Source: Jiella pacifica
GTDB taxonomy: Bacteria > Pseudomonadota > Alphaproteobacteria > Rhizobiales > Rhizobiaceae
Assembly (NCBI RefSeq): GCF_010500815.1
Contig: NZ_JAAAMG010000030.1
Span: forward strand, 1 to 54,452
Direction: 5' to 3'
DNA: 54,452 nt
Position numbers and translations under genes: made by a program. How positions within the stretch are numbered: the stretch's first letter is position 1; the number at the start of each line of letters is the position of its first letter. The notes beneath the pieces were generated by a model, which did no database searches, was not told where the DNA came from, and was given only the letters and a program-made list of their open reading frames with translations. Shown here one piece after another: positions 1-54,452 of this stretch.

Positions 1-123
1 CACTCAGGCGATGATGCGCAACCTTGGTGGCCGCATCACGCGGCCCTGCGGACTTCCTTGATGGTGACGGTCCCATGGTTCGGTCCTCCTTCCCAAAAAT
101 AGCATGGAAAGAAGATTAAGAGG
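1..123 (-). mobile_element. Possible end of an unidentified insertion element
   Basis: Homology of the neighbouring recombinase gene stops at base 127, and from base 123 leftwards the minus strand begins with CCTCTTAA, the start of a 25-bp motif repeated in inverted orientation at 6178-6202. Further left the minus strand has a good ribosome site (GGGAAGGAGG) followed by an ATG at about 75, which would start a reading frame running off the window. This fits the tip of an insertion element that cut the recombinase gene. No transposase is visible in the few bases present, so identity is unknown. Confidence 0.3.
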
Positions 124-1263
124 ACAATCCATCGTCACCTGAAGGCTTGAGTGGCCGGCGAAGGTTTGGATTGTCTTCGGCTTCAGGTCGGCCTCGATCC
201 ATGTGGATATCCCGAAGTGCCGAAGGGCATGCCAGTTGAATCGCTTCGGCGCCGGAGCGTGCTCTGAGGGGGCCGTCTGGTGGAGTTTCTCCAGTTTGCG
301 AAAGAGCGGGTAGAACTTCCGCTTCACCATGCTACCGTGGCCCAGGTAGCCGCCGCGCCGATTCGGAAAAACGAGATCGTCGTCTCTTCCGAATCTAGAC
401 CGCAACCGCCATTCCTTGAGCATCGTGAGCACGGACGATGCCAGAGGCACTGTCCTAACGCCCGCAGTGGTCTTGGTCGTGTCCTCCTCGCCCCAGACAT
501 CTACGCGCGTCTCTATAGCTACCTCGCCAGCTTCGAAATCAATGTGGCGCCACCTCAATGCGTGATGCTCGCCCGCCCTTACTGCAGACGCGGCCGCAAA
601 AATGATCTGCACACGAAAGTCCGGATCCGCCACAGCGATGATGGCGCGCATCGCTTCCTTGGACGGTGGAACGATCTTCTTGGCACCCTCGTCTCGTCGG
701 CCAATCACCCGTATGCCCGTGGCCGGGTTAAATGCGACAAGGTCTTTAGAGACGGCGAAGGCAAGCATGGCCGACAGAGTGGAAAGGATCTTCCGCGTGG
801 TTATCACGCCGACACCCACGTTGCGGAGCCTGTCCCGAAGGTCCCCGATCGCCCGAGTCGTGAGGTGCGCGAGCTTGAGATGACCAACCCCGTCTTCGAA
901 CAGCCTGACCTGCGTTTTCACCTTCCGCTTGACCCGGTGCTCTGCATCGGGGCAGATGTAGTTCCAGATATGCCCTGTCACAGTAAGCAGATGGCCGCGA
1001 GTGAAGCGTTCTCCGCGAATGGATCGCCCCTCCGCATGCGCTAGATAGGTAAGAGCCAGATCGCGGACGGTAGTAGTTTGAGATTCCCCGCGAAATGAAC
1101 CGCCGGCGAGTTGCCCTTCGATTTTCACCCGGAACGCATCGGCCTCCCGCTTCGTCCTGAACTGCTTTCGTTGCCGCTTCCCGTTCAGATCGCAGAAGTC
1201 GTACTGCCAGCCGGTGCGGACATCTCCCTTCCCGTTACTCCATGTGCGCTTGCGGACACTCAT
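4..1263 (-). pseudogene. Tyrosine recombinase (phage-type integrase), 3' end replaced, catalytic Tyr lost
   Basis: Site-specific recombinase that would integrate or excise the surrounding island. Residues 1-60 resemble the arm-binding region, about 65-180 the core-binding SAM-like domain, and 205-379 the catalytic domain. Visible catalytic residues are Arg229 (in AVRAGEHHALRW), Lys264 (in TTKTT), His345/Arg348 (HALRH) and His371 (AGHSS). Family members continue after VTMD with an RYGHLF-like motif carrying the nucleophilic tyrosine. Here the sequence after Asp379 (base 127) becomes CPLNLLSMLF, with no tyrosine, and runs 40 unrelated residues to a stop. The break lies within 4 bases of a 25-bp repeat (99-123), so insertion or recombination there is the likely cause. 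The start ATG overlaps the stop of the Arc-like gene by four bases, suggesting coupled translation. The enzyme is predicted to be catalytically dead. Confidence 0.85.
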
Positions 1264-1727
1264 GTGCTGTGTCTCCAGGGGAGTGGCTGGGCGTTCTTCG
1301 CTCGCTTCTCTTCGGCCGCATCGCTCGCGATCGCAATCATCTCGTCAATTTGCCGGATGCTGTGCTCGGCGTACTTACGCATTTCCGAATCGCTCGACTT
1401 GAGGAGCTCCTCTTCCATCTTCTGGCGAGCAGTTCGGAGGGCATCAAGCGCTGATCCAGTCTCGGGGAAGTGTTCCTTGAGAGCTCCGACGATAAGTAGG
1501 TTTGGATCCTCCTCGTTTTGCTCGGCCTGATGCAAGATCCGCTCGAGAAGTCGATGGGGGAGCCAGATTCGGAACGATCCATCCTGTTCGTCTGGTTCGA
1601 TCCTGCTTTCCAAGCGGGCGACAATTTCGCCGTTCATCGACCGATTTCGAACTGCTGCAGCTGCGGAGATGCGGTCGCGAAGTTGGACCGGCAGCCGAAG
1701 CGTCATCCTAATTTCTTCATCAGCCAT
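1260..1727 (-). CDS. Arc-like ribbon-helix-helix DNA-binding protein
   Basis: A 155-residue protein whose first 50 residues match the Arc/MetJ-type ribbon-helix-helix pattern: a short strand (RMTLRLP) then two helices, with the family-typical RNRSMNGEIVARLE segment. The rest is charged and probably helical. It sits directly upstream of, and overlaps by four bases, the recombinase gene on the same strand, and diverges from an excisionase-like gene. The region between them holds a perfect palindrome at 1800-1816 and a half-site at 1771-1778. The likely role is a repressor controlling the integration/excision module, possibly autoregulated. Assignment to the Arc-like domain is secure; the target is inferred. 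Confidence 0.75.
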   Translation of the reverse strand: MADEEIRMTLRLPVQLRDRISAAAAVRNRSMNGEIVARLESRIEPDEQDGSFRIWLPHRLLERILHQAEQNEEDPNLLIVGALKEHFPETGSALDALRTARQKMEEELLKSSDSEMRKYAEHSIRQIDEMIAIASDAAEEKRAKNAQPLPWRHST

Positions 1728-1770
1728 CGGAGTACCCCTTCACTCTGATCAAACTCCATAGCACCAAATC

Positions 1771-1816
1771 GACACCATGTCTTGACTTTGATTCGCCAGG
1801 ACACCATTATGGTGTC
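1771..1816. promoter_or_regulatory. Divergent promoter/operator between arc-like and excisionase-like genes
   Basis: GACACCATTATGGTGTC (1800-1816) is a perfect 8-bp inverted repeat around a single central base, and GACACCAT recurs at 1771-1778. On the plus strand TTGACT (1782-1787) and CATTAT (1805-1810) are spaced 17 bp, a plausible -35/-10 pair for the 1841 gene, with the -10 box inside the palindrome. Binding of a dimer there would block transcription. The neighbouring Arc-like protein or the HTH protein itself is the obvious candidate. Confidence 0.6.
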
Positions 1817-1840
1817 ATAGCTCAACAGAAGGTTCATGCG

Positions 1841-2038
1841 ATGCTGAACGAAGCCAATGATCTCGACGTCCCGGTCTGGGGCACGAAGGAGATCTCCAGG
1901 ATCATCAACAGAACGGAGCGACAGACCTTCCACATGCTCGCCACCGGCGCGCTACCGGCACGAAAGGTGGGCGAGAGGTGGGTCACGACGAAGCGCAAGC
2001 TGATGGACGCGATCATCGGCGACCAGGCCGCGGCTTAA
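1841..2038 (+). CDS. Small excisionase-like HTH protein
   Basis: A 65-residue protein with an Xis/AlpA/MerR-like winged-helix pattern: WGTKEISRIINRTERQTFHML (helix-turn-helix) followed by GALPARKVGERWVTTKRKL, the wing typical of excisionases and helix-turn-helix type 17 proteins. Start ATG 1841 has AGAAGG eight bases upstream. It faces away from the Arc-like gene and recombinase, the usual layout of an integration control module. It probably acts as a recombination directionality factor or as a regulator of the module. With the recombinase broken, excision may no longer occur unless another recombinase acts. Confidence 0.65.
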   Translation: MLNEANDLDVPVWGTKEISRIINRTERQTFHMLATGALPARKVGERWVTTKRKLMDAIIGDQAAA

Positions 2039-2162
2039 TGGCAATCTATCCGAAGACGAAAAAGCCCGGTCAGGAATGCTATCCCGGCGGGTGAGGAACA
2101 TCAGCAACCCTTGGAGAAAAACCAGATAAAATCGGAACAGGCGGCCGGCTTCATCTCAATCG

Positions 2163-3146
2163 TGACTTGCCCCTGAGTTTTTCCTCCAGGAATGATCAGA
2201 GTCCGCCCTCGTCACGGACGGACAGCATGAAGTGTAAACGGTTCGCGGAAGAGCACATCATCAGGGTTCTGAAGGAGCAAGAGTCTGGCTGGAAGGGCGC
2301 GGATGGTCCGCTACCAATCGCGCCGACCACCGGAGACCGAACTTCGCGGCAAGCTACTAGAGTTGGCCAACGAGCGTCGCCGTTTCGGCTATCGTCGTCT
2401 GTTCGTCCTTTTGCGGCGTGACGGCGAGCGTTGGGGATCAACCGGATCTATCGTCTCTGCCTTAAAGAAAGGCTGACCGTGCGCAAGCGCCGTTCACGTC
2501 GGCGTATCATTGTATCCCGGACGCCGCTCCTCGTCGAGGCCCAGCCGAATGCCCACTGGTCGCTGAATTTCGTGCACGACCAGCGCGCCTGCGGGCGTCG
2601 CTTCCGCGTTCTCAATATCGTCGACGACGTCACGCGCGAGTGCCTCGGGGTGATCCCGGATACGTCGATCTCAGGTCGTCGTATCGCCCGCGAAGTGACG
2701 GCCTTGATCGCCACCCGCGGCAGACCCGGCATGATAGTATCCGATCACGGCACCGAGTTTACTTCGAATGCCATTCTCGCCTGGTCGGAGGATCACCAGA
2801 TGGAATGGACTACATTACGCCCGGCAGCCCGATGCAGAACGGTTTCGTAGATGGCCTCGCCAGCAGTATGCGCGACGAACTCTTGAACAAGAGCCTGTTC
2901 CTCGATCCCGACCATGCCCGCAACTTGATCGCCGCATGGATGGACGACTTCAACACCCAGCTGCCACACTCGTCGCTCGGCTACTTGACCCCGGCGGAAT
3001 TCGCCGAAATCGTCATCGCAACCGGCTCTCGCGCACAGTGATCGGATGGCTCCGCGCCTCCGCCGGTTGCTCAACCCGCCCCTCAAGGCGTAGCACAAAC
3101 GGATGAGGCTCTAATCGCCGCTGGATGAAAGTTCAGTGGCAGGTCA
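2163..3146 (+). mobile_element. Degenerate IS3-family (IS407-like) insertion sequence
   Basis: Both terminal inverted repeats can be recognised. The left end at 2163 reads TGACTTGCCCCTGAGTTTTT. The complement of the right end at 3146 reads TGACCTGCCACTGAACTTTC. Both continue into a TCCAG motif. Between them is a broken IS3-type transposase. The element is 984 bp, shorter than the usual 1.2-1.3 kb, because most of orfA and the start of orfB are deleted. The bases outside the ends (ATCG left, CACC right) do not form a target duplication, so one flank has probably been rearranged. Confidence 0.75.
2227..3041 (+). pseudogene. IS3-family transposase remnant (orfA start fused to orfB, frameshifted)
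   Basis: The first codons (MKCKRFAEEHIIRVLKEQE, from 2227) match the N-terminus of IS407-type OrfA. The reading then jumps to OrfB sequence upstream of 2431 (RRFGYRRL, the Gly-Tyr-Arg helix before the integrase core). The rve/DDE core follows: WSLNFVHDQ (first Asp), LNIVDDVTRECL, and VSDHGTEFTSNAI (second Asp). A frameshift near 2810 moves the frame to ITPGSPMQNGFVDGLASSMRDE, where the expected catalytic Glu after NG[YF] is replaced (family FVESFNG...RDE). It ends NTQLPHSSLGYLTPAEF, normal for the family. It is inactive by deletion and frameshift. Confidence 0.8.
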
Positions 3147-3267
3147 CACCACCATCAGGGCACGGCCTGGGACGGTTTCGGAACGATCAACGAACGGAAG
3201 ACGATGTCGCCAAACGTATCGCTGTGGGTTATTCGAAACTTGAAGCCCTCCGTATGGCATACGCCGG

Positions 3268-4716
3268 CTATAACCTGGGTTCGTCATCTTTGATCTGGGG
3301 CGCCGTTCGTGGGGTATTGATATCTCGGTTTCCACGGGGCGTCGGCAAGATTGACCGCGCGAAACGCCAAATCCAATTCTTAAACGCTGCGAAAACCATA
3401 TGGAGAATAGTCCTTTCAAAACTGGCTGAAGTCGATAAGGCCACCGCTCTGTACAACTGACTGCAAGCAGTTGGGTCCTTCATCGCTGCAGACCTCACCG
3501 GTGTCAGGAGTTTTACGATACCGGATAGCCGATCATTTCCGAGCCGGTAGCATTTGTCCGTCCAACTAGAAACCTTCCAAGCGAGGTTGGTTGTTCTGCG
3601 TATCGACGAATAATATTTGGAGACGATTAATGTTGTATCGTTGATCCGAAGACATTCCTTCACAGCGTTCCTCAATGCTTGAGCTTCGATCGCCGCAGAC
3701 GCTATGCCTAGCCCATAAATCGGGTTAGTGCTCATCAAAGCGTCCCCAAGCACTAAGAAAGACACGGGATGTCGTTTCGTCCGCTCAATCTGAGTTCTGT
3801 AGGCGAAGCGATAACGTTGCTGCCTGAGCATGCGACCGTCGAGATAATTGGTCACCTTCGACGCAATCGCCGCAGGCAAACTGGCCTGGATAATTTCGGA
3901 AGCTGTTGTTGTTGATGAACCACGCGAAAACCGTTCCGCAACGGCGACCTGCACCTGGCCGTTCTCGATCCGCATGATCTGACTGCCGGCGCGACCCTCA
4001 GGTGGGGGCATGTTACCAACTAGCAGAGCCCAATCTTGGTCATGGTCCGTCCAACTATCTACAACTATACTTCTGATTGTGACATCTGGTTCATACGACA
4101 CCGGAGTCGTGATCCCCGCCGAGTAAAAGTTGTGACTAAACGGACGATGATTGTCACTCATCGGTCGTCTTCCACTCGCGTCGATCACCAGGTCAAAACT
4201 CATCTTTTCAGCATTCGTTTCGACGACAGCCTTAATCCCCGCGGGGAAGACACGCTCAACGACAGCGTGTTCGACACGTATCCGCGGATAAAGCTGGACT
4301 TGCTTGTGGATCGCCTCAGCGATATGGGTTCGGCTGGCGGTCAATATACGGAGGTTCGAGGTCAAGGTCGGGGAGATGACCGCGCCTTCGTAAAATCGAA
4401 CCTGCGCGGATGCATCGACAAGACAGGCTCCTCCTGACGTCAGGGCTTCGAAGAGTGAAGGTGAGAGCTCCTGGATGCTATCGAGTCCACCTGAGACTAT
4501 CGCATATCCATATTTCTGCGTGCTTCTTGCGCTTGTATCGCCCTGTACCACATCCAGCCTTCGTTCAAAGATCCGGACACTTTTTGAAAATGGTTCAACA
4601 GCGAGCGCCGCGAGGAGACCAGCCAGCCCGCCACCGATAATGGCTACCTCTCCGATATCTTCGACCGCAGATTTGGTGTTGGAGTTGCTTCTGTCACATG
4701 CATGTCTTACCTTCAT
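3268..4716 (-). CDS. FAD-dependent monooxygenase, PHBH-like fold
   Basis: A 482-residue flavoprotein. The ATG at 4716 is chosen because GGAG lies about eight bases upstream; an in-frame ATG at 4761 and longer forms lack that support. Near the N-terminus VAIIGGGLAGLLAA is the dinucleotide-binding GxGxxG, followed by VRIFERR with the ribose-binding acidic residue. VIDASGR is the second conserved segment. LGDALMSTNPIYGLGI is the GD...P..G..G motif of class A flavin hydroxylases and halogenase-like enzymes. The last ~100 residues are not recognised. It diverges from the HTH-Nudix gene (87 bp between starts) and is probably controlled with it. The substrate is unknown. Local base composition is lower in GC than that of neighbouring genes, suggesting foreign origin. 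Confidence 0.8.
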   Translation of the reverse strand: MKVRHACDRSNSNTKSAVEDIGEVAIIGGGLAGLLAALAVEPFSKSVRIFERRLDVVQGDTSARSTQKYGYAIVSGGLDSIQELSPSLFEALTSGGACLVDASAQVRFYEGAVISPTLTSNLRILTASRTHIAEAIHKQVQLYPRIRVEHAVVERVFPAGIKAVVETNAEKMSFDLVIDASGRRPMSDNHRPFSHNFYSAGITTPVSYEPDVTIRSIVVDSWTDHDQDWALLVGNMPPPEGRAGSQIMRIENGQVQVAVAERFSRGSSTTTASEIIQASLPAAIASKVTNYLDGRMLRQQRYRFAYRTQIERTKRHPVSFLVLGDALMSTNPIYGLGIASAAIEAQALRNAVKECLRINDTTLIVSKYYSSIRRTTNLAWKVSSWTDKCYRLGNDRLSGIVKLLTPVRSAAMKDPTACSQLYRAVALSTSASFERTILHMVFAAFKNWIWRFARSILPTPRGNRDINTPRTAPQIKDDEPRL

Positions 4717-4802
4717 GATGTCGCTCCGAGGTTGTATTGGGCGACACTCAAAAAGTCTCATTCTCGTCGGGGCGCACAGGACCCGTAGTTTGACTGGGGG
4801 CG

Positions 4803-6134
4803 ATGCGGATGAACAAAGAACAGAAAGATCCTCGTAGCGCGGACATCGACCGGCCCCCATCTCGGCTCGGACGATTGCTCTTGGCCTTGCGGGAAACCGT
4901 CGGGCTCCGCGGTATGGCCCCCACAGCTGACCCCGTATTTCGAAAACTCTATGCGCAGTCGAAGCCGGAAAGGCTTTCGCGCTCCATGGCCGCGGAATGG
5001 ACGCAGATGGTGGCCGGCATCCAAATCAGCGAGAAGCAGATCCAGCGCGTCGAGACCGGCGATAGACGGACCCACGAGACAGCTCAAATCAGGGGATTAT
5101 TGCGAAGCTATGGGCTGGGCGTCGATGAGGTCGAGGCGGTTATTGAGGATCCCGAGCTCAACAGGATCAGCGGCAATCCCCATCTGATCGCAGATTGGCG
5201 GTTGCGCGGGCTCGCCCTCTATGAATTCGGTCCGCTAATTAACGAGGCTCTCAAAGTCGGCGATCGCTGCTCTACGTGGCTTGAAGTCGAGAAGGCGGGA
5301 AATTGCGGATATTCACCGGACGAGGTGACGCTGCTTGTCTCAGAGGGCGAGATCAATCCGCCGGAGGCGTTCAGGCGGATCGCCGACGAAGCCTTCCGAC
5401 AAAACGACATCAAGAAGAAGGCTGGGATTCGCGGCTGGAGCGACAATCCGACCCTATGTTTAGCATCCGTCGTAGACGACCTTGCCGCCGATGAAGAAGA
5501 GCGACGCAGCATCACCTGCCGATTTGTTCAGTCAAAATATCGGTACAACGTCGTCGCGAAGCAAGAAGGAGGTGCTGGATTTCGAGCCCGAGCTCTGCAG
5601 GATGCGACCTGGCCGCTGAAACCGGTTCCGTTCCTGTCATCCGGCGTAGGAATTTGCATCAACGTCATCTGCGACGACGGAAAGACACTGGTTGTCGGAC
5701 GCCGTGGGAACGACGAGACGTTCCGAAAAGGCGAATACGACATCGCGGTGGTCGAAGGTATCAGACCAACATCAAATGTCGTCGACGGCCGTATCGATAT
5801 CGTCGGTGTCGCCAAACGAGCATTGATAGAAGAGCTGGGTCTCCACAAAGTCGCGCCAAATGGAGATATCGACCAGATCATCGAACAGCTCAGGATATTT
5901 GAGCTAGGCTGCGACTTGGAATACTACCAATGGAACTTCTTGTCCTACGCAAAAGTAAATTTAAATTTCAAACAGATCTATACTGGCTGGCAAAAGGCAA
6001 AAGACCGCAAAGAAAACCAAACAATTACGCAAATAGAGTTTACGAAGGAGGCGGTTCTTGACTTTGTCACGAACCAACACATCTGGTCATCTGGCGTCGC
6101 ATGCGCCGTCCGAACTTTCGATTATTACACGTGA
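4803..6134 (+). CDS. HTH domain - Nudix-like fusion protein
   Basis: A 443-residue protein. Residues about 15-110 resemble an XRE-like helix-turn-helix, with IQISEKQIQRVETGDRRTH as the recognition segment followed by helices. The middle (120-270) is not recognised. Residues about 285-345 look like a Nudix fold: ICINVICDDGKTLVVGRRG then VVEGIRPTS...GVAKRALIEELGL, close to the Gx5Ex7REUXEEXGU signature but with Lys-Arg-Ala in place of the REx segment. The C-terminus (FTKEAVLDFV) fits the last Nudix helix. Nudix-HTH fusions often act as ligand-sensing regulators (NrtR type), although there the HTH is C-terminal. The layout suggests a regulator of the divergent FAD enzyme or a nucleotide-sensing defence protein. 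Catalysis is uncertain because the box is imperfect. ATG at 4809 is an alternative start. Confidence 0.6.
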   Translation: MRMNKEQKDPRSADIDRPPSRLGRLLLALRETVGLRGMAPTADPVFRKLYAQSKPERLSRSMAAEWTQMVAGIQISEKQIQRVETGDRRTHETAQIRGLLRSYGLGVDEVEAVIEDPELNRISGNPHLIADWRLRGLALYEFGPLINEALKVGDRCSTWLEVEKAGNCGYSPDEVTLLVSEGEINPPEAFRRIADEAFRQNDIKKKAGIRGWSDNPTLCLASVVDDLAADEEERRSITCRFVQSKYRYNVVAKQEGGAGFRARALQDATWPLKPVPFLSSGVGICINVICDDGKTLVVGRRGNDETFRKGEYDIAVVEGIRPTSNVVDGRIDIVGVAKRALIEELGLHKVAPNGDIDQIIEQLRIFELGCDLEYYQWNFLSYAKVNLNFKQIYTGWQKAKDRKENQTITQIEFTKEAVLDFVTNQHIWSSGVACAVRTFDYYT

Positions 6135-6177
6135 TATTCTGTCAGTATCGAGTTGTTTTAACAGCACCATCAGCTTT

Positions 6178-6202
6178 CCTCTTAACATCTTTTCCATGCT
6201 AT
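6178..6202 (+). repeat. 25-bp repeat, inverted copy of 99-123
   Basis: CCTCTTAACATCTTTTCCAT and five more bases match the minus strand of 99-123 at 21 of 25 positions, with all differences in a 5-base central stretch. The two conserved arms are CCTCTTAA and TTTCCATGCTAT. The copies face outwards from the 6-kb segment between them. They may be ends of related insertion elements or recombinase core-type sites. Confidence 0.5.
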
Positions 6203-6218
6203 ATTGAGGAATCCTCGG

Positions 6219-6363
6219 CCTGACACCCGAGGGCAAGAAGGAACTTGTCGGCCTCGAGGTCAGGGTCCGCTAACGTGCCCAAAGTTGACGGGAACTGCTC
6301 GTCGACCCGAAGGCTCGGAGCCTTTCCAGTCGCCCTCATAGGCACCGGGCAGCCGCGTTTACG
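6219..6363 (+). pseudogene. IS256-family transposase fragment
   Basis: In plus frame the DNA reads GLTPEGKKELVGLE, a hallmark of the IS256 mutator-type transposase (family TPEGKKELVG). After a stop and a frame change it reads ELLVDPKARSL, matching the following family segment (RELLVDLKARGL). Only about 50 codons of a ~400-codon gene remain, from its middle. It overlaps the 3' end of the 6336-7070 gene on the other strand by about 28 bp, so that gene's last residues may have been changed by this insertion. Confidence 0.6.
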
Positions 6364-7070
6364 TGAAGTGAGACTTTGTGGTCGCGCCAGTCTCGACAAA
6401 AGCCGACGACCCTCTCCCTGATCTCAGCATCGGGATTGATCACGAAGAAGGTGCGGCAGCTATAAGCATTGCAGCGAACCGCGATGCTACGGCGTCCCAA
6501 GCGATTCATCCAGAAGTCGACCTCGGCGTCGTGGCCGCCCTTGAAGCGACTGTTGTGGTGGTAGACAATCGTTGGACGTCCGTCCGCGAGAGCCAGAACT
6601 TCGGCGACCGGCATACGCTTGGCGAAGTGGGGCTCGAGACGTCGGCCGGGGTCGTCGGAGACCAGTCCGTTGTCGGGATCTGCGAATATGATCTCGGCGT
6701 CCTCCAGCGCCGTCCGCGCTCGCTCGAACCACAACGCCCGTTCCGCGCACCGCAGACGTCTGGGCAGATTCCGCCCCGGAACAGTCTCAGAGGCGAAAAT
6801 TGTCCCATTGTCGAACGCATCCTGCAAAGCGTTGACCACCCTTGGCCCGTCGGCAATTCTGGTTAAGTACTCGAAAACTTTGGGATCGGGTCCACGCCAG
6901 CGATCAGCGTCTCGCAAGTAGCGAACATGGCGCCCATCTTCATTGTGATCTTCGTCCGGGTGAAGGTACCAAGCAACCCCTAATCGACGTCCAACTGCCA
7001 GCCGTCGAACGAGAGACAATTTTACGTAGTCGCCTATGTCGCCAGTGTATCTGTTTTGCAATGAAGACAA
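6336..7070 (-). CDS. Conserved protein of unknown function, last gene of the PurZ-like operon
   Basis: A 244-residue soluble protein. It begins NRYTGDIGDYVKLSLVRRL, followed by LGVAWYLHPDE and DGRHVRYL. This resembles a widespread but uncharacterised family that starts with a GD-GD-(F/Y)-x-K-x-x-L-(L/V)-R segment. Further conserved-looking motifs are EIIFADPDNGL (D-P-D-N-G-L) and TIVYHHNSRFKGGH (paired His). The DPDNGL segment recalls the DPP[YF] loop of nucleotide-modifying enzymes, but no confident fold assignment is possible. Its ATG at 7070 lies two bases after the stop of the dCTP-deaminase-like gene, so it is part of the same four-gene operon. The very C-terminus overlaps an IS256 fragment and may be altered. 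Confidence 0.7.
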   Translation of the reverse strand: MSSLQNRYTGDIGDYVKLSLVRRLAVGRRLGVAWYLHPDEDHNEDGRHVRYLRDADRWRGPDPKVFEYLTRIADGPRVVNALQDAFDNGTIFASETVPGRNLPRRLRCAERALWFERARTALEDAEIIFADPDNGLVSDDPGRRLEPHFAKRMPVAEVLALADGRPTIVYHHNSRFKGGHDAEVDFWMNRLGRRSIAVRCNAYSCRTFFVINPDAEIRERVVGFCRDWRDHKVSLHVNAAARCL

Positions 7071-7072
7071 TC

Positions 7073-8113
7073 TCAGCGCGAAGAGGAAGGCTCTGCCGAT
7101 GGCGCGGCGGAAGCTTTGAACTGCCCTCGCAGAGCGGCGTTCTCCGCACGAAGCGTGTCGATCTGCATCTGCAGGCTTTGGGTAAGTTCATCTAGACGCT
7201 GCACGTCGCTCTCCAGATCGCCGGCTTTTAGCGCAGGGACCATACCCTCGGCCATCCAAAGACCATAGGCATTCTGCATAAAGCTACGGTTCGTATAGAT
7301 TTCGCTCAGCATGATTAGTCCAAAGGTTACTACGAGGGTCAATGCCGCTATAAGACCAAAACGCTGAAGTTCTTTGACGCGATCGAACGCTGCGTCGGCT
7401 TTTTTCTCGACGCGCCGAACGAAGGGGCGGATTGAGCTGCGGATCAGTACAGACCGCTGCTTATAGTCGTCAAAGGCTGCCTTATCGAGCCATTTCTTGC
7501 CATCGGAGATCGCTTTGTAGGTGGGGTAGTCACCGTAGGGCGACGGGCGGTCCTGATCGTAAGTTGTGCGAGTGAACTCGATCCAGATGAACCCATCATC
7601 CTCATGGATGTAGTAGTGCTCTGAGGTCAAGTTGTGCAGCGGGATTAACAGCCGGCCGCGAAACCCAGGATCAACGAGCGGTCCTGTTCCCAGCAGCAAG
7701 CCGCGGTGGACATGCTTTATTTGCAAATTGAAGCGAGCCGCAATGTAGCGGGGCAAACGGAACTGCACGCCACTTTCAACGAAGACAATCTCGTTTGCCG
7801 GTATTTTAAGGTAGCCGTCCTTGTTTCGTCGGAGTTCTTTTATACCTTCCTTGCCGTAGATGTACGCCTTCTTGCCAATGCAATCTTCGTAGGAAGCATG
7901 CTTCAATTTTTTTTTCGTGCCGTAAAAAGGTGTGACCATGGCGGTTCGACGCACGTACTCGACGATGTCGTCCGCAGATAGAAGCGAGGGATGGATCTTG
8001 CGTTCTCGGCCGTCGTGGAATGGGTCCTCCTCAAAGAACCTCTTCGATAACTTATCGGCCTCGTCGTCGGTCCACGAGAGTTCGAAAGGCTCGAAATTGG
8101 ATTGACCAGTCAT
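7073..8113 (-). CDS. Membrane-anchored dCTP-deaminase/dUTPase-fold protein
   Basis: A 346-residue protein starting at ATG 8113, two bases after the PurZ-like stop; longer starts overlap that gene. Residues about 100-180 carry the trimeric dCTP deaminase/dUTPase signature: a hydrophobic strand, then GLLLGTGPLVDPGFRG (138-153) and LLIPLHNL (155-162). In bona fide dCTP deaminases the strand after DPG(W/F)xG contains the catalytic Glu (LEFYN); here the aligned position is Pro (IPLHN). Deaminase activity is therefore doubtful and a nucleotide-binding or sensing role is possible. A single membrane helix spans about 252-270 and a coiled coil about 300-332. The product probably sits on the inner membrane face as an oligomer. 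It is the third gene of the four-gene operon 11081-6336. Confidence 0.7.
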   Translation of the reverse strand: MTGQSNFEPFELSWTDDEADKLSKRFFEEDPFHDGRERKIHPSLLSADDIVEYVRRTAMVTPFYGTKKKLKHASYEDCIGKKAYIYGKEGIKELRRNKDGYLKIPANEIVFVESGVQFRLPRYIAARFNLQIKHVHRGLLLGTGPLVDPGFRGRLLIPLHNLTSEHYYIHEDDGFIWIEFTRTTYDQDRPSPYGDYPTYKAISDGKKWLDKAAFDDYKQRSVLIRSSIRPFVRRVEKKADAAFDRVKELQRFGLIAALTLVVTFGLIMLSEIYTNRSFMQNAYGLWMAEGMVPALKAGDLESDVQRLDELTQSLQMQIDTLRAENAALRGQFKASAAPSAEPSSSR

Positions 8114-8115
8114 GG

Positions 8116-9159
8116 TCAAGCGAACATCCGAGTTCTGTCGACAACCGAATAAGGATCGAAGCCAAGCCAACTTACTGGACGACCTATCCATGCCTCAACG
8201 TCCGTTACGAAACGTCTGGCGGCTCCAGACTGCAAGTTCAGCTCTTCGGCGGGTCCAACGTAATCTAGGTGGTTCAATACGAGTCGATGAGGAGCATTGA
8301 CCATGATTGCCTTACGAGCGAGCTCCACGTCGAACTCGCCGACACGGCGCAACTTCTTCGTGACAGTAGTATATTCCCGAATATCATCTGATCTGCCGGT
8401 GCGCTCGGCGATTCGTTGCCACGTCGTCTCGCGAGAAAGGGGGCCGGACTCACCTGCCACTCGGATTGGGAAGCTTCGAAGCACGAGCACAACATCATCA
8501 ACATGTGCGATGCCGATTCCCGCTTCGGAAAGAGCCGCCGCGGCCGTCGTCGAGCGAGCCGTCGCCTTCGGCCAGATGCCCCCATCAAGCAACGATAGGC
8601 CGAAGCCTTGGGAGCCTTCAATTACGACGCGGTCTCCGCGCCGCAGTATGTCGTCTAAAACTGTAGAGGTGTCCCGGATCATTGGCTCAAGTTGACCCTG
8701 GAATTGAGCATGCACGGCAACGAGGGGAAAGTTTTCAGCGGTGCGGGCTACGCTTGCCATGACAGCGGCTCCGACACCAGATCCAGTCGATCCGATCCGG
8801 CCCGTGAGGTTTGAAGATTGCTCCCACGCTCGATGCTGGTCCGTGATGATGTTCGCGAACGGATGGATATGGATGCGGTCCTCGGGAAAGCTGAGCGCGT
8901 CAATCTCGCTTCTCAGAAGCTCAATGTCGATGTACGAACCCGCTGGAAACACAACGTCCACGTTTAGGTCTACACAGGCCGCCGGCATCTGACGTAGGGC
9001 CCATCTGCGCCCGTGGCGATCGTAGGCTGTATGGCCGGAGTTCGGCCCCCCAACCCGGACTACCGTCGATCGACCGTCGGCGCGCCGGACAATCTCTAGC
9101 GCGACTTTTCCCTTTCCCTCGGATCCAAATTGGCCCCCAACAACTATCGAGACAGGCAT
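8116..9159 (-). CDS. PurZ-like short adenylosuccinate synthetase homologue
   Basis: A 347-residue protein, well short of bacterial PurA (~430) but like archaeal PurA and phage PurZ. P-loop-like GSEGKGK is at 12-18, GGPNSGHT with His43 at 37-44, IGSTGSGVG at 122-130, EGSQGFGLSL from 181, and the aspartate-binding loop TTVTKKLRRVG at 264-274. PurA uses an Asp at position 13 (WGDEGKGK) to activate IMP; here it is Ser13, the change I recall as typical of PurZ, which joins aspartate to dGMP on the way to 2-aminoadenine. The guanine-specificity motif TKLD is NHLD (296-299) and the GPFPTE motif is degraded. The gene overlaps the upstream fusion gene by 16 bp and nearly abuts the next. A housekeeping PurA role is unlikely. 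The true substrate (dGMP or another NMP) is unknown. Confidence 0.75.
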   Translation of the reverse strand: MPVSIVVGGQFGSEGKGKVALEIVRRADGRSTVVRVGGPNSGHTAYDRHGRRWALRQMPAACVDLNVDVVFPAGSYIDIELLRSEIDALSFPEDRIHIHPFANIITDQHRAWEQSSNLTGRIGSTGSGVGAAVMASVARTAENFPLVAVHAQFQGQLEPMIRDTSTVLDDILRRGDRVVIEGSQGFGLSLLDGGIWPKATARSTTAAAALSEAGIGIAHVDDVVLVLRSFPIRVAGESGPLSRETTWQRIAERTGRSDDIREYTTVTKKLRRVGEFDVELARKAIMVNAPHRLVLNHLDYVGPAEELNLQSGAARRFVTDVEAWIGRPVSWLGFDPYSVVDRTRMFA

Positions 9160-11081
9160 GACCCACCTTTCATAACGATAGTAACGAGGTTTCTAGCCTC
9201 GACTGCAACGGCGTCGCGTGTCCTGTAGTTTAGGAATCGGCAGTGCGCAAGCTCACTTAGCGTCCCGATCCCGCTCTCCACGTTGCCGCTAGCAGCAACA
9301 TCGAAGTCTCCGTGGGACCGCAGCGCGTACCGCTCCCGCCGCAATGCCTCGTCCGCGTCCACGAAGACGTGGAGATAGGAGCCGCCTGCGTGTTCCGCGA
9401 AGAACGCATGGTCGTCTGCGAAGCGTAGACCGTCAACGACAACCCGCTCGGCGCCTCCAACGCGGGCGAGGGTGCGCCCGGCAAGCCATCGCTGCCGTCC
9501 CGTCCGGTTGATCTCCGCACCGAGTCGCTGCCTCTCGAACCGATCCAGAGGAAGACCTCTTGCCCTAAGTTCGTCGTCGATCACTTCGCTAAAGCGAGTG
9601 TAGGCAAAGCCCAATGCCTCTAGTTCGCGCGCAAGCGTCGTCTTGCCTGCGGCGATCGGACCGCTGATGCCGATTAGGAGTCGATGGGGCGCACCGGATA
9701 GCATTGGGATGATCAGCGGGGGCTCGTCCGCCGTTCCCAAAGATTCCGACAATCCCGCCCAGTGAAACGAGCCGACAAGCGCAGATGTCGCTGCGTCGAG
9801 TTCGTCGTGCGTCGCCTCCCCGAAATCACCCTGAAGACCAAACTCCTCTAGACCGAGGCGAAGCCATTCCACGCCAGCGCCCTTGCGAGGTATGCGCATG
9901 ATGTCCTGTGCGGCTCCAGGATAGCTCTCGATCACGGGGACTCCTCGACGTCGGAACTCCTCCGCCAGCACCATTCCACGCGCAGTCAGCTTTTGCATAC
10001 TTGGCAGGAGACAGGGATACACGTTCACACCGCGCCGCTTCAGCTCACGCTCGCACTCCCGCATGATGCCGAACCTCTCGCGTCCCGGATCAGCATCGTC
10101 GACGCTTATCCGACCGGATGGAAGGCAAAGCGGTGAGTCGATTGAGATCAGATCGGGTCTGGAAGACATCGTCCGGTCGATCAGGTCGCGATCAGTAAAA
10201 ATTGTGGAGACTTGGCATTTGTCGCCGTCGAGTAGGCACCAGCCCGAACCACGCGCCTCGGAACCGGTCAGGTCGATGCCAACGATCCGTGCATTTGCAG
10301 CCGGACCTTTGCCAAGCAGAGACTTGAAATCGAGCTGCCGCAAATCGTCGGCCTTTCTCGGCTCGAACGTCGGCAGTTCCTCCGACCCACAAGGGCCTGC
10401 CCATTTCTCGAAGCACACGTCGCCAACGAATAGGTCCGGCGCAACGTCCAAGCAGACGAGTACCCGATCGAGAATCGCTCCCATCGCGGCGATATCGGCA
10501 CGATTGTAACGGACTAGGCTCTCAAGAGCCCCGACGTCTCCACGCACGTAGCGGTGCCAAAGAGTGACGGCCGCAAGTCCATCGATCCCGTTAACGTTCG
10601 TCCGCAATTCAATTCCCAATGCCTTCTCGATCGCCTTCTGCCCGCCCTTCAAACCTGCCCTACGGCAGAGATACATAAGGTCCAGATGGTGCTGCGGCAG
10701 GACGACGTCAGGATATTCCGCGCGCAGAAACCGACTATCAAAGCGAATTCCGTTGAACGTGACGATTGCGACCGCGTTGCGCGCATCTTCGACAAGTGCG
10801 CGATGGCAGTCGCCTTTTACGATCGTTGAGGCACGCCCTTTGTAGGACCAGCCGACTACAGTGATCTCGTCGTAGAAGTGACTCAGCCCCGTCGTCTCGA
10901 CGTCGAGGAACAGCACTTGTTCCGGCCGCTCGGCGCAGGCCGCCAAAAGCGCGGTAAGGTTCGAGGGAAAGCTGGCTCGTCTAACCACCGACGGTGCGGA
11001 TCGCGGAGGACGTACCACTGCCCCGGACGGAGCGGGCCCGTCCAGGTTCGCATCGTCGATCGCCAATCCGAAAAACGACAC
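9144..11081 (-). CDS. DEDD exonuclease - DUF429 - P-loop nucleotide kinase fusion
   Basis: A 645-residue three-domain protein; GTG 11081 is chosen because AGAGGG lies six bases upstream (a TTG at 11114 is possible). Residues 55-210 are an RNase-H-like 3'-5' exonuclease domain of YprB type: LFLDVETTGL (60-63 DVET), TFNGIRFD (110-115) and YNRADIAAMG (192-196). Residues 264-440 are DUF429, a second RNase-H-fold predicted nuclease: IVGIDLTGSEARGSGW, LISIDSPL and HDELDAATSAL. Residues 468-645 are a P-loop kinase of the dephospho-CoA/dNMP kinase type: GISGPIAAGKTT (P-loop 474-481), VVVDGLRF and a lid region rich in Arg (RRERYALRSH). It is the first gene of the operon and overlaps the PurZ-like gene by 16 bp. 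Pairing two nuclease folds with a kinase suggests processing of nucleotides derived from DNA or RNA. Confidence 0.75.
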   Translation of the reverse strand: MSFFGLAIDDANLDGPAPSGAVVRPPRSAPSVVRRASFPSNLTALLAACAERPEQVLFLDVETTGLSHFYDEITVVGWSYKGRASTIVKGDCHRALVEDARNAVAIVTFNGIRFDSRFLRAEYPDVVLPQHHLDLMYLCRRAGLKGGQKAIEKALGIELRTNVNGIDGLAAVTLWHRYVRGDVGALESLVRYNRADIAAMGAILDRVLVCLDVAPDLFVGDVCFEKWAGPCGSEELPTFEPRKADDLRQLDFKSLLGKGPAANARIVGIDLTGSEARGSGWCLLDGDKCQVSTIFTDRDLIDRTMSSRPDLISIDSPLCLPSGRISVDDADPGRERFGIMRECERELKRRGVNVYPCLLPSMQKLTARGMVLAEEFRRRGVPVIESYPGAAQDIMRIPRKGAGVEWLRLGLEEFGLQGDFGEATHDELDAATSALVGSFHWAGLSESLGTADEPPLIIPMLSGAPHRLLIGISGPIAAGKTTLARELEALGFAYTRFSEVIDDELRARGLPLDRFERQRLGAEINRTGRQRWLAGRTLARVGGAERVVVDGLRFADDHAFFAEHAGGSYLHVFVDADEALRRERYALRSHGDFDVAASGNVESGIGTLSELAHCRFLNYRTRDAVAVEARNLVTIVMKGGSCLSR

Positions 11082-11200
11082 TTGATTCCCTCTTTCGCAC
11101 GCTCGTACTGTCAAAAGATGATAGCGTCTAGCCGTCGAATTGGCGACCTCAACGCGTCGTTATACATGAAAAGTGTCGATTCCTGAGCGCTGGAGTGCGT

Positions 11201-11467
11201 ATGTCGTCATATAGTATAGAAGTGGTGCAGAACGCCGATCACAACCCATGCCCCCATGACTACGGTCTGCGCCGATCGGCGTGGATCCGTGCGATGACGC
11301 TCTTGAACCATCTTGGATCCGAGAGCGCGCTTGATGTTGCGGACGCCAGAGCGGATCGAGCGTTCGAACGAGGCGACCACGTCATATGCCGGCGATGGCG
11401 CGACCTGATCGTGGCGATCCATGCGTTGGAGGCAGACGAACCCCGACCCGGCGAGTGCATCCACTAG
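11201..11467 (+). CDS. Small hypothetical protein, alphaproteobacterial type
   Basis: An 88-residue protein with two or three predicted helices: SAWIRAMTLLNHLGSE, DVADARADRAFERGD and CRRWRDLIVAIHALEADEPRPGE. The pattern of a helix, then ARADxAxxxGD, then W...AIxxLE is common in short uncharacterised rhizobial proteins, which supports it being real. It is convergent with rlmJ and overlaps its stop by four bases. No function can be assigned. An in-frame ATG six bases upstream is an alternative start. Confidence 0.5.
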   Translation: MSSYSIEVVQNADHNPCPHDYGLRRSAWIRAMTLLNHLGSESALDVADARADRAFERGDHVICRRWRDLIVAIHALEADEPRPGECIH

Positions 11468-12306
11468 GATCGTTCGCCGCCCCATTCGTTGAAGGCGGGA
11501 CGGACGCTCCACGTGGCGTCGCCATGCCCGAGGATCGTCGAAAGTTCCTCGCAGAGCTCCCGCAACCTGCGATCGAGGGTCCAGGGAGGGTTGCAGATCA
11601 CGAGCCCGCTTCCCGCCAACTCCAGTCCGTTTCGCGCGAAGGGGCAGAACTCGGCTCGGAGCACATCAGCGAAGCCCGCCTCGATTGCCGCGGCCTCAAT
11701 CTCCTTTCCGTTCTCCGATCCTTTAATCGGATACCAGACCACGTAGATGCCGGTCGCCCAGCGACGACGCCCCTTCGCGAGCGCTCTCCCGATGGCCCCC
11801 GTCTCGTCGGTCTTTTCGAATGGGGGATCCACGAAGACCAGTCCTCGCCTCTCGGCAGGCGGTAGGAGTGCCCCGATCGCCTCATAGCCGTTGCGCAGAT
11901 GGACCGAGACACGCGGATCGGATCGGTATCGCCGGCGCAACGCTTCCCCGTCCTCGGGATGAAGCTCGCAGAGGATCAACCGGTCGACGTCGCGCAGCGC
12001 GAGGCGTGTGATCTCAGGAGAACCCGGGTACAGGTTCTCTGCATCAGCTCTAGTCGCCGCCAGGGAAGAGGCATAGCCGGGCGCCGACCGAAGCCCCCCG
12101 TTCTCGAGGCGCTCCACTCCTTCCGCCCTCTCGTTGGTCCGAGCCGCCTCGCGCGATGCCAAATCATAGACGCCGAGGCCGGCATGCGTGTCGAGGACCA
12201 TGAACGGACGAGGTTTGAGGCGCAGCATGTCAAGGACGATCGATAGCGCGGCATGTTTGAAAATCTCGGTATGGTTACCGGCATGAAATGCGTGTCGATA
12301 GTTCAT
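11464..12306 (-). CDS. rlmJ: 23S rRNA (adenine2030-N6)-methyltransferase RlmJ
   Basis: A 280-residue protein of the RlmJ family, which methylates N6 of A2030 in 23S rRNA using S-adenosylmethionine. The start MNYRHAFHAGNHTEIFKHA is the family signature, followed by FMVLDTHAGLGVYDL (SAM-binding motif I), LCELHPED, and FVDPPFEK, the DPP[YF] catalytic loop of N6-adenine methyltransferases. The length matches E. coli RlmJ. It lies between the PurZ-like operon and the ABC-3C system, on the strand of the former but 383 bp upstream of it, so probably transcribed alone. Its presence in an accessory region could mean an extra copy or a core gene between two insertions. Confidence 0.88.
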   Translation of the reverse strand: MNYRHAFHAGNHTEIFKHAALSIVLDMLRLKPRPFMVLDTHAGLGVYDLASREAARTNERAEGVERLENGGLRSAPGYASSLAATRADAENLYPGSPEITRLALRDVDRLILCELHPEDGEALRRRYRSDPRVSVHLRNGYEAIGALLPPAERRGLVFVDPPFEKTDETGAIGRALAKGRRRWATGIYVVWYPIKGSENGKEIEAAAIEAGFADVLRAEFCPFARNGLELAGSGLVICNPPWTLDRRLRELCEELSTILGHGDATWSVRPAFNEWGGERS

Positions 12307-12714
12307 TAGCTCGTTATTTCCTATTTACTTGCATATCACAAATACAGGCTGGTCGATTCCGAAGGTTGGACGGCTGTTTCTTGGATTGGCAAATTTATAT
12401 AATCATGACGATCCAGGAATATATCAAAATACTTGGTTCGGGTGGCGATGAGCCGTAACCGTTTCAAACCAAGCACCCGACGCCTCTTGCTCGCCCTTCC
12501 ATTCTCGCGGTTTAGATATGTTCACTCGGCAGGCACTGACGCATTAAATGTGAATCAAGCCATATGGGGCACGCCAGTTCGCGCGCTTTCCGAGGAGGAG
12601 CAATTTGAGCGCATCTTGACGCTCGACGCGTCCGGCAGTTGGCGTTCCTGCAAGAGTTTTGTAAGACTTAGCCATTGTCCGGCGATGCGGGTCACCGTTA
12701 GGTAAGGATCGGGG
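12307..12714. other. Intergenic region upstream of rlmJ and the ABC-3C operon
   Basis: About 400 bp between divergent genes. The part next to rlmJ (12307-12430) is AT-rich, fitting promoters. A plus-strand frame at 12433-12705 (90 codons, containing GTPVRALSEEEQFERILTLD) is not recognised; it could be a small gene, a remnant, or chance. I see no RNA gene. Confidence 0.35.
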
Positions 12715-13890
12715 TTGGTGGCAATCAACAACACGGCGGCGCCTCAGGCTGCTGGCTACATCCTTCAACTCGAGAGAGCGTTCCATCATCTCGCTCATGC
12801 CGGTGCTGGTGCCGTCGTGGCCGTCGAACATCTGGATGATGTCGCCGTCCAGAAGGACGGGAAGACCTTTCTGCAGGAGCAGGACAAGAGCACGGCCGCC
12901 CCTAGTGCCAGACTGCTTGCTGACCGCAGTAAGGCGATCTGGCGAACACTGGAGATTTGGCTGCTACAGCGCGAGGCGCGGGACGCGGTTCCATGCGTGC
13001 GGTATTTGTTTTTTGTGAACAGGCCTGTCAACACACCAATCGCGACACTGGTGAAGAAGCGGATGCGGCAGGAGGCGACGTCGGCGGACGTTCTGTCCGC
13101 TCTGCGCGAGCAGGGGTTGTCAGGCAAGGACAAGAAAACCGGCCAGGCCCAGGTTCTCATCAACCGGGTCTTACAACGATCCGACGAGGACCTGATCGCT
13201 CTCATTGACCGTATTGAGATCGTTGAGGCCGGCGACCCGGCTGCGGACCGGGCGGCCATGGCCAATGCGCTAGGCCTCAGCCGCCGCGTCAATGCGGAAG
13301 ACATCCTCGATAGTCTCTTCGGGTGGCTGACGCGGCTAGTGCGGGAGGAATGGAGCGCCAGCCGGCCCGGCCTCATCACCCGTGACGCCGTTCTGCTGCA
13401 GAAGGACGCGCTCCAAGACCGTCAGGCGCGTGGCCGTTTCCTACCCAGGGCGGCCTCGGACATCATGGTGTCCGAAGCGGATAGAGCGGGCGCCCTATCG
13501 CGAACTTTTGTTGAACACCTTGGTCGAATCGAAGCGGAGAACGACGACATCATTGACGCTGTCGACCACTTCCTGAAATTCAATATCGAGAAGCACCGGC
13601 TGGTCGTTGAGGGCGAAGTCGCGGACCGGGAATGGCAAGACCGCGGCGAACGCCTGCGAGGTCGTTGGCGGACCTTAATGCGGCGGCGCGCCAGAGAGAT
13701 GAAATTTTTGCCCGCAACGGAAGTCGGGCGGACCATCCTAGCCGACGCGACCTACGAGTATCAAGAACCGCTTGACGGGCAGCCATGTGGCGAAACCTAT
13801 ATGACCTCTGGCCACTACCACCGTCTTGCGGACGAGAACGAGGTCTGGTGGGACCCCACCTACTCTCCGGATCCCCCCTGTGAAGATTGA
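12715..13890 (+). CDS. ABC-3C system effector, PD-(D/E)xK-like nuclease
   Basis: A 391-residue protein, first gene of an ABC-three-component operon. The N-terminus, AAPQAAGYILQLERAFHHLA then VAVEHLDDVAV (Glu38, Asp41/42) and FLQEQDKST (Gln56-x-Lys58), has the order expected for the restriction-endonuclease-like domain seen in DUF4297/Cap4-like effectors: Q/ExE, D, then (E/Q)xK. The remaining 300 residues are mostly helical and probably contact the middle component or ATPase. It would cut DNA when released by the ATPase sensor. The start is TTG 12715 or GTG 12718, with AAGGA just upstream. Its stop overlaps the next gene's GTG by 11 bp. The nuclease call is inferred from spacing of residues, not from a search. 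Confidence 0.65.
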   Translation: MVAINNTAAPQAAGYILQLERAFHHLAHAGAGAVVAVEHLDDVAVQKDGKTFLQEQDKSTAAPSARLLADRSKAIWRTLEIWLLQREARDAVPCVRYLFFVNRPVNTPIATLVKKRMRQEATSADVLSALREQGLSGKDKKTGQAQVLINRVLQRSDEDLIALIDRIEIVEAGDPAADRAAMANALGLSRRVNAEDILDSLFGWLTRLVREEWSASRPGLITRDAVLLQKDALQDRQARGRFLPRAASDIMVSEADRAGALSRTFVEHLGRIEAENDDIIDAVDHFLKFNIEKHRLVVEGEVADREWQDRGERLRGRWRTLMRRRAREMKFLPATEVGRTILADATYEYQEPLDGQPCGETYMTSGHYHRLADENEVWWDPTYSPDPPCED

Positions 13891-14374
13891 TCACGAGGAG
13901 CTTCTCGCCCGAAACCCTGCCCTTGTCTCGCGAGCCTTCTGGCATCTGGCGCACAGTCATGCCGGAGCTGCTCGGGGCGAGCCGCCCATCCTGCCCGTAT
14001 TCTTCGTCAGTGCCGCAATGCTGCTCCACAGAGCCACGGTGACCAAAATTCGGGCGATGCAATTCGACAGCGGACTATTGAAGGCGGTCCCCGAAGAGCC
14101 CGTTCTCCTCACCGGCCTCCAGGGTCGCGTCGAGACGCATGCCGACGCCGCGCTGAAGGCGCTTCAGGTCGCAGTCGCTTCGGGGCTCCTAGCTCGCGAG
14201 GGCGGAGACGGATTTCCTCGATTCCGCGCTATGGGCGGCAGCGCTCTTCCACCGGCCATCCGGGATCTCGACGCCCCGGTCTCCCATATGCTCAGCGCCG
14301 CAAGGCGGTTGGGGACTTGGTTCGCAACGGACGGCTTCGACGCCGTCCGACGTCAACTGAACATAGAGTTCTGA
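13880..14374 (+). CDS. ABC-3C system middle component
   Basis: A 164-residue protein from GTG 13880, overlapping the nuclease gene by 11 bp and ending three bases before the ATPase. It is all-helical with a winged-helix-like C-terminal half: HADAALKALQVAVASGLLAREGGDGFPRF reads as a recognition helix followed by a wing. Position and size fit the middle component that links effector to ATPase in the ABC-3C systems defined by Aravind and colleagues. No enzymatic motif is visible. Confidence 0.65.
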   Translation: MKIDHEELLARNPALVSRAFWHLAHSHAGAARGEPPILPVFFVSAAMLLHRATVTKIRAMQFDSGLLKAVPEEPVLLTGLQGRVETHADAALKALQVAVASGLLAREGGDGFPRFRAMGGSALPPAIRDLDAPVSHMLSAARRLGTWFATDGFDAVRRQLNIEF

Positions 14375-14377
14375 CCT

Positions 14378-16414
14378 ATGAAACTCTTCATCCGTGAAAT
14401 CATCATTTGGGCGGAGGATGTCAGCTTCCAGCCGCGGACTCTGCCCTTCGATCCCGAAGCCGTATCGGTGGTGACCGGGTGGAGCGGCACCGGCAAATCG
14501 TCGATCGTCAACATCATCAACTATGTGCTGGGATCTAGCACCTGCTCAATCGCAGTCGGTACCATTCGAGATGCCGTGTCCTGGTTCGGCCTGACTATCG
14601 AAACGGACAACGGGCTGATGCGGATCGCCCGCCCGAAGCCCGCAGCCCGTCACGTCTCCGAAGAAATATGGATCCAAGATATAGACGACGTCGGTCAGAT
14701 GCTGCCGGCGCGCCCGCTCGCGAACTCGAACGTCGCAAGGCTGAAGGTCCTGTTCGATCTCCGATCAGGGCTGTCGAACCTTGCTCTCGATCCTGAGAAG
14801 GACAAGGGCTTCGGCGGTCGAGCGAGCTTCCGCGATCTCGCCGCGTTCAATTTGCTACCACAGCATATTGTCGCCAACCCACATACCTTGTTCTTCAAGA
14901 CGGACTCTTCACACCATCGCGAGACCCTGCGTCACGTCCTTCCGCTCGCGATGGGCGTGGTAACCAACGAGGACCTAGTCCGGGCCCATCGCCTTAAGCT
15001 GTTGCGCGACGAGCAGCGCAAGCTGGAGACCGAACTTCGCACCCGCCGCAACTCCCTCGATAACTGGAGCGCCAACGCCCGCGGCTCCTTCTTTCGCGCT
15101 CAGGAACTCAGCCTACTGCCGCCCGGCGACCCGCCCGGCGATCTTCTGGGATTGCTAAAGGTACTCAGAGATGTCGTGGCCGCCGGCGGTCAGTCCGTGG
15201 CGGCGCCGGGTCGAATATCGGTCGCGGTCAACCGGCTCGATGAGATCCGCCGGCGGGAGGAGGCGCTCGATAAGAAAATCAACGGGGAGCGACGGCGTCT
15301 TCGCAAGTTGCGTAGCCTCTCTCGGTCTGTCGTCGATTACGCAGACGTACTCGCCGAACAGTCAGCCAGCGTGAAGGGCGTGGGCTGGTTCAAGGCTCAC
15401 ATCGCCGCCGAGTCTTGCGTGCTGTGCGGCTCTGATACCGAGGCGGCAAAGTATGCGCTAGAAGAACTGAACGAACCGATCGCCGAACTAGAAAACCTAT
15501 CCACCGGAGCGATCACGGCGCGCCCGATGGTAGATCGAGACCTAATCGCGGTCCAGACCTCCCTTCTGCAGGCGGAAAAGGACCTATTGACGCTGCAGCG
15601 AACCCGCCGGGAGTTCGAGGTCGCGGTCGATAAGGAGCGCGGTCAATCCCAAAGCCTCGAAAATATCTACCGGTTCATCGGATCGACCGAGCAGGCATTG
15701 CGAATGCTGGGCGAGATTCAAGGCGACGATGGCCTAGAAGCCCGCCTCGATAAGCTTCGAGGTGAAATTCGGGAGATCGAGCATCAGGGCAATGAGGGCG
15801 AGCGCCGCCGACGGACCCAGGAGGTTCAAGCGAGAATGTCGCGCTACATCGTGCGCTTCATTCAGCATCTTGGGATTGCGGGCGCGGACGGTCGTCCTGT
15901 ACTCGATGAACGCGAACTAAACTTGCGCTTCGATCAGGAAGGCACGGAAGGCTCAGACTATCTCTGGGAGATAGGCAGTGGCGAGAACTGGATGGCTTAC
16001 CACCTAGCGGCGCTGCTCGCATTGCACGGAGTATTCCTCTCCCGGGGCCAAAACAATCCGGTACCAACCTTCCTCGTCATCGACCAGCCCAGCCAAGTCT
16101 ACTTCCCGAGCGACACCTTTGAGCAGATCGTTACGGGAGAAGACGTCCCCGGCGCTGCTGAGGGATCGCCCGAGGCAGTCCGGCGTCGGAAACGTCGCCT
16201 CAGCGATCTTGAGAGCACCCGGAAGATCTTCGCCAGTCTGGTCCGGGCGCACAAATCATTTGAGTCCAGTCTGCAGATCATCGTGCTCGACCACGCCGAT
16301 CGGCATGCTTGGGGCGAGATCGAGGGGATCAAGGAAGTCGAGAACTGGCGCGGTGCTGCGGACTTTCTGATCCCCGCTCAGTGGATATCTGACGACGGCG
16401 ATCTCGAGCAGTAG
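14378..16414 (+). CDS. DUF3732 SMC/Rad50-like ATPase of ABC-3C system
   Basis: A 678-residue ATPase. Walker A is GWSGTGKS (34-41) near the N-terminus. Residues about 200-540 contain long coiled-coil stretches interrupted by [12 protein letters not shown] (around 347), a Cys-x-x-Cys element like a Rad50 zinc hook. [13 protein letters not shown] (near 565) is the Walker B and diagnostic DUF3732 segment, and [11 protein letters not shown] (near 634) carries the H-switch. Such ATPases are thought to sense invading nucleic acid or nucleoprotein and license the effector. It is the last gene of the operon, three bases after the middle component. The length is normal and all motifs look intact, so the system should be functional. 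Confidence 0.85.
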
Positions 16415-16677
16415 GAGCGGTTCAACAGATCGTCTCGATGAGGACCAGGCCGGAGGATGCAAGCCTGGAGCATCGGGTGTCATCAGCGACGGCGGTAACA
16501 GTCCAGGCTTAACTCATTTCCGCCACTCGCTCGGTATAGTGTCAGGTGAACGACTGTCGGCTTTCAGGCGTTGTCTGGGAGTAGGCCGAATGACCGCGAT
16601 AGAGGCGAAACTGCCGGTGAACCACCGCCCTACAGAGTTTTGTAGCATGCTCAATTTTGGTCGGTCATACAGACAAT

Positions 16678-17817
16678 TCAAACGAGAAAACTCGTGCCGC
16701 AGTCCTCTCGCAGCGTGGCCACCGGATCGTCACCAAGGACCCAGGTCTTTCTGTACCCGCCAATGATGGCATCGAAATCGCCGCCAGCTTGAAGCCCAAG
16801 GTCGATAATCTGGGATGCATGGCGAAGATCTTCGTGGGTGCACTCAGTCATTGCCGGACCGGCCGCCATGAATGCATCGAAGAGCATCGAGGGATCGTCC
16901 AATCCGAGAAATTCGTCGCTTGGGGCACAAGGAGCCGTGTCTTCGCCCAGCAGAAAGCTCTCGATATGCGCCGACATGATCGCAAGGCGATGGCTTGCGA
17001 TTTCGAAGGCGGTTTCAATGGACGACCCGCCATGGGATCCGTCGACATTCAGGCGATGAATGTCGTCAGACACAGCGTAGAAGAGATTGATCGCAATCAC
17101 GAAACGAGCGGCGAAATCGAGATATTCTCGCAAGTGTCGCTCGCTCATGCCGGGCGCGTAGCGTGAGAAGCAGCAGTTCAGACCGAAAAGGTCGGCCTCC
17201 GCTTCCTCCCGCAGGATCAGGCGATGCTGATCATCGAGCTGGATTTCGCCGAGGCTCCCCAAGGCGTCGTGCACCCGCTCGCTGACAAAGGGATCGAAGC
17301 GCCGGTCGCGGACCGCCGTATGTCCGATTTCGTGGTGGAGAAGAAAATCGGCCGTCAGACGGCTCAGCTGCTGCGAGGATCGGCGCAGGCTGACATCGTC
17401 GTCTCTGGCCAAGAGCGGAACACGCCAGGCCGGTTCGTAGGCCAGCACCGTTTCGAGAAACAGAATGCGCGCCATGCTGCTCGGCGCAATCCGATAGAGC
17501 TGTTCGGCCACGAATTTCTTGGCGAAGCCGGTCGAAAAAGGCCTCAGATCGATCGCGTCCCGGTGCAAGTGGTAAAGCCACGCGGCGCCGAGATTGTCGA
17601 CGAGCGACAGGACATAGCTGTTGTGGAGGATGAGAATGAATGACGGGAGCGTATCGCACATTGTCCGCCGCCGATCGGTATGGCAGGACACGACATAGAC
17701 CGGGCGGTCGATGCCTTCGATCGCCGAGCGCAAATCGTAGGGTTCGACGCTGAGCACGGTTCCCAGCCCAGGATCCGAAACGGCTGCCCGGAAGGCGAGG
17801 CTGTCCTCAATCCGCAT
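16678..17817 (-). CDS. HExxH zinc metallopeptidase of unknown family
   Basis: A 379-residue protein; ATG 17817 overlaps the upstream gene by 11 bp. The catalytic motif HHEIGHTAV places HEIGH at 162-166, and LREEAEADLFGLNC (203-216) gives the ExxxD downstream motif of gluzincin-type peptidases as the third zinc ligand. No signal peptide or clear membrane helix is visible, so it is probably cytoplasmic. It is the last gene of a three-gene operon with a two-helix membrane protein and a small protein. In conflict systems such a peptidase can be the effector, matured or released by the partner; that role is inferred only from context. Confidence 0.7.
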   Translation of the reverse strand: MRIEDSLAFRAAVSDPGLGTVLSVEPYDLRSAIEGIDRPVYVVSCHTDRRRTMCDTLPSFILILHNSYVLSLVDNLGAAWLYHLHRDAIDLRPFSTGFAKKFVAEQLYRIAPSSMARILFLETVLAYEPAWRVPLLARDDDVSLRRSSQQLSRLTADFLLHHEIGHTAVRDRRFDPFVSERVHDALGSLGEIQLDDQHRLILREEAEADLFGLNCCFSRYAPGMSERHLREYLDFAARFVIAINLFYAVSDDIHRLNVDGSHGGSSIETAFEIASHRLAIMSAHIESFLLGEDTAPCAPSDEFLGLDDPSMLFDAFMAAGPAMTECTHEDLRHASQIIDLGLQAGGDFDAIIGGYRKTWVLGDDPVATLREDCGTSFLV

Positions 17818-18139
17818 CGAGCCGATCCAGCGTCCTGATAATGAACTGTTCGATCTTCTGGACGTCGTCGGCATGCATCGAGCCGATCTCCACGCCATCG
17901 CGCGAAATCTTCACGCCAGTGACGCGATGCGCGTCGGTCAGTCTCTGCGCGAGCGCTTTCAGCTGTGCGAGAGCCGGCTTGCTGACGCTAGCGAAGAATT
18001 TCAGCACACGCTCGGCGCCGAAGCCGGTTCCAAGACCGATCTCGACGAGCTTTGGATCGCTCACAGCGACCAATGCCCGATGCTGGTCGACGGTCAGCGC
18101 ACCGCTGACCTCGACGACGAGGTAGCTCTGCTCACTCAC
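17807..18139 (-). CDS. Small protein between membrane protein and peptidase, EACC1-like pattern
   Basis: A 110-residue protein starting at GTG 18139, inside the end of the preceding gene (8-bp overlap). The pattern LKFFASVSKPALAQLKALAQRL, then VKISRDGVEIGSMHADDVQKIEQFI (helix, two strands with a DG turn, helix) recalls the small effector-associated component EACC1 described by Aravind and co-workers next to diverse effector domains. The resemblance is only at pattern level. Translation is coupled on both sides, so it very likely works with both neighbours. Confidence 0.5.
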   Translation of the reverse strand: MSEQSYLVVEVSGALTVDQHRALVAVSDPKLVEIGLGTGFGAERVLKFFASVSKPALAQLKALAQRLTDAHRVTGVKISRDGVEIGSMHADDVQKIEQFIIRTLDRLDAD

Positions 18140-18455
18140 GACCAGACGCCCCGTTCTGGCTGCTGCTCGTCCAGACGTTCATGGCCACGTCCCTCACCGC
18201 TTTCACTCCCCTTAGAAACAAGGCGACTGTTAGATCCTCAAACATGCGCTTCTGCATGCGGTTCGACAACAAAATGGCAAGATAGGCGATGAGGAAGCCA
18301 AGCCCATGCATCCAGAGGAAATTCAGCTGAACCCATGCGATGTCTCCGCCGACGGCCATTCTGCGCAGGATGACGCAAAGTCCGGCCATGGCGCCCGCGA
18401 CCAAGAAGGCGGATGCGGCCGGGACGCGGCGCCGTGATCCCCACGCGGTCCCCAA
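18132..18455 (-). CDS. Two-helix membrane protein, first gene of peptidase operon
   Basis: A 107-residue protein with hydrophobic segments at about 14-31 (ASAFLVAGAMAGLCVIL) and 44-63 (NFLWMHGLGFLIAYLAILL) and a basic, soluble C-terminus. The likely topology places both ends in the cytoplasm. The stop overlaps the GTG of the next gene by eight bases. The exact start is uncertain. No family is recognised; a membrane anchor or pore for the system is possible. Confidence 0.5.
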   Translation of the reverse strand: MGTAWGSRRRVPAASAFLVAGAMAGLCVILRRMAVGGDIAWVQLNFLWMHGLGFLIAYLAILLSNRMQKRMFEDLTVALFLRGVKAVRDVAMNVWTSSSQNGASGRE

Positions 18456-18820
18456 ACGCTGGCCGATCGAGACGGCTGCAGAAAAGAAGCGCGGTGAAGA
18501 TAGCCGATGACATCACCGTCGCGATCGTTCTCAATCGCAAGGGAGCAAGCCTCGATGATACGGATGATTGTGCGAACGAGTATTTAAGCGATTACGAGGC
18601 GATTGACCTCATTATTGGCTTTCTCGGGGCCGATTTCCAGACTCGCTACTAAGAAGGCGAGCGTGCTTTCGTTGCGGCTGTTATTGGCGAGGAAAGAAGG
18701 TGGGCCAAAAAGGGCGATGGCCGGATCGGCACTCGCAGCCGTTGGGGACGAACGCAGGCCGCGAAACCTCCGTTTTCTTTATCATCTGTGGCGATTCATG
18801 TGCGATGGGACGGTCGCAGT
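18456..18820. other. Intergenic region with no recognised gene
   Basis: About 365 bp between the FtsH-like gene's stop and the start of the membrane-protein operon, both on the minus strand. It should hold the promoter of the three-gene operon. The short frames present have no recognisable protein pattern, and no structured RNA or repeat is evident. Confidence 0.3.
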
Positions 18821-20776
18821 TCAGGCGCCGGGAAATCCCCGTTCAGCCGCAAAGGCCCGCAGCACTTCTCTCGGCAGTACGCGCTTCGCAACGGCGAGCT
18901 CCGCGAGTGCGAGAATGTCTGCTCGATGCCTGAGGACAATTAGGATCGCGTCTCCATAAAGCCGCCGGAGGTGTGACTCCACCGTCTGGCAGTCTGACAT
19001 GCCTGGCATGAGGAACGCCCCGAGGCCGAATTCTTCGCGGATTTTTCGAAGAATGGTGGTCGCTTCGGCAAGATCGCCAGAAGCGCCCGCGGAAGGCATT
19101 CCGAGAACCACTTCTTCGGCGGCGCGGCCACACAGCAGCGGCAGGATGTCCCGCTCAAGATCGATACGTCGCGCTTCGTTCGCAACACGCAAGTATGACA
19201 CCGAACCTGCCAGGTCCTGTCGCGCGACAAGCGACAGACACTCCGGCAAAATGCCGGCAGACATCATCGCAACAGCATGGCCGGCCTCATGGACAGCGAC
19301 ACGCCATACAATCGCGGGGCCCCGGGTTTCTGGCGGCAAGGCTAGATCAAGCACATCGCGGGCGGTAATTGGCCGCTTCTCACGCCGGGCGGACCGGCGC
19401 GCCTCGCGTGCAAGCCGAGCAATATCCGCCCCGGTGAGACTGCCAGCGAGCGCGGTCGCAACGTCATCGATAGCAGCGTCATGCGGGTCAGAAAGGTAGT
19501 CTCGGAGGATGCCGCCCAGCGCTTCTGCATCGGGCATCCCGATGACGAAGCGCCTATCCAGGCGGCCTGCACGGGTAAGCGCGGGATCGAGTCCGCGATC
19601 GTCGTTGCAAGCTCCGATCACGACGATGCCCGATGTCCGCAGACTACCGTCCGCGCACTCGAGAAGGGCGTTGACGATGGGGCGGAACCAGTTGGCATGG
19701 TCGGATCCCGGCTGCATATCGCGGCGCGGCAGAGTGTCGATCTCGTCGACGAAAAGCACAACCGGTGCGATTTCGGCGGCTTTATCGAAGTTCGCACGCA
19801 TCGCCTTGATCAGGGTCCCCATGTGAGCCTCGCCGCTAGCTTGCCATTGCGCATAAGACGTCGCAATTAACGGGACCGCGCAGGTTGCGGCGAGCGCGGA
19901 CGCAAACCGGGTTTTACCGGTCCCAGGTGGGCCGACGAGGAGCGCACCGCGGTCAACGTCATCCCAGACAAGCTCGCCGTTCTGGTAGGCCTTGATGTCG
20001 CGGGCAAGATCGAGACCCCACGCGGCGGCATCGCCATAGCCGTGGGTCGTGGTAAGGAGAGGCTCGGTCGGATAGAGCGGCTCGATCACAGAGGGTGCCC
20101 GCCAATTCGTCGTCGAGGAGGATGAGCGGGAGCACGGTGCCTCATGCGCTGCCCTCTCGCGCGCGATCCGATCCTGCTGCCTAGCTTCGATCCACTGCGC
20201 GACCCGCAGCCGCCGCAGCCAGTCGACCGCTTCGCCAGGACTCGACGCTCGGGCGATCGCGATCGGTAGCAGTACCAAGTCAATCCGCGTCGGGATGCGC
20301 GGGCACGGCTCGCCCGGCCAGATTGCGTCGAGCAGCGCTTCGAGATGCTCGAGCGGACGCAGCTCGATCTGCACGTCCGCGAGCAGCGCGGCAGGACCGC
20401 CGACCGTCTCCCCGCCATTGCAGCAGATAACGACGTGATACCGCGATAGCCTCCTGAGAATTGTCGCGGCATTCGTCGGGTGCGAACAAAGCTCTACAGC
20501 AGCGCGAATCTCGACATCTCGGCCCAGGAGCGAAGTCATCGCAGCGCAAGCAGCATCAAACCAGTTGTCGTCCAGCTTAACGATCGCGCAGATCCTGCGC
20601 CCGACGCATGTGTGCTGCACTGCGATGTCGGACAGCGGACGAAGCCCGCGATCACAGAGCCACTGAGCCGGCGCCAACCGCGGATCAGCCTGCACAGCGC
20701 GCGGTGTCTCGGACAGGTCGGCAGACGGATCGTCCAGGCCGAGAGGCTGCCGGGGGAGTTGAGAAAACTTGCTCAA
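18821..20776 (-). CDS. Soluble FtsH-like AAA+ protease (AAA - M41)
   Basis: A 651-residue protein from a TTG at 20776, chosen because AGGAG lies seven bases upstream; longer frames lack a ribosome site. The N-terminal 240 residues are unrecognised. The AAA+ module has Walker A VGPPGTGKT (281-289), Walker B VVLFVDEID (339-347), and an arginine-finger region TRAGRLDRRF. The M41 peptidase follows with HEAGHAV (496-500 HEAGH) and SGASGDLAEAT, whose Asp568 is the third zinc ligand. Unlike housekeeping FtsH it shows no N-terminal membrane helices, so it would be a soluble ATP-dependent zinc protease. Similar genes occur in alphaproteobacterial islands with small hypothetical genes like those upstream here. 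Its substrate is unknown. Confidence 0.8.
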   Translation of the reverse strand: MSKFSQLPRQPLGLDDPSADLSETPRAVQADPRLAPAQWLCDRGLRPLSDIAVQHTCVGRRICAIVKLDDNWFDAACAAMTSLLGRDVEIRAAVELCSHPTNAATILRRLSRYHVVICCNGGETVGGPAALLADVQIELRPLEHLEALLDAIWPGEPCPRIPTRIDLVLLPIAIARASSPGEAVDWLRRLRVAQWIEARQQDRIARERAAHEAPCSRSSSSTTNWRAPSVIEPLYPTEPLLTTTHGYGDAAAWGLDLARDIKAYQNGELVWDDVDRGALLVGPPGTGKTRFASALAATCAVPLIATSYAQWQASGEAHMGTLIKAMRANFDKAAEIAPVVLFVDEIDTLPRRDMQPGSDHANWFRPIVNALLECADGSLRTSGIVVIGACNDDRGLDPALTRAGRLDRRFVIGMPDAEALGGILRDYLSDPHDAAIDDVATALAGSLTGADIARLAREARRSARREKRPITARDVLDLALPPETRGPAIVWRVAVHEAGHAVAMMSAGILPECLSLVARQDLAGSVSYLRVANEARRIDLERDILPLLCGRAAEEVVLGMPSAGASGDLAEATTILRKIREEFGLGAFLMPGMSDCQTVESHLRRLYGDAILIVLRHRADILALAELAVAKRVLPREVLRAFAAERGFPGA

Positions 20777-21002
20777 GTCAGGACTCCTGGTCGATTTGGT
20801 ATCGGCTTCGCCAGGATCGGCCGTGCCAGGCCGCGGCCGGTCGACGAACCGGCGGCGACGAAGAGGAGCAGCGATCGGTTGGCAATGCGGGGGTGGGTGT
20901 TCTGTTAACTGAACGCCTGATGCGCTCTCTTGAGGAACAAGGCGCATGTGGCGACGTGCGGGACACTGGGTTCTGTGGCAGGAATGCAGGGTGGAAGCGG
21001 GA

Positions 21003-21359
21003 TCAGTGGCCGCCGCTTTCGGAAGCGCTGAACGGAGCGACAAGCGGCCCATCGACGCGCCATAGTCGCGAATAAGTCCGCACCCATCGAGAACGCCGAT
21101 CGATGGCGTAGATCCGCGACGTCACAGCGGCGCCTGGCCCGACGCGCGGATGTCCGGTGACAATGCCGGCGAGTCTGATGGCCACGGGGTCGACAACGAA
21201 GACCGCATCCGAGATCAGCGGCGCCGCGGCGAGCTCAGCGGACGTCGGGCCGCCTTCGGCGTACCGGCGGAGGTCGTCAATGAGGCTCTGCAGCGTTCGC
21301 CGGTCGTCCGCTTCGCCACCAAAGGAGATACCGGGGGCATGATAAGGAGCGCGCATCAC
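21003..21359 (-). CDS. DUF6634-like hypothetical protein
   Basis: A 118-residue protein. LQSLIDDLRRYAEGGPTSAELAAAPLISD, then GIVTGHPRVGPGAAVTSRIYAIDRRSRWVRTYSRLWRV, matches a conserved alphaproteobacterial family (DUF6634) in which a helix is followed by GHP, TS and the W-R-T-x-SR-x-(Y/W)-R-L pattern. Function is unknown. Its start overlaps the stop of the preceding gene by four bases, so the two are co-translated. It lies 226 bp upstream of the FtsH-like gene on the same strand. Confidence 0.6.
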   Translation of the reverse strand: MMRAPYHAPGISFGGEADDRRTLQSLIDDLRRYAEGGPTSAELAAAPLISDAVFVVDPVAIRLAGIVTGHPRVGPGAAVTSRIYAIDRRSRWVRTYSRLWRVDGPLVAPFSASESGGH

Positions 21360-21694
21360 AGCTCCTCCCTTCCGGCCGCGTCGGGCGAATTCGAGATCTC
21401 GTCCGCACGGGCCCGCAAGTAATCCAGCACCAGACGCGCAGTCGGATCGCCTTCATCGGCGTGAACCGCGACGTGTCGCATCAGCCGCAGGTTCTCGGTC
21501 TCGGACAGTACGCCGAGACGGCCGAGGCGGATCGCGGCGCCGAACAGTGTCGCCGCGTCGATCGGGAGGATCCGTGCGGTGAAGTGATCGTGGTCGGAGC
21601 TTGCGTTGAACGCCTCCGGAACAAGCGTCTGACGATCGGCGGCGTGCATATTGCTCGGCTCGCGATCATCCTGATGATCGGGTCTGTTGGTCAT
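21356..21694 (-). CDS. Hypothetical protein, island gene
   Basis: A 112-residue protein; ATG 21694 is preferred over 21733 because AAGGA sits nine bases upstream. The first 45 residues are polar and probably disordered. The rest is helical (DAATLFGAAIRLGRLGVLSETENLRLMRHVAVHADEG...ARLVLDYL). No known family is recognised. It overlaps the DUF6634-like gene by four bases. Confidence 0.5.
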   Translation of the reverse strand: MTNRPDHQDDREPSNMHAADRQTLVPEAFNASSDHDHFTARILPIDAATLFGAAIRLGRLGVLSETENLRLMRHVAVHADEGDPTARLVLDYLRARADEISNSPDAAGREEL

Positions 21695-21889
21695 GTCGTG
21701 TGATCCTTTGAGAAGTGAGGGAGAAATCAGCACCGCGGCGACCGGTGCCGGTCCGGCATTTCCGCGAAGAAGCGAATGCCGGACCGACCCGACCCGGCGG
21801 ACCTCGCGGTCCTAGCAGCGGGCTGGCGGCTTGCGGTGCAGCAGGTGAGTACGAAGCCGCCGGTGGGTACCGGCGCTTCGAGCGCGCTG

Positions 21890-22960
21890 CTAGTTCATGC
21901 GGCGCGGCTCGGTCTGTCGCCGGCGCTCAGCGATGCCAATGAACCGGGACAAATCAATGGGGGTCTCCGAAGGTCCCGCAGCCTTGGGGCCACGTCCGAT
22001 AATCTCCGGATCGTCTTCGGCGGCGAGACCGCCCTGGCCATCCGCTCCACCATCGTCTTTGACGTCGCTGATCAGGCCAAGCTCGGCGAGCTTCGCAGCG
22101 AGATCACGGATTGCCGGAGCGATCCGCACGAGCAAAGCCGCACGAACAGCTGCGTCGAGACGATCGAGAAAAGCCCGGCAAGGAATGCCGAACACGTCGT
22201 CGAGTTCGTCGGGTCCGACGGACATCTTCTTCTCGTGCCCCGCGCGACCGTAGCGGTCGATCACGCTCACGGAGACGCTCGCGACGTCATAGCCGTCTGC
22301 ATCGAGTGCCCGCCGCGCAGTGAGCGCGACGATGCGCAGGCGATCGATCGTGTCCCCACAGCGTGCCCCCGAGAAAACGGATCCCCCCCGCTTCACTTCA
22401 TGGATCGACGCATGGCGGGTGGTCTCGTCAATAACGATGAGATCTGCCATCCAGGTCGCGATAACATGCTGATCGTGCGGCAGCGTGGCGACGATGTCCT
22501 TCCGGTTTGCTCTGACCAGCTCAGTCGCGCTCCGCGTCATCGGCAAGGGGTACTCGCGCAGCACAGTCAACGCCGGATCCTGACGCAACGCCCCGGCGAT
22601 CACGTCCGGAATCACCGTGCCGACACGACCGACGACAGAGCGCAGCATGCTCGCAAGCGACGACAGCTCGCGGAGCATGGGGTCCGGATCGAGGCTCTCA
22701 CCCGCCGCAATCGTGGCGTCGACGAGTTCGGCGGCCGTCGTATCGACGAAAGCCGTGACCGCATCAATCCCGGGAGTGCCGGGCGCAGCGCTCGGCCCGA
22801 ACGCCTCCGCGTCGAAGCGATCACGACGATCGACACGGCGGGAACCGGAGCCGTCCAACGGACCAAACTCCGCCGGACGATCGCCGCCCTGCTCCTCGGG
22901 ACGGATACGGCTGGCGAAATGACGATGGGAGCGAGACGGGGACTTGGGCGTACGAACCAT
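21890..22960 (-). CDS. Conserved hypothetical protein with PD-(D/E)xK-like motif
   Basis: A 356-residue protein with AGGAG seven bases upstream of ATG 22960. Residues 1-60 are basic and low in complexity. The central part (145-240) contains WMADLIVIDETTRHASIHEVKRGG, where Asp-(x)n-Glu-Val-Lys is the order of a PD-(D/E)xK nuclease active site, followed by a helix and strand (DTIDRLRIVALTARRALDADGYD, VASVSVSVID) that fit that fold. The C-terminus is Gly/Asp rich. It is an island gene in the same-strand cluster with the FtsH-like protease. Nuclease function is an inference from the motif. Confidence 0.55.
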   Translation of the reverse strand: MVRTPKSPSRSHRHFASRIRPEEQGGDRPAEFGPLDGSGSRRVDRRDRFDAEAFGPSAAPGTPGIDAVTAFVDTTAAELVDATIAAGESLDPDPMLRELSSLASMLRSVVGRVGTVIPDVIAGALRQDPALTVLREYPLPMTRSATELVRANRKDIVATLPHDQHVIATWMADLIVIDETTRHASIHEVKRGGSVFSGARCGDTIDRLRIVALTARRALDADGYDVASVSVSVIDRYGRAGHEKKMSVGPDELDDVFGIPCRAFLDRLDAAVRAALLVRIAPAIRDLAAKLAELGLISDVKDDGGADGQGGLAAEDDPEIIGRGPKAAGPSETPIDLSRFIGIAERRRQTEPRRMN

Positions 22961-23207
22961 GTGAAACTCCTGCCGGCGGCGCCGGGCTTTAGCGGGAAAG
23001 AGACCGGGTCCGTTCGCACGATCGATCGAGACCGTACGGGAGCCGCGTCTGTCACAAAGGTGGAAGCGGCGACCTCGCGGGTCGCCGAAAAGGCGTCCAT
23101 GCAGAACGCGGATCAGCGTCAGCGAAAATGGGATCGCTTTCGTGCCCGGCCGTGAGGCAGCTTGGGGATCGAAATCGCGTGGTGGGTCGATCCCTGACGC
23201 AGCGCTC

Positions 23208-24008
23208 TTATCTGCGGAGCCGAATGACGATCAGCCCGGACGGCTTCTCGGTAATACCGACCAGACCGATCGCGGCAAGCTTGGCGCAGACCGCGGCCAC
23301 GTACTCGTCGCACATGGGGCACGGCGTCTGGCCGAGATCGAGCATGCGATGCCCCGCGGCGTCACGGGTCTGCGACCGATCGAGGCGGCGCAGAATTCGC
23401 CGGCTGTCGCGCATTTCTTCAGGCGAAAAGACCGGACCGTAAGCGGCCGCCGGCACGCTGGAAGCAGCGGACTGCACGGGTTCGGCCGGGCGCGGCTCTG
23501 CCACCGGCGCTCGGCCTTCGAGGGAGCACGGATCAATGGGGAAGGACTTCCCCTTTGCGGAGAGTTCGGTCTCGGTCCGCCTGCCCCCTAGAAGCGAGGC
23601 ATTGTCGTCGGCGTCGGAGGTGTGGTTCACGCCGCCCGCAGCCGGGGTCCGGTGCATCATCCGCTGCTTGATCTCGTCTGGAACGTCGTCGAATTCGTCG
23701 ATGCGGCGGATCGGGCCGAAGCCCGTGATGTAGGGCCGGCCTGCCACAACACGCACGCCGAGCGACGGCCAACCGGGCTGGAGCTGCGAGCCGCTCTGGA
23801 GAGCGCTTGCGAGATCGCCGGAAACCGGGTGGCACGTGTTGGAGGCCGACGCGTCGCCACCGGTGGGCAAGAACGGATCGACCAGGGTCCCGGAAATCAT
23901 CGCGGGAACCGCGGTCTTGGCACTCGAGTGCGGGCCGTTGATATCGGAATTGTTGGGGAAATTGCGCTTGCACGGGTCGTCCGTGCGCGCCAAAAGGCAC
24001 GTAGCCAT
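23208..24008 (-). CDS. Hypothetical protein, first gene of island cluster
   Basis: A 266-residue protein from ATG 24008, preceded by AGAGAGGA. The N-terminal half is rich in Asn, Ser, Gly and Pro. The middle (LGVRVVAGRPYITGFGPIRRIDEFDDVPDEIKQRMM) may be a small folded unit. The C-terminal 80 residues contain CPMCDEYVAAVCAKLAAIGLVGITEKPSGLIVIRL, a Cys-x-x-Cys motif followed by a helix and two strands, like a zinc-stabilised winged helix. No family is recognised. An AT-rich region upstream (24178-24250) probably holds the promoter of the cluster. Confidence 0.45.
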   Translation of the reverse strand: MATCLLARTDDPCKRNFPNNSDINGPHSSAKTAVPAMISGTLVDPFLPTGGDASASNTCHPVSGDLASALQSGSQLQPGWPSLGVRVVAGRPYITGFGPIRRIDEFDDVPDEIKQRMMHRTPAAGGVNHTSDADDNASLLGGRRTETELSAKGKSFPIDPCSLEGRAPVAEPRPAEPVQSAASSVPAAAYGPVFSPEEMRDSRRILRRLDRSQTRDAAGHRMLDLGQTPCPMCDEYVAAVCAKLAAIGLVGITEKPSGLIVIRLRR

Positions 24009-24301
24009 GCTGATCCTCTCTAACAGGTCAGTGTGGTCAGGTCGCTGGTGGGACTGCAATCCCGCCGGCGACCGCTCAGAGCGGACGCCTGCGACGAAAC
24101 CTATCGTCGGCCACGGAATTGCGACCGATGCCGACAAGGTGGGGCGAGCTTCTTCCAAAGTCTAGTCCCCTGCAACGGCATTTTTTTCATTATATTTAAC
24201 CGAACATGCGCAAGCGAATGCAGATCTGTCGACTTGAGTAAATTTGTAAATATTGAACGATCTATTTCCGCTCGATCCGGCCGCACCGGCGCAACGTCGT
24301 C
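24009..24301. promoter_or_regulatory. AT-rich promoter region for the minus-strand island cluster
   Basis: The 24178-24250 part is markedly AT-rich compared with its surroundings. On the minus strand TATAAT (24194-24189) is a consensus -10 box, but no good -35 hexamer is found at 16-18 bp. It lies about 180 bp upstream of the 24008 start. Confidence 0.35.
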
Positions 24302-25035
24302 GTAAGGTGCTGTCCGCTGTAATTGCCCACCCCCATTTTTCGGCGTAGGGGTCAGGCGCTAACGGTTTTGAGGATGGTCTGGAAGGTGTCGGTTCGAGGA
24401 TGCAGTCTCGCCGTGTCGACGACGGTGCGGACGTCGGCCTCGCCCTCGGCGGCCCACATGGCGCGGTAGCCGTTGGTGACCTTGCGTTGGATGACGGCCG
24501 GGCGAAGGGCGCGTTCGCAGGCGTTGTTCGTCGGCTCGACGAGACCGGATAGGCCGCGAAGGTCAGCAACTGGTCGCGGACACGCGAAAATTTCTGCCGA
24601 ACCTTATGGGCCCGATCGCAGGCGGTCGGCGTCGACAAGATATCGGCGAGACTTCGCTCCAGGGCGCGGCGCTTGGCGGCGATCGTCGAGGCCGCCAAGG
24701 TATCGATGCCGCTGGCCTCGGCGAAGGCTCGTCTCAGCAAAAGCCGCAGCCGCGATGGCGGGATGTCCTCGCTCGCCTCGTAGGCCTAAGGCGACGTCCC
24801 GGGCAAGATGGGCGAGGCAGGTCTGATGCTCCTCGCCATGGCCCTGCTGTGCCGAATAGCGATCCGAACACCAGACTTCTGGCCGGTGCCCTTCCATCGT
24901 CTCCCGGACGACGACGGCACCTCTGGTCAGGGCGGCACGATGAACAACGGCGTCGGCCGGGCGAAACACCCATTGATAGGCGTTCGAGCCCTCATTCCTG
25001 ACGCCGGTCTCGCCGCACGCCACGACCTTGGGTGA
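24302..25035 (-). pseudogene. IS66-family transposase (TnpC) remnant
   Basis: On the minus strand GETGVRNEGSNAYQWVFRPADAVVH, EVWCSDRYSAQQGHGEEHQTCLAHLARDVA and KRRALERSLADIL are classic IS66 TnpC segments, including the catalytic SD-YSAQ region. A frameshift near 24740 moves the frame to TLAASTIAAKRRALERSLADI, and another near 24560 leads to EPTNNACERALRP-like sequence and the C-terminus ending at 24352. The right end GTAAGGTGCTG at 24302 looks like an IS66 terminal repeat (family GTAA). The 5' half of the gene is missing and replaced by an ISL3-like fragment. It is non-functional. Confidence 0.8.
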
Positions 25036-25120
25036 TGACCACCGCATCGTCATCTTCGCCGACCGCCTCGACGGTCAGCCCCTCCGGGACAAGCGACGTC
25101 GCCTTGAGAATGTGATGCAT
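25030..25120 (-). pseudogene. N-terminal fragment of ISL3-like transposase
   Basis: From ATG 25120 the minus strand reads SLVPEGLTVEAVGEDDDAVVIT, resembling the first 35 residues of ISL3-family transposases (LLPxGLxVxxVxxxxxxxxI). It runs straight into the IS66 fragment, so two IS remnants are joined here. The stretch is short, so confidence is limited. Confidence 0.4.
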
Positions 25121-25762
25121 TAGGCTGATTCCTGAGAAAATACGCCTCAGGGCACGCTCGAACATCAATGAGTCAGAGCCCCGTTTGGACGCCGATCGCC
25201 CCTGTAACGGGCTGCCGGTGGCAGCCGGTCGAGAATTCCAGGGACAGGTCGACCGCCGGCCTCTTTCCTTTGCACCCGCCATTAGACGCGGGTTCCGTCA
25301 GAGTCATATTTCTTTTGATCAACGCCCTCCTCGAGCGGAACGCGATCTGTGCTAACCTCGATGTGCGGCTTCGGGACCGACGGCGATCCACGAGACCTAC
25401 GCGTCGAGACTTGTGGCTTGCTCGGCAACCTGATGCTTAGCAGCTTGGCCGCGACTCGACGTCCTTGGTCCGGGCCGCTTTGGGCGGGACCCGAAGCGTC
25501 TTCCATGCTGATTCCCCGCAGTGTCGGCTCACTCACGCAAGAGAGCCCCGATTATCGGCGATTGCAGTCGAGGAACACGCGGTCTCTCGATGATCCTTCC
25601 CTGGCTTGATTGGAACAGAGCTCGAACAAAAGGCCAGGTGCATGTGCCGAGCATGTGACGCGGAGTAGCCGGAAGCGGTTGTCACTCCGGCGCAACGCGG
25701 ACGGAACCCACTGGTAATGCTGGGGAATAGCCGGTGACCATGTGCAATAGCCGATAGCGCAT
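25121..25762. other. Gene-poor stretch between IS remnants and tRNA-fMet
   Basis: About 640 bp with no recognisable gene. A minus-strand frame at 25282-25536 contains LLSIRLPSKPQVSTRRSRGSP but matches nothing I know. The composition looks like decayed mobile DNA. Confidence 0.35.
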
Positions 25763-25786
25763 GAAAAAGCCCGCTCAAGGCGGGCT
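25763..25786 (-). terminator. Rho-independent terminator of tRNA-fMet
   Basis: On the minus strand GCCCGC, a CTTGA loop, GCGGGC and then TTTTT: a six-pair GC stem with a five-T tail, starting 27 bases after the tRNA 3' end. The plus strand lacks an equally good T tail. Confidence 0.8.
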
Positions 25787-25812
25787 ATCTCACTGGCATA
25801 ACTACCAAATTT

Positions 25813-25889
<77 letters not shown>

Positions 25890-26208
25890 TCAGCAACGTC
25901 GCCCCTCGGCGCCGTCGGTGAGCGCTATGTATGCGACAGATGGATGAATGAAAAGGGGGGCGGGGCAATTCGGCGACAGATTTTCGAGCAGCCTGTGGAC
26001 GGCGCCCCTCGGGCTTTGCTGAATTCCGTCTAGTGCATTGATATAAAAGGCATAAAATCCGAGCAGCGTGCAGACGTCAAGACTGGTGGGTGCACAAACG
26101 CTGGCCAGCGTGGTGAGCGGGAATGGGGCAGATTTTTCGATCCAAGCAGAGAATCAGGCGGTCGCCGGGCACGAATCGCCCGCCGCGGCCGACGGTCTGA
26201 CTGCTCCA
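25890..26208. other. Intergenic region between tRNA-fMet and ppa terminator
   Basis: No gene is recognised in these ~320 bp. It must hold the promoter of the minus-strand tRNA, but no convincing -35/-10 pair stands out. Confidence 0.3.
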
Positions 26209-26255
26209 TGCAAAACAAAGCCGGGCATGGAGGGAGAATCACCCTCCATGCCCGG
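26209..26255 (-). terminator. Strong rho-independent terminator of ppa
   Basis: A perfect 14-bp stem (26221-26234 with 26242-26255, arms CCGGGCATGGAGGG and its complement) and a 7-base loop. On the minus strand it is followed by CTTTGTTTTG (26220-26211). It lies about 77 bases after the ppa stop. Confidence 0.8.
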
Positions 26256-26331
26256 CCCAACGACGGTTGCATCTGGGGCGACCGAAACGTTCTTCCGCCC
26301 GCGGCGGGCGCGCCGGTCCGTTGCGCCGGTC

Positions 26332-26874
26332 TCAGGTCTTCGACTTTTCCGCGTCGGCGCGGGCGACGGCTTCGACGATCAGCTGGCGCGCCATGTCCGA
26401 GCCGCCCCAGTCGCCGATCTTCACCCACTTGCCGGGCTCAAGATCCTTGTAGTGCTCGAAGAAGTGCTCGATCTGCTTCAGCGTGATCTCCGGCATGTCG
26501 GTCGGCTCGAACACCTTGGCGTAGCGCTGGGTGAGCTCGGGCGAGGGAACGGCGATGATCTTCTCGTCCTGGCCCTTGTTGTCCTCCATGATGAGGACAC
26601 CGATCGGCCGGCAATTGATGACGCAGCCGGGAAACAGCGGCCGGGTGTTGCAGACCAGGACGTCGATCGGATCGCCGTCGTCGGACAGGGTGTGCGGCAC
26701 GAAGCCGTAGTTTCCCGGATAGGTCATCGGCGTATAGAGAAAGCGGTCGACGACGAGGCAGCCGGCTTCCTTGTCCATCTCGTACTTGATCGGGTGGCCG
26801 CCGACCGGGACTTCGATGATGACGTTGATGTCCTCGGGCGGATTGATGCCGCGCTTGATGGCGTCGATGCGCAT
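26332..26874 (-). CDS. ppa: Inorganic pyrophosphatase, family I
   Basis: A 180-residue enzyme that hydrolyses pyrophosphate and so pulls biosynthetic reactions forward; cytoplasmic, Mg-dependent. ATG 26874 has AGGAG eight bases upstream, so longer in-frame extensions are rejected. Family motifs are all present: [27 protein letters not shown], and the signature [10 protein letters not shown] with the metal-binding aspartates. The length is typical of bacterial family I enzymes. It has its own terminator downstream. Confidence 0.95.
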
Positions 26875-27028
26875 GGTGGAAAGCTCCTGTGACGTGCAGA
26901 TCCGGCCGTGACGGGCGGCTTCCCGGCCCGCTGAGAATGCCAGCGCGGGCCTGAAACGCGCGCCCCCGGCCGCTCGCAGGCTGCTTAGCGAGTCGGGCAA
27001 TCTGTTGCAACGTTCCGACGCCGCCGGA

Positions 27029-28093
27029 TCAGATCCGCCGGCCGGTCTCGCGGTCGAAGCGGTGGAGGTACGACGTGTCGGCGGCGGCCGTGAGCGGTGT
27101 CCCGGGCTCGGCGTGGCTGTAGCCCGGCACCCTCACGGCGATTTCCGACCCGCCCTTCGGAAGCGTGCCGTAGACGAAGCTCTCGGCGCCGACGACTTCG
27201 ACACCCGAGACGGTGAGGTCGAACCGCATTTCCTCCGGCCGCGGTGCTTCGCCGTCAACGACGCGCATGTGCTCCGGACGTATGCCGAGCGTCTCGGCCG
27301 GGCGCGTCCTGGAGAACAGACCCTCCGGCGCCGTCAGACCAGGGATGCCCTGTTCGCCGAGCGGCAGGAGGTTCATCGCGGGCGATCCGATGAAGGTGGC
27401 GACGAAGAGGCTCGCCGGCCGCTCATAAACCTCCATCGGTGAGCCGGCCTGTTCGATCCTGCCGGCGTTCAGCACAACCAGCGTGTCGGCGAGCGTCATC
27501 GCCTCCAACTGGTCGTGGGTCACGTAGAGGCTGGTCGTCCGCAGCCGGCGCTGCAGCCGGCGGATCTCGGCGCGCATCTGGACACGAAGCTTCGCGTCGA
27601 GGTTCGACAGCGGCTCGTCGAACAGGAAGGCGGCGGGCTCGCGCACCAGCGCCCGGCCCATGGCGACGCGCTGGCGCTGGCCGCCGGAAAGCTGGCCGGG
27701 CCGACGGTCGAGAAGCGCGCCGATCTCCAGCATCTTCGCCGCCTCGTCGACCCGGCGGGCGATTTCGGCAGGAGCCATCTTGCGGTTCTTCAGGCCGTAT
27801 TCGAGGTTCTTGCGCACCGTCATGTGCGGGTAGAGCGCGTAGTTCTGGAACACCATCGCGATGTCCCGCTCGGCCGGCTCCAGGTCGTTGACCACCCTGT
27901 CGCCGATCTGGACGGTGCCCGACGAGATCGATTCCAGCCCGGCGACCATCCGCAAGAGGGTGGACTTTCCGCAGCCCGACGGCCCGACCAGCACCACGAA
28001 GGCGCCGTCCTCGACGGACAGCGAGACGCCTTTCACCGCCTCGACATTCCCAGCATAGACCTTGCGGACGTCTTTCAGTTCGATCTTCGCCAC
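27029..28093 (-). CDS. ugpC: sn-Glycerol-3-phosphate ABC transporter ATPase UgpC
   Basis: A 354-residue ATPase of the MalK/UgpC type powering the Ugp importer. Walker A GPSGCGKS (37-44), Q-loop [13 protein letters not shown], signature LSGGQ (135-139), Walker B AAFLFDEP (155-162), D-loop SNLD, then [13 protein letters not shown]. The C-terminal 110 residues form the TOBE-like regulatory domain. It is the last gene of ugpBAEC, one base after ugpE's stop. Operon position and partners support G3P or glycerophosphodiester rather than maltose as the substrate class. Confidence 0.9.
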
Positions 28094-28094
28094 G

Positions 28095-28943
28095 TCACTT
28101 TTCCGATTCGACCAGGCCGCGTACGAACCAGCGCTGCATCAGCACCACCACCAGCACCGGCGGCAGGATGGCGAGGATCGAGGTGACCATCACCATGTGC
28201 CACGGCGTGTCGGCATCGGCGAAGGAAACCATCTTCCTCAAGGCGATGACGATCGTGTTCATCTGGTTGTCGTTGGTCACCAGCAGCGGCCAGAGATATT
28301 GCGTCCATCCGTAGATGAAGAGGATGACAAACAGCGCCGCGATGTTCGTCTTGGAGAGCGGGAGGAGAATGTCCTTCAAGAACCGCAGGGGCCCCGCGCC
28401 GTCGATGCGGGCGGCCTCGACGAGTTCGGCGGGGATGGTCATGAAGAACTGGCGGAAGAGGAGCGTCGCCGTCGCCGAGGCGATCAGGGGCAGGATCAGC
28501 CCTGCATAGGTGTCGATCATGCCGAGATCGACCATCACCTTGTAGGTCGGCAGGATGCGCACCTCGACGGGCAGCATCAGCGTCACGAAGATCAGCCAGA
28601 AGAACACCATCCGCAGCGGGAAGCGGAAGAAGACGACGGCGAAGGCGGAGAGGATCGAGATGAAGATCTTCCCGAGCGCGATGCCGAGCGCCATGACGAG
28701 GGTGTTGAACAGAAGCGTCGTCACGGCGACGCCGCCGATCCGCCCGATGCCGCCGAACAGCGCCTCGCCGTAATTCGCCCCGATCTGGTCGCCCGGCGTC
28801 AGCGGCAGCGGCGGACGCAGGATCGTCGTCAGGGACTGGGTCGAGGCGACGAAGGTGTAATAGATCGGGAAGGCGACGATGAAGAGGCCGACGATCAGGA
28901 CGAGGTGGGCCATCGGGCGGCCGAGGCCGCGTCTTTCGATCAT
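28095..28943 (-). CDS. ugpE: Glycerol-3-phosphate ABC transporter permease UgpE
   Basis: A 282-residue inner-membrane permease with six predicted helices (first at about 11-31, [18 protein letters not shown]). The EAA loop [21 protein letters not shown] lies in the cytoplasmic loop that contacts UgpC. It follows ugpA after 12 bases. Sequence and length fit UgpE, the MalG-like partner. Confidence 0.9.
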
Positions 28944-28955
28944 CGGGACGCTCTC

Positions 28956-29837
28956 TCAAGCATAGTGCACCCGCTTTTCGACATAGCGGAACTGGATCGC
29001 CGTGAGCGCGATGACGATCGCCATCAGGATCACCGACTGGGCCGCCGAGCCGCCGAGGTCGAGATTGACGAAGCCGTCGTTGTAGACCTTGTAGACCAGC
29101 GTCTGCGTCGCCTGTGCCGGGCCGCCGCCGGTGACAGCGTCGATGATGCCGAAGGTGTCGAAGAAGGCATAGACGGTGTTGACGACCAGGAGGAAGAAGG
29201 TGGTCGGGGCGATCAGCGGAAAGACGATCGTCCAGAAGCGCTTGGTCGAGGACGCGCCGTCGATCGCGGCGGCCTCGATCAGCGAGCGGGGAACCGACTG
29301 CAGCGCGGCGACGAAGAACAGGAAATTGTAGCTGATCTGCTTCCAGGCCGCGGCGACCACCACCAGCAGCATGGCCTGATCGCCGTCGAGCAGCGGGTTC
29401 CAGCGATAGCCGGCATCGCGCAGGAGATAGGCGAAGGTGCCCATCGACGGGTTGAACATGAACAGCCATAGAAGCCCCGCCACCGCGGGCGCCACGGCAT
29501 AGGGCCAGATCAGCATGGTGCGGTAGAAGCCCTTGCCTCGGACCACCTTTTCGGCGGCGGTCGCGAGGAAGAGGGCGAGTGCCATCGCCAGCACTGCCGT
29601 CGAGACGGAGAAGACCACCGTCACCCTGACGGAGTTCAGGTAGTCGGGATTTCCCAGCACCTGGGCAAAGTTCTGAAGGCCGACGAACTTGCTCTTCAGG
29701 CCAAAGGGGTCCTCCTTCAGCATCGACTGGTAGAGCGCCTGGCTCGCCGGCCAGTAGAAGAACACCAGCGTGATCGCCACCTGCGGCGCGAGCAGCAGAT
29801 AGGGGAGGAGCTTGTTCGGAAAGACGGCTTTTTGCAA
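28956..29837 (-). CDS. ugpA: Glycerol-3-phosphate ABC transporter permease UgpA
   Basis: A 293-residue permease with six predicted membrane helices. The N-terminus [23 protein letters not shown] is the typical first helix of UgpA/MalF-like permeases. The EAA loop is [22 protein letters not shown], and [27 protein letters not shown] is strongly UgpA-like. It pairs with UgpE to form the channel. It is separated from ugpB by 144 bp containing a stem-loop, which could lower its expression relative to the binding protein. Confidence 0.92.
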
Positions 29838-29889
29838 CGCGCGGCCTTGCGGGGTGGAGGGCAGGCTGAAGGGGCGGGGCCGCCGGAGC

Positions 29890-29915
29890 CTTCTCGCGCA
29901 AGGGTGCGAGAAGGA
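29890..29915 (-). promoter_or_regulatory. Intercistronic stem-loop between ugpB and ugpA
   Basis: CCTTCTCGC (29890-29898) pairs perfectly with GCGAGAAGG (29907-29915) around an 8-base loop. No T run follows on the minus strand, so it is not a standard terminator. It probably stabilises the upstream ugpB message, giving more binding protein than permease, as known for malE-malF. Confidence 0.55.
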
Positions 29916-29981
29916 TCGAACCGGCGGGTGAATGAGGCAGGCGCCGCCAAAAGGCGACGCCGCATCGTCGTCCGAGGCGGC

Positions 29982-31280
29982 TTACTGCGCTTCGGCGATC
30001 GCCTCGTTGCCGAGCCGGACGATGTTGTCCATCGTCGTCTGGGCGTCCTGCTTGCCGGCGAGAAGCGCCTCGAACTGCTCGTTCTCGATGTCGCGGATCT
30101 GCGGCAGGTTGGGCAGACGCACGCCCTTCGAGTTCTCCGTCGGCTCCTTGCCCATCATCTGGGTGATCGGCGTCTCGCGGCCGGGGTTCTTCTCGTAGAA
30201 GCCCGACTTCTTGGTCGCCTCGTAGGCCGCCTCGGTGACGGGAAGGTAGCCGGACTTCTCGTGCAGCCGCTGCTGCACGTCGGTCTGCGAGAGGAACTTG
30301 AAGAACTCGCCGATGCCCTTGTACTCTTCGTCGGATTTGCCGCCGAAGACCCACAGGCTGGCGCCGCCGGGAATGGTGTTCTGCGGCGCGCCCTCGGCGG
30401 TCTCGTCATAAGGTAGCTGGCCGATGCCGTAGTTGATGCCGGACTTGACCACGTCGCCGAGACCGCCGGAGGATTCCGTCAGGATCGCGCATTCGCCGGA
30501 GAGGAACAGCTGCTTGGCCTCGGAGGTGCGGCCGCCATAGCGGAACACGCCGTCCTTGGCGAGCGAGGCGAGCTCCTTGAAGTGCTCGACATAGATCGGC
30601 GCGTTCAATTCGAGCTTCACGTCGGTGCCGGCGAGGCCGTTCTCCTCGGTGCCGTACGGCACGTTGTTCCAGGCGGCGAAGTTCTCGAGATGGATCCAGG
30701 TCAGCCAGGTCGAGGTGTAGCCGCAGTCGGCTGCGCCGGACTGCTTGATCTTGCGGGCGGTCTCGAACACTTCCTGCCAGGTCTTCGGCGGATTGGCGGT
30801 GTCGAGCCCGGCCTTCTCGAAGATGTCCTTGTTGTAATAGAGGATCGGCGAGGAGGAGTTGTAGGGGAAGGACAGCATGGTGCCGTCGGGCTTGGAATAG
30901 TAGGCGACGATGCCCGGCAGATATTTCGACTTGTCGAACGTCTCGCCGGCGGCCTCGAGCACTTCAGCGACCGGCTTCACTGCGCCCTCGGCGCCCATCA
31001 TTACGCCGGTGCCGACGTCGAAGACCTGGATGATGCCGGGGGTCTGCTTGGCACGGAAGGCGGCGATGCCGGCATTCAGGGTCTCGGGATAGGTTCCCTT
31101 GAACACCGGGACGATCTTGTAGTCGGCCTGGCTGTCGTTGAATTCCTTGGCGAGGGTGTCGACAACCTCATTGTTGGCACCGGTCATGGCGTGCCACCAC
31201 TGGATCTCGGTCTGCGCGAAGGCGGGCAGGGCCGTGGTCGCGGCGAGAACGCCGGACAGAATCAGGCTGCGGATGGACAT
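29982..31280 (-). CDS. ugpB: Glycerol-3-phosphate ABC transporter binding protein UgpB
   Basis: A 432-residue periplasmic binding protein. A Sec signal peptide spans about 1-22 (SLILSGVLAATTALPAFA, cleavage after AFA). The mature start QTEIQWWHAMTGANNEVV is characteristic of UgpB, and NPPKTWQEVFETARKI, TSTWLTWIHLENFAAWNN and IPGGASLWVFGGKSDEE fit the family. It binds sn-glycerol-3-phosphate or its diesters and delivers them to UgpAE. It is the first gene of the operon, with a Pho box about 107 bp upstream, so induction by phosphate starvation is expected. Confidence 0.93.
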   Translation of the reverse strand: MSIRSLILSGVLAATTALPAFAQTEIQWWHAMTGANNEVVDTLAKEFNDSQADYKIVPVFKGTYPETLNAGIAAFRAKQTPGIIQVFDVGTGVMMGAEGAVKPVAEVLEAAGETFDKSKYLPGIVAYYSKPDGTMLSFPYNSSSPILYYNKDIFEKAGLDTANPPKTWQEVFETARKIKQSGAADCGYTSTWLTWIHLENFAAWNNVPYGTEENGLAGTDVKLELNAPIYVEHFKELASLAKDGVFRYGGRTSEAKQLFLSGECAILTESSGGLGDVVKSGINYGIGQLPYDETAEGAPQNTIPGGASLWVFGGKSDEEYKGIGEFFKFLSQTDVQQRLHEKSGYLPVTEAAYEATKKSGFYEKNPGRETPITQMMGKEPTENSKGVRLPNLPQIRDIENEQFEALLAGKQDAQTTMDNIVRLGNEAIAEAQ

Positions 31281-31386
31281 TGGGGTTTCCTCTATTGCGC
31301 TTGCGGTGTCCGCTTATTGGCGAGGCCGTGCAACAGTTTGATGACGCCGCTGCCGGAGAGGCAAAACGGCGTCGCTGTGGCCAAGC

Positions 31387-31404
31387 ATGACAGTTTTATG
31401 ACAT
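31387..31404 (-). promoter_or_regulatory. Pho box upstream of ugpB
   Basis: On the minus strand ATGTCAT-AAAA-CTGTCAT: two 7-base PhoB half-sites in direct repeat with an 11-base period and AT spacer, an almost ideal Pho box (consensus CTGTCAT N4 CTGTCAT). It lies 107 bp upstream of the ugpB start, a normal promoter distance, and implies PhoB control of ugpBAEC. Confidence 0.8.
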
Positions 31405-31564
31405 CTGTTCACTCGCTGCAATCGGGGTCTTCCAGCCACCTCGCGGGGCGCGCCGCGCGGAGTGGCTGCTCGTTTTCGGACGGTTCGCTCTGATGAAAAC
31501 TGCGGTTTGCCAACGCGCCGCCGCCGGCTAATAAGATGCGTGCGAGGCAAGGGGGAGCGAAGAC

Positions 31565-32251
31565 ATGCGAGGCGAGAGCGCACTGCGCCAGGAGATCATC
31601 GATCTTTGCCTGGAGATGAACCGCTCTGGCCTCAACCAGGGCACCTCGGGCAACATTTCGGCGCGTGTCGGCGACGCGATGCTTCTGACGCCGAGCGCCA
31701 CGCCTTATGACCAGATGACGCCGGAGATGATCGTCCGGATGCCGCTCGACGGCGAAGACGGCGATTGGTCCGGCCCGTTGAAGCCGTCGACCGAGTGGCG
31801 ATTCCACCGCGACATCCTGCGGGCACGGCCGGACGCAGGCGCGATCGTCCATGCCCACTCGACGTTTGCGACGACGATCGCGATCACCCGCCGCTCGATC
31901 CCGGCATGCCACTACATGGTCGCGGCCTTCGGCGGTAACGACGTGAAGTGCTGCGGCTATGCCCGATACGGCACGGCGGAGCTCTCGGCGCGGGTGCTCG
32001 AGGCGCTTTCGGACCGAAGCGCCTGCCTGATGGCCAACCACGGCATGGTAGCACTCGGCGGCGATCTCGATCAGGCGATGTGGCGGGCCGTGGAACTCGA
32101 GACCCTGGCAAAGCAATATCATCACAGCCTGCAAATCGAGGGTGGCCCGGTGATCCTGTCGGATGCCGAGATCGGCGAGGTGCTAAAGGGCTTTGCGAGT
32201 TACGGCCGACAGTCGAAACCTTCGACGACCTCACCGGGCGAGACCGACTGA
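31565..32251 (+). CDS. Class II aldolase (fuculose-1-phosphate aldolase-like)
   Basis: A 228-residue zinc-dependent aldolase. NQGTSGNISAR is the phosphate-binding N-x-x-S-G-N motif, LKPSTEWRFHRDI has the S-x-E with catalytic Glu, VHAHSTFATTIA supplies two zinc His, and LMANHGMVALGG the third. Such enzymes split L-fuculose-1-P, 5-deoxyribulose-1-P or 5-methylthioribulose-1-P to DHAP and an aldehyde. mtnK and mtnA lie about 10 kb away, the other two enzymes of the DHAP shunt for 5'-deoxynucleoside salvage, so a role as the shunt aldolase is plausible but not proven. It diverges from ugpB, which uses phosphorylated three-carbon units, an alternative link. Confidence 0.78.
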   Translation: MRGESALRQEIIDLCLEMNRSGLNQGTSGNISARVGDAMLLTPSATPYDQMTPEMIVRMPLDGEDGDWSGPLKPSTEWRFHRDILRARPDAGAIVHAHSTFATTIAITRRSIPACHYMVAAFGGNDVKCCGYARYGTAELSARVLEALSDRSACLMANHGMVALGGDLDQAMWRAVELETLAKQYHHSLQIEGGPVILSDAEIGEVLKGFASYGRQSKPSTTSPGETD

Positions 32252-32813
32252 CGGAACCCTACGCATCACCCTAGCGCATTCTTTTCAAACGGGATTCGCC
32301 GTCCTGCGAGGGCGCTTGCGCACTGCGGTCTCGTGAACCATCTTCGTCGAAATTCTCGCGAACGTTTGCAATGGGATAGTCGGATTGACTATGCCTTCCA
32401 TATTGTCCGATCACTCCGAATGCCGGGTAGGTTTCGTGTCGTGCGAAGCTTCGACCGGACGCAAAGGCGACGCGACGCCAGACGCCTTTGGGATGGAAGG
32501 GAGCGGAGATTTTCATGTGCCGAGGGCGGGCGGCCGATGCCGACGATGTCAGTTGTTTTCAAGCCGGTCATGGTCGCGCCGCGTGCTCCCCGAGTGGGAG
32601 GCGCGCAACCCTTCCTTCGAGTGGCCACAAAACACATGCAGATCAACGAGAACGCTCCGTTTCGATGGCCCGTCGTTGTCTTCGCCGATGCAGTTGCTTG
32701 CAGGAGCGCTTTCGCCCGATGCTCCTGATGGGCGTACAGAAGCATGTCTCTCATACGCCGCGGCGGCGCAGCACCGAAGATTGGGCTGCGACCGTGCGGA
32801 AAGAGTTCATCGA
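32252..32813. other. Intergenic region upstream of the HWE kinase
   Basis: About 560 bp without a recognised gene. Overlapping frames on both strands have no recognisable pattern. Probably the promoter region of the histidine kinase; a small RNA cannot be excluded. Confidence 0.3.
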
Positions 32814-34346
32814 ATGACTGATGCAAGAACGCCGGATGCAAGGGTGGGCGGCCGATCGAACGCCGCCATCGACCATGGTTCGGCAGTGGACTTCTTTCGC
32901 GTGTTCGATCTCAGCACGTCGCCGCACATGATACTCGACCGCGAGCTTCGCTTCGTGGCGGTCAATCGCGCCTACGAAAAAGTGACGATGCGGTCTCGGG
33001 AAGAGCTGATCGGTAACAAGCTGTTCGACATGTTCCCGGAGCGCAGCGAAGCGCAGGACCGGCTGAACGCCTCGATCGTGACGGCGTTCGAGACAGGCGA
33101 GCCGGACACGATCGCGCTCATTCCCTACGAACTCGATCGGCCGGCCGCCCAAGGCGGCGGACGGGAATTGCGCTATTGGAGCGCGACGCACACGCCGCTT
33201 CTCGATTCCAACGGCCGCGTCGTCCACGTGATTCAGAATACCAATGACGTGACCGAGATCGCCAAGATGCGACCGTCTGGCCACGTCGCTGGTCATCCCG
33301 CGACGGCGGAATTGGCGCTCTGGCGAAACGCCGAGGCCGTCGAGGAGGCCTATCAGCAGACCCTCGCGGAGAACGAGGAGTTTCACCGTCTGTTCAGCCA
33401 GGCGCCTGGCATGATCGCGGTGTTCGAAGGGCGGGAGATGCTGGCGACCTTCGTCAGCGATACGTTCTCCCGCTTCGTCGGCCAGCGCCCGATCGTCGCA
33501 AGGCCGTTGCTCGAAGCCGTTCCGGAACTCGCCGGCCAGGAGTTCGTGGCCATGCTGACGGAGGCGATCGAGGCGGGCGCGAGCGTGACCCGCGAGGGAC
33601 TGGCGATCCGCATTCGTCGCGTCTCCGACAATCTGGAGGAGACGTCCTACGTCGACTTTTTCTGCAATCCCGTCCGCGACGCGGACGGGATGATCTATGG
33701 GGTCTTCGTCCAGGGCGTCGACCGGACGGAGGCGATGCGGGCGGTGCATCATCAGCGCATGCTGATGGACGAGCTCAATCACCGTGTGAAGAATACCCTG
33801 GCCACGATTCAGTCGATGGCCCGGCAGAGCTTTCGCGATCCAGGCGATCTCGACAACGCGCGCTATGCTTTCGAGGCGCGGATCATGGCTCTCAGCCGGG
33901 TCCACAACGTTCTCGCCGACCGGCGCTGGGAAGCCGTTCCACTGACGGCCCTGTTCTGCGACAACGTGCAGGGGATCGACCCCGCCAGGATCGAGTGCCG
34001 CGGCGAGGAGTTGCTGCTTTCGCCGAAGACCGGCGTCGCCTTGGCCATCGTCAGCCATGAGCTGTTCGCCAATGCCCGTCGGTACGGGGCATTGTGTGAC
34101 GCCGACGGTCGTGTCGAGATCGGCTGGGTCTTCGATCGCGCGGCGCCGGACAGGCTGGCGATGACCTGGCGCGAAGTTCGGTCGAGGAAATTCGACACCT
34201 CGCTGCGCCCGGGTATGGGGCTGCGTATTCTGAGAAGCATCGTCGAAGGTGAGCTTGGGGGCAGCTTGGCTATTGAACTTACTGAAGCCGGTCTCATTTG
34301 CACATTCGAGGTGGGATTGACGGAGGCCGCGGGCTTTGCAGGTTGA
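32814..34346 (+). CDS. PAS-containing HWE-family sensor histidine kinase
   Basis: A 510-residue soluble kinase; ATG 32814 (MTDARTPDAR) is chosen with a GGAAAGAG upstream. The first PAS domain is at about 25-145 (SPHMILDRELRFVAVNRAYEKVTMRSREELIGNKLFDMFPE), the second at about 180-300 (FHRLFSQAPGMIAVFEG...). The dimerisation box MLMDELNHRVKNTLATIQSMARQ carries the phospho-accepting His. The ATPase domain has HELFANARRYGAL (N box), WREV (the W-x-E of HWE kinases) and PGMGLRIL (G box). No membrane helix is visible, so it senses a cytoplasmic cue. The stop overlaps the receiver gene by 11 bp, which identifies its partner. Confidence 0.85.
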   Translation: MTDARTPDARVGGRSNAAIDHGSAVDFFRVFDLSTSPHMILDRELRFVAVNRAYEKVTMRSREELIGNKLFDMFPERSEAQDRLNASIVTAFETGEPDTIALIPYELDRPAAQGGGRELRYWSATHTPLLDSNGRVVHVIQNTNDVTEIAKMRPSGHVAGHPATAELALWRNAEAVEEAYQQTLAENEEFHRLFSQAPGMIAVFEGREMLATFVSDTFSRFVGQRPIVARPLLEAVPELAGQEFVAMLTEAIEAGASVTREGLAIRIRRVSDNLEETSYVDFFCNPVRDADGMIYGVFVQGVDRTEAMRAVHHQRMLMDELNHRVKNTLATIQSMARQSFRDPGDLDNARYAFEARIMALSRVHNVLADRRWEAVPLTALFCDNVQGIDPARIECRGEELLLSPKTGVALAIVSHELFANARRYGALCDADGRVEIGWVFDRAAPDRLAMTWREVRSRKFDTSLRPGMGLRILRSIVEGELGGSLAIELTEAGLICTFEVGLTEAAGFAG

Positions 34347-34722
34347 GGTGGCGCAAATGGGGGTGCGGATCGAGGGTATGCGTGTCCTCGTCGTCGAGGA
34401 CGAGAGCTTGGTGGCGCTGCAACTCGAGGACATGTTGCTGGATCTGGGCTGCCTGGTCGTGGGACCGGCGATGCGCCTTCGCGCGGCGGGCGAACTCCTC
34501 GATTCCGGCGTCGGCATCGATTGTGCGGTGCTTGACGTCAACGTCTGCGGCGAGATGGTCTATCCCATTGCCGAACGCCTCGCGGAAATGGGAATTCCGT
34601 TCATCTTCGCGACGGGCTACGGGCGAGACGGCGTCGATCGGCGCTGGACCAGCGTGCCGATTCTCCAGAAGCCCTACACGTCTGACGAGATCGGCGAGTC
34701 CCTGGCGCTCTGCCTGCAGTGA
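34336..34722 (+). CDS. Single-domain response regulator
   Basis: A 128-residue CheY-like receiver without output domain. VLVVEDE supplies the acidic pair, CAVLDVNV the phosphorylated Asp, FIFATGYG the Thr, and ILQKPYT the Lys. FATGYG and the receiver-only design are common with HWE kinases in alphaproteobacteria. It overlaps the kinase gene by 11 bp. In-frame ATGs at 34357 and 34378 are alternative starts; the last begins right before the first strand (MRVLVVEDE). Confidence 0.85.
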   Translation: MQVEVAQMGVRIEGMRVLVVEDESLVALQLEDMLLDLGCLVVGPAMRLRAAGELLDSGVGIDCAVLDVNVCGEMVYPIAERLAEMGIPFIFATGYGRDGVDRRWTSVPILQKPYTSDEIGESLALCLQ

Positions 34723-34795
34723 ACGGTGTCTTCCGCCCCTGATGGCGGCGGCCTTGCGTCAACCGACGTCCCGCGCTTCGCGGACGGCAGCTGCG

Positions 34796-35212
34796 CTACT
34801 CGTCGGGCGTTCCTACGAGGAAGAGAACCAGAGCCCGCTCGGAAATCGTCCGCTCCGCGAGTTCGACTTCGGCACAGGCAGTGCGAAGCGCCGCGTGTCT
34901 TCCGACAGGCGCAAGCAGAACCAGCCTTGCGCTGACACCTCGAACGGCAGCGCAGAGCTGCATTGACGGTCCGGCGTCGCCGTCGAGTGCGACGATGACG
35001 CTCGAAAATCTGCCCCGCGCCAGGCGATCCGGCACCATCGTCTGATCTTCGACGATCGTCACGCGCGCGCCCGCCGCTTCGAGGCCGTCGGCGATCTTCA
35101 AGGCTTCCGCGTGGCGCGCCGCGCAGAGGAGGATGTCCCGGCCCGCAAGAAGACTTGGCCAGTCGAACCGATCGAAGCTGTCGAGACCGCGGCCCATCGG
35201 GAGATCCCTCAT
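34796..35212 (-). CDS. Receiver-like protein without phosphorylation site
   Basis: A 138-residue protein with alternating strands and helices: GRDILLCAARHAEALKIADGLEAAGARVTIVED, FSSVIVALDGDAGPSMQLCAAV, ARLVLLAPVGRH. This looks like a CheY fold in which the acidic pair is missing (ILLCAAR) and the phosphorylation site is altered (VALDGD). It is convergent with the receiver gene. It may be an atypical receiver; function is unknown. Confidence 0.5.
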   Translation of the reverse strand: MRDLPMGRGLDSFDRFDWPSLLAGRDILLCAARHAEALKIADGLEAAGARVTIVEDQTMVPDRLARGRFSSVIVALDGDAGPSMQLCAAVRGVSARLVLLAPVGRHAALRTACAEVELAERTISERALVLFLVGTPDE

Positions 35213-35346
35213 GTCGTCACATCTGGATCATAGCAGACGGAGGCTCGATCGGGATGGCCTGCGCCGTGGAATGATCGGAGGCGGAGCGGCAGCCCACGTT
35301 CGAGACCGTCGTCTGTTTTAGGGGAAGGCCCTGGTGTTCCGACGGC

Positions 35347-36225
35347 TCACTCTGCGGCCGTCGTATCGGGCCGAGCATAACGTTTCTCGAACTCCCAGAC
35401 GTCCGCAAAGCCGAGAAGCTCGCTGAACCTGGAGAAGTCGTAGAGGTCGACGGCGTCGGTAGTCTCGCCATTGGTCTGAAGGTCGGCATAGGCCCTTTGC
35501 AAGGCTGCGCCCATCGACAGGAAGCCTACGGCGGGATGGATGCCGATCGCATAGCCGAGCTCTTGAAGCCGGTCGGCCGGAAGGAGTGGCGTGCGGCCGC
35601 CATTGACCATGTTGGCCAAGAGCGGCGCATCGATCTCCTCGCAGACGCGCCGCATCTCCTCCTCGCTTTCCGGGGATTCGACGAAAACGACGTCGGCACC
35701 GGCCTTCGCGAAGGCCCGGCCGCGGCGGATCGCCTCGTCGATGCCGTGGGCGGTGCGCGCATCCGTGCGGGCGATGATCAGGAAGTCGTCGCTCTTGCGA
35801 CTGTCGACCGCGACCTCGATCTTCTGCAGCATGTCGGCCAGCGGAATCACCCGCCGGTTCGGCGTATGGCCGCACTTCTTGGGGAATTCCTGGTCTTCCA
35901 GCTGGATCGCCGAAACGCCCGCCTGCTCGTAGCCCCGCACCGTGTGACGGACGTTGAGCAGACCGCCATAGCCGGTGTCTGCATCGGCGATGACTGGGGT
36001 CTTCGTGCGCTCGACGATCGTCGCGATACGACCGAGCATGTCGGTGTAGGTGGCGAGCCCGGCATCCGGTAGGCCGAGAGCGGACGCGACGGTGCCATAG
36101 CCGGTGACGTAAAGGGCCTTGAAGCCGAGCCTATCGGCAATCATCGCCGAGATCAGTTCGAATACGCCGGGTGCCGTGATGAATTCGCCGGAGACGAGGG
36201 CTTTTTTCAGGGCTGGATCGGCCAT
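35347..36225 (-). CDS. Isocitrate lyase/PEP mutase family enzyme
   Basis: A 292-residue TIM-barrel enzyme; ATG 36225 (MADPALKKAL) has GAGG upstream. Key segments are YVTGYGTVASALGLPDAGL, VIADADTGYGGLLNVRHTV (Mg-binding Asp), QLEDQEFPKKCGH (KKCGH with the catalytic Cys of C-C lyases), IIARTDAR, and FVESPESEEEM. KKCGH points to a lyase such as methylisocitrate, dimethylmalate or other 2-hydroxy-diacid lyase, or oxaloacetate decarboxylase, rather than PEP mutase. The exact substrate cannot be told. It diverges from a GntR regulator 278 bp away that probably controls it. Confidence 0.8.
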   Translation of the reverse strand: MADPALKKALVSGEFITAPGVFELISAMIADRLGFKALYVTGYGTVASALGLPDAGLATYTDMLGRIATIVERTKTPVIADADTGYGGLLNVRHTVRGYEQAGVSAIQLEDQEFPKKCGHTPNRRVIPLADMLQKIEVAVDSRKSDDFLIIARTDARTAHGIDEAIRRGRAFAKAGADVVFVESPESEEEMRRVCEEIDAPLLANMVNGGRTPLLPADRLQELGYAIGIHPAVGFLSMGAALQRAYADLQTNGETTDAVDLYDFSRFSELLGFADVWEFEKRYARPDTTAAE

Positions 36226-36502
36226 GTCGGTGGTCCTCTTTACTGCACGTTCGTTCCGGCATCGGCACGTTACTCCGGCCGAGAAAAGGCCGCATGTCAC
36301 GACACACTCGCCCCCGCTGGCGGCTCGTTTGGCCGAGTTCGGGACAGGGTCGAAGGCTGCCGGCCTCCTGGCCTTGGTCCCGGAGCCGGAGATTGATAAG
36401 CATCAATTGCCATGTCGGGCTCGGATTTGTCCAGACACATTTCGGCAGATGGCGACATGGCGCGATGAGGCCGGACTGCCTCGGGGCAGGAGAGGGATGG
36501 GA

Positions 36503-37282
36503 ATGACCCGCGATACGGGAACGGCCTCTAAGACCAGTGCCGCCGCGGCAAACACCGGGCCTCGGTATCTGCGCATCCAGCGCATGCTGGCCGGGCGCAT
36601 CGAGAGCGGCGCCTATCCGGTCGGTTCGCTGATGCCGACCGAAAGCGATCTCGGCGAGGAATTCGCCACCAGTCGCTTTACCGTCCGCGAGGCGCTGCGC
36701 TGCCTGACGGAGGACGGTTACGTCGAGCGTCGGCAGGGCATGGGGACCCGGGTGATCTCACTGAGGCCGCAGCGGCGCTACCATCAATCCTTCGAATCGC
36801 TGCAGGAGCTCTTTCAGGTGGCGGTGGATACCACCATGGTGGTGCTCGGCGACCAGCCGGTGGTCCTCGACGGAGAACTCGCCGAACGGGTCGGCGGCCG
36901 AGCCGGCGAGCGCTGGATACGCATCGACGGGGTACGATGGACCGCTCCGGGCGGACGGCCGATCTGTTACATCCAGAGCTATGTCCCCGAGCGCTTCGAG
37001 GCGCTGGTGCAGCAGTTTGCCGAGCACCGGGGACCGTTCTTCGATCTTCTGGAGCGCCGGTCGGGAGCAGCGATCGAGGAGGTGCAGCAGGAGATCAGGG
37101 CGGTCGAGATGCCGCTCGCCATCGCGCGTCAGCTCGGCCTGCCAGCGGGTGCCGCGTCGCTGCAGCTCCTGCGCCGATACGTCACTGCTGGCGCCATTCT
37201 GATCGCCTCCTTCAATTGGCACATCGCCGGGGAAATGACCTACAAGATGCGCATCAGGCGCGGGCGCCAGCAGCCGGACTAG
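36503..37282 (+). CDS. GntR-family transcriptional regulator, HutC/UTRA type
   Basis: A 259-residue regulator. The winged helix spans about 18-85: RYLRIQRMLAGRIESGAYPVGSLMPTESDLGEEFATSRFTVREALRCL. The C-terminal half is a UTRA ligand domain (YIQSYVPERFEALV, then RRYVTAGAILIASFNWHIAGEMTYKMRI). ATG 36503 is preferred because GAGAGG sits at proper distance; ATG 36497 is too close. It diverges from the ICL/PEP-mutase-family gene, the most likely target, and converges with the sugar transporter. Confidence 0.85.
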   Translation: MTRDTGTASKTSAAAANTGPRYLRIQRMLAGRIESGAYPVGSLMPTESDLGEEFATSRFTVREALRCLTEDGYVERRQGMGTRVISLRPQRRYHQSFESLQELFQVAVDTTMVVLGDQPVVLDGELAERVGGRAGERWIRIDGVRWTAPGGRPICYIQSYVPERFEALVQQFAEHRGPFFDLLERRSGAAIEEVQQEIRAVEMPLAIARQLGLPAGAASLQLLRRYVTAGAILIASFNWHIAGEMTYKMRIRRGRQQPD

Positions 37283-37292
37283 TTCGGCGCTC

Positions 37293-37316
37293 CAGAGGCC
37301 GGGTGCCCGACCTCTG
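37293..37316. terminator. Possible bidirectional terminator between convergent genes
   Basis: CAGAGG and CCTCTG flank an inner CGGG-TG-CCCG pairing, giving a ten-pair hairpin with one mismatch between the GntR gene stop (37282) and the binding-protein stop (37380). No T run follows, so efficiency is uncertain. Confidence 0.4.
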
Positions 37317-37379
37317 TCCGGCGGTGCGATCGGCAGACCCTCGCCACTCGACAACGCGAGCGGCGCGGGCACTCGCAGG

Positions 37380-38447
37380 CTACTTGCCGACCGTCGGCAT
37401 CCATTCAGGCTTGGCGACGTCGGTTGATGCAAACTGAGGCAGTTTCTGAGAAAGCTGCTCCATGTTGTTGACGTCATTTTCCAAAAGCATGTCGCGCGTC
37501 ACCAGCGTCGGCGGCACGACGACGTTGTGGCCCGGATCTTCGCCGGCGAGCAACATGGCCAGAGCCCGAACCGAGACCTCGCCGATCAGTTGCGGATTGG
37601 TCGCGGCCGTCGCCACCCACGCGCTCGGCTCCTCGCGCATCGCCTGGATGTCGGCGGTGGAGATGTCGGCGCTGTAGATCTTGATGTCGGAGGAAAGCCC
37701 GGCCTCGTCGACGGCGATCTTCACGCCCTTGGCGAACTCGTCATAGGGCGCGAAGACGACGGTGACGCCGGGATTGGCCCGCAGCACGGCCGAGGCCTGG
37801 TTGGCGACGGAATTGGCGATCGGGTTGTCGAGGGTGCCGAACTGGGCGACCTCCTTGATGCCGGCATATTGGTCCTTGAACTTCTTCCAGGTCTCGTCGC
37901 GACGGTCGAGCGGGGCGATGCCCGGCACGTAGACATAGGCCGCCTCGAAGCTCTCGCCGTTGTCCTTCACCGCCTGTTCGAGGGCGAGGCGGGCGAGATC
38001 GCGGTCGCTCTGCTCGATCTGCGGGACCTGGTCGTTCTCGACGTCGACGTCGAAGGCGACGACCTTGATGCCGGCATCGACGGCGCGCTGGACGGCAGCC
38101 GTCATCGATTCCGTCAGACCGTGCTGGACGATGATCCCGTCGACGCCAAGGGCGATCGCCTGGTCCACCATGTCGGCCTGCAACGCGGCATCCTGGCGGG
38201 AATCGAGGACGCGAAGCTCGACGCCGAGGGCCTTGGCCTGTTCCTGGGCACCGGTGAGATAGGCTTGGAAGAAGTCGCCGGTCGACAGATAGCGTACCAG
38301 GGCGATCGAGACGTTCTCCGGCTTGTCGAAGGGCGCCGGCCGATCCTGGGCGATGGCGGGCTGACCGCCGAGAAGCAGCGCCGTGGCGCCGCCGATGACG
38401 AGCCGGGTGAACCGGCGTCGCGTGACGTTCGTCAAATCCATCTTCAT
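37380..38447 (-). CDS. Ribose-type sugar ABC transporter binding protein
   Basis: A 355-residue periplasmic binding protein of the RbsB type. The N-terminus RRRFTRLVIGGATALLLGGQPAIAQ combines a twin-arginine-like RRRF and a hydrophobic stretch, cleaved around AIAQ. The fold continues with VSIALVRYLSTGDFFQAYLTGAQEQAKALGVELRVLDS and GVDGIIVQHG, then VVAFDVDVENDQ and FAPYDEFAKGVKIAVDEAG. It is the first gene of a three-gene transporter operon divergent from mtnK-mtnA, so the ligand is probably a 5-deoxy- or 5-methylthio-pentose or related nucleoside sugar. The ligand is inferred from context only. Confidence 0.8.
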   Translation of the reverse strand: MKMDLTNVTRRRFTRLVIGGATALLLGGQPAIAQDRPAPFDKPENVSIALVRYLSTGDFFQAYLTGAQEQAKALGVELRVLDSRQDAALQADMVDQAIALGVDGIIVQHGLTESMTAAVQRAVDAGIKVVAFDVDVENDQVPQIEQSDRDLARLALEQAVKDNGESFEAAYVYVPGIAPLDRRDETWKKFKDQYAGIKEVAQFGTLDNPIANSVANQASAVLRANPGVTVVFAPYDEFAKGVKIAVDEAGLSSDIKIYSADISTADIQAMREEPSAWVATAATNPQLIGEVSVRALAMLLAGEDPGHNVVVPPTLVTRDMLLENDVNNMEQLSQKLPQFASTDVAKPEWMPTVGK

Positions 38448-38499
38448 TTCCTCCCGATACGGCCCGGCCGTGGCCGCCGGGTCCTTTGACTGTCTGGCT

Positions 38500-39489
38500 T
38501 CAGCGCCCGGCGCGCCGTGTCAGCGAAAAGGTGAAAAGCAGCGCGACGACGAGAACGCCGCCCTTCACCGCGTCCTGCGTGTAGTAGGGGGCGTTCATCA
38601 TCGTCAGCCCCTGCAGCAGCATGCCGACGAAGAGCGCGCCGATCAGCGTGCCGAACGCGTTCGGTTTGGCCGCGCCGAGCACGGCGAAGCCGATCAGCGC
38701 CGCCGCGACTGCGTCGAGTAGAAGGTTGTTGCCGGAAGAGACGTCGCCGCGCCCGACCCGTGCGGCGAGAAGGATGCCGCCGATGGAGGCGAAGGCGCCG
38801 GAGATCATGTAGGCGGCGATCTTGTAGCGGGCGACCGGCGCGCCGGCGAGGCGGCTCGCCTGCTCGTTGGAGCCGATGGCGTACATGACCCGGCCCCAGC
38901 GGGTGAATTCGAGAAAGACGAAGATCGCCACGGCGAGCGCCAGCATGACGACGACCGAGACGGGGAGGACGTCGAACAGCCGGGCCCGCCCGAGGGCGAG
39001 GAAGCTCGGATCGAAGCTGCCGGTGGCGGTCGTGCTGTCGGGCAGCGTCATGCCGCGGGCGATCGAGCGGCCGGCGGTCGGCACCAGCTGCAGGCCGAGC
39101 AGGAGAAACATCGTGCCGAGTGTCGCCAGGAGATCGGGAACCCGGCCGTAGACGATGATGAGGCCATTGAGGAGGCCCGCGAGGAGGCCGAAGGCGATGC
39201 ATAGAAGGACCGTCTCGGTGGTCCCCCAGCCCCAGATCACCATGGCGTAGGAGGCTGCCATCATCGACGAGGCGGCGACCGAGCCGATCGACAGGTCGAA
39301 GCCGCCGACGACCAGCGTCCCCGTCACGCCGAGGGCGAGGATCGCGGTGATCGCCACCGACTGGAAGACGAAGACCAGGGAGCGCACCGACATGAATGCC
39401 GGCTGCGCCGCGTAGAAGAACAGCGCCAGGGCGACGAGGAGGACGAAGAACCCGTAGCGGATGGAGAGGTCACGGACGGCGAGCGTCAT
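38500..39489 (-). CDS. Ribose-type sugar ABC transporter permease
   Basis: A 329-residue RbsC-like permease with eight to ten membrane helices. The segments VVGGFDLSIGSVAASSMMAASY, GLLAGLLNGLIIVYGRVPDLLATLGTMF and FTRWGRVMYAIGSNEQASRLAG are strongly typical of this family. NRLAGAPVARYKIAAYMISG-like and AKPNAFGTLIGALFVGML segments follow. The start overlaps the stop of the ATPase gene by four bases (ATGA), giving the order ATPase, permease, then binding protein. Confidence 0.88.
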   Translation of the reverse strand: MTLAVRDLSIRYGFFVLLVALALFFYAAQPAFMSVRSLVFVFQSVAITAILALGVTGTLVVGGFDLSIGSVAASSMMAASYAMVIWGWGTTETVLLCIAFGLLAGLLNGLIIVYGRVPDLLATLGTMFLLLGLQLVPTAGRSIARGMTLPDSTTATGSFDPSFLALGRARLFDVLPVSVVVMLALAVAIFVFLEFTRWGRVMYAIGSNEQASRLAGAPVARYKIAAYMISGAFASIGGILLAARVGRGDVSSGNNLLLDAVAAALIGFAVLGAAKPNAFGTLIGALFVGMLLQGLTMMNAPYYTQDAVKGGVLVVALLFTFSLTRRAGR

Positions 39490-41045
39490 CCAGCGGCACT
39501 TTCGAGACGGTTTTCCGAATGGACGGGAGCGGCGCCGAGGTCGCCGGCGACCTCGGCGAGAAGTCGCGACAGGTCGAAGCCTGGCCCCGTCCGGTGGTCG
39601 CCGACGATGGTGTGATCGGACATCACGAGGATCCGGTCGGCGACTTCGAGCGCCTCGTCGATCTCGGAGACGAGGACCAGCGTCGCGCGATCGCCGGCGG
39701 TCTCGCGCAGCCGTCGGGCGATGTCGCCGCGGGCTTTGATGTCGACGCCCTGGAACGGCTCGTCGAGGATCAGGAGCTTTGAGGCTTCCGCCAGCCAGCG
39801 GCCGACGACGACCTTCTGCTGGTTGCCGCCCGACAGTGTCGCCATGTCGTCGGTTTCGCCTTGGCAGACGATGGAGAGATCGGCGATGGTCCGGCGCGCC
39901 TTTTGGCGCTCGCCCGACCGGTCGACGAAGCCGGCCCGCGAGCGATGCCTGAGGAAGGGCAAAGAGAGGTTCCGGGCGATGTCGAAGCCCGGCACGATCG
40001 AACTCGTCGCCCGATCCTTGCCGGCCATGAAGACGCCTGCCTCGATCGCCGCGCCGCAGTCGCGTGGGGTGTAGGGCTTTCCCATCAGCCGCATCTGGCC
40101 CGATACGGCCTGGCCGAGGCCGAAGATCATCTCGGCAAGCCGGCTCTTGCCGGTGCCGACGAGGCCGGTGATCGCGGTGACCTCGCCGGCATCGAGGGTG
40201 AAGGAAAACGGCCGCGACCAGCTCGTCAGGCGAACGTTCTCCAGCGACAGGACGGGGCGCGTTCCGGTTCGGATCGCTTCGCCGTCGCGCTGGATCGGGG
40301 CGCCGAGCATCGCCGTCACCGCGCCCTCGAAATCCAGCGGTGGCCGGAACTCGCCGGTGATGCGGCCGTCGCGCAAGGTGACGATCCGGTCGGCGAGGCG
40401 GCGGATGTCCGACATCCGGTGGGTGATGTAGAGGATGGCGACGCCGCGGGCCTTCAGCATCTCGACGATGCCGAACAGTCGTTCGGCCTCGCGCTGCGAC
40501 AGCGAGGAGGTCGGCTCGTCGAGGACGAGCACCTTGGGCTCTTCGGCCAGCGCCCGGCAGATGGCGACGAGTTGTCGGTCGGCGAGCGGGATCTCGCTGA
40601 CGGCGCGATCGAGCGGCAGCGACAGGCCGAGGATCGCCTGGATCGTCTCCGCTTCACGCCGCGCCCGGCGCGGCGAATAGATCGCGCCGGTCCTGCCGGA
40701 GCACAGCCGGTCGAGAAGGAGATTCTGCGCGACCGAAAGATCCGGTGCCACGGCGTCGTTGATCTGCTGGTGGACGACAGAGAGCCCCGCCCCGACGGCG
40801 TCGATCGGACGAGCCGGCAAATACGGCCGCCCGGCGAGTGTCATGCGCCCGGCGTCGGGCGAAAGGACGCCCGCGATGATCTTGACGAGTGTCGACTTGC
40901 CGGCGCCGTTCGCGCCCATCAGCACGAGGACTTCCCCCGGCGAAACGGCGAGGTCGACGTTTCTCAAGACACGGTTCTGCCCGAACGCCCGCTCTAGCCC
41001 GGTGATTTCCAGCACGGGCGGCGCGCCAGTCTCTCCCTCGGTCAT
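39486..41045 (-). CDS. Ribose-type sugar ABC transporter ATPase (two nucleotide-binding domains)
   Basis: A 519-residue RbsA-like protein with two ABC domains. The first has Walker A MGANGAGKST and the signature-region variant VSEIPLADRQLVAICRAL with Walker B VLVLDEPTSS. The second has the degenerate Walker A GLVGTGKSR, then ATLSGGNQQKVVVGRWL and LLILDEPFQGVDIKARGDI. It starts 156 bp from the divergent mtnK gene, with a shared palindrome between them. It supplies energy to the ribose-type permease and is first in the transporter operon. Confidence 0.88.
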   Translation of the reverse strand: MTEGETGAPPVLEITGLERAFGQNRVLRNVDLAVSPGEVLVLMGANGAGKSTLVKIIAGVLSPDAGRMTLAGRPYLPARPIDAVGAGLSVVHQQINDAVAPDLSVAQNLLLDRLCSGRTGAIYSPRRARREAETIQAILGLSLPLDRAVSEIPLADRQLVAICRALAEEPKVLVLDEPTSSLSQREAERLFGIVEMLKARGVAILYITHRMSDIRRLADRIVTLRDGRITGEFRPPLDFEGAVTAMLGAPIQRDGEAIRTGTRPVLSLENVRLTSWSRPFSFTLDAGEVTAITGLVGTGKSRLAEMIFGLGQAVSGQMRLMGKPYTPRDCGAAIEAGVFMAGKDRATSSIVPGFDIARNLSLPFLRHRSRAGFVDRSGERQKARRTIADLSIVCQGETDDMATLSGGNQQKVVVGRWLAEASKLLILDEPFQGVDIKARGDIARRLRETAGDRATLVLVSEIDEALEVADRILVMSDHTIVGDHRTGPGFDLSRLLAEVAGDLGAAPVHSENRLESAAG

Positions 41046-41092
41046 TCCGTTTCAGTCCTCCCGGATGCGACCGTATGCCAAACGTGTTTTAA

Positions 41093-41108
41093 GTCAACTG
41101 CAATTGAC
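41093..41108. promoter_or_regulatory. Palindromic operator between sugar transporter and mtnKA
   Basis: GTCAACTGCAATTGAC is a 16-bp palindrome with a single mismatched pair. It contains an outward TTGAC on each strand: TTGACA (41104-41109) toward mtnK and TTGACT (41097-41092) toward the transporter operon, both good -35 boxes. Matching -10 boxes are not clear. One dimeric repressor, most likely the SorC-type protein encoded after mtnA, could shut both operons from this site. Confidence 0.55.
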
Positions 41109-41201
41109 AATCGCAAAATGGGACGTAAGGCCTATGGACGCTCGGATTGCCGCAGGTATTGATAGACTGCTGCACATCGGGGCGGAAGCGGGAGGGTTCG
41201 A

Positions 41202-42506
41202 ATGATCGCGAGGAGCGAAGGGCGTCTGGCGCAAGACCGCAGTTACAGGGCTTTCGACGTCGACAGCGTCAAGGAATACGTCGTCGGTCAAGAAGAGGTC
41301 GCGGAGCGGCTTGGAACGGCGAAACCCGACGAGATACGCGCCCGTGAAGTCGGTGACGGCAATCTCAACCTGGTCTTCATCGTCGAAGGGCCGAACGGCG
41401 CCGTGGTGGTCAAGCAGGCGCTCCCGTATGTGCGGCTGGTCGGCGACAGCTGGCCGCTTCCGCTCAAGCGCGCCTATTTCGAATGGAACGCCCTGACGCG
41501 CCAGGCGGCACACCAGGCCCATCGGCTGCCGCGGCTCTTCCATTTCGATGCGCTCAACGCGCTCATGGTCATGGAGTACCTGGCGCCGCACATCATCCTC
41601 CGCAAAGAGCTGATCGCCGGCAAGCGCTTCGGCCATCTGGCCGAGCACATCGGGGTTTTCCTCGCCGAGACGCTGTTCCACGGATCGGACCTCTATCTCG
41701 ACACGGCGAAGAAGAAGGCCGACATGGCGCTGTTCGCCGACAATGTCGAACTGTGTGCGATCACCGAAAATGTGGTCTTCACCGACCCCTATTTCGACGC
41801 GCCGCTGAACCGTTGGACCCGGCCGCAGATGGACGGGCCGGCGCGCGCCCTGCAGAGCGACAGGGCGGTGAAGGTCGGCGTCCAGGAGATGCTCTGTTGC
41901 TTCACGACGAAGAGCGAGGCGCTCCTCCACGGCGATCTCCACACCGGATCCGTCATGGTCACGGCGACGGATACGCGCATTATTGATCCGGAATTCGCCT
42001 TTTACGGCCCGATGGGCTTCGACGTCGGCGCATTCTTCGCCAATCTCTTCCTGGCCTACTTCGCGCAGGACGGGCATGAGTCCTATCCCGACGAACGCGA
42101 TACCTATGGCGAATGGCTGCTCGAGACCGCGGAAAGCGTCTGGTCGGTGTTCGCCGAGAGATTTGCCAGGCTGTGGCGCGAGGAGCGCAGAGGGATCCTC
42201 TATCCGAGAACCCTCTTCGAGGATGTCGGCGACGAGACCGGATCGACGGTCGGTCTGCATCGGTTCCTCGGAGGGGTGTTCGAGGATGCCGTCGGCTTTG
42301 CCGGAGCCAAGATGGTCCGCCGCCTCGTCGGGCTCGCCCATGTCGAGGACATGGAATCGATCGGCGATCCGGACAGGCGCGCCGCCTGCGAGGCGAAGGC
42401 GCTGCTCATGGGCCGGGAGCTTCTCGTCAACCGCACGACATTCGGCGACATCTACGGCCTCAGCTGCCTTGCCCGGGCGGTCCGCCGCGAAAGGAACCTT
42501 CTATGA
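41202..42506 (+). CDS. mtnK: S-methyl-5-thioribose kinase (or 5-deoxyribose kinase) MtnK
   Basis: A 434-residue kinase of the aminoglycoside phosphotransferase fold. [14 protein letters not shown] is the ATP-binding strand region, [19 protein letters not shown] holds the conserved Lys, and [15 protein letters not shown] is the catalytic loop (Asp), followed by [17 protein letters not shown], the DPE metal site. These match MtnK closely. It phosphorylates 5-methylthioribose, and in some bacteria 5-deoxyribose, at C1. It overlaps mtnA by four bases. In the absence of the rest of the methionine salvage genes here, the DHAP-shunt role with a class II aldolase is the likelier pathway. Confidence 0.9.
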
Positions 42507-43609
42507 GAATCGGCGACCGCGACTTCCGTTCGATCTGGCCCGGCGGAGACGGCGAGAGCGTCCGGATCATTGACCAGACGAAACTGCCCCACGCCCTCGA
42601 AATCGTTTCCCTTTCGGGGCTCGACGACGCGGCGAAGGCGATCGCAGACATGTGGGTGCGCGGCGCTCCGCTGATCGGCGCGACGGCGGCCTACGGCATG
42701 GCGCTGGCATTGCGGCAAGATCCCTCCGACGCCGGGCTGGGACATGCCTACGAGAGGCTCCACGCCACGCGGCCGACGGCGATCAACCTGCGCTGGGCGC
42801 TCGACCGCGTGCGCCTCGCGATCGGCAGGCTGCCACCACGGGAGAGGGCGCAGGCTGCCTGGCACCTCGCCGCGGAAATCTGCGACGAAGATGCTGCGAC
42901 TAACCGGCAGATCGGTGAGAACGGGCTCGCGCTCATCGAGGCGATTGCCCGGCAAAAGCCGGCGGGCGAACCGGTCAACGTCCTTACCCACTGCAATGCC
43001 GGCTGGCTGGCAACCGTCGACTGGGGCACGGCGACGGCGCCGATCTATCTCGCCCACGACAAGGGGATCGCGGTCCACGTCTATGTCGACGAGACGCGGC
43101 CGCGCAATCAGGGGGCCGGACTGACCGCCTTCGAGCTCGGCAATCACGGCGTGCCGCACACACTCGTCGTCGACAATGCCGGCGGGCACCTGATGCAGCA
43201 CGGCATGGTGGATCTCTGCATCGTCGGCTCGGACCGCACGACGGCTCAGGGCGACGTCTGCAACAAGATCGGCACCTATCTAAAGGCGCTTGCTGCCCGG
43301 GACAACGGTGTGCCCTTCTATGCCGCACTGCCAGTCTCGACCGTCGACTGGACGGTGCGGGACGGCGTTGCCGAGATCCCGATCGAACAGCGCGGCGGCG
43401 AGGAAGTCTCGCATGTCGTCGGCATGAGCGATCGCGGCGTGGTCGAGCGGGTGCGCATCGCCCCGGAGAGGACACCGGTCGCCAACTACGCCTTCGACGT
43501 GACGCCGGCCCGGCTCGTCTCCGGCCTGATCACCGAGCGCGGCGTCTGCGAGGCCAGCGAAGCCGGCCTTGCCGCGCTGTTTCCGGAGCTGGCACGCAAA
43601 AGGGCCTGA
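42503..43609 (+). CDS. mtnA: S-methyl-5-thioribose-1-phosphate isomerase MtnA
   Basis: A 368-residue isomerase of the MtnA/eIF2B-alpha family that turns 5-methylthioribose-1-P (or 5-deoxyribose-1-P) into the ribulose form. Motifs: [33 protein letters not shown] with the catalytic Cys, [16 protein letters not shown], and [21 protein letters not shown] with the catalytic Asp. ATG 42503 overlaps the mtnK stop (ATGA). Its product would be cleaved by an aldolase; a candidate is at 31565-32251. It is convergent with the SorC regulator. Confidence 0.93.
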
Positions 43610-43628
43610 CGCCGCCGAGGCTGGAACT

Positions 43629-44594
43629 TCAATCCGCCAGTTCGAGCACGGCTTCGGCCGTCGGCTCGTCGGTAACGAGATGGGTGACGTAGCCGGCCGC
43701 CAAGGCGCCGCGCATCGCCGGGGCGCGGTCCGGGCCTGAGGCGACCAGCATGCCGGCGGCAAGTCCGGCCAGTCGATCCGGCGTCACGCCGATCATCCGG
43801 TCGTCGAGCGCGCCTTCGACATGCGTGCCCGAGGCGTCGATGAAGCGGCCGCAGAGGACGCCGACCGCGCCGTTGCGGGCGTAGTCTTCGACATCCTCCA
43901 GGGTGGCGATGCCGCTTCTGACGACGTGGCTCTCTGCATCCATTGAGCCGACGGCGAAGATCGCCTTGCGCATCGTTTCGAGCAGCGTGAAATGCTGGCG
44001 GATCAAGGGTTCGTCGCGCAGGATCGCGGCCGCTTCGGGCGAGGAGAGGGCGGCCGGGGCATAAAGGTTCATCACCCGGCCGGAGAGCTTCAAGGCGACG
44101 TTGGTCGAACAGCCTTCGGAGGTGAAGATGTAGGGGCTCGGCATCGAGCCGACCATCTGGACGACGGTGAGATCGGCGATGACCCGCGGCAGCATCCGTT
44201 CGGCCATCTCGTAGATGGTCTCGCCCCAGGAGACGCCGAGGACGTCTCCCGGCTCGACGAAGTCCGGGCAATAGCGGGCGGCGGCGAGCGCCACGGAGGA
44301 AAGCGAGGCGGACTGGCCCGGGACGACCAGCGCCGCGGCCAGACCGAAGCGCTCGCGCAGGGCGACCGACAGACGCTGGCGATTGAACACCGCCAGATCG
44401 ACCCTTAGTTCGACATAGCCCTGTTCGCGGGCCTGCTGCAGGTAGTTGACGATCGTGGCGCGGGAAACAGCGAGCCGATCGGCGATCCGACTCTGGTTCC
44501 ATTCTTCGACGTAGTAGAGCCAAGCCGCTTCGAGGAGGCTGTCCTCGACCGGCCGGCCGCGACTGCGGCGAACCGGATCGTCGCTTGGAAGCAT
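43629..44594 (-). CDS. SorC-family sugar-sensing transcriptional regulator
   Basis: A 321-residue regulator. HTH at about 17-60: LEAAWLYYVEEWNQSRIADRLAVSRATIVNYLQQAREQG. The remaining ~260 residues are the SorC effector domain, a sugar-phosphate isomerase-like fold: VLGVSWGETIYEMAERM, VVQMVGSM, KAIFAVGSMDAES, GAVGVLCGRFIDASG. It sits 19 bp from the mtnA stop on the opposite strand. SorC proteins respond to phosphorylated sugars, so a pentose-1-phosphate or ribulose-1-phosphate made by MtnK/MtnA is a natural inducer. The palindrome at 41093 is a likely target. Confidence 0.85.
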   Translation of the reverse strand: MLPSDDPVRRSRGRPVEDSLLEAAWLYYVEEWNQSRIADRLAVSRATIVNYLQQAREQGYVELRVDLAVFNRQRLSVALRERFGLAAALVVPGQSASLSSVALAAARYCPDFVEPGDVLGVSWGETIYEMAERMLPRVIADLTVVQMVGSMPSPYIFTSEGCSTNVALKLSGRVMNLYAPAALSSPEAAAILRDEPLIRQHFTLLETMRKAIFAVGSMDAESHVVRSGIATLEDVEDYARNGAVGVLCGRFIDASGTHVEGALDDRMIGVTPDRLAGLAAGMLVASGPDRAPAMRGALAAGYVTHLVTDEPTAEAVLELAD

Positions 44595-44739
44595 CGGCGC
44601 CTTGATCCCCGACTTGCGTTGACGTCGCGGCGAGCATCCACCACGGGCAGCGACGGCGCAAGTGTGGGATCAAGAACGTGACACGCAACCTCATCGGTCA
44701 TGTCCGGCGATATCTCGCCGACGATCGGTGCATGCAAGA

Positions 44740-45504
44740 TCAGACGGCGAGATACTCCATTCGGAGGTCTTCGTTGTCGATGATCTCTTTCGCCAGCCCG
44801 TCGAAGACGACCTCGCCCATGTCGAGAATGATGGCGCGATCGGCGAGATGAAGGGCGGCGATGGCGTTCTGCTCGACGAGGATGGTGGTGATGCCGATCT
44901 CCTTAATCTCCTCGAGGATCTTCTCAATCTCCTTGACGATGACCGGCGCCAGGCCCTCGTAGGGCTCGTCGAGCAGCAGCAGCTTAACCTCGCGAGCAAG
45001 CGCCCGCGCCACCGCGAGCATCTGCTGCTCGCCGCCGGACATGGTGGTGCCTTCCTGGTTCCGCCGCTCGGCAAGCCGCGGGAAGTGGCCGTAGATGCGA
45101 TCGAGGTCCCAGCCGACCGGTGGCTCGATGCGGGCGAGCTTGAGGTTTTCCTCCACCGTCAGGCCAGCGATGATCCGCCGGTCCTCCGGCACGAGCTGAA
45201 CGCCGGCTCTGGCCGCCTGGTAGGACTGCATCTCGTGCAAAGCCTCGCCGTCGAGCCAGATCTCGCCCTGCTTCAGTTCCGGCGAACCGGCCCGGGCGAT
45301 GGTCCGCAGCGTCGAGGTCTTGCCGGCGCCGTTGCGGCCGAGGAGGGCGAGGATCTCGCCATGGCGGACGTCGAAGGAGACGCCCTGGACGATATAGCTC
45401 TCGCCGTAATAGGCGTGCATGTTGCGCGCCGAGAAGTAAGGCCGACCCGCGGCGTCGTTCGACGGGGCAGACGCGCCGGATGGGCGGGCGAGTGTCTGGC
45501 TCAT
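44740..45504 (-). CDS. LivF-type branched-chain amino acid/amide ABC transporter ATPase
   Basis: A 254-residue ATPase. GRNGAGKTSTLRTI is Walker A, GVQLVPEDRRIIAGLTVEENL the Q-loop region typical of LivF (with the common P-E-D-R), TMSGGEQQMLAVARAL the signature, LLLLDEPYEGLAP Walker B, and TTILVEQN the H-loop variant. ATG 45504 overlaps the stop of the LivG-type gene. It is the last gene of a five-gene transporter. Urea or short-chain amides are possible substrates as well as amino acids. Confidence 0.85.
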   Translation of the reverse strand: MSQTLARPSGASAPSNDAAGRPYFSARNMHAYYGESYIVQGVSFDVRHGEILALLGRNGAGKTSTLRTIARAGSPELKQGEIWLDGEALHEMQSYQAARAGVQLVPEDRRIIAGLTVEENLKLARIEPPVGWDLDRIYGHFPRLAERRNQEGTTMSGGEQQMLAVARALAREVKLLLLDEPYEGLAPVIVKEIEKILEEIKEIGITTILVEQNAIAALHLADRAIILDMGEVVFDGLAKEIIDNEDLRMEYLAV

Positions 45505-46262
45505 AGATGGGCTCCGCCGAGATAGGCTTCCTGGACCTTCGGGCTCGCCTTGATCTCCTCGGGCGTGCCCTCGGCGATCACCGTCCCCTGCGCCATCACG
45601 CTGACCTTGTCGGCCAGCGAGAAGACCACGTGCATGTCGTGTTCGATGATCACCTTGGTAATGCCGCGCTCGGCGATCTTCTTCAGAAGGTCCACCGTGT
45701 TGTTGGTGTCGGCGCGCGACATGCCGGCGGTCGGCTCGTCGAGGAGCAGCAGCTTGGGATGCTGGACGAGGCACATGGCCAGTTCCAGCCGCCGCTTGTC
45801 GCCTCGCGACATGGAATTGACCAGCTGGTCGCGCTGGTCCCACAGATTGAGGTCGTCGAGGATGTGCTCGGCCTCCTCGCGCACGGCGCCCCGCTCGCGC
45901 GCCCGGCTCCAGGCGTTGATGCGGAACGCCCCGTCCTTGCGGGCGAAGGCCGGGATCATGACGTTCTCCATCACGGAGAGTTCGCCGAAGATTTCCGGCG
46001 TCTGGAAGACGCGGGCGATGCCGGCCTGGTTGATCTGATGCGGCTTGTGGCCGAGCAGGGAGCCGCCGTCGAAGGTGACGGAACCCTCGTCGGGGATGAT
46101 GCGCCCGACGAGGCAGTTGAGCAGCGTCGACTTGCCGGCCCCGTTCGGCCCGATGATCGCGTGGACGCTGCCCTGGCGGACGTTGAGATTGACGTCGTCG
46201 AGGGCGCGCAGGCCGCCGAAGCGTTTCGACACGCCCTTGATCGAGAGAATTTCGCTGGTCAT
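45501..46262 (-). CDS. LivG-type ABC transporter ATPase
   Basis: A 253-residue ATPase from ATG 46262, which has AGGA eight bases upstream; an ATG at 46313 would overlap the permease. Motifs are GPNGAGKSTLLNCLVG (Walker A), INQAGIARVFQTPEIFGELSVMENV (Q-loop), SMSRGDKRRLELAMCL (a LivG-like variant of the signature, SRGD instead of SGG), LLLLDEPTAGMSRADTN, and VIIEHDMHVVF. It works with the LivF-type ATPase. Confidence 0.85.
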   Translation of the reverse strand: MTSEILSIKGVSKRFGGLRALDDVNLNVRQGSVHAIIGPNGAGKSTLLNCLVGRIIPDEGSVTFDGGSLLGHKPHQINQAGIARVFQTPEIFGELSVMENVMIPAFARKDGAFRINAWSRARERGAVREEAEHILDDLNLWDQRDQLVNSMSRGDKRRLELAMCLVQHPKLLLLDEPTAGMSRADTNNTVDLLKKIAERGITKVIIEHDMHVVFSLADKVSVMAQGTVIAEGTPEEIKASPKVQEAYLGGAHL

Positions 46263-46275
46263 GGCGTTCCTGTCC

Positions 46276-47502
46276 TCAGTGGCCGGCATGGGCGGCGGTA
46301 TCAGCTGCGCCACGATCGCCCTTGAAGCGACCGCTCACGCGGCGAAGGCCCTCCATGATCCCGCCGGGCAGGAAGATGACCACGAGCATGAACATAAGGC
46401 CGAGGGTCAGGTGCCAGCCCTCGCCGACGAAGGGCGAGACGATCGTCACCATGAAGTCCTGCAGGCCGCTGGGGAGAAAGTCGAAAGCGCGGTGCAGGAA
46501 CCCTTCGTTGAACGACGAGAAGATCTGCTCGAGATACTTCATCACCGCAGCGCCGATCACCGGGCCGAGCAGCGTGCCGACGCCGCCGAGAATGGTCATC
46601 AGCACCACTTCGCCCGAGGCCGTCCATTGCATGCGGTCGGCGCCTGCGAGGGGATCGGTCACCGCCAGGAGACCGCCGGCAAGCCCGGCATACATGCCGG
46701 ATATCACGAAGGCCGCGAGCAGATAGGGCCGGGTGGCGAAACCGGTGTAGTTCATCCGGTTCTGGTTCGACTTGATAGCGAAGAGCATCAGCCCAAAGGT
46801 CGAGTTGCGGATGCGCATTGTCAGGAAGAAAGCCAGGATCAAGAGGATCGCGCAGAAGTAGAAGCCCGGCCAGCCCTGTAGTTCCATGCCGAAGAAGTCC
46901 GGCGTGCCGCGCCCCGAGGGTGACCCGAACATGTGGTCGAGGATGCGCGGATCGGAGCCCGAGACCTGCAGGCCGGTCTCGCCGTTGGTGATCGGCGTCA
47001 GCACCGAATAGGCGAGATTGTAGGACATCTGCGCGAAGGCGAGGGTCAGGATCGAGAAGTAGATGCCCGAACGACGAAGGCTGACATAGCCGATCAGGAG
47101 CGCGAAGACGCCGGCGACGGCGATGGCGAAGATGAGCGCGATCAGCGCATTCATCGACAACAGTTTGAACATCCAGACGGCGGCGTAGGAGCCGGTCCCG
47201 AGAAAGGCGGCGTGGCCGAACGAAAGGTAGCCGGAGAAGCCGAACAGGATGTTGAAGCCGAGGGCGAAGATCCCGAAGATCGCGAACTTCTGCAGAATGT
47301 CCGGATAGCCGGCGCCGATCGGCGCGAGCCAGATCGGCATGGTGAGGATGGCGAGCGCGAAGATCGCCAGGAGGAGATAGTCGCTGCGGCTCGAACTCAT
47401 GAAGCCGCGCAGGCCTTCGCCCTTCGGCGCGTGGCTTTCGGCAGGGCTGCGGCCCATGCCCTTGCTCATGTTCTTGTCGCGGGTCATGACGCTTTCGCTC
47501 AT
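46276..47502 (-). CDS. LivM-type ABC transporter permease
   Basis: A 408-residue permease with about ten membrane helices. [26 protein letters not shown] and [38 protein letters not shown] are the usual LivM segments, including the glycine-rich helix. The N-terminal 40 residues are hydrophilic. Its start lies three bases after the stop of the LivH-type gene. Confidence 0.85.
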
Positions 47503-47505
47503 CGA

Positions 47506-48519
47506 TCAGGCCTCCATGACGCCGCGGCGACCCATCAAGCCGCGGGGTCGAACCAGAAGCACCACGACAGCGACGAGATAGATGATGATCTGGTCGATCC
47601 CCGGGACGATCGACTTTATTTCGGTCATCGAGGCGAGGGACTGAAGGATACCGAGCAGGAAGCCCGCGAGCACCGCTCCGGGGAGCGAGCCCATGCCGCC
47701 GACGACGACGACGACGAAGGATAGGACGAGGAAATCCATGCCGAGATGGTAGTTCGGCGCGAGGATCGGCGTGTACATCACCCCGGCAAGGCCGGCGACG
47801 GCGGATGCGATGCCGAAGACGATGGTGAACTTGCGGCCGATATTGATGCCGAGGAGCCCGACCGTCTCCCGGTCCGCCATGCCGGCTCGCACCACCATGC
47901 CGAAGGTGGTCAGCTGCAGGAAGGCGAAGACCATGCTGATCACGGCCAGCGAAAACAGGAAGTAGACGATCCGCCACATCGGGTAGCTGATGTTCGAGGC
48001 GCCGACGAGGGCGCCGATGTCGGCGCTGCCGGCGAGGGCGGGCGGTGCCGTCATCGGGATCGGGTTGGCGCCGAAGAAGTATTTGACGATCTCCTGCAGG
48101 ACGATCGCGAGGCCGAAAGTGACGAGGATCTGCTCGGCATGGCTGCGCTTGTAGAAGAAGCGGATCAGCCCGCGCTCCATTGCAAAGCCGATGAGTACCA
48201 TGACGGGAATGGCGAGCAGGATGGACAGGGGCACCGCCCAGTCGACGATCGCCTGGCCGGTGTCGCCGTACCACAGCGTCAGATAAGGGATTTCCTTGTA
48301 GGCCTCGAAGAAGGTCACGCTCTCGTCGCGGACCCGCTCGGAGATCGTCAGCAGCCTGGAAAATGTCACGGCGCAGAAGGCGCCGAGCATGAACAGCGCG
48401 CCATGCGCGAAGTTCACCACGCCGAGCGTGCCGAAGATGAGCGTCAGGCCGAGAGCGATCAGCGCATAGGCGCCGCCCTTATCGAGCCCGTTGAGGATCT
48501 GAAGTATGATGGCGTCCAT
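47506..48519 (-). CDS. LivH-type ABC transporter permease
   Basis: A 337-residue permease; ATG 48519 (MDAIILQILNGLDKGGAYAL) is the family-typical start, so the 66-residue upstream extension is rejected. LGLTLIFGTLGVVNFAHGALFMLGAF is the LivH hallmark, and VVVVGGMGSLPGAVLAGFLLGILQSLAS the conserved C-terminal glycine-rich loop. It is 225 bp downstream of the binding-protein gene. Confidence 0.87.
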   Translation of the reverse strand: MDAIILQILNGLDKGGAYALIALGLTLIFGTLGVVNFAHGALFMLGAFCAVTFSRLLTISERVRDESVTFFEAYKEIPYLTLWYGDTGQAIVDWAVPLSILLAIPVMVLIGFAMERGLIRFFYKRSHAEQILVTFGLAIVLQEIVKYFFGANPIPMTAPPALAGSADIGALVGASNISYPMWRIVYFLFSLAVISMVFAFLQLTTFGMVVRAGMADRETVGLLGINIGRKFTIVFGIASAVAGLAGVMYTPILAPNYHLGMDFLVLSFVVVVVGGMGSLPGAVLAGFLLGILQSLASMTEIKSIVPGIDQIIIYLVAVVVLLVRPRGLMGRRGVMEA

Positions 48520-48743
48520 CGAGCCTACCAGTGAACCTTCCGCCGACGTCTGAAAGATGCGGGTGCACCGCCGTGCCGCATCGTCAGCACCGTTCGGCTT
48601 TCCGAGAGAGGTATCTGCCACCTTGCGCGCCGGCGCCTCAGCTAACCTTTGCGTCAGCGTTGGCACCAAGACCGCCCGTCCGATTTCGAGCGATCGGGCG
48701 GGCGGCGTTTCCGCCACCCGCCCGAGGCCTCATCGACCGGCCG

Positions 48744-50108
48744 TCAGGCCGCGCAGCCCTTGACTTCGTAAGGGCCTAGATCACCGCCGAAGATCGACGC
48801 ATCGTAGGTGACCTGATCGCGCGGCACGATCTTGACGATCTCCATGAGATCGAACTGGTTGGTCGGGTTTTCCTTGCCGCGCACCACGAGCACGTCCTTG
48901 AAGCACTGGTGGTCGGACCCGCGGTAGAGCGTCGGGCCGTTGCCCATGCCGTCGAACTCGAAGTCTTCCAGCGCCTTGATCAGCTCCGGCGGATAGAAGG
49001 TCCCGGCCTTTTCGGCGGCGTTGGCATAGAGCAGCGTCTGGACGTAGCAGGTCTGGGCGGCCTGCGAGGGCGGCGAGCCGTAGGCTTCGCCGAACGACTT
49101 GGCGAGGATCTTGGACGGCTCGTTGTCGAGCTTCCAGTCCCAGTTGGCGGTGCCGAGGATGCCCTTCACCGCCTCGCCGGCGCCCTGGGCCATCAGTTCG
49201 GAGAACAAAGGCACGACGATCTCGAACTGCTTGCCGCCGACCTGCTTCGACTTCATGTCGAACTGCGTCACGGCCTGGCGCAGCGAATTGACCATGTCGC
49301 CGCCGTAATGGTTCAGGATCAGGACGTCGGCGCCCGAGTTCAGGACCGGCGTCAGATACTGCGAGAAGTCGCCCGCGCCGAGCGGCGTGCGCACGGCCTC
49401 GACCGTCTCCCAGCCGAGGGCCTCGGTGGCGTTCTTGATCGACTCTTCCTGGGTCCAACCCCAGGTGTAATCCGCCGTCAGGTGATAGGCCTTGCGGTCC
49501 TTGCCGTATTCTTCGGCGAGGACCGGGCCGAGCGCCTGTCCGGACATGTAGGCGTTGAAGAAGTGGCGGAAGCCGTAGCGCCGCTTGTCCTTGCCGGTGG
49601 TGTCGTTGGAGTGGGTGAGACCGGCCATGAACATGACGCCCATGTCCTGGCAGAGCGACTGCACCGCGACGGCGACGCCCGAGGACGAGCCGCCGGAAAT
49701 CATGATCGCTTTGTCGGCCTCGATCATGCGCTTGGCGGAAGCGCGGGCGGCGTCCGACTTGGTCTGGGTGTCGCCGGTGACGAAGGCCACCTTCTTGCCG
49801 AGGATGCCGTTGCCCTTCAGGCTGGAAGGCTGCAGCGTCTTGACGAGCCCGCCGTCGCCCTCGCCATTGAGATGCTGGACCGCCAGCTGGAAGGCGCGCA
49901 ACTCGTCGGCGCCTTCGTCGGCATAGGGGCCGGACTGCGGCACGTTGAAGCCGAGGACGACGTTGCCGCCGGTCGGATTGTTGCAGAACGCCTGATCCTG
50001 CGACCAGGCGTTGCGCACGAAGAAGTGCGGGGTCGCCAGACCGGCTCCGAGCGCAGCGCTCGTCTTCAGAAGTCTGCGGCGGCTCCAGGCCGACGTATCA
50101 ATAGCCAT
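48744..50108 (-). CDS. LivK-type periplasmic binding protein with Tat signal
   Basis: A 454-residue binding protein. The N-terminus SRRRLLKTSAALGAGLATPHF is a twin-arginine signal (SRRRLLK), so the protein is exported folded. The mature part is a type I periplasmic fold: VVLGFNVPQSGPYADEGADELRAFQLAVQHLNGEG, KVAFVTGDTQTKSDAARASAKRMI, MISGGSSSGVAVAVQ and VFMAGLTHSNDTTG-like segments. It is the first gene of the transporter operon. The ligand cannot be read from sequence; Tat-exported members include amide and aromatic-compound binders. Confidence 0.85.
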   Translation of the reverse strand: MAIDTSAWSRRRLLKTSAALGAGLATPHFFVRNAWSQDQAFCNNPTGGNVVLGFNVPQSGPYADEGADELRAFQLAVQHLNGEGDGGLVKTLQPSSLKGNGILGKKVAFVTGDTQTKSDAARASAKRMIEADKAIMISGGSSSGVAVAVQSLCQDMGVMFMAGLTHSNDTTGKDKRRYGFRHFFNAYMSGQALGPVLAEEYGKDRKAYHLTADYTWGWTQEESIKNATEALGWETVEAVRTPLGAGDFSQYLTPVLNSGADVLILNHYGGDMVNSLRQAVTQFDMKSKQVGGKQFEIVVPLFSELMAQGAGEAVKGILGTANWDWKLDNEPSKILAKSFGEAYGSPPSQAAQTCYVQTLLYANAAEKAGTFYPPELIKALEDFEFDGMGNGPTLYRGSDHQCFKDVLVVRGKENPTNQFDLMEIVKIVPRDQVTYDASIFGGDLGPYEVKGCAA

Positions 50109-50367
50109 GCTTCTCCTCCCGAATTGAAGATCGAACAGTGATGGCCACGAGCCGTCTCCTCCCGTATCGGGACCACCACGAATTCCTACCTATCGTCTAC
50201 GAGAGGATGAATTCAGGCTATAATACTTTGGACTAAAGACCCTGATCGCACCGACGTCACGCCAGGATGTTGCTGCGCCGAAGGATACTTCTTGCAGCGC
50301 AGCAATTCATGGCGCGAGTTACTCTTGCAACGGTTCCTCCGTCAGCGGAACTCGCCGATCCGCAGGG

Positions 50368-51543
50368 TCAGCCATTGCCGAAGCAGTCGCTCAACCCCTT
50401 GGCGATGTTGCGGATGAGGGTCGGGTAGAGGTCTGGTCCGTCCGGGAGATCGGCGCCCAGGGGATCGAGCACCCCGACCTTCGCGGCCGTGCCCTCGGTG
50501 ACCGTCGTGACGATGCTCGGCTCGAACTCCGGCTCGGTGAAGACGCAGGAGGCGCCGATGCCTGCAAGCTTGTCCTTGATCTCCCGAATGCGCGCTGCGC
50601 CGGGGGCTCGGTCGGGGCTGACGGTAATCGCACCGGCGGCCGGCACGTCGAATCGCTGCTCGAAATACTGGTAGGCGTCGTGGAAAACGACGAAGGGCTT
50701 CTTCTGCGAGCCCTGCAGCTCCGCCCTCACGTCCCGTTCCAGAGCCTCAAGGCGCGCGACATAGGCCTCGGCATTGTTGCGATAGGCTTCCGCATGTGCC
50801 GGGTCGACTTTCTCCAGGGTCGCGGCGATCGCCTTGGTCATCGCGACGGCGTTTTCCGGGTCGAGCCAGACGTGCTCGTTGATGCCGGTCTGGCCGTGAT
50901 CATGGCCATGGTCGTGGTCGTCGTCGTCAGCGGCACCTTCCTCGTGATCGTGATCGTGGTCGTGATCGTCCTCTGCCGCGGCGTGGTCGTGATCGTCATC
51001 GTCCGGCTCGAACATCGCGCCCGTCCGGGCGTTGAGCTTCTCGACACCCTCGGCGTCCCAAAGGGCGACGATCTCGGCATCGCTGCCGAGCGAGCCGATC
51101 GGCTTGACCAAGAAGCTCTCGAGCTGTGGCCCGATCCAGAAGATCGCCTTCGCGTCGGAAAGGGCGCTCGCATCGGATGGCTTCAGCGCCGCCGTGTGTG
51201 GGGAGGCGGCGCCCTTGACGATGAGATAGGGCTCGCCCACCCCTTGCATCACCGCCGAGACGAGCGAATCCACCGGCTTGATCGAGGTGACCACCTTCGG
51301 CGCCTCGTCTGCCTTGGCCGGGGCCGAGGCCAGGGCGATGCCGGCGATCATTGCAGCGACGAGCGCCTTGGCGGCGAGAAAGCCACCGCCCGCACCCACC
51401 GATGCGTTGGGTACAGACGCTTTCAGGCCCGACCCGCGGCCTCGGAAGCTGCGCTGCACCCAGGCTCGTGGGCGGTGTGGTTCCAGGTCGGAGGATTCGG
51501 CAGGGCCGGATGGCGGCGCCACGCGGTTTCCAGGATGAGACAT
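50368..51543 (-). CDS. znuA: Zinc ABC transporter binding protein ZnuA
   Basis: A periplasmic zinc-binding protein (cluster A-I), about 391 residues from ATG 51543; an ATG at 51558 lies within a Zur box. The signal segment LAAKALVAAMIAGIALASAPAKA starts only about 57 residues in, so the true start may be a later non-ATG codon. Conserved ligands: ASPHTAALKPSDASAL (His), HVWLDPENAVAM (His), VFHDAYQYFE (His), and VFTEPEFEPS. A long Asp/His-rich loop is at about 180-222, as in zinc-specific ZnuA proteins. It diverges from znuCB-zur across two Zur-like boxes, so it is repressed when zinc is plentiful. Confidence 0.9.
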   Translation of the reverse strand: MSHPGNRVAPPSGPAESSDLEPHRPRAWVQRSFRGRGSGLKASVPNASVGAGGGFLAAKALVAAMIAGIALASAPAKADEAPKVVTSIKPVDSLVSAVMQGVGEPYLIVKGAASPHTAALKPSDASALSDAKAIFWIGPQLESFLVKPIGSLGSDAEIVALWDAEGVEKLNARTGAMFEPDDDDHDHAAAEDDHDHDHDHEEGAADDDDHDHGHDHGQTGINEHVWLDPENAVAMTKAIAATLEKVDPAHAEAYRNNAEAYVARLEALERDVRAELQGSQKKPFVVFHDAYQYFEQRFDVPAAGAITVSPDRAPGAARIREIKDKLAGIGASCVFTEPEFEPSIVTTVTEGTAAKVGVLDPLGADLPDGPDLYPTLIRNIAKGLSDCFGNG

Positions 51544-51557
51544 CGAGTTGGACTCCA

Positions 51558-51596
51558 ATGTTATATCATTACATAATTTGCGTTATGCTATTACAT
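51558..51596. promoter_or_regulatory. Two Zur-box-like sites between znuA and znuC
   Basis: ATGTTATATCATTACAT (51558-51574) and GCGTTATGCTATTACAT (51580-51596) share GTTAT-N3-ATTACAT and are 22 bp apart, two helical turns. Each is an imperfect palindrome like the alphaproteobacterial Zur box. They lie in the AT-rich divergent promoter region of znuA and znuCB-zur, fitting coordinated repression of both by the Zur encoded downstream. Confidence 0.7.
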
Positions 51597-51634
51597 ATGG
51601 CATAGCAACCCCCGAAACGGACGATTTGAAGAAG

Positions 51635-52540
51635 ATGACAGACTCAGTCTCGCGCCGACCCGCCGACCCGTTGATCGACATGCGCGGCGTCGGGGTGTTT
51701 CGTTCGCGCCGCTGGCTGGTGCGCGGCGTCGATCTCGGGATCCGCCCGGGCGAGATCGTCACGCTGATCGGGCCGAACGGCTCCGGCAAGACGACGACGG
51801 CCAAGACCGCCGTCGGCATTCTGAAGCCTGACGCAGGACATGTCGCTCGCGCCCGCGATCTCGTCGTCGGCTACGTTCCGCAGAAGCTTTCGGTCGACCG
51901 TTCGCTGCCGCTGAGCGTCGCGCGGATGATGACGCTGACGGCGCGGGTCACCGCCCGAACCATCGAGGCGGCGCTCGATAAGGTCGGGATCGCCCATCTG
52001 GCGAAGGCGCAGGTGCACGATCTGTCGGGCGGCGAGTTCCAGCGGGCGCTGCTGGCCCGCGCCATGCTGCGCCGGCCGGGTCTCCTCGTCCTCGACGAGC
52101 CGGTGCAGGGCGTCGACTTCTCCGGCGAGATCGCGCTTTACGAACTGATTTCGGAGCTCCGGGACAGCGAGGGCTGCGCGGTTCTGCTGATTTCCCACGA
52201 TCTTCACGTCGTCATGGCCAAGACCGACCGGGTGATCTGCCTCAATGGTCATGTCTGCTGCGAGGGCAGCCCGAGTTCGGTCGCAGCCTCGCCTGCCTAT
52301 CGGCAGCTGTTCGGCAACCGCGCCGCGGAGGCTCTTGCCGTCTATCGCCACCGCCACGACCACACCCATCTGCCGGACGGCGAGATCAGCTATTCCGACC
52401 ATCACGACCATCACGACCATCGTCTCGGGGATGGACCGTGCGACCACGCGCACGGAAGGCCGCACCAGGCCGACGAGGCCGGGCGGGCCGGCGGCGATGA
52501 CGAGACCAGCGACCGCTCCATGGAGCACAATCATGCTTGA
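51635..52540 (+). CDS. znuC: Zinc ABC transporter ATPase ZnuC
   Basis: A 301-residue ATPase; ATG 51635 (MTDSVSRRPAD) is chosen since the longer frame runs through the Zur boxes. Walker A GPNGSGKTT, signature LSGGEFQRALLARAM, Walker B LLVLDEPVQGVD, and LISHDLHVVMAKTDRV. LSGGEFQR and LDEPVQGVD are typical of ZnuC. The last ~60 residues are very rich in His and Asp (DHHDHHDHRL) and may hold zinc in the cytoplasm. It overlaps znuB by eight bases. Confidence 0.92.
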   Translation: MTDSVSRRPADPLIDMRGVGVFRSRRWLVRGVDLGIRPGEIVTLIGPNGSGKTTTAKTAVGILKPDAGHVARARDLVVGYVPQKLSVDRSLPLSVARMMTLTARVTARTIEAALDKVGIAHLAKAQVHDLSGGEFQRALLARAMLRRPGLLVLDEPVQGVDFSGEIALYELISELRDSEGCAVLLISHDLHVVMAKTDRVICLNGHVCCEGSPSSVAASPAYRQLFGNRAAEALAVYRHRHDHTHLPDGEISYSDHHDHHDHRLGDGPCDHAHGRPHQADEAGRAGGDDETSDRSMEHNHA

Positions 52541-53354
52541 CGACTTCTTCACCCGCGCGCTTCTCGCCGGCCTCGGCATCGCGGTCATCGCCGGCCCGCT
52601 CGGCTGCTTCGTCGTCTGGCGGCGGATGGCCTATTTCGGCGACACCATGGCGCATTCGGCGCTGCTTGGCATCGCGCTGGCGCTGGCTTTCGAATGGGCG
52701 ACGCTGCCGGCGGTCTTCCTGATCGCGGCCTTGGTCTCGCTGGCGCTGATTCTGCTGCAGCGACGGGGTGGGCTTTCGACCGATTCGCTGCTCGGCATCC
52801 TTTCTCATTCGACGTTGGCGATCGGCCTCGTGGCGCTCGCCTTCATGCCCTGGGTGCGGGTCGATCTCCTCGGCTATCTGTTCGGCGACATCCTGGCGGT
52901 CACGCGGGCCGATCTGGCGGCGATCTGGGGCGGCACGGCCGTCGTCGGTGTGGCGCTCGTCCTGCTGTGGCGGCCGCTGCTGGCGGGCACGGTGAACGCG
53001 GAACTGGCGAGCGCCGAGGGGCAATCGCCGGAACTCGCGCGCGCTGCCTTCATGCTGCTTCTCGCCTTCGTCATCGCCATTGCCATGAAGATCGTCGGCA
53101 TCCTCCTGATCACTGCGCTCCTGATCATTCCGGCCGCCACGGCGCGGCGCTTCTCCGCCTCGCCGGAGACGATGGCGCTGGTCGCGGGGCTGGTCGGCGC
53201 GATGGCCTCGACGGGGGGGCTCTATCTCTCGCTCGGCTACGATACGCCGTCCGGCCCCTCGATCGTCGTTGCCGCCTTGATCTTGTTTCTGCTCGCCCTT
53301 CTGCCGCTGCCGAAACTTCCGCGCCGCAGAGCGACGGAGGAGCAGACGCCATGA
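52533..53354 (+). CDS. znuB: Zinc ABC transporter permease ZnuB
   Basis: A 273-residue permease from ATG 52533, overlapping the end of znuC by eight bases. It has about eight membrane helices; CFVVWRRMAYFGDTMAHSALLGIALA and MKIVGILLITALLIIPAATARRFS are the signature segments of ZnuB/MntB permeases. Its stop overlaps the zur start (ATGA), coupling all three genes. Confidence 0.92.
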   Translation: MLDDFFTRALLAGLGIAVIAGPLGCFVVWRRMAYFGDTMAHSALLGIALALAFEWATLPAVFLIAALVSLALILLQRRGGLSTDSLLGILSHSTLAIGLVALAFMPWVRVDLLGYLFGDILAVTRADLAAIWGGTAVVGVALVLLWRPLLAGTVNAELASAEGQSPELARAAFMLLLAFVIAIAMKIVGILLITALLIIPAATARRFSASPETMALVAGLVGAMASTGGLYLSLGYDTPSGPSIVVAALILFLLALLPLPKLPRRRATEEQTP

Positions 53355-53785
53355 CCCCCAAGCCGACGCTGACCCGCAATCAGACGCTGGTGCTCCAGAC
53401 GCTCACGGCCGCCGTCGAGCCGCTCAGCGCCTATGCCATTCTCGACCGCCTGCGAGGCGAGGGGTTCCGCGCACCGCTGCAGGTCTATCGCGCTCTCGAC
53501 AAGCTCTTGGAGACAGGCCTCGTCCACCGGCTCGACAGCTTGAAGGCCTTCGTCGCCTGCTCGCATCCTCACCAACACGGCGGCGAGGAGATGGTGGCCT
53601 TCGCGATCTGCGAGAGCTGCGGCGGGGTCTGGGAATTCTCCGATTCGAAGATCGAGGACCGCTTCAGCGCCTGGGCCGAGGCGGAAGGCTTTCTGACCAG
53701 GACGACGACGCTCGAGATTTCCGGCCTTTGCGCCACGTGCCGCCAGCGCGCAGACGCCGCCGCGGCCGCCGAGGCCGGCGCTTGA
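53351..53785 (+). CDS. zur: Zinc uptake regulator Zur (Fur family)
   Basis: A 144-residue Fur-family repressor. Winged helix at about 8-75 (LSAYAILDRLRGEGFRAPLQVYRALDKLLETGLVHRLDSLKAFVAC). The C-terminal dimerisation domain has FAICESCGGVWEF and ISGLCATCRQ, the two Cys-x-x-Cys pairs of the structural zinc site, and CSHPHQHG as likely regulatory ligands. VYRALDKLLETGLVHR is typical of Zur rather than Fur. It is the last gene of znuCB-zur, so it is autoregulated through the boxes at 51558-51596. Confidence 0.9.
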   Translation: MTPKPTLTRNQTLVLQTLTAAVEPLSAYAILDRLRGEGFRAPLQVYRALDKLLETGLVHRLDSLKAFVACSHPHQHGGEEMVAFAICESCGGVWEFSDSKIEDRFSAWAEAEGFLTRTTTLEISGLCATCRQRADAAAAAEAGA

Positions 53786-53803
53786 GCCGCGCCGCGGCGC
53801 GGC
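53786..53803. terminator. GC palindrome after zur
   Basis: GCCGCGCCGCGGCGCGGC is a perfect 18-bp palindrome starting at the base after the zur stop. It could fold into a hairpin limiting read-through into the tRNA, but no T run follows. Confidence 0.35.
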
Positions 53804-53837
53804 AGGCGAGGAATTTGCAGGAATCGCCATCGCATGC

Positions 53838-53866
53838 TTGCGGTCCGGGAAAGGCCCCGTTATATA
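53838..53866 (+). promoter_or_regulatory. Promoter of tRNA-Pro
   Basis: TTGCGG (53838-53843) and TATATA (53861-53866) are separated by exactly 17 bp, and the tRNA starts 16 bases after the -10 box. This is a near-consensus housekeeping promoter. Confidence 0.7.
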
Positions 53867-53881
53867 CCGCGCCGCAGGTCA

Positions 53882-53958
53882 CGGAGTGTAGCGCAGCCTG
53901 GTAGCGCACCTCGTTCGGGACGAGGGGGTCGCAGGTTCGAATCCTGCCACTCCGACCA
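53882..53958 (+). tRNA. tRNA-Pro (CGG anticodon)
   Basis: A 77-base cloverleaf: acceptor stem CGGAGTG/CACTCCG with discriminator A and encoded CCA, D-arm GCGCAGCCTGGTAGCGC, anticodon stem CCTCG/CGAGG around loop TTCGGGA (anticodon CGG), and T-arm GCAGGTTCGAATCCTGC. All stems pair. It lies 11 bases from the tip of an IS481-like element. Confidence 0.96.
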
Positions 53959-53968
53959 GCAAAATTCA

Positions 53969-54452
53969 TGTCCGACCCGGAGACATGGGTAACAGAACGT
54001 CCCTAAGACATGGGTGACAATCTCGTGCCGAACGGATTGTCGATGGTCTGCAAGGTTCTCTGTTCCAGGTCGATGTATCCGAGATCGTAGCTCATGAAGC
54101 TGACGATCCAAATGCCTTCGTCGATCTCCTTGATGCCGAGCCTCTGACCGGCCATGACGGTGGAGACATTGATCTTCTTTCTATGCATGCAGATCCGCCC
54201 GCAGGCGGTGACGAGGATATCGCGGTCGTGGAAGGGATATTCGACCTCCGGCAGCCCGTGACAGGCTTTTGAAGAGGGACGATACACCTCGTCAGGCGTC
54301 TTCATGTCGAGTGCTTCATGCGGAGGTTCGTGATTGAATTCGCTGACGAATTCATCGAAGCGGGCCTGCTGTTGCAGAATGTTCGCGCCGGGCGGTCGCG
54401 TCGTTTCCGTCTTCAAGGTCAGATGCATCCGTTCGTGGCGACCGTTCTGTTG
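53969..54452 (-). mobile_element. IS481-family element, partial at window edge
   Basis: The end next to tRNA-Pro starts TGTCCGACCCGGAGACATGG at 53969. Two near-identical segments, AGACATGGGTAACA (53981-53994) and AGACATGGGTGACA (54006-54019), resemble the tandem terminal motifs seen in IS481-like elements. The transposase gene enters from the right and runs off the window. The other end is outside. Confidence 0.7.
54003..54452 (-). CDS. IS481-family transposase, C-terminal part
   Basis: The frame is open to the window's right edge: [20 protein letters not shown], then [30 protein letters not shown]. This is the end of the DDE integrase core (the E of ERMH is catalytic) and the FN-E-PHEALxxxTPxxVY motif of IS481 transposases. 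The following ~80 residues ([23 protein letters not shown]) are the usual C-terminal extension. It ends with a TAG inside the terminal repeat. It appears intact in the visible part; the start is outside. Confidence 0.85.

Follow-up and report, generated by a model that had tools for sequence, protein, structure and literature searches.

A PurZ-type synthetase, a nuclease-kinase fusion and a membrane-anchored DCD-fold protein in an operon that looks like an unrecognised antiviral defence

Genes of the locus

The window, the whole stretch of DNA analysed, covers 54,452 nucleotides of a Jiella pacifica contig (NZ_JAAAMG010000030.1). Four intact open reading frames of the minus strand, here called g1 to g4, lie together in it (Table 1). 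The initial annotation had described them as tightly coupled, and the coordinates agree: g2 overlaps g1 by 16 bp, and gaps of 2 bases separate g2 from g3 and g3 from g4. An alternative in-frame start of g1, a TTG, lies upstream at 11114. For g4, a second in-frame TTG at 7061 suits the MQ(N/D)RY start of its relatives better and is the likely start.

Table 1. Features of the operon and its immediate neighbours in the window
Feature	Position	Strand	Details
g1, exonuclease-DUF429-kinase fusion	9144..11081	-	645 aa; start GTG
g1, DEDD 3'-5' exonuclease domain	10464..10913	-	RNase_H_2, PF13482; aa 57-206; E=7e-27
g1, DUF429 RNase H-fold domain	9702..10292	-	aa 264-460; 20.3 bits
g1, P-loop NMP-kinase-like domain	9147..9683	-	aa 467-645; AAA_18, E=7e-9
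g2, PurZ-type (amino)adenylosuccinate synthetase	8116..9159	-	347 aa
g3, membrane-anchored DCD/dUTPase-fold protein	7073..8113	-	346 aa
g3, DCD-fold head	7544..7981	-	aa 45-190; apparently catalytically degenerate
g3, transmembrane segment	7304..7360	-	aa 252-270; hydropathy scan
g4, conserved protein of unknown function, accessory	6336..7070	-	no family match
RlmJ-type methyltransferase	11464..12306	-	PF04378, 9e-56
Lamassu LmuA-like gene, separate system	12715..13890	+	PADLOC LmuA, E=1e-38
Lamassu LmuB-like gene, separate system	14378..16414	+	PADLOC LmuB, E=5e-106

The three domains first proposed for g1 were all recovered by profile. In its exonuclease domain, the DxE pair and D196 are each present in 62 of 69 aligned rows. 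The N-terminus differs in seven rows, where the DEDD exonuclease is exchanged for another module; the one of these that was scanned (locus L101) carries HHH_8 and PHP, a PolX-type PHP exonuclease. Judged from this HhH-PHP case, exonuclease function is probably kept through the exchange. The DUF429 match of the window falls below the Pfam cut-off of 23 bits, that of L101 reaches 23.3 bits, and residues D270, D315, D426, E427 and D429 occur in 69/69 rows. No solved relative of DUF429 was found in the structure-database search. Profile matches of the C-terminal domain to AdkA-like, dephospho-CoA, adenylate and UMP-CMP kinases assign it to the NMP-kinase class, and its G479, K480 and T481 are invariant (69/69).

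NCBIfam PurZ is the best-scoring model for g2 (E=7e-74, 248.7 bits), in line with the PurZ-like synthetase first proposed, but it stays below the curated cut-off of 300; the protein is therefore named PurZ-type and not PurZ. Its closest solved relative is 7vf6. At the position of the catalytic Asp13 of PurA, g2 has Ser instead, as do all 79 aligned PurZ rows; Asp occurs in 99% of the PurA group and Ser in all 147 phage PurZ (PMC12884076). Residues N40, T125, Q184 and V234 match the eight phage rows, and T264 and T267 of the aspartate loop are found in 76/79 and 77/79 rows; these positions have been discussed for phage PurZ (PMC8342488). At position 41 the eight phage rows have Ala and 76/79 core rows have Ser; 23/79 rows carry the PurA-type Arg at position 269. 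Use of dGMP is thus not certain in every PurZ row. The predicted reaction of g2 would join dGMP and aspartate to N6-succino-2-amino-dAMP (dSMP).

The head of g3 matches DCD with 23.9 bits against a cut-off of 27, and a transmembrane segment follows, as expected from the membrane-anchored dCTP-deaminase-fold protein initially suggested. A simple hydropathy scan places this C-terminal segment in 77/78 rows. Its N side is richer in Lys/Arg in 70 of these 77, which suggests that the head is cytoplasmic. A weak coiled-coil-type match (TolA_bind_tri/ZapB, below cut-off) lies behind it. R127, N129, D148, P149, P158 and N161 are invariant (78/78), and Pro158 occupies the place of the catalytic Glu of dCTP deaminase (Dcd), in the beta-strand after DPG. 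The RSS and C-terminal GFGSTG motifs of dUTPase/DutZ were observed in PurZ-linked phage Dut proteins; the window g3 has RFNL at the RSS position, and its sequence contains no C-terminal GFGSTG-type motif. The head thus appears degenerate, without the catalytic residues found in related enzymes, yet with its invariant D148 it could still hydrolyse a nucleotide.

Antiphage dCTP-deaminase and dGTPase defences starve phage replication of nucleotides, and g3 has the DCD fold in common with them. In L101, moreover, the g1 kinase region resembles part of the PADLOC dCTPase model (46.5 bits). PurZ might likewise drain dGMP while g3 served as a membrane-bound dNTP hydrolase, so that the phage ran short of dGTP and dGMP; a Dut-like dATP/dGTP hydrolase in all 98 phage PurZ0 genomes (PMC12884076) would fit this. 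Against it stand the proline at the deaminase Glu position, the low score with the dCTP_deam model (31 bits, where the cut-off is 92.8) and the phage Dut motifs missing from the window g3, and a kinase that phosphorylates nucleotides would counteract depletion. We consider this explanation improbable.

The initial annotation called g4 a conserved unknown protein, and it has no Pfam, NCBIfam or PADLOC match; its only PDB match, a chance one, is a designed helix bundle. A relationship to RlmJ, suggested by eye, was rejected (hhalign probability 6%), as was the convergent HTH gene at 4803-6134 as an operon partner (no match in 87 related loci). The RlmJ-type gene beside the operon is the second copy in this genome, with another on contig C1, and an RlmJ-like cluster recurs near PurZ in 11/79 loci (one member scanned). 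The adjoining genes that had been taken for an ABC-3C system match Lamassu LmuA and LmuB.

Conservation and genomic context

Of 281 genome relatives of PurZ, the bacterial survey covered the best 80, a sample that favours close kin. In 67/80 of these loci g1, g2 and g3 follow in order on one strand; they are not always adjacent, both intergenic gaps being at most 100 bases in 54/80. This arrangement exceeds chance, and the layout is not unique to the strain. The most constant partner of PurZ is g3 (79/80). A g1 homologue is present in 72/80; in three loci beyond the 67 (L047, L052, L081) it is close but relocated. Among the eight without it, one lies at a contig end and another has PurZ 1.4 kb away from where its contig begins. 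Record titles place the gene set in 11 phyla. Residue counts refer to 79 PurZ, 78 g3 and 69 g1 rows with short open reading frames left out, and L098 and L099 have identical PurZ. The co-occurrence predicted at the outset thus holds for g1 to g3. It does not extend to g4, which was found in 24/80 loci; of seven other genomes with g4, six show no PurZ within the stretch seen. The proposed four-gene operon is real, with a g1-g2-g3 core and g4 as an accessory.

The set is rare yet widely scattered across bacteria. Among 385 genomes of the class, g1 occurs in one, that of the window itself, and 6 of 121 relatives, a count that includes the window's genome, have a PurZ of any kind at E<=1e-20. In a PurZ tree that omits L099 and the broken L100, and whose root is arbitrary because there is no PurA outgroup, the eight phage rows separate from the bacterial rows (support 91/73, not strong), and the core rows with L009 form one group (97/86). 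Rows from different phyla appear as sisters, such as a Fibrobacterota bin and a Lachnospiraceae bin, although the bins are possibly mislabelled.

Several features lay beyond the view of the first annotation: a dNK kinase, the RlmJ paralog, an HD hydrolase and the exonuclease module exchange. Deoxynucleoside-kinase-type genes stand near PurZ in 20/79 loci, directly after g3 in 18. In a separate clade (L011, L013-L016) kinase and PurZ form a single fused protein, with Pfam P-loop matches in all three scanned (L013, L014, L016). This fusion and the neighbouring deoxynucleoside-kinase-type genes suggest that kinase and PurZ act together. HD genes adjoin PurZ in L009, L011, L014, L015, L068 and L070; the three scanned match YfbR-like just under the cut-off, where phage DatZ scores 54 bits. 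PurB was rejected as an operon member: apart from one weak match in L070, it occurs in L055 and L016 alone, at distances of 4.8 kb and 5.5 kb respectively. A natural-product gene cluster was also discarded; that reading fits instead the Rhizobium leguminosarum homologue L010, which has Asp and lies beside folE, queE, queC and purB.

Whether homologous loci sit in defence islands had been raised at the start. In 35 of the 80 loci, hand-chosen with named genomes preferred, the gene set lies next to type I restriction genes more often than expected: of the 44 N6_Mtase genes of these 35 genomes, 7 fall in the 0.71 Mb surrounding PurZ, where 0.17 are expected. An eighth match (L025), 45 bases outside the stretch, was excluded.

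Salvage or clean-up would be a simpler role, with the exonuclease, the kinase, the dNK and PurZ recycling DNA fragments or removing odd purines and the island location incidental. Every part acts on (deoxy)nucleotides, and both dNK and NMP-type kinases serve in salvage. However, the rare and patchy distribution, the enrichment at restriction loci and the sister rows of different phyla, with the same caution about bins, do not agree with housekeeping of this kind, for which the chances seem poor.

Comparison with phage Z-genomes and known defence systems

In the literature searched, PurZ-type enzymes were reported only from phages and in four archaeal sequences. The phage Z-genome pathway (phiVC8, S-2L, Ghobes) combines PurZ or PurZ0 with DatZ, MazZ, DutZ, DmtZ and DpoZ. 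The operon has in common with it the PurZ family, the Ser at PurA Asp13 and the TTVT-type aspartate loop, and in common with some viral loci a Dut/DCD-fold gene beside PurZ (7/80 by profile). The exonuclease-DUF429-kinase protein and the transmembrane anchor are additions of the operon: neither the exonuclease-DUF429 part of g1 nor a TM-bearing g3 was matched in the best 80 of 217 viral PurZ loci, 15 of which are stretches under 8 kb. The operon also differs in the tree split of its PurZ rows, and the phiVC8 DatZ query gave 0 matches in the open reading frames of 87 loci, HD genes included. A Z polymerase search of the same loci used a 60-aa fragment query and decides nothing.

These comparisons bear on two further explanations. 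A mobile element might modify and protect its own DNA with 2-aminoadenine, as the kinship to Z-phage PurZ, the tyrosine-integrase-type genes near 9/79 loci (8 of 10 scanned, 8/8 matching) and the plasmid-borne PurZ of L009 and L011 might suggest. With no match to a phage-type DatZ in the 87 loci, and none to the g1 exonuclease-DUF429 part or a TM-bearing g3 in the 80 viral loci, this is very unlikely. Alternatively, PurZ, host PurB and the kinase might deliver a poisoned nucleotide, dZTP or dSTP, into phage DNA for the nucleases to attack, with g3 as anchor or regulator. PurZ chemistry yields dZTP in phages (PMC8342488, PMC12884076), nucleases and kinase stand within one operon, and six loci have HD genes beside PurZ. 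These HD genes did not match the phiVC8 DatZ query, however; 2-aminoadenine in DNA is reported to impede restriction, which favours phages (PMC12884076), and the constant membrane-anchored DCD protein would be left unexplained. We regard poisoning as unlikely.

No named defence system with this gene set had been recognised initially, and no description of the set was found among the papers listed in the literature searched, a library outside which preprints and most subscription papers lie. A comparable bacterial arrangement is the kinase-PurZ fusion with DUF7002 (L011, L013, L014, L015); these loci have the Ser13 PurZ and the same kind of P-loop kinase, and three of them have an HD gene close by. 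Their partner is DUF7002 and not a DCD-TM protein, and they gave no exonuclease match. Pycsar and CBASS with transmembrane effectors pair a nucleotide-making enzyme with a small membrane effector that has a nucleotide-binding head. The operon resembles them in its nucleotide-making enzyme and headed membrane protein; its head, however, has the DCD fold, and no CD-NTase or pyrimidine cyclase was found by Pfam, NCBIfam or PADLOC in eight window proteins.

Kongming uses deaminase, HAM1-like and SIR2-like folds. None of these gave a Pfam match in the eight window proteins scanned, among which the KomA deaminase, KomB and KomC are thus not seen. The likeness is in the logic: in Kongming (PMC12948488), kinases turn DNA-derived dNMP into a base-modified deoxynucleotide, the second messenger dITP, that is read by a sensor. 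Amination and succinylation are proposed for the operon where Kongming uses deamination, and a membrane protein where Kongming depletes NAD; the operon also encodes a kinase of its own. In the preferred reading, set out below, the operon would work like Kongming with zero genes in common.

A possible nucleotide signal and its meaning

The preferred reading is a chromosomal, sometimes plasmid-borne, defence-type operon in which DNA breakdown feeds a base-modified deoxynucleotide signal sensed at the membrane. It is tentative, and we would not quite call it probable. The g1 exonuclease, with the DUF429 nuclease, would degrade invading or damaged DNA to 5'-dNMPs. PurZ would convert the released dGMP to dSMP, from which host PurB could form 2-aminoadenine dZMP; phosphorylation of the PurZ product by the NMP kinase of g1 would give the diphosphate, from which host NDK would make the triphosphate. 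On the cytoplasmic side, the head of g3 would bind the product and its transmembrane helix relay the signal, leading to growth stop or death of the infected cell. A similar outline had been drawn from the first annotation; it fits the nuclease, synthetase, kinase, membrane protein and locus found here, the mechanism itself being a proposal. The narrower form, in which a PurZ-type enzyme and digested DNA supply a succino- or 2-amino-deoxyadenosine second messenger to a catalytically dead membrane DCD receptor, is more doubtful, and rather less likely than not.

If these proposals are true, bacterial immunity would gain a signalling nucleotide of new chemistry and a new type of receptor fold, and the enzyme type of 2-aminoadenine DNA would be shown to be scattered over bacterial chromosomes. 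In that case phage Z-genomes and a bacterial defence pathway would draw on one enzyme family, or the phages would have recruited it from such a pathway, and the origin of the Z-genome would become a testable question.

Layout and spread of the gene set

In the window, g1 (the exonuclease-DUF429-kinase fusion) and g2 (the PurZ-type synthetase) overlap by 16 bases, and gaps of 2 bases separate g2 from g3 and g3 from g4. In domain profile searches, g1 (645 aa) matched RNase_H_2 (E 7e-27) and AAA_18 (E 7e-9), its DUF429 match (20.3 bits) lying below the cut-off of 23. The g2 product (347 aa) matches adenylosuccinate synthetase; its top NCBIfam model is PurZ, at 248.7 bits and under the cut-off of 300. 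A weak DCD-fold match (23.9 bits against a cut-off of 27) was found in g3 (346 aa), and no domain match from Pfam or NCBIfam in g4. The starts of g4 relatives point to the second in-frame TTG, at 7061, as its likely start codon. The Lamassu pair, LmuA and LmuB, adjoins the operon.

Coordinates of features in the window and in compared loci
Feature	Position	Strand	Remark
Four-gene operon g1-g4	window 6336-11081	minus	All ORFs intact
RlmJ-type rRNA methyltransferase	window 11464-12306	minus	Adjoins operon; genome's second copy, within island
443-aa protein	window 4803-6134	plus	Convergent to operon; weak HTH match, degenerate NUDIX box by eye; no matches among 87 related loci
144-aa Dut-like gene	L133:6700-7134		Directly after viral PurZ
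144-aa Dut-like gene	L185:7050-7484		Directly after viral PurZ
144-aa Dut-like gene	L131:7039-7473		Directly after viral PurZ
Region with stand-alone DUF429, Dyadobacter plasmid	L110:4444-6606		DUF429 with 54% identity to that of g1, directly after diadenylate cyclase with probable sensor domains
Synthetase cluster, Rhizobium leguminosarum plasmid	L010:8375-15938		Asp-type synthetase, PurB, FolE, QueE, QueC, IMP dehydrogenase, nitrile hydratase alpha; resembles a 7-deazapurine pathway

A genome collection of 84,980 species was scanned with an eight-sequence PurZ alignment, and the best 80 of 281 relatives were kept as core loci. Among these 80, homologues of g3 were found at 79, of g1 at 72 and of g4 at 24. 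In 67 of them g1 lies upstream and g3 downstream of PurZ on one strand (66/79 when L098 and L099, which are identical, count as one), and in 54 both the g1-PurZ and PurZ-g3 gaps are at most 100 bases. The 67 ordered loci fall in Pseudomonadota, Cyanobacteriota, Bacillota, Bacteroidota, Spirochaetota, Chloroflexota, Verrucomicrobiota, Thermodesulfobacteriota, Fibrobacterota, Fidelibacterota and Latescibacterota. These phyla were read from the titles of the records and the labels in the tree; many of the loci come from metagenome bins, and L098 and L099 are labelled with different phyla. A g1 homologue was not found at eight of the 80 loci (L045, L065, L068, L069, L070, L078, L088, L102); at L045, PurZ is close to the contig end and g3 was likewise not found. 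All four genes are present in G035, a genome of the same family as that of the window. The g1-g2-g3-type set is conserved, and it is also rare: g1 (E<=1e-40) occurred in 1 of 385 class genomes, the window's own, and PurZ in 2 of 398 phylum genomes at E<=1e-60 (own and one other) and in 6 of 121 relatives at E<=1e-20, own included.

The gene g4 is accessory, not core. Of the 24 loci with g4, 10 have it downstream of PurZ on the same strand, 11 downstream on the opposite strand and 3 upstream. A separate search for g4 found relatives in 8 genomes among 347 of the order, the window's own being one; of the other seven, G276 has PurZ in the stretch examined, while no PurZ was seen in L105-L107, with stretches of 12 to 18 kb, or in L022-L024, where the stretches were short.

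The synthetase and its viral relatives

Ser13 stands at the position of the PurA catalytic Asp in all 79 aligned PurZ rows. In PMC12884076, 99% of the PurA group are reported to have Asp here and every one of the 147 phage PurZ to have Ser, the PurZ group there comprising only phage and four archaeal sequences. Use of dGMP has been tied to S23, to the T273-T276 loop and to how far away the Arg lies that meets the 2'-OH in PurA (PMC8342488), and g2 carries matching Ser, TTVT and Lys at these positions. The synthetase is PurZ-like at its active site. In core rows, T264 and T267 are kept in 76/79 and 77/79, position 269 is Lys in 42/79 and Arg in 23/79, and position 41 is Ser in 76/79 versus Ala in eight phage rows. 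A deoxy-GMP preference is therefore likely for g2 and not proven across all core rows.

In a maximum-likelihood tree of 94 PurZ rows, the core rows and L009 form one group (support 97/86), kinase-fusion rows another (100/100), and eight phage rows are moderately split from the remainder (91/73). Bacterial and phage PurZ are separated; since the tree has no outgroup, no direction of descent is claimed. Among the best 80 of 217 PurZ loci on viral contigs, the g1 exonuclease and DUF429 had no matches, and one locus (L191) has a kinase-PurZ fusion. Dut-like genes of 141 to 154 aa, with no segment above the TM threshold, lie near PurZ in three of these 80 by single-sequence search or seven by profile. 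Those of L133, L185 and L131 carry RSS and GFGSTG motifs, and their IHN/VHN motif resembles LHN of g3.

Nuclease, kinase and membrane parts

Of 69 aligned g1 rows, 62 carry the DxE pair and D196, and the other seven (L076, L085, L093, L096, L097, L101, L103) have a different N-terminus. That of L101, the one scanned, consists of HHH_8 plus PHP, which we take to be the PolX-type 3'-5' exonuclease arrangement; those of L085 and L093 resemble it by eye. That two unrelated exonuclease types fill one position suggests that this module is needed to release 5'-dNMPs. The DUF429 acidic residues are invariant (69/69). The g1 domains also occur separately, as stand-alone DUF429 (Dyadobacter plasmid) and RNase_H_2 proteins (haloarchaea). 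DUF429 is classed as an RNase H fold of likely active nucleases, with fusions to NUDIX and RelA/SpoT domains on record (PMC3985635). From its place beside the diadenylate cyclase of L110, DUF429 may recur as a companion of enzymes that make nucleotide signals.

By profile comparison, the g1 kinase is closest to AdkA-like, dephospho-CoA, adenylate and UMP-CMP kinases; L056 and L066 encode it in a gene of its own. PurZ of the clade L011 and L013-L016 has a P-loop domain fused to its N-terminus, with Pfam matches in L013, L014 and L016; in L011, L014 and L015 this domain is directly but weakly similar to the g1 kinase (22 to 39 bits). A deoxynucleoside kinase cluster (PF01712, from two scanned members) has a gene near PurZ in 20/79 loci, 18 of them immediately after g3. 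Together, profile, fusions and neighbours point to deoxynucleotide chemistry. A second bacterial arrangement, in which a DUF7002 gene follows the kinase-PurZ fusion, was seen in L011, L013, L014 and L015, with an HD gene in three of the four and a gene of about 480 aa and no known family in three; the L011 region adjoins AAA ATPase and UvrD genes.

A C-terminal hydrophobic segment, followed by 76 residues on average, is present in 77 of 78 g3 rows. Lys and Arg are commoner on its N side in 70/77, which makes a cytoplasmic location of the DCD head probable. R127, N129, G138, D148, P149, P158 and N161 are invariant in the 78 rows. The RSS and C-terminal glycine motifs of PurZ-linked phage Dut genes were not found in the window g3, and all 78 rows have Pro at what we take to be the position of the deaminase Glu, which suggests that the head binds rather than catalyses. 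Two DCD-type genes lie near PurZ in L025, L052, L054, L055 and L095.

Defence context and proposed mechanism

Restriction-type clusters occur near PurZ (HsdM-like in 11/79 loci, HsdS-like in 6, two HsdR-like clusters in 5 each), as do integrases (9/79) and RlmJ (11/79); scans covered one member per restriction cluster, one RlmJ gene and 8 of 10 integrase genes, and confirmed them all. A count over 35 of the genomes behind the 80 loci gave 44 N6_Mtase genes in 182.3 Mb; in the 0.71 Mb of sequence around PurZ, 7 were observed versus 0.17 expected (Poisson 8e-10), in L027, L028, L034, L035, L046, L066 and L092.

PADLOC 2023 (E<=0.1) gave no matches for g2, g3 or g4 and two weak partial ones for g1. 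Compared with the defining features of named systems, the set fits none of them. No description of it was found in the literature searched; preprints and most subscription papers were outside that scope, so a description elsewhere is possible.

In the model judged most economical, DNA digestion would yield dGMP, PurZ would convert it to dSMP (N6-succino-2-amino-dAMP), the kinase would phosphorylate dSMP, and the DCD-TM protein would sense the phosphorylated product and act at the membrane. Toxic-nucleotide production, depletion and salvage are possible rival readings of the set. In Kongming, phage-derived dAMP is turned into dITP, which binds KomB (PMC12948488). The working principle, a nucleotide signal, is alike, but none of the Kongming genes is present in the window operon. 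The gene set may work like a nucleotide-signal defence.
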